From Syncephalis plumigaleata (lineage: Eukaryota > Zoopagomycota > Zoopagomycetes > Zoopagales > Piptocephalidaceae): a stretch of 23,909 nt of DNA. The position numbers were made by a program, and so were the translations under genes. This document shows positions 1-23,909 of the stretch, in pieces; the first letter of the stretch is position 1; each line of letters begins with the position of its first letter. Location: assembly GCA_025201365.1 (NCBI GenBank), contig JAIXMF010000211.1, positions 1 through 23,909 on the forward strand. Direction: 5' to 3'. Below the pieces are notes generated by a model, which was given only the letters and a program-made list of their open reading frames with translations, ran no database searches and had not been told where the DNA came from.

Positions 1-1742
1 CCAAGAGCGTCGTGTCCAACTCGGCTGCCGCCACTGCCGAGGAGATGCTCTCGCATAGCGAATCCGAGACTGAAGCCACCAAGGAAAGTGGCGCGGAAGT
101 TACTCCACCAAGCTCCAAGCGCCGCTCCTACTTTGGATTCCTCAGCAAGAAGCCAGCTACTACTGCCACCGCTGCCACCATCGCTGTCGAGGAAGAGACT
201 GCCGCTACCGCTCAGGAAGTCACCGAAGTCGTCACCACCGAAGTCACCGAGACTGTCGAGACCACTGAGGAAATTGTTGCCGAAGAAATCACCAAGGTGC
301 CATCTGCTAAGCGCGGCTTTGGTCTAGGCAGCATTTTCAAGGCCAAGACTAAGGCTACCGAGGCTGCTGAAGCTGCCGTTGAATCCGCTGTCGCTACCGT
401 CGAGGATGAGGCTGATGCTGCCACCGAGGCCGTAGCCACCGAGACTGAAGCCGTCGTGACCGAAGTGACCGAAACAACCGAAGAAGTCACGGAAACCGTC
501 ACCACTGAAGTCACCACTTCCACCAAGAAGCGTTTCAGCTTCTTCAACAGTATCATCGCCAAGAAGCCCACTGGCACCGAGCAACAGGAAGCTGTCACCG
601 AAGAAGCCACCGAAGAAGCTCAAGCAGCTGAAGCCACCGCCGAAGAAGCCACCGCTGAGACTACCGAGGAAGCTGCCGAAACCGCCGAAGCTACCGAAGC
701 CACCGAAGCCACCGCTGAAGAAGCCAAGGAGGAGAGTGCCGAAGCTGCCGAAACTACTGAGGCAAGCACCGAGCACGCCGCCACAGTTGCTGAAGAAGTC
801 ATTGCCGCTCCCAAGAAGGCCTTCGCTGGTGTTGGTAAGCTTTTGCGCTCAATGACCACCAAGAAGAAGACTGAAGTCACCGAGGTCGCCGCTGAAGCCA
901 AGGCTACCGCCGAAGAGGCTGTTGCCACTGAAGCCGAAGCTGTCGCTGAAGCTGCCGAGGAGACCGCTGCCGAGGCTGCCGCTGAAGGTGAAGCTGTCGC
1001 CACCGAAGTCACCGAAGTTGTGGAAACCACTACCACGACTGTTACAGATGCTGCCGGTGAAACAACCACCGTTGTTACTGAAGTGGTCGGCTCATCCAAG
1101 GGTCCATTGCATGTCTTCAAGACCATTTTCGGTCGCAAGCAAAGCGGTGAAATCACCACTGAATCTGAGGCCACCGAGGAGGCTGCCGAAGCTACTGAAG
1201 CTGCCGCCGAGGCCACTGAGGAAGCTGCCGCTGAAACCGAAGAAGCCAACACCGAAGAAGCCGCTGAGGATGCTGAAGCCACCGAAGAGGCAGCCGAGCC
1301 AGTTGCTCGCTCTCAATCACCTATCGCTCGCGCCTTCACCGGCATCTTCCGCAAGCGCAACCCACGCAAGGATGAAGTCGCCAAGGCTGAAGGTGCCGAG
1401 GAAGAGGAGGTAGCCGCCACCGCCGAGGAGACCGCTGCTGAAGCCGCCGCTGAATCTGCCTCCGAGGAGACCAAGACCATCGACTCCACTAAGAAGGTCA
1501 CACGTCGTCTCACACTCCTCGACCGCCTCACTGGTTTCGCCAGCCGTCAATCAGTCAAGGAGGATGCTGCTGCTCCAGCCGAAGGTGTCGCTCCTCAAGA
1601 AGATGCCGCTAACGGCAAATCCGACACTGAAGAGGTCGCAGTCAAGGAAGTGTCCGAAACTGTCGTAGTCACCGAGGAAGTTACCGTTACCGAAGAGATT
1701 GTCGAGGAGACCGTTGCAGCCAAGGTGGAAGCCTCCGCCTAA
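1..1742 (+). CDS. Ala/Glu/Thr-rich repeat protein with seven basic-hydrophobic motifs (5' partial)
   Basis: Not a family I recognise. The frame is open from the first bases of the window to TAA at 1740-1742, so the true start lies upstream; at least 579 codons are present. The composition is extreme: long Ala, Glu, Thr and Val stretches of the AEEATEEA type, predicted acidic and helical or disordered. Seven short basic-hydrophobic islands interrupt them, starting at bases 117, 309, 525, 813, 1098, 1308 and 1491. Examples are KRRSYFGFLSKK, KRGFGLGSIFKAK, KKRFSFFNSIIAKK and RAFTGIFRKR. There is no signal peptide or membrane span in the visible part. Codon choice is strongly biased to GCC, ACC, GAA/GAG and AAG and is more GC-rich than neighbouring genes, which suggests high expression (inference). 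Possible roles include a membrane- or cytoskeleton-binding scaffold; function is unknown. Long antisense frames over this region are by-products of the codon bias. Confidence 0.8.
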   Translation, partial: KSVVSNSAAATAEEMLSHSESETEATKESGAEVTPPSSKRRSYFGFLSKKPATTATAATIAVEEETAATAQEVTEVVTTEVTETVETTEEIVAEEITKVPSAKRGFGLGSIFKAKTKATEAAEAAVESAVATVEDEADAATEAVATETEAVVTEVTETTEEVTETVTTEVTTSTKKRFSFFNSIIAKKPTGTEQQEAVTEEATEEAQAAEATAEEATAETTEEAAETAEATEATEATAEEAKEESAEAAETTEASTEHAATVAEEVIAAPKKAFAGVGKLLRSMTTKKKTEVTEVAAEAKATAEEAVATEAEAVAEAAEETAAEAAAEGEAVATEVTEVVETTTTTVTDAAGETTTVVTEVVGSSKGPLHVFKTIFGRKQSGEITTESEATEEAAEATEAAAEATEEAAAETEEANTEEAAEDAEATEEAAEPVARSQSPIARAFTGIFRKRNPRKDEVAKAEGAEEEEVAATAEETAAEAAAESASEETKTIDSTKKVTRRLTLLDRLTGFASRQSVKEDAAAPAEGVAPQEDAANGKSDTEEVAVKEVSETVVVTEEVTVTEEIVEETVAAKVEASA

Positions 1743-2135
1743 AGTGCTTTAATGATATACGCATAGCTGGTATTCATTAAGCGTTAAAGACTATGGCTGC
1801 CATATACATCGTATCGTATGATGTGTGATGGTCTACTTGCATATTTTTCTATTCGTGTTATTGCTATAATTCTTCACGTTTATTATCCAATCTCTACTTC
1901 CACCGGACCCCCATTGCTGGCTGGTGGTCGTGCATTACTATGCGTTTCTTTTCTTCCCTGAAAGATCGTGCGTGTGCGGTCACAAAGCTTTCCTCTTATC
2001 GTTGTTGTTGTTGTTGCTTAATATCACAGTTAAAACATGTCTACAAATTTAACTTGTGACTTGGCAATTAACTACTACTACTACACTACTACAATTACAC
2101 TTTTTCTTTTACTCTACTTCTTCACTTCTATCCTA

Positions 2136-2156
2136 GCTGCTGCTGCTGCTGCTGCT
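2136..2156. repeat. (GCT)7 microsatellite
   Basis: Seven perfect GCT units in non-coding DNA, followed 24 bases later by an ATAC tetranucleotide repeat. Confidence 0.9.
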
Positions 2157-2180
2157 TGTCTTTCACTCACTCGCCCACTC

Positions 2181-2200
2181 ATACATACATACATACATAC
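2181..2200. repeat. (ATAC)5 microsatellite
   Basis: Five perfect tetranucleotide units in intergenic DNA. Confidence 0.9.
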
Positions 2201-2692
2201 ACACGCCCTATCGTTTTAACCCTGCAGTTCTATTGCTTATCAGTCTATATACATGTACACCCGCGTGCGCATACAAGCGTTTATTATCGTTTTATTATTG
2301 CAATGCTTCTGATCATAGAATGCTATACGAATGATCATTGTCATTGTTGTCCATTCGACCAATGGCTTAACAAAAGTGTCTAGCCACATTTGTATTCGTA
2401 TTTTGCAATAATCAAAACATATACACTTATTTTTGTTGTTTCTTTATACAATCCATATTCATTCGCAATTGTTGCAGTGAGCGGCGTATACATGTGTTCA
2501 GTAATCGATTTCTGCGTATTTTCTTTATTAATAAATAATGGTATTATTGGCGGTAATTGAATTGTTGTGTGACTTGTTACTTACGTTATGTTACCGTTCT
2601 ATTGCTTAATTACAGAACTTCTTTTGCTTTTACAAATAGATAATAGTTATGATAATAAAACTTATGTATTTAGATGTGAGTAGCCATAACCA

Positions 2693-3073
2693 TCACGGAT
2701 AAGTTGCTATTTGTTGTCCTTCATTTATTGAATGTTTAGAAGTAATGACACTTTGATGTAGTTGTGCTGGAATACCATTTCCATTGCAAAGACTGAGAAT
2801 AATCTGAATAACATTCAGACATGCTGCCATATCCCGATTCCATACACGATACTCGAATCCTTTACCTTTCATGTCATATTTACAATTCTGATGTGTGCAT
2901 CTAATAGAATAATGAATGAGTATATTGCTATAGATTGTACTCATCTTAAGAAGGCATGACAAGTGACAGTAGGATATCTCGTCAATTAGAAATACTTGAA
3001 CACCATGCTTCATTGTTATCCACACTTGCGTATGATTTATTTGTGTATTCTCGATTACAATAACGTCATCCTA
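2693..3073 (-). pseudogene. Fanzor/TnpB-like nuclease, C-terminal relic
   Basis: The minus-strand frame runs from a stop at 3073-3071 to a stop at 2695-2693, about 125 codons, and has no credible ATG for a full protein. In order it carries VFLIDE (like the RuvC-II 'V.iDE' block with its catalytic Glu), a Cys pair (CHLSC), a second Cys pair (CTHQNC) like the zinc finger of this family, and VWNRDMAACLN. That last block matches the RuvC-III 'NRD..A..N' motif with its catalytic Asp. A GIPAQLHQ tail resembles the family's usual ending. Fanzors are eukaryotic RNA-guided TnpB relatives, common in transposons of early fungi. Only the last part of the nuclease is here: the N-terminal domain and RuvC-I Asp are missing, and the first Cys pair is spaced CxxxC rather than CxxC. 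I infer a dead, truncated insertion. No terminal repeats were found. Confidence 0.68.
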
Positions 3074-3112
3074 TTTCTCTACCCCATATCGCCTTTCTTA
3101 TTCCATTCCACT

Positions 3113-4738
3113 ATGTCTACTACTACTACTACTGAAATATCGAGTAATCCCAACTCGTCTTGTAGATTACTAGTTTGTCTGAATACTCTTCCATTTCATG
3201 ACCAGCGTGCCTTTCGTAGTCAGCTTGGTCATATCGAATTATTGCGTTTATCAGCATGTTGTCACTCGTTAAGAAGCAGTATTCGAAATGATAGAGCATT
3301 ATGGCAAGAGCTATACCATAGGGATTTCCTATCAGGAGTCTATTATGTTAAAGAAATGGATTTCGTATTATGGTGTATACGCACGGATGTCAACAATCCA
3401 TGTACATCGGATAAACGAGCCGATCTACTAGAGAATGTGGACTGGTACAACACATATCGTCGACGAGTGAGCACCGAGAATAATTGGCGATATGGACGAT
3501 GCAAGACCACACATATCGATATGGAACATGACAATGATGGAATACACTATTGCAAAGATGCTAATGATAATTGTATATTTCTCGCACAGCAAGATCATCC
3601 AGACGAAACATCAAGTCATAGTTATACTTTAGAATACATGCCCTATTCAAATCTTAAATCAAGAAACAACATTGGATATAGCAGTACATTATCTACATCG
3701 CCAAACATTCTTTCGCTAGATAGTGGTAATGAAGCTCAGTATGAATATGTTACAGGCGATCATTATATAGCTGCATCTTCTAGGCCAACCGAGAATGCTA
3801 CCCACTATAATGTAAAAATACTTACTCGCAAGCATGGTGGTGTTTTCACTACATTCGATATCCCAGTACAATATAAAATGAGGACAATTGAGGGGAAATG
3901 GGCATTACTATTGTATGAATTATACGAATCATTCAAGAGTTCGCCAAAATGGAAAAGTAATATTAATAATTATACAACAATGCAATATAACTAGTACTAA
4001 TAATCAATACATTTAGTCAATGTAATGGTATTCGATATAGATAATAATACCATGTGTCCAGGAAAGATTGATGATACATGGGATGCAACACGTTTCTATC
4101 AAACAACCAATGATACAGCAATAGTATACGTGGCAAGACTAGTCAAAGATGATGATGTGGATCGTATTGAATGGGCATTATACCAATTCTCGAGCAATAA
4201 TCCTGTTATACAATTGCGAAGTGGATGGTTTCAACTACCTGAAATTCATACAAAACGTCTATTATTTGCTCATAACTCATCTGGCTCACACATGATAGCA
4301 CAGCTAATTAGTCGCGTCTGCCGCTATCCCTTTGTAATTCATGATGTAACATTAGGCGGCCAATGTAGTACTCCACAAAATCGTTATATTCTATCTGATA
4401 ACTATCTACCAGTCCCACTGCTGCAGTTCGGATTTAAACGCCAACTGTCAACTAATGATCGCCTAAGAGTATGGACAGATTTATCTTGTAATGACGATCA
4501 GATATTACGGTTCCCAGGCATGAAGTCGTATTATCATATCATAGGAAGCTTATACTTGATTACACATCAGGATTCGAAAGAGCCTAGATTACTTGTGAAT
4601 ATTAATACAAAAGAAATAGTACGCAAACTAGAGCCTACAGCTCCAAGAGAAACGATAAATGTATGTACAATGTTTGGTACGATATGTAGTCCCGATGACA
4701 TGCATACGCTAGTAATAGAAGAGTATGGCGAACTATGA
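3113..4738 (+). CDS. F-box-like protein, two exons, 521 aa
   Basis: I propose exons 3113-3956 and 4017-4738. The 60-nt intron begins GTAATA, ends TTTAG and holds a perfect TACTAAT branch site near 3994. Splicing joins two frames that are otherwise separated by a TAG. The start at 3113 (MSTTTTTEIS) is preferred to an in-frame ATG at 2996, which lies inside the Fanzor relic. Residues 20-72 resemble an F-box: hydrophobic start (LLVCLNTLPF), then LLRLSACCHSLRSSI and ALWQELYHRDF, close to the usual 'L..vc..wr.l...d.lW..l..rDF' ending. F-box proteins bring substrates to SCF ubiquitin ligases through Skp1. The remaining 450 residues show no repeat or domain that I recognise, so the substrate is unknown. 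An AATAAA lies 9 nt after the stop. The F-box call is moderate; the gene model is good. Confidence 0.68.
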
Positions 4739-4746
4739 CAAGCATC

Positions 4747-4752
4747 AATAAA
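4747..4752 (+). terminator. Poly(A) signal AATAAA of the F-box-like gene
   Basis: Perfect AATAAA starting 9 nt after the stop codon at 4736-4738. This is very close to the stop, so the 3' UTR would be short. Confidence 0.45.
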
Positions 4753-5130
4753 CCATACTATATTGTTATTGATCACATTAGAGCAAGCAATATGTTTCTA
4801 TTAACTAATAATGTAAATTAATAATGAAGAATACCTATTATTTATTATCACTAATTGTAATATATGATATCGCAATCATTAACATCTCCCTCAACTGCTA
4901 GGGCCATGACAACTACTCAATAATAATAGTAATGCGATGATGGTGTTAACAATTGTGCAAATCTATTCATTAATAAACAGCAAAAGTTAAAGGCCAGTAG
5001 TGTTAATCGGTTGGAAAAGTTGTGTATTTTATAGTATAAATACCAGCGTGAATCACTTATGGTTACACATTGACAGGTAAACAAACAAACATTGCTATAC
5101 TATTAATATTACGATGGCACAATTTACATA

Positions 5131-5136
5131 TTTATT
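5131..5136 (-). terminator. Poly(A) signal of the pentad-repeat gene
   Basis: TTTATT on plus, which is AATAAA on minus, about 55 nt downstream of the minus-strand stop at 5194-5192. Confidence 0.45.
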
Positions 5137-5191
5137 ATGAATTAAAGATGATGAAACGATGAAAGCGATGCAAATACAATTAGGTAGAGGT

Positions 5192-7510
5192 TTAGTTAAA
5201 TGTAGGAACCTTGGCATAACCAGGATAATTGGTCGAATACTGCATGTGGAAGGGAGAATACGCCATTGACATGGATACCGAGGTGACCGAGGTGAATCCC
5301 TTGGATGGTTTGACATGGGACAAAGCACGACGAGAACTACGGGACGCCCTGGTCATCGCTACCGAGGCACGCTGCGAGAGACGACGCGACAGTGGCACTT
5401 GCTCCATCAGCTCGCTAGGCGTCTCTTCTTTCATCAGGTCCATCTCGCGATTGGATAAGGTGCGAACAAGACGTGTTGGTGCCGACATCGTACGCGACAA
5501 ACGAGCGAGACCCGCGGATAAACTGCGTCTAATTGATTTTGACTTTTTCATGGCGATCGCATTATGGTTGCTATTACTCTGACTGATAGATGGTGTGATA
5601 GGTTCTGTCGTTTCATTGCTAGCCGATGACACGTTGCTGCTCATGTTGCCTTGTAATATCGATGCAGTTTGATCCTCGTCACTCTCCTCCTGTGCAATGG
5701 TCGCTAGTTCGCCGGGCATTCCTTGAGCATACGGCTCGATAATAAGCTCGGATGAACGGCGGGAATGCTCCACTACCATACTAGCCGCGGTCACCGCTGA
5801 TATTCCTCGACCGTGTAATGAACGTTCTGCCTCTTTACGTACTGCTTCGATCCTTTCTGCTTCAATGCGTTCTGCCTCCAGACGTTCAGCTTCTTTCTTC
5901 TCAGTCTCCAGACGTTCGGCTTCGAGTCTTTCGACTTCCTTCTTCTCGGCTTCAATTCTCTCGGCTTCTTTCTTCTCGGCCTCTAAGCGTTTAGCTTCCT
6001 TCTTCTCCGCTTCAATGCGTTCGGCCTCAATCCTTTCAGCTTCAATACGCTCGGCCTCCAGACGCTCGGCTTCTTTCTTCTCTGCTTCTAGACGTTCAAC
6101 CTCAAGTCTTTCAGCTTCCTTTTTCTCGGCTTCAATGCGTTCAGCTTCTTTCTTCTCGGCCTCTAAGCGTTTAGCTTCCTTCTTCTCCGCTTCAATGCGT
6201 TCGGCCTCAATCCTTTCAGCTTCAATACGCTCGGCTTCAATACGTTCTGCTTCCTTCTTCACGGCCTCTAGACGCTCCGCCTCAAGTCTTTCAGCTTCAA
6301 TACGCTCAGCTTCTTTCTTCTCAGCTTCTAGACGTTCGGCTTCCTTCTTCTCTGCTTCCTTACGCTCGGCCTCTTTGCGTTTCGCCTCTTTACGTTCCGC
6401 TTCCTTACGCTTGAGCTCCTTCCTTTCGGCCTCCTTGCGCTCTTGTTCTAGACGTCGGGCTTCACGCTTTTCGGCTTTTTGACGTTCGGCTTCAAGTCGC
6501 TCGGCTTCTTTACGTTCGGCTTCCTTCTTTTCGGCTTCCTTGCGCGCCTTCTTACGATCGAGCTTGGCTGACTTTGAACTCTTACGCACCATCTCCTTGC
6601 GCTCTTTCTCTTCTGCCGCCTTCTTCTCGGCTTCTAGACGCTCGGCTTCCTTCTTCTCGGCTTCTAGACGCTCCTCCTCTTTCTTCTCGGCTTCAATACG
6701 CTCGGCCTCAATCCTCTCAGCTTCCAGACGCTCGGCTTCAATGCGTTCTGCTTCCTTCTTCTCGGCCTCTAAACGTTCTGCTTCAATCCTTTCGGCCTCT
6801 AAACGTTCTGCTTCAATACGCTCAGCTTCCTTCTTCTCGGCCTCAAGTCTTTCGGCCTCTAGACGTTCAGCTTCTTCCTTTGCGCGCTGGGCTGCTTCCT
6901 CCTCCTCCTTCTGCACTCGCTTCTTCTCTTCTTCTTCCTCTTGCATCCACTTGGCAATCATTGCTTTACGCTCTTCTTCGTTTTCTTCCTCGTTGGCCAA
7001 ACGCTCTCGCTCCTCGAGTTCTTGAAGTCGCTGCTCCGCCTCCTCCTGCTTCTTCTGAGCCTCTGCAAAGCGTTCATCCGCTTGACGCTGATCTTCCTCG
7101 GCCTTTTGAATGGCAGCCTCGGCTTCCGCTAGTTTGCGCTCGGCCTCCTCTTGTTGCTTGCGAGCGAGCTCCTGTTGCTCTTGCGCTTCCTCAATTTGAC
7201 GCTTTGCACTTTCAATCGCCTCATCATCATGCGAATCCTCGGCCAGCTTCAACAAACGCTCCGCTTCGGCACGTGCTTTTGCCTGGGCGTTCCAGTCGGC
7301 AACCGCTTGCGACAGGGCATTTCTTGAGATACGCTCCCATTCCTGCGCTGTTTTCTTCCAATCCTCGGCTGCGGCTCGTTCCTTAGTCGCTTTGGCAAGT
7401 TCAGCCTCGGCTAACTGACGGGCTTCTTCGGCTTCTTCACGAGCGGTACTAAACCAATTGTACAAGTGGCTGAGCCAGGAGGTCAGCATCGACGGTAAGA
7501 GTGATGTCAT
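5192..7510 (-). CDS. Pentad-repeat charged helical protein, 772 aa
   Basis: Single uninterrupted frame, ATG at 7510-7508, TAA at 5194-5192. Residues 1-25 ([20 protein letters not shown]...) form a hydrophobic/amphipathic leader that may attach to a membrane (inference). Residues about 26-212 are Ala/Glu/Gln/Lys-rich helix. Residues about 213-560 are built from a five-residue unit, EAE[RK][ILK] ([15 protein letters not shown]), broken around 303-323 by a basic stretch ([17 protein letters not shown]). The pentad period and alternating charge fit a single alpha-helix or a charged rod better than a heptad coiled coil. The tail (561-772) is Ser/Arg-rich with many R-x-x-S/T sites ([24 protein letters not shown]), as for basophilic kinases. 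Function is unknown; a stiff spacer or cytoskeletal linker is possible. Long plus-strand frames at 5865-7386 are its antisense shadow. Confidence 0.85.
5881..6240 (-). repeat. Tandem duplication of a 180-bp unit (12 pentads)
   Basis: Bases 5881-6060 and 6061-6240 align at an offset of exactly 180 bp. Bases 5964-6055 and 6144-6235 are identical (92 bp), while the rest of the unit differs at about 19 positions. It lies inside the pentad-repeat gene and keeps the frame (60 residues). Confidence 0.85.
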
Positions 7511-9256
7511 AGTAAATGAATATTATATAGGAGTGCACGATTTAATGTATTCTTGCAACTGGATAGACACAATGGAAGACGAGATACTGAATGAGAAAAG
7601 TGGTTTTAATGATAACACGCGGCGATATCGACAAAGACGCTGTCCATTAAATACCACGGACAGCGAGGTGCATACAATTGTACGTGTGCTGCATCTGGTT
7701 ATAGCATGGAGTGCATTCACATTGTTGTATTGTCTAAAATGGTGCCATTCTATCGAGTATGAGGCCAAACAAAACCGGCATCTGCACACTGCCCATAATG
7801 TCCACCAGTTGTGCCATTGATTGACATGGAAGAGGCAACACTTGTTATTGTTTCATCCATGGCCCATTTTGCGCACAAGCCGTACATCGCCATGTGACAA
7901 CCCTTTGCAGGCAGGCGTTGGCATAATGTACAAGTGCGTATGTGGCATTGTACGGCTAGACCAGCCTAGCATTTATGACTATATCCATTTTGACTCTGCA
8001 CGGCGTAACCTCGCAGACAAGCGTTTTCATTGGTGGCAAGTAGCTGCTGCTTTTACTTTTTACTTTTTTCTTACTCTTACAACTTGCGTAATCGCTAGAC
8101 GATGATATCATCGGCAACGTCATCCGAGTCGTGGAGTATGGTCAACGCCAATTAATTGTACAGTTCTATCGGATTGGCAACGTCGATATTGATGGCACTT
8201 TATCAAAAAGTATACTCTTCATGATTGGCACCATTCGATCATCGTCATTAGTGACATTTACACGCGTGTGCGTGTGCGTGTGCGTTCCATAGAACTCATT
8301 AATACTGTAACTTGGTTATTAGATTTCTATTTTTTCTTTCTCTCCTTTCTTTCGACGTTGGATGCATTTATATTTGCAATGTTACAAATTATCGCGTATA
8401 TTATTAGATTGTAATAGCTTACCGTATTAGAAACAAGATACCAAGAAGGGGCCACACTAATCGATGATTTTCAATTGTAAACATTCCAATGTACACTTGC
8501 GTATTTTATTAGAATACTATACTATGCTTATACAAGTATTATCAGATGGGACTATACTTGATTTACAAAAAATGGTAACACTTGTACATCATTACAAGTT
8601 GGTAGTAAATAGTTATTGTTGAATCATTTATTATCTATGTATGTGCGTGTATAAATGTGTGTATGTTTCCAATCTGTTACAGACAACCTTGATATATTAT
8701 CACGAGACCTGTTTTTTCGATGATATGCCATGTCTTCTCTCCTAAGCCGCTGAGCTGCACATTATCATTATCATTTCACTATTACTGCAAGCTGATAGTC
8801 TCTCTCGCTCTCTCGTTCATTCTTCTTTTTCCTTCTCTAATAAGCCAACATTGTTATCGCCGCATCCGCATCCATTTCATTTATTTTTCTATTGTTCTGC
8901 GGAGGTTTTCGAATTTTGCATCAGCATCTGTGTTTGAATAAGCCTACATATACTTATATACTTCTATATATCATACCTTATTATTTATAATATCATTACT
9001 TTTTATTAAGCTTGAATGCTACTTAAAAGTAAGTCAATACAACTGATAGACTGTGCGAATGGAAGTAGACCAACTACACTCGTCTATATTATTCTACGCT
9101 GTAGCACTAGTGTCATCTCATACTAACTGTTGCTTTGTAGATATCCTATTACTTGCAACTATAAGCAATCATCTGAACTATTGAATTTATTCTTGTTCTA
9201 TTTCATTATCACTATAATCCCCGTGTTGTTGTTATTGCTGTTATTGCTACGTCTCC
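7511..9256. other. Divergent intergenic region, likely promoters and 5' leaders
   Basis: Lies between the start of the pentad-repeat gene (minus) and the CH-GAS2 gene (plus). Bases 7458-8105 form one plus-strand frame interrupted only by TGA at 7818-7820; its translation resembles nothing I know and its first part overlaps the minus gene. An alternating purine-pyrimidine tract sits at 8261-8285. From about 8300 to 9250 the DNA is AT- and pyrimidine-rich. No RNA gene is recognised. Confidence 0.6.
8261..8285. repeat. GTGTGC-type alternating purine-pyrimidine tract
   Basis: 25 consecutive bases alternate purine and pyrimidine (CACGCGTGTGCGTG...), a sequence type able to adopt Z-DNA. It lies in the divergent promoter region. 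Confidence 0.8.
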
Positions 9257-12200
9257 ATGTCGTGGACAGTATCTCGTAAGTTAAAACCAGGCGAGCGTAC
9301 CTCCGTCATGTCCTATGACCGGGTACGTAAGCTGGCCTGTATGTTTGAAGAGGTACAAAAGAAGACGTTCACAAAATGGGTCAACGTTCAGCTACGTGAC
9401 ACGGGCCTTGCGGTCGAGGCACTCGAATATGATTTACGCGATGGCAAAGTCCTCCTCGCCCTCTTGTACACGCTAGCTCGACAGACTATACCGCCCACCG
9501 AACGCGGTACAATGCGTATTCATCGATTGGCCAATGTTGGCAACGCTCTACAATTCCTGGAACGTAAACTGGGCGGTCCACTAATGAATGTAGGCGCGGA
9601 GGATATCGTCGATGGCAATCTAAAATTAACGCTCGGTCTGGTCTGGGTGGTGATTCTACGTTTTCAAATTCAACGCGCAGCCAAAGCAGAGGCACACTCC
9701 GGGAATAATAATCAATCTGGCGGGACTAGTAATAGCAACTCAAATAATACACAGGCTAATAATGATGCAGGTGCCCTAACCGCAGAACCTGACAGTATAG
9801 CCAATGAAGACAGTTCAGTAAGTGAAATAGATGAAACGTAGCATAGTAATAGCAGTAAATTTATTGCTAATAATGATGATAATGATGATGATGATCAATT
9901 AGACAACTGACGACGAGAAGAGTAAATCCGAGGATCATCGACGACAATCCAAAGCAATTAACCAGCATGATGTACGTGCTTCATTACTCGGCTGGGTACG
10001 CAATCAAACGACGAATTATGTTAATGCACCGGAAGTGACGGACTTCAGTCGATCATGGCAGAGTGGCTGTCTATTCATGATACTTATCCATCGGTACGAC
10101 CCGGCTATCCTTCCTAATATCGATGAGATACTACTTAAGAACGGGAAGGAGCACTGGAGTGACACGTTAACCGAAGCATTCGCTTTAGCCCAAACCCACT
10201 TGGACATTACACCGCTACTCGAGGTGGAAGACATCGCCAACATGGAGGTACCCGATGAACGATCCATTATGATATATGTGTCCGAGTTTTATGTGGCAAT
10301 GACCGCTCGACAGAATCAAGATGTGTTAGCGCGGTGTAGAGCGGAGGAGGAGCGTCGTGCCGAGGAATGCCGCCTCGCTCAGGCCGACAAATGCCGAACT
10401 GTCGAGGAGACACGCGCTCGTCGAAATAGTGAACTGGCAAATAAGGAGGATAAACACGAGAGTCTTCAATTGAAGCAAGGCCGTGAACAACTTAGTCCGG
10501 TGCTACTAGTGCCGGAATCACCCACCGATGCATTTATGGAGCCGGCAGGTAATATTGAACAGCAATTACGTCGTATGACCCTGCCGAAAATACCTAGTCA
10601 TGGAGGAGAATCTAGCACTAGCTCTGCACTTAATAGTCCTACTACTGCCGCTGCTCCTACTACTATTATTGCTACTGCTATTGTATCAGATCCAATAGAA
10701 GAGATCTCAACCAATGAATCATATCAACACGATTCATCAATCGAGGAGAAGAAGGAGGAGGAGGAGGAAGAGGCATTACCACAAAGCATTTCTGGTAAGT
10801 GGATTAGTATCAGTAATAACAAATAATAATGAATATTAACGAATAATGGATAGAAGCTAGCATCGTAGCTGATCAGGTAGAGGATAGTGATCGTGAGTCG
10901 GAATTAGCACAAGACACGCCAGATCCAAACTATATAGAAGCAACTAGTCTGTATGCGGAAGCGGAAACACTGTACAACCAGCTGATGGCGGATTGCAGTC
11001 GTGCATTGGAGATGATGCCAGAGCCCCGCTCGATGGTTACATTCGCCACGGTAGCCGATATGAAACAGTTTGTCGAGCGTACGACCGAGATATCTACATG
11101 TTTAAGGGCTATTCACGAGGAGGACGGGCTTAGAACGATGCGAGAGATCCGCGAGGAAATTACCCAGCTTTGTCCCAACAGCGAGTTGATCGAGGATTGC
11201 GACATGCTGGAGGAATCCATATCGGCACTACTTACCCGACTAGCGGAAGAGGAGGAGCTATGTCGTCTGTTATCGGGCGAGATTGTCGGCCTAATTAGAA
11301 TCGCCGAGGCTGTGCAATCGATCGGCGAGAGTCTAGAGAAATCGGAGGCCGACTTGGACGACATGCTCGGTGATGGCAAATCGCTTAATACCACACGTAT
11401 TGAATTGATTAAAATTGCTGTAGGCGATGTTATTGGTATGCTGCAACAGAAACTACCGCCAAGTATTCCACCGGCAGTTGCCAATGAACTGCACCGATCG
11501 CGCGAGTTAGCGGAACGAGTAACCGGACGACTAGACGCGTGCGATCGCTACTTCCTAGGGGATGCTCAGCTTAACCAGATGCAATCTCGTATTGAAGCGG
11601 TAAAGGATAATATGACGGCCATTTCTCAATTTGTACCGGAGGCATTGGGTGCAGTCATTCAAGAGATCGAAAATCAACTGGACACCATCGATATTGACTT
11701 GAAACAGATGAGATTCACCACCACCGATCCGGACGAAGACAAGGAGCTAGACGACGATTTCAACGAGGATATTTCGGATATGCTTAACATTCGCAAGTTC
11801 GACTTGATGGAGGAGCTACTACGGACAAGATCGACGTTCGCCCAGGCTAAAGAGGACGCCTATCGTATGAAACGTGCCAGCTTCGCCATCGATGAGTGTC
11901 GTCGCTACATACAGGATTGTCTGACCATTTATCGTGAACATACTACGGAACGTGAGAAACGACTAGCGCAGGCGTTAGTCGACAATGACACGTCGAGCAA
12001 GGATGAGGCGGCGTCCATCGATAAGACAGCACCGAAAGAGCAGCATATCAACGTGATTATCCAGGAAATCGAGGTGGGATTCGAAAAGTTGCAAACAATG
12101 TGTTCCGATGGATTTGAAGGACACGAGAACATCGAGAAGATGCTCGACGAGGCGGAACGAGCGCGTGACGACGTGCGTAGTGCCATTGATTTGGAGCGAA

Positions 12201-14313
12201 ACCTGGATGCCATGCTTACTCGGTATAGCGACATGGTCACATTCTACGCCGGTGTAATGCAGCGTATCGACAAGGCGCGTTCATCATTGCCGACCGATAG
12301 TCAATATACGAAGGATAAAGTGAAGGAGCCCGAGCTAATGAAGATTGGCTCCGAGATTATGCGCATCACTGCCGATGACTGTACCGCATTGTGCGATAGT
12401 ATCGACGAGTACAGTCGTAGCGATTTCGTATTAGCGAGCGAGTTGGCCGGTCTCGATCGTTTCCGTATGCGAGTCAACATGAATTACACGCAGTTAATGG
12501 CCGCGTGGAATACACTGAAAGCGGAACTGGAAAGTCTACGCAGCGATGGCAATGTGAACGAGCAGCGCCTTCTCTACTCGCGTAACATCTCCATGGTGGC
12601 GTCGCGTGTCAATGAACTGCACGCGGCCATGCTAGATGCAACGCACGATCGACAATCCGCATTGGAACGACTGTATGAATTGCAATCGCAAGTGAAGGAA
12701 CTAGGCGAGCAATTAGGCCGGGTGATACAAGATATGGAGAATGACGATGGCACGGATAGTTTCCAGGAGGTGAGCCACGCGGTGATGGAGCAACTAGAAC
12801 AACTGGAAGCGTTGACCGTCTCCAAGATTCGAGATGCCGAATTAATGGAACAATTCCAGGATGAAATGCTCGATCTGGATGATGATCTCAACCATCTACT
12901 GAATATGGTCGATGAATCGATTGTCGAGGCGGCCACCGTCACTAATCGGGATGATATCGAAATGCTTATCCATCGATTATCCGTCTGTCTAACCGATGCG
13001 GAAACCGAGATACCTCAACGTTTAGCGGATATCAGCTCATTGGCCGCTTCCATCAATGGACGAGTAGCCTCGGAGGAGTTTAGTAAATTCGAGAAGCAAT
13101 GGCATGAGACACGTTCATTTGCGGCAAATGAATTGGAAGCATTACGTAAAAAACGAATCCATAAACCGACTGTAGTACTCGAGACAATACCGGATATTGC
13201 AGAGGATGACAGTGCCAATGAAGAAGAAGGCACTGAATTACCAGCATCAGCGTCAGCATCAGCAACGTCATCATCCGCGATAGAGCAGCGAAAGCATCGA
13301 CGTACTAATAGTAATAGTACACCTAGTGGACATGCTCACACTAGTAGTACCAGTTCTATTAGTCATATACCACGTAGACGATCATCGAGTGTCAGCTCTG
13401 TTGGTGAACAGCCATCAGCATCATCATCATTAGCATCATCAGCATCAGCATCCACGGCAACGCCATCGCTTGTATCGCGACCTGGTTTCAAATGGATTCG
13501 CCCCATGCTTGTTCATCCATCGCCTAATCGTTATGTGGCAGATACATCAGATAAACTGGATGTTCGTGTGGCGAGTATCATTAACGAGTGTAACATGGAG
13601 ATTAAAATAGAGAGAACACAACCGGGCAGATACATTATCGGTGACGTAGAACCGAAGGCCATCTTCTGTCGTATGCTAAACGATCGTATGGTGATGGTAC
13701 GCGTTGGTGGTGGATGGGTCGAACTGTCACGGTAAGTCAACTAAGAATAGCGCTATTTATCTATGATGATACTAACAATTATGTCATGATCATTTCATAT
13801 TACACTATCCATTGTAGATATTTATCAAGTAAGTTTAATAACAATAATACATTACATATAATTTAATATCATGTTATAGCTCATGCTGCATTATTTCATA
13901 AATTGGTACCCATGGATTCGAATCAACAACCAACACCATTATCGCCATTGTATCCTATTCGATTACCGGCTAGAACCCTGCCAACAACACCTTCCTCACC
14001 TGGCTTAACTGTTACTAATACTGAAACTAATATTACTACTGCTCCTAAAAGTAATCGTGCACATAGTTCCGGTTCAATCCCTAAATCGCCTAGACGTTCC
14101 ATGCGTTCACCGAGCTTGTCGCCAAAGTTGAAAGCACGCTCGATTAGCTCACCTGGTGTCTCACCACAGCCAAGTCCAACCATGTCACGATCATCATCGG
14201 CATCGGGCAAGAACAAACCGACGAGTCGTCCATTGTGTCGGGTAACCACGGATGGTAGTGATGTACACATTCGTATGGCTATTCGTATGGAACAAAACTA
14301 TTCACGTCAATAG
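9257..14313 (+). CDS. Tandem CH + helical rod + GAS2 cytoskeletal linker (spectraplakin-like), 1591 aa
   Basis: Proposed exons: 9257-9817, 9903-10794, 10854-13731, 13818-13828 and 13880-14313; all junctions keep frame (4776 nt). Residues about 33-139 are a calponin-homology domain with the actinin-type signature QKKTFTKWVN and a second signature around DGNLKLTLGLVWVVI. Residues about 210-320 are a second CH domain (LLGWVRNQT, FSRSWQSGCLFMILIHRYDP). An unusually long Asn/Ser-rich linker of about 70 residues separates them. About 500-1200 is charged helix, possibly spectrin-like. A Ser/Arg-rich stretch holds SHIPRRR, an SxIP motif of the EB1-binding kind. Residues 1386-1458 are a GAS2 microtubule-binding domain (GRYIIGD, RMVMVRVGGGWVELSRYLSTH), completed only by splicing the 11-nt exon. 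The tail is Ser/Pro-rich and basic. Known family members crosslink actin and microtubules. I infer the same job here; the spectraplakin relation needs a tree. Confidence 0.9.
13361..13372 (+). other. SxIP motif (SHIP) in the CH-GAS2 protein
   Basis: Codons AGT CAT ATA CCA encode S-H-I-P, followed by RRRSSS, inside a Ser-rich basic stretch just before the GAS2 domain. SxIP motifs flanked by basic residues bind EB1-type plus-end proteins in animal +TIPs. Short motifs arise by chance, so this is suggestive only. Confidence 0.55.
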
Positions 14314-14428
14314 GAAACCAGTTATTTGTCATTACTCATTATAGGCATATATATATATCATATTATTATTATTATCATTATTATTTAGTATAAATATCTA
14401 TTATATTAAAAGGTGAAAACTAAATTTA

Positions 14429-16179
14429 CTATTGAGCTGTGGTAGCAGGTACTGATGTTTTCTGATGAATATCCTTAAAGAAGGGATCTATAGATAAATA
14501 GATAGTTAGTTAGTTAGGTAAATATTACATAAAACAAATGCTACTTACGTTCCAGTGCATCACGAGCACTAATTCGTTTTTCCGGTTGGAATTCAAGTAA
14601 TGCCTAATAGAATGCAGCGAATTAACAATGCAATCGAGTAAATATACGCATGTTCACTTCTTACATTTAATAGATCAATACCAGTTGCATTTAATTTAGG
14701 ATAGTATCGCTCCAATGGTACACGGGGATGAACAGGGAAATCCGGCTGTATTCAATGGATATCATATCATAGTTATTACAACTATTCCTATTGCAATCAT
14801 GAATTACTTACACGATAGTTGGGTAATTGTGTAATACTAGGCCATCCTGTTTCATTAGGTGTACCCAACACTGTAATAGAAATCATTCAAGTTAAGGCAT
14901 AACAATTAGTTATTGGTAATGGATGAGTTGTATTTGTCGTGTAACAGCAAAGAAAAGGATATTTGAAAATACGTAAAAGTTGATCTTGTACCGAGTTACC
15001 CGGGAATAATGGACGTCCAGATGCCATTTCTATTAATGATAGATAAGTAACATATATAATAATAATAATAATAATAATCATGCTTACCTGCAAATATACA
15101 ACCTACAGACCACAAATCGATACTGGTAGAGTATTGACGTGAACCCATAAGTACATCGGGTGGTCGATACCATAGTGTTACAACTTCGTGCGAGTAACTT
15201 CTAACTGGAATACCGAAAGCGCGTGCTAATCCGAAATCACCTAGTTTCAATTCGCCCTTCTATGAATAATGAACGTGTTAATAAGGAAAGTACGCATTGT
15301 ATAATTATGAATGATTCTTACTTTGTTGATAAGCAAGTTTTGTGGTTTTAAATCCTATAAACAAATAAACAGATAACAAATAAGCAACTATTATCATATA
15401 TATAGATATAGACTTACTCGATGAAGTACTCGTTGTGCGTGACAAAATGCAATGCCTTGCAATAGTTGATATAGTAGATTCTAGATTATATTAATGAAAT
15501 GATAGGAACATCAATAAATAAATAGTTATATATATATATATGAATATATATCTACCTGAATAGTAGGCAAGTCAATATCGCCACCATTTGCATCGAGATA
15601 TTTCTTCAGATCCGAATCCATATACTCAAATACTAGGGTTAATTTCCGATCAGTATGAAGTACATCATGTAATCTATTAGGATGTCATGACAAGTATAAA
15701 TAGTCCAGTTAATCAAGATGTAATAACGCGTAACAAGTACGAGTCATTATTTACCGAACAATATTGGTATGAACTAGTTCCTTTAATAGTGATATTTCAC
15801 GGATAGCTGTACATGGCACCTAATAAATGGATGGAGGAGATACGTAAATATGATTACTACGCATCATAGTAATGCTTTCCATTTCACTTACCCCTTCTTC
15901 TTCGTTATCTAGACGAATACGTTTAAGGGCGACTATTTCATTGGTTTCACGATTGAGTGATTTGTATACAATGCCATAGGTGCCTATATACGTATATACG
16001 TATATATATATATATCCATAATGGTCAATATATCATACTGTGTTGTCTATTTTATCCATTAAACTAATACTGCTTACCTTCGCCTAGTTTCTCTATTTTC
16101 TATTTATACCATAGGATTAGTATTAGTAGTAGTATATGTAGAATAACAAATAAAAAGCACCTACCTGATATTTATCCAT
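14429..16179 (-). CDS. PHO85: CDK5/Pho85-like cyclin-dependent kinase, 13 exons, 300 aa
   Basis: Minus-strand exons in order: 16179-16165, 16099-16078, 15983-15892, 15819-15755, 15673-15556, 15480-15418, 15354-15322, 15259-15088, 15029-14963, 14872-14812, 14745-14665, 14603-14549 and 14487-14429 (903 nt). The protein is full length for the family. It has GEGTYG at 11-16, ALK with Lys33, PCTAIRE at 45-51, HRDLKPQN at 124-131, DFG at 144-146, and the T-loop [21 protein letters not shown]. The AFGIPV loop with Ser159 rather than an activating Thr, and Tyr15, are features of CDK5/Pho85, which need a cyclin but no CAK phosphorylation. Known roles cover nutrient signalling and morphogenesis in fungi. 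PCTAIRE instead of PSTAIRE or PSSALRE is a variant. The ninth intron (14962-14873) appears to be AT-AC. The gene converges on the CH-GAS2 gene with 115 bp between stops. Confidence 0.95.
14873..14962 (-). other. Putative U12-type AT-AC intron in the kinase gene
   Basis: On minus, the 90-nt intron begins ATATCCTTTT at 14962-14953, the U12 donor consensus. It has CCTTAAC at 14897-14891, close to the U12 branch consensus TTCCTTAAC, and ends TATTAC at 14878-14873. This splice (phase 2, within Lys216) yields RIFKVLGTPNE, the conserved CDK sequence. The only usable GT-AG alternative, GTTACA to ACAG, would insert YPFLCL in place of that Val. Confidence 0.82.
15056..15079. repeat. (AAT)n microsatellite in kinase intron 8
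   Basis: Trinucleotide run inside the intron at 15030-15087. Read on minus it is (ATT)n, close to the donor side. Confidence 0.8.
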
Positions 16180-17089
16180 AGTGTCGGTAATATGGACAGT
16201 AGAACACGTCAACGAGTAAAAAGATACAGGATTCTCCGCCGTATAAACTATTATAGCATAGATGATTTGTTAAATAACAGATCAAGTTAAAATGAAGGCG
16301 AATGCACAATCAAGTAGTAGATGAACAAATAGAAAAGTTAGAGTGTTGTGGTTGTGGTTGTTGTTGTGGTAATAAGTTGATAAATGAAAGAGGCAAGCAT
16401 CAATGTTATGGTCAATAAACGTACAAGTCTACTTTTATATTAGAAAAAAGGGGGAGATTAAGGTGAATTATGCCGGTAGTAATAGCGTGCGCTAACAGCA
16501 TCGATAATGGCAATACTTTATGAAGCATGCGATGCTACAACTTACTAATATGCTAGATATTATTGAGAGTTATTTGCAGGCATATCCAGATAGATAATGA
16601 TGCTATACATAGAGTATATATGTATGTATATATGTAGAGAGCGGATACATTTGCTAGAATAGCCACTATGATGATAGTAAGAGATCAGCAGACCTATCAT
16701 ATGGTGTTGAATCAAGCAATAGGACTGACATCAGACAACACTGATTGTCGTCATAAGATGGCGACGTTATAACAGCTCTACGATTATATTAGTAGTATTC
16801 GTTCGTTCGTTCATTTCACTTTTCTCCACTTCTTACCAGTGTTACTTTCCTTTCTTTTCAAATACTCTCTCGTCATTTCTGTCCAGTTCATTCTCAGTTT
16901 CACCTACTCGACCGCTATAGCTGAACAATAGGTTCAACACGTCATAGTCTGCGTTTATTGTCTCGTTCAATCTTCTTTCTCTTTCTCTCTATATTCGCGT
17001 AGTTCTACGTCACTATCCAGTAGATACGAATAGCATTGTAGTATACGTCACAAGTATTTGAATTGGTTCATCTTGCACCATTTATCGTC
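16180..17089. other. Divergent intergenic region between kinase and VMA13
   Basis: About 0.9 kb between the two start codons, presumably holding both promoters. It has short (TG/TTG)n and (TATG)n runs (around 16347-16367 and 16611-16636) and pyrimidine-rich stretches (16820-16990) ahead of VMA13. No gene or clear TATA element is recognised. Confidence 0.6.
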
Positions 17090-19163
17090 ATGTCTACTGC
17101 CATATATGCTATAGCGTCGTCGAGCGGTAGTACTTCAAACGATGCAGGTTTGCAAACACCGTTTGTAACTAATAACTACTTGGATGACTCGACCAATCGT
17201 ATTCGTACTCGTCCTGTTCCATGGGAGGTTAGTATGGGAGTATTAGACTAGCAGTGACATGTTAAACGACTGCTAATACTCTTATTACGAACTAGGGATA
17301 TCAACGTGCTTCACTTATTACAGAGGCGGAACTAGGCTTGTTACGTGGCTATGAACGACGCTCACCGGATGTAAGTAGACTAGACACATACATATACTTT
17401 TAATATAGTTTGACTGACTGACTAATTATACTCTTCAATATCACTAGGATGATCCACGATATGCCTCATTGTTCATAAGCTTACTTCAGAAGCTTGTGCG
17501 TGTCGATACAATCCAGCATATACTCGTGCTTATTGATGATATGATTGGTGGTAAGCTAGCTAGTCAATAATAGTGCAAGCATTGCTGTTGCATTCTAACA
17601 CTATAGATTCAATTATTATCTAGATGATCCGGAACGAGCTCGACTCTTTGTCGATCTAGGCGGATATGATCCCACTTTGCCATACGCACCTTTACTAAGG
17701 TAATTGACAATGTAATGATATACATATCTATTTATTTATACTATATCTATATATATGCTTATAGCTGCCTATCCAAAGACGATGAATATTTATCAATGAA
17801 GGCTGCAAAAATACTCACCTTTCTAGTTTGGTAAGCCACTCATTATACTCTCTCCCTATATATATATATCGATGCATACATACGGCATTCAATTAATGGA
17901 TAGCAGTTCTACAGGTCGTCTATCCGAACAGGACCTACTTGTTCTGATCAATTGGATCATTTCTCGTATAAAAGCATCACGTAATGCTAGTATAACCGAT
18001 ATTGCCACACAACTACTAGCATCACTATTGCGTAAACCATCACTACGTATTTTATTCTATAACACACCTCATGGTGTATCAGCGTAAGTGCATATACTTG
18101 AATGCATATATCAATGATACTCATTTCTATTTACCATGAATATAGACTTGTTGATCATTTACGACGAAATGAGAATAATCCGCAATTACAATATCAAGTT
18201 GTAGTGTGTATCTGGCTATTAACCTTTGAGATTAAAGTAGCGGAAAATATCGATCGGTATGTTATAACAAAATAGTAAACATGCGAATATCTAATTAATC
18301 ATGTCATTAGAGAGCATGACATTATCTTGCCAGTAATTAACATTGCTAAAGGAGCCATTAAGGAGAAGGTGATCCGAGTATGTGTGGCCACATTCCGTGT
18401 AAGTAGTCAATAAGAGCAGCATCAATCGATGGTTAAATTTACCCTAACCAATGTAGAACTTGGTGGAACGAGCATTGGCACAAAATATCACCTCAATGCT
18501 TGTACATCGTTTATTACCATGTTGCGAGCAATTAGCATCACGTAAATTCCAAGATGCAGATATCTACGATGATCTAAGGGAAGTGTGTGAGCAATTGCAA
18601 CAAGAATTCCAGAATTTAAGGTGAATATAATAGCTATTAACATCATATATATTATATACTAATCATCATCATCATCATCATTATATTAATTAGTTCATTT
18701 GATACGTATATCACTGAACTGGAAGCAAAACGATTGGACTGGACACCTGTTCATACATCGGATGCATTCTGGCAGGAGAATGTGCATCGATTTAATGATA
18801 ATAATTACGCATACCTTAGGTAATCCACTTATGTTACATTGACTACATTATCGAATAATACACTAATGAATTGTATTAGGGAACTGGCACAATTACTAAC
18901 TACCTCTACCAACCATACCGTGTTGGCTGTAGCCGTTCATGATATTGGTCAGTATATCAAGCATTTCCCACAAGGAAAACGGTAAGTAGTAATATCAGTT
19001 ATTCCATTATTATTATTCTAATGATAACCATCTAATTCATAATAGTGCCGTACAAGATATCGGGGCAAAGCAACGTATTATGGAATTGATGGCACACGAT
19101 GATAACGACGTACGATATCATGCATTGGTAGCAGTACAAAAATACATGGCAAATGCATGGTAA
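17090..19163 (+). CDS. VMA13: V-type H+-ATPase subunit H, 12 exons, 448 aa
   Basis: Exons: 17090-17227, 17296-17370, 17448-17550, 17624-17699, 17765-17830, 17904-18083, 18146-18256, 18311-18398, 18457-18620, 18694-18819, 18880-18981 and 19046-19163 (1347 nt, all phases consistent). Start chosen at MSTAIYAIAS; an upstream in-frame ATG at 17063 is less likely. Subunit H is a HEAT/armadillo-like protein of the V1 sector that couples V1 to V0 and silences free V1. Family features seen: TNNYLDDSTNRIRTRPVPWE then GYQRASLIT near the N-terminus, LLRKPSLRILFY, and VVVCIWLLTFE in the middle. The C-terminal half contains NLVERALAQN, LDWTPVHTSDAFWQEN, HDIGQYIKHFPQGK and LMAHDDNDVRYHALVAVQKYM. Length is close to yeast Vma13. 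Introns are 54-77 nt. Acts at vacuolar or endosomal membranes. Confidence 0.96.
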
Positions 19164-19443
19164 ACAAGTAGCGTAGATTCTCTATTGAATAGCTCATGTC
19201 ACGTATATGCATAGGAACTAAACTAACCGATTACTACTAAGCAAACTATTGTCTCGAGTGTCATTGAACTCCATTTATCTATAAACTGCTTCTATTTGTT
19301 ATTGATCCTATGTACATGAATGTGTACATGTATGCGTGTGTGTGTAGATTAGATTAATTAATTTATTTTTTCGTTAATTGTTATTTCATTCACTCTTTTC
19401 TTTCCGCATCTTTTATCTAAACTGTACTGTTTGTCGTTTGATC

Positions 19444-20194
19444 ATGTCACTGTGGACACGACAGCAGGTGCGTCCCGGTGTAATCTGTCGTGCCTTGGGT
19501 GCAGGTCTAGTGCGTCCACTAGCCTTGTTCTCCACAGGACGTCCGACACTTGAGGCAGTTGCTACAACGTCGAAATCGACCATTAACTCAGCTGATCATC
19601 ACGGCGAGAAAGACGCGAAACAACGCCACGGTCTATGGGATTTCTTCGAGGATGGTCAGGCACTACCCAAGTCACCAATCTATGCAGGTTAGTAAATAAT
19701 AGTTGAGATAATAGAGTTAAATATTGAATTATCGTCATACTTACCAATACGAAATATAGGTCGTGCCTGGCGTGCTGCGGAATTACGACAGAAAAGTTTT
19801 GAGGATTTGCATAAACTATGGTTTATTATATTGAAGGAACGCAATGTATTAGCTAGTCAGCATGCCGAAGCCAAACGTTACGGTCTTACACCTCAGCAAT
19901 TCACGACATTTGGACGTGAAGTAAAGGTTAGTCATATAAATATGTGTGTGTTCACTTATTTAACATACACATATGCAATAGTGTCGTAAATCGATGGCAC
20001 GTATTCTTACCGTTCTTCGTGAACGTCATCTTGCATATGAAAGAGCCGTAAAGCGACATCGACGAGAAGAATTTAAAACGAGACGTGAAGCCATTTACAA
20101 GGCAATGCTAGCCGCTAAATCAGAACGTGCATCACTTGAATCAGCCGAGAAAGTACCGCTAGCCACTAATGATTCAACTACATCCACATCATAA
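19444..20194 (+). CDS. MRPL47: Mitochondrial ribosomal protein uL29m (MRP-L47 family), 207 aa
   Basis: Exons 19444-19687, 19760-19926 and 19982-20194 (624 nt). The N-terminus ([20 protein letters not shown]) is Arg-rich without acidic residues, as expected of a mitochondrial targeting sequence. Then [39 protein letters not shown] and [19 protein letters not shown] follow. These are hallmark blocks of the mitochondrial L47/uL29m family, which lies at the exit tunnel of the large mitoribosomal subunit. The C-terminal helix is Lys/Arg-rich and ends in a Ser/Thr tail. The 72- and 55-nt introns both start GTTAGT. The gene begins 280 bp after VMA13 on the same strand and converges on FRG1 with 87 bp between stops. 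Confidence 0.95.
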
Positions 20195-20225
20195 TTATTA
20201 CGTAGATTGATGAATGAAGAAAATC

Positions 20226-20231
20226 AATAAA
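20226..20231 (+). terminator. Poly(A) signal AATAAA of the uL29m gene
   Basis: Perfect AATAAA about 30 nt after the stop, within the 87-bp convergent gap to FRG1. Confidence 0.55.
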
Positions 20232-20281
20232 ATCATGGATAATACATAACATATAGCAGTATTTTAATCTTCATGTTTATA

Positions 20282-21471
20282 CTATTTGCAATAGCGATCT
20301 GCTTTAAGTTTCTCCCGTCTATCCAGTAAGGCTTGAGCTAAATGTCCTTCACGTTTAGCTCGTTTCAACTTGTGTTTATCCTCGTTTGCCACGCGTGTCA
20401 CACCGCCACTCCAGCTTTGATACCGTTTACTAATACAATGTATATTAATATTGATATTACATATTGATGTGTATACACTTACGCTTGTTGCAACTCGTAT
20501 GTTTCGTCGTCAAGGTCTATTTCATGATGTGCAGCCGTTCTTTTTCGATCATGTACATTGTTGGCTTGATATTTAACGCAAAACACTTCACGGAATGTGA
20601 TATTCTCTGCATCAGCACGTATACGTGGTCCTGAATATTTACCACGACTAGTGGTGGTGGTGGTGGTGGTGGACGCTTGTTGTTGCTTCTCATACTCATC
20701 TATCTCGATACTGAGAAACTTGCCGTAGACACTCTGCCAGGCAACACCATCTTCACGTATAACCGGTTGCCATTCCTCGGTGGGACCTGCCGCTTCCTTA
20801 TTACATGTAACTACGCCAAATTTGTCTGCCGATAAGTAATGGCCGGTGGAGGAGCGTAGCGTATAGCTATTACCACCAGCGGTGACTTGTCGAATAACAA
20901 ACACTTGAAGCACATCATTAGGTTCCGCTTCATTCAATGATACGTCACCGTCAGACTGTTCACTAATCAACGAGAAATGCAATTGATGCATCTCCTCGGT
21001 AACCGTCAGACATCGTAAAGGAGTACTATTATACAGGAGAAATAGTGGACCACCAAGTTGTGCACGATCAGTAACAGTGGACCAGCCTTGCCAATAATAG
21101 TAACGACATAGTAGAAGGGAGAGGAGTTAGGGGAAATGAGAGAATGTTCGTTGATTCAGCCATTCAGTAAAGGTTGTTACAGGTGAGTTAACATGCTCGT
21201 TAGAATGTTACAAGATAGTTAGAGCTGACAATATACATACATACATACCTCGTGCCGTTAGATCACGTTGATTCGTGGTAGTAGTAGAAGTAGTGGCATC
21301 GTCATCGTCTTGCCCCGTAGACGCATTCTTTTTACTCTTCTTTTTCTTTCTATAACATGATACTATCATGTTAGCACGAGCACAACCAATCTATAAAGGT
21401 GTAGGCGTCACTCACTTCTTCTCTCCCTTAAATGACAAACGGGCACTCTTGATGGCACGGTAATCTGACAT
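20282..21471 (-). CDS. FRG1: FRG1-like protein, four exons, 302 aa
   Basis: Minus-strand exons 21471-21416, 21349-21249, 21086-20483 and 20429-20282 (909 nt). FRG1 is a nuclear/nucleolar protein tied to RNA processing and actin bundling in animals. Features: N-terminal MSDYRAIKSARLSFKG matching the family start, then a Lys run (GEKKKKKKSKK) as a nuclear signal. Next come RGWSTVTDRAQLGGPLFLLY at the start of the fascin-like beta-trefoil, SSTGHYLSADKFGVVTCNKE, and the closing RREKLKADRYCK, nearly invariant in FRG1. It is longer than human FRG1 (258 aa), partly from a Thr/Asp insert near residues 31-44 and a Thr tract encoded by (GGT)n around 20650-20670. The 162-nt second intron (21087-21248) is the longest in the window and has an AAG acceptor. 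Confidence 0.95.
20650..20670. repeat. (GGT)n coding microsatellite in FRG1
   Basis: Near-perfect GGT repeat on plus encodes a run of Thr on minus, within a presumed loop between trefoil and C-terminal region. Its length probably varies between strains. Confidence 0.8.
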
Positions 21472-22048
21472 TGTTTTGAGGGAAGTGGAACTTTGTATCA
21501 AAAAGTGTAATATGGGCAAACCAGTAGAACAGGCACATTTGTATTTAATCGTCGGACTGCAAAACACGCGACTCCGATTAACCAGTGTAGCCGAATTTAT
21601 TGGATGCCCCCTCTAAACCATTACATATGCCAACTTGTTCTACCAATATTACTAACAAGTATAAACATTCCGCTAGAAATAGTTGTAGTCTCCGTTGCCG
21701 AGGCTACATTTCTTGGTCAGCTTCTTTCTCTTCTCGTTCTACTTTACATTCTTCGCCTTTTCTTATATCGATTTCAATATTCTACCGTTTGATACCGTAG
21801 ATCCTAGCACAAGTTCATCTATTTTTGACTGCATTTCTATTTTCACCTTTCTCTCCTTCTATTCCTCTATATCAATAATCTAGTGCGGGTACACTAGTAC
21901 TACCTACAATCCTACAACCCTCCTTCCTATTTTCGTTTTTTTGCCGCTTGGTCTTTTTCTCCTTTGACATCTCATCTTCCTTTTCGCTACTACTACTACT
22001 ACTGCTATTACTGCTACTATTACTACTAGTCTAGAATATTATACTATC
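21472..22048. other. Divergent intergenic region between FRG1 and the P2X gene
   Basis: About 580 bp. The P2X-proximal half is rich in C and T (21700-21980) and is followed by (TAC)n-type repeats at about 21990-22027, just before the P2X start codon. Short overlapping plus-strand frames are low-complexity products of the pyrimidine bias. No gene is supported. Confidence 0.65.
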
Positions 22049-23662
22049 ATGGTGAACTGGTTTAGAGCAAAGCTAGGCTCTATTGACCTGGACGATATTT
22101 TAGCGTATGTATTTTGTTATTAGCAACGTGGTAAATATTAACTGAATTCATCTTTGTCATTACTTGTTTGTTTGTTTGCTTGTTTATTCCCTTCTTGCTT
22201 ATACATTTAGCTATGACACATTCAAAGTAGTCCATGTACGTGATCGTCGCTTAGGCGGTCTATACTGGTTCTTCAATATTACAGTATTTGCCTATGTTAT
22301 TTTCAATATTGTTATGGATCAAAAGTACAATATCAAGGAAGCACCCGTGCCAGGTAATATGAGGCCATTTTCTTTGCATTATATCCATCAATACTTACCC
22401 TTTATTCGCTTCTCCTTCTAGGATCCATTCGTATCTCGCTTCAAGAACCGGAAGGAGGCATTAAGACACCGGATTATTGTCGACTTACTCAAGGATGTAC
22501 TTATTTGGCTGCCAACCAAATCATCTATCCTCAAGGCAATGATCGCGAGGTTTTTATTACTACACGTATCTCAAGGACTATTTACACCTTACCGGCGGGC
22601 TGTGACACAGGTCTACCATCTAGACCCGAGTGTATGTACACACGCGGTACTAAAAACGCCACCCGTATTAGTTATGTGGCCGATGTTGAAAACTATACAG
22701 TAAGTGACAGCAATACGAGGTAGTAGCAATAATAATAAAAGGGTAATAACATCTCAATAATGATGACAGTTAATGATTGAACACTCGATTCGCGGTAAAT
22801 TAACAGCAGTATCAGAACGATCCGGTCTACTTAAGGGAACACTCTACGAGAGTAGTGACACAGTTGGCGGTAAAGCTCGAGTAATAAAGAGATTCCTTAA
22901 TGAGACAACAGACCTGATGTGGATGGTGACATCATTTCATTGGGCGAGCTCATGTCTGCTGCCAAATTGACACTTGATGGTAAGTGGAACAGCAATGCAA
23001 CATTATGCTGCCAGTAATTCCAAATCATTTATTAATATACAATATTAGCTCCATCTTATGCACCCGGTGCTAACAGAGCAAATGGTGAGACGCAACGCAG
23101 TGCTGGTGCAGTCGTTGTAGTGGTGATCGATTATCAGAATCAAGTACGCTATCCTAGTCAGATCAAGTATGGCTATTGGCCTTCCGTGATTCCAGGTGCC
23201 GAATACAAGGTGCTCGAGGTTATTAGAAATCCCGATAATACGGTCACCGAGATCAATCGACATGGTGTCAAGATAGTATTCCAACAATCGGGCACCATTG
23301 GTCATTTTGATCCACTCACCTTGCTGGTTAATCTTGTGTCGGCTATCGCACTATTGAAGGTGGCCTCCATTGTCGTGGAAGTATTGATGTTACGTTTCCT
23401 GCCCGAACGTAAGATGTACCAGAGTTGCAAATTCGAACATACGGAGGATTTCGGTGATCTACGTAAATCGCGCAAACGTGCCCAATCCTACAACGAGCAA
23501 GATCAAAGTGGTATCAATCAAGTGGAGCCATTGGATAACAGTGAGCACTACATCATACGTCCACCTAGTGTTGTTACAAGCGAGCAAGGTCTCATACAAC
23601 GCCCTCACCATACTGGTAGTTATCCTCCACAGCACGCGTCTATAGAGATGAATCAACGATAA
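22049..23662 (+). CDS. P2X-type ATP-gated cation channel, five exons, with one frame break
   Basis: Proposed exons 22049-22104, 22211-22353, 22422-22699, 22770-22979 and 23049-23662. They total 1301 nt, one base short of a whole frame; about 433 aa if a base is missing. P2X receptors are trimeric channels with two membrane spans. Seen here: YDTFK at 20-24 (the conserved N-terminal T-x-K site), RDRRLGGLYWFFNI leading into TM1 (about 36-54), and an ectodomain with NYTLMIEHSIR. NRHGVKIVFQQSGTIGHFDP follows, then TM2 (about 320-344) and YQSCK at 353-357 (the YxxxK trafficking motif). The ectodomain has only four Cys versus ten in vertebrates, and I see no N-F-R ATP-binding motif. The frame changes in exon 4 between about 22890 and 22916. 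Related channels in Dictyostelium work at contractile vacuoles; the role here is unknown. Confidence 0.88.
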
Positions 23663-23909
23663 CCGTAGTTATTCAAGATATTTATACCTCCTTTCTCTTC
23701 TTTCTTTTACCTATATCTATGAAGATAACGGTATCGCTTGTACTACAGTATGCGTGTGTGTGTGTGTATGAACCACTAATAAATTGAATAATGCTAGTAA
23801 TAAGGTTTTTTGTTAACTAAATGTTGATTTTTACACTTGTTACTTTTTATTTCCATTATGTTGCCAAACATGTTTGTTCCTAATCGACAAGTATTACGTC
23901 TAGTATCAC
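23663..23909. other. 3' flank of the P2X gene
   Basis: Contains a (GT)n run near 23754-23768 and the poly(A) signal AATAAA at 23778-23783; nothing else is recognised up to the window end. Confidence 0.6.
23778..23783 (+). terminator. Poly(A) signal AATAAA of the P2X gene
   Basis: Perfect AATAAA about 115 nt after the stop codon at 23660-23662. Confidence 0.5.

Follow-up and report, generated by a model that had tools for sequence, protein, structure and literature searches.

Gene content of the window and structure of the kinase gene

The window, by which we mean the whole stretch of 23,909 nucleotides analysed here, carries on its minus strand a complete coding region for a CDK5/Pho85-type kinase (14429..16179), made up of 13 exons; of its introns, 11 have GT-AG ends and one has AT-AC ends. 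The spliced frame measures 903 nt, stop codon included, and encodes 300 residues. A phmmer search against solved structures retrieved CDK5 as the best match (1.1e-132), aligned over residues 1-288 of the 300; Pho85 was not among the best 60 of the 68 matches. Several other features were observed along the window. On the plus strand, an exon of a P2X receptor, an ATP-gated channel, is located at 23036-23662 (PF00864, 7.4e-9), and an ORF from 22146 looks, by eye, like the start of a P2X gene. In the available text of PMC3853471, P2X receptors are reported from three basal fungi, namely Allomyces, Spizellomyces and Batrachochytrium. Three adjoining plus-strand ORFs (9218-13735), which probably form one gene, encode two calponin-homology domains and a GAS2 domain, in a layout like that of cytoskeletal linkers. 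A minus-strand ORF of 776 aa (5192-7522) is rich in repeats and had no Pfam match at 0.001, and no Rfam family reached its gathering score within the window.

The AT-AC intron is the ninth of the kinase gene (14873..14962, minus strand, 90 nt, phase 2), and its classification as U12-type draws on its motifs, the reading frame and a second allele. It reads ATATCCTTTTC...TGCCTTAACTTGAATGATTTCTATTAC and separates the upstream exon 9 (14963..15029, minus strand), which ends in TTC AA, from exon 10 (14812..14872, minus strand), which starts with AG TG TTG and opens with a split codon (K). The junction has a 1-nt ambiguity, an A that can be assigned to either side, which leaves the mRNA unchanged. 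Removal of positions 14962-14873 restores IFKVLGTPNE, and the CDK5 alignment passes through LLRIFKVLGTP without a gap at the exon 9/10 junction. Among the 16 in-frame splicings found nearby (GT/GC-AG and AT-AC), the AT-AC splice at 14962-14873 was accepted because it is the only one that gives an in-frame, gapless kinase of 300 aa. Joining the same AT donor to the nearby ACAG broke the kinase frame.

The AT-AC motifs would be a coincidence if the intron were instead of the U2 type, with GT-AG or GC-AG ends formed by a GTTACA or GCTGTT donor and ACAG. These two splicings are the nearest in length after the AT-AC one among the 16, and a third, GTATTTTCA..ACAG, with 4 residues fewer, ties with the first of them. 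However, either of the two would add a net 4 or 5 residues (KYPFLC.. replacing KV), an insertion within a segment that is free of gaps in the CDK5 alignment. In addition, GTTACA has 3 of the 6 bases of GTAAGT, against 4-6 in the gene's remaining 11 introns, and the quality of the U12 donor (9/9) and branch site (8/9) would be left unexplained, as would the pairing of these motifs across the genome. We consider such a U2-type intron very unlikely.

The same gene was found on a second contig. The window contig (C126) and contig C223 are 97.6% identical over their main 21-kb block, and their kinase genes differ at four coding positions, all synonymous, so that the encoded proteins are identical. 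Intron 9 is kept in C223, with a single substitution in its 90 nt, at 14915, outside the motifs. A pseudogene or an assembly artefact mimicking an intron might be suspected given that C126 is a minor contig and an apparent second haplotype, but this gene was also recovered from C223, where the protein is identical, the coding changes are all synonymous and the intron differs at one base, which makes the probability of either practically nil.

Splice-site and branch-point motifs

The 5' splice site of intron 9, ATATCCTTT (14954..14962, minus strand), matches the minor consensus RTATCCTTT at all nine positions, whereas it shares just two of six bases with GTAAGT. Close to the 3' end of the intron lies the branch-point sequence TGCCTTAAC (14891..14899, minus strand), which includes CCTTAAC at 14891-14897 and agrees with the consensus TTCCTTAAC at eight of nine positions. 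The AC at the 3' splice site (14873..14874, minus strand) ends 19 nt after the branch A. The consensus strings used to score donor and branch site were those of the preliminary description and of common knowledge. Scored in the same way, the other 11 introns of the kinase gene agreed with the U12 donor in 3-5 of its 9 bases, with GTAAGT in 4-6 of 6, and with the branch consensus in no more than 7 of 9; they look U2-type. The preliminary description had given the intron coordinates, its donor, the CCTTAAC element, the terminal AC and the in-phase restoration of IFKVLGTPNE, all of which were borne out on the minus strand. Its statement that the other introns are GT-AG holds for the remaining 11 of the kinase gene, and its U12-type call is backed by the gene itself, through the 13-exon frame, the motif scores and the comparison of in-frame splicings.

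Taken singly, these motifs are not rare. RTATCCTTT was seen once in the window against 0.50 expected, with at least one occurrence in 40 of 100 shuffles, and CCTTRAC was seen four times against 4.04 expected. The fuller TCCTTRAC is absent from intron 9, and its two matches in the window are both at other places. The chance of a donor match at a given site is about 2.7e-5, and that of a branch match of at least 8/9 within 40 random nt is about 0.006. What is improbable is their conjunction at an exon edge, with both the frame and the protein restored.

We also computed the pairing of these sites with the minor snRNAs. The intron 9 donor formed duplexes of -6.8 kcal/mol with U6atac and -5.4 kcal/mol with the 5' end of U11, and the branch site paired with the branch-binding region of U12 at -8.6 kcal/mol. 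Three donors of U2-type introns in the kinase gene paired more weakly with U6atac (-1.1, -0.3 and -2.9 kcal/mol). With U11, these donors gave -1.7, -3.4 and -5.3 kcal/mol, a comparison that is not decisive because the last of them pairs nearly as well as the intron 9 donor.

Minor introns across the genome

We searched the 32.6-Mb genome for RTATCCTTT followed by CCTTRAC 42-72 nt later, with the pattern read backwards as a control. The motif pair occurred 47 times, against two for the reversed pattern, an excess of about 20-fold in which about two of the 47 pairs are expected by chance. Several of the short contigs, such as C126 relative to C223, appear to represent second haplotypes of large ones, and the raw counts are therefore inflated by alleles. 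Merging alleles and near copies gave 34 initial groups and, as two of these were the same gene, 33 distinct loci, of which 21 start with AT and 12 with GT. An in-frame splice was assigned at 28 of the 33 loci, the kinase included, and five (groups 6, 18, 19, 24 and 27) were left without one. Acceptors were picked for frame, and conditional on that choice are the ends of the 28 introns (18 AT-AC and 10 GT-AG), their phases (14 in phase 1, 10 in phase 2 and four in phase 0) and their branch-to-3'-end distances (median 19, range 10-28). The 19 nt reported earlier for intron 9 stands as a value and equals this median. The accompanying remark that such a distance is at the long end of the usual range may hold for other species, but in the present genome the distance is ordinary.

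Apart from the kinase, 27 spliced peptides were available, 20 of which were run against Pfam (groups 2, 5, 8, 17, 29, 30 and 32 were left out). A family match was obtained for 16 of the 20, and in 14 of these the matched stretch spans the splice junction, with families including ATP-synt_ab, Cpn60_TCP1, DCP2, MIF4G_like, GCP_N_terminal and, twice, MoCoBD_2; among the 14, LSM12_LSM scored below its curated cut-off and the ELP1 propeller spans the junction by a few residues only. The matches to TAF2_3rd and LsmAD lie to one side of the junction, and four peptides (groups 0, 1, 26 and 33) had no Pfam match.

Two MoCoBD_2 paralogues (loci L005 and L055), which from our own reading we take to be xanthine-dehydrogenase-like, have in common an AT-AC minor intron, placed at an identical residue and in an identical phase. 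This shared position and phase suggests that the intron is older than the duplication that gave rise to the paralogues. The base preceding CCTTRAC is a T in only 9 of the 33 loci, and the U12 snRNA of this genome reads GUAAGGAUAU, as compared with GUaAGGAAAA in the Rfam U12 consensus. The branch motif may be relaxed upstream of CCTTRAC.

Minor-spliceosome RNAs and proteins

A working minor spliceosome had been proposed from intron 9. Searches for its RNA components recovered U11 and U6atac above their Rfam cut-offs, a recognisable U12 below its gathering score, and a candidate for U4atac. U6atac scored 33.7 bits (cut-off 33) and contains the elements AAAAGGAGAGA and CAAGGA, ending in T8; it was not listed in a fast gathering-filter rescan of the locus that holds it (L069). 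U11 reached 53.7 bits in cmscan (cut-off 39), where an Sm-like site, AATTTTTTGG, was present, and 35.7 bits, under the cut-off, in the genome search. For U12, no match was obtained at E 0.001 in the first genome search, and two matches of 27.4 and 22.8 bits were retrieved at loose limits, against a gathering score of 53. The start of U12 reads AUGUCUUAAUUAAUGAGUAAGGAUAUAAC, and its 5' part, including GAGUAAGGA, is close to the model.

The U4atac candidate, on C306, scored 20.1 bits (cut-off 53) and has an Sm-like site, CCAATTTTTGG, and a TCCCAT at -70. It was absent from a rescan up to E 5, and another locus scored higher. Its computed duplex gain is -26.5 kcal/mol with U6atac against -14.4 kcal/mol with U6, and the former value was reached by one of 3000 random segments (random mean -9.0), drawn without the candidate's own loci. 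An Rfam match to U4atac with the higher score of 22.4 bits, on C112 (L039), was rejected and the C306 candidate preferred; the duplex gain of the C112 match with U6atac was just -16.9 kcal/mol and no TCCCAT was found within 90 bases upstream of it.

As regards proteins specific to the minor spliceosome, an exon of PDCD7/U11-59K was identified at 29.5 bits (cut-off 27), reading WDQYIVEPTGTNSTRASRVPPFWVTPSPPTNRKWAACLL, while CCDC84/CENATAC gave no match in the genome search, for which the controls were no guide. Two diverged copies of the U2 snRNA were also observed, on C24 (L087, 402567-402716) and on C99 (6966-7115), with 52.6 and 41.6 bits, respectively, against 132 for the main copies; they are perhaps pseudogenes.

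Judged from sequence, the genome looks like it carries all or nearly all of the minor snRNA genes. Support for the proposed minor spliceosome comes from the excess of motif pairs, the 28 in-frame introns, many of which interrupt conserved domains, U11, U6atac, the recognisable U12, the U4atac candidate and the U11-59K exon. These genes also bear on whether intron 9 could be an AT-AC intron removed by the major spliceosome. Rare U2-dependent AT-AC introns exist, and AT-AC ends by themselves do not define the splicing machine. However, with minor snRNA genes in the genome, a donor that fits GTAAGT poorly and the U12 consensus fully, and a near-consensus U12 branch site, the chance that intron 9 belongs to this kind is exceedingly small. 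We are confident that it is a genuine U12-type AT-AC intron of a CDK5/Pho85-type gene in an early-diverging fungus, and one of about 30 or more in this genome.

The steps of minor splicing are established, with U11 and U6atac acting at the donor, U12 at the branch site, and U4atac/U6atac and U5 in catalysis. On intron 9, U11 and then U6atac would pair with the ATATCCTTT donor, and U12 would pair with CCTTAAC, bulging the branch adenosine. U4atac/U6atac and U5 would then finish catalysis, with ..TTCAA joined to AGTG.. at the AC. We infer that the RNA is spliced at 14962-14873 and that the components described above form the machine.

Putative promoter elements of the likely U12 snRNA gene

The likely U12 snRNA gene (L041, 1440-1770; C373:829734-830064) has U6-like promoter elements and ends in a run of T. 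With the starts of the snRNA genes set by alignment, TCCCAT lies at position -54 and is followed by a TATA-like box at -28, a spacing of 26 nt, compared with 25 in U6 (TCCCAT at -61, TATA-like box at -36). The corresponding positions in U6atac are -66 and -31. By contrast, TCCCAT is present in U11 and in the U4atac candidate with no TATA-like box within 90 bases. Overall, TCCCAT is present within 90 bases upstream in five of six snRNA kinds (U6, U6atac, U11, U12 and the U4atac candidate), and the five main copies of U2 carry TCCCAC, at -62. TCCCAT occurred in 326 of 20,000 random 90-mers, a figure that makes no fair test since the motif was first picked by eye.

We tentatively raise the possibility that U12 in this fungus is made by RNA polymerase III, a reading that we hold to be somewhat doubtful. 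The U12 gene has a T8 run at +257 to +264, and a polymerase III transcript would, with the same reserve, be of about 265 nt, with an extended, folded 3' domain. The 267-nt U12 stretch folds at -88 kcal/mol, a single value with no shuffle comparison. A copy of U12 on C290, 97% identical and without the upstream TCCCAT, covers, give or take a few bases, just the interval between the gene start and the T-run; such an extent is what might be expected of a copied transcript, if that doubtful reading is right. The argument from the T-run is weakened because TTTTT likewise follows the U2 genes. The promoter motif TCCCATAANNNGAT, a longer form of TCCCAT, is not enriched genome-wide, with 11 matches against 15 for the reversed control; judged from their coordinates, two of the 11 immediately precede the U6atac and U11 genes. 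When these 11 loci and the two U12 loci were scanned against Rfam at gathering level, U11 alone was listed. A literature search, largely confined to papers outside subscription, found none on U12 snRNA and RNA polymerase III in fungi. In the usual teaching, snRNA genes are divided between polymerases. Were the U12 gene transcribed by RNA polymerase III, this division would be more fluid than usually taught.

Probable fungal host and comparison with known minor introns

Alpha-aminoadipate reductase (LYS2) is typical of fungi. Its model, TIGR03443, reached 1234 bits with neighbours in the present genome (cut-off 1030) and exceeded the cut-off in none of 14 control genomes. This fungal-type LYS2 points to a fungal host. 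The host is probably an early-diverging fungus, perhaps a zoosporic one.

Minor introns have been described in several early-diverging fungi. According to the sections of PMC10639083 available to us, Rhizophagus irregularis and Basidiobolus meristosporus have 205 and 249 of them, respectively, with the full set of four minor snRNAs reported from Rhizophagus, and minor introns are also present in the chytrid Spizellomyces punctatus and in Neocallimastigomycetes; for Ascomycota and Basidiomycota, the same sections mention no convincing support. Rhizopus oryzae and Phycomyces blakesleeanus are described, in the accessible part of PMC2846911, as having few minor introns together with minor snRNAs, and the numbers quoted for them in PMC10639083 are about 4 and about 20. 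The intron described here adds to those already published for early-diverging fungi (PMC10639083, PMC2846911, as far as seen) and represents a known phenomenon, because such introns had already been reported in these lineages. What is added is an apparent member of the early-diverging fungi whose minor introns number in the dozens, most of them AT-AC in the exact-motif set.

The closest points of comparison can be drawn with these same fungi. Like Rhizophagus and Basidiobolus, the present genome appears to belong among early-diverging fungi, with the phase order 1>2>0 in both cases (PMC10639083, in the text available); it differs from them in its median branch-to-3' distance and in the proportion of loci with a T before CCTTRAC, as given above. 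The share of introns starting with AT (21/33) can be set against the approximately 26% of AT-AC introns given for human in the consulted text of PMC10639083, a comparison that is not like for like, as ours is an exact-motif set. With Rhizopus and Phycomyces, the genome has in common fungal AT-AC and GT-AG minor introns accompanied by minor snRNAs (PMC2846911, in part), whereas its 33 exact-motif-pair loci exceed the quoted numbers for both (PMC10639083, in part). Finally, Spizellomyces punctatus is reported to have both minor introns (PMC10639083) and P2X (PMC3853471), in the portions of these papers available, as is the case for the present genome.
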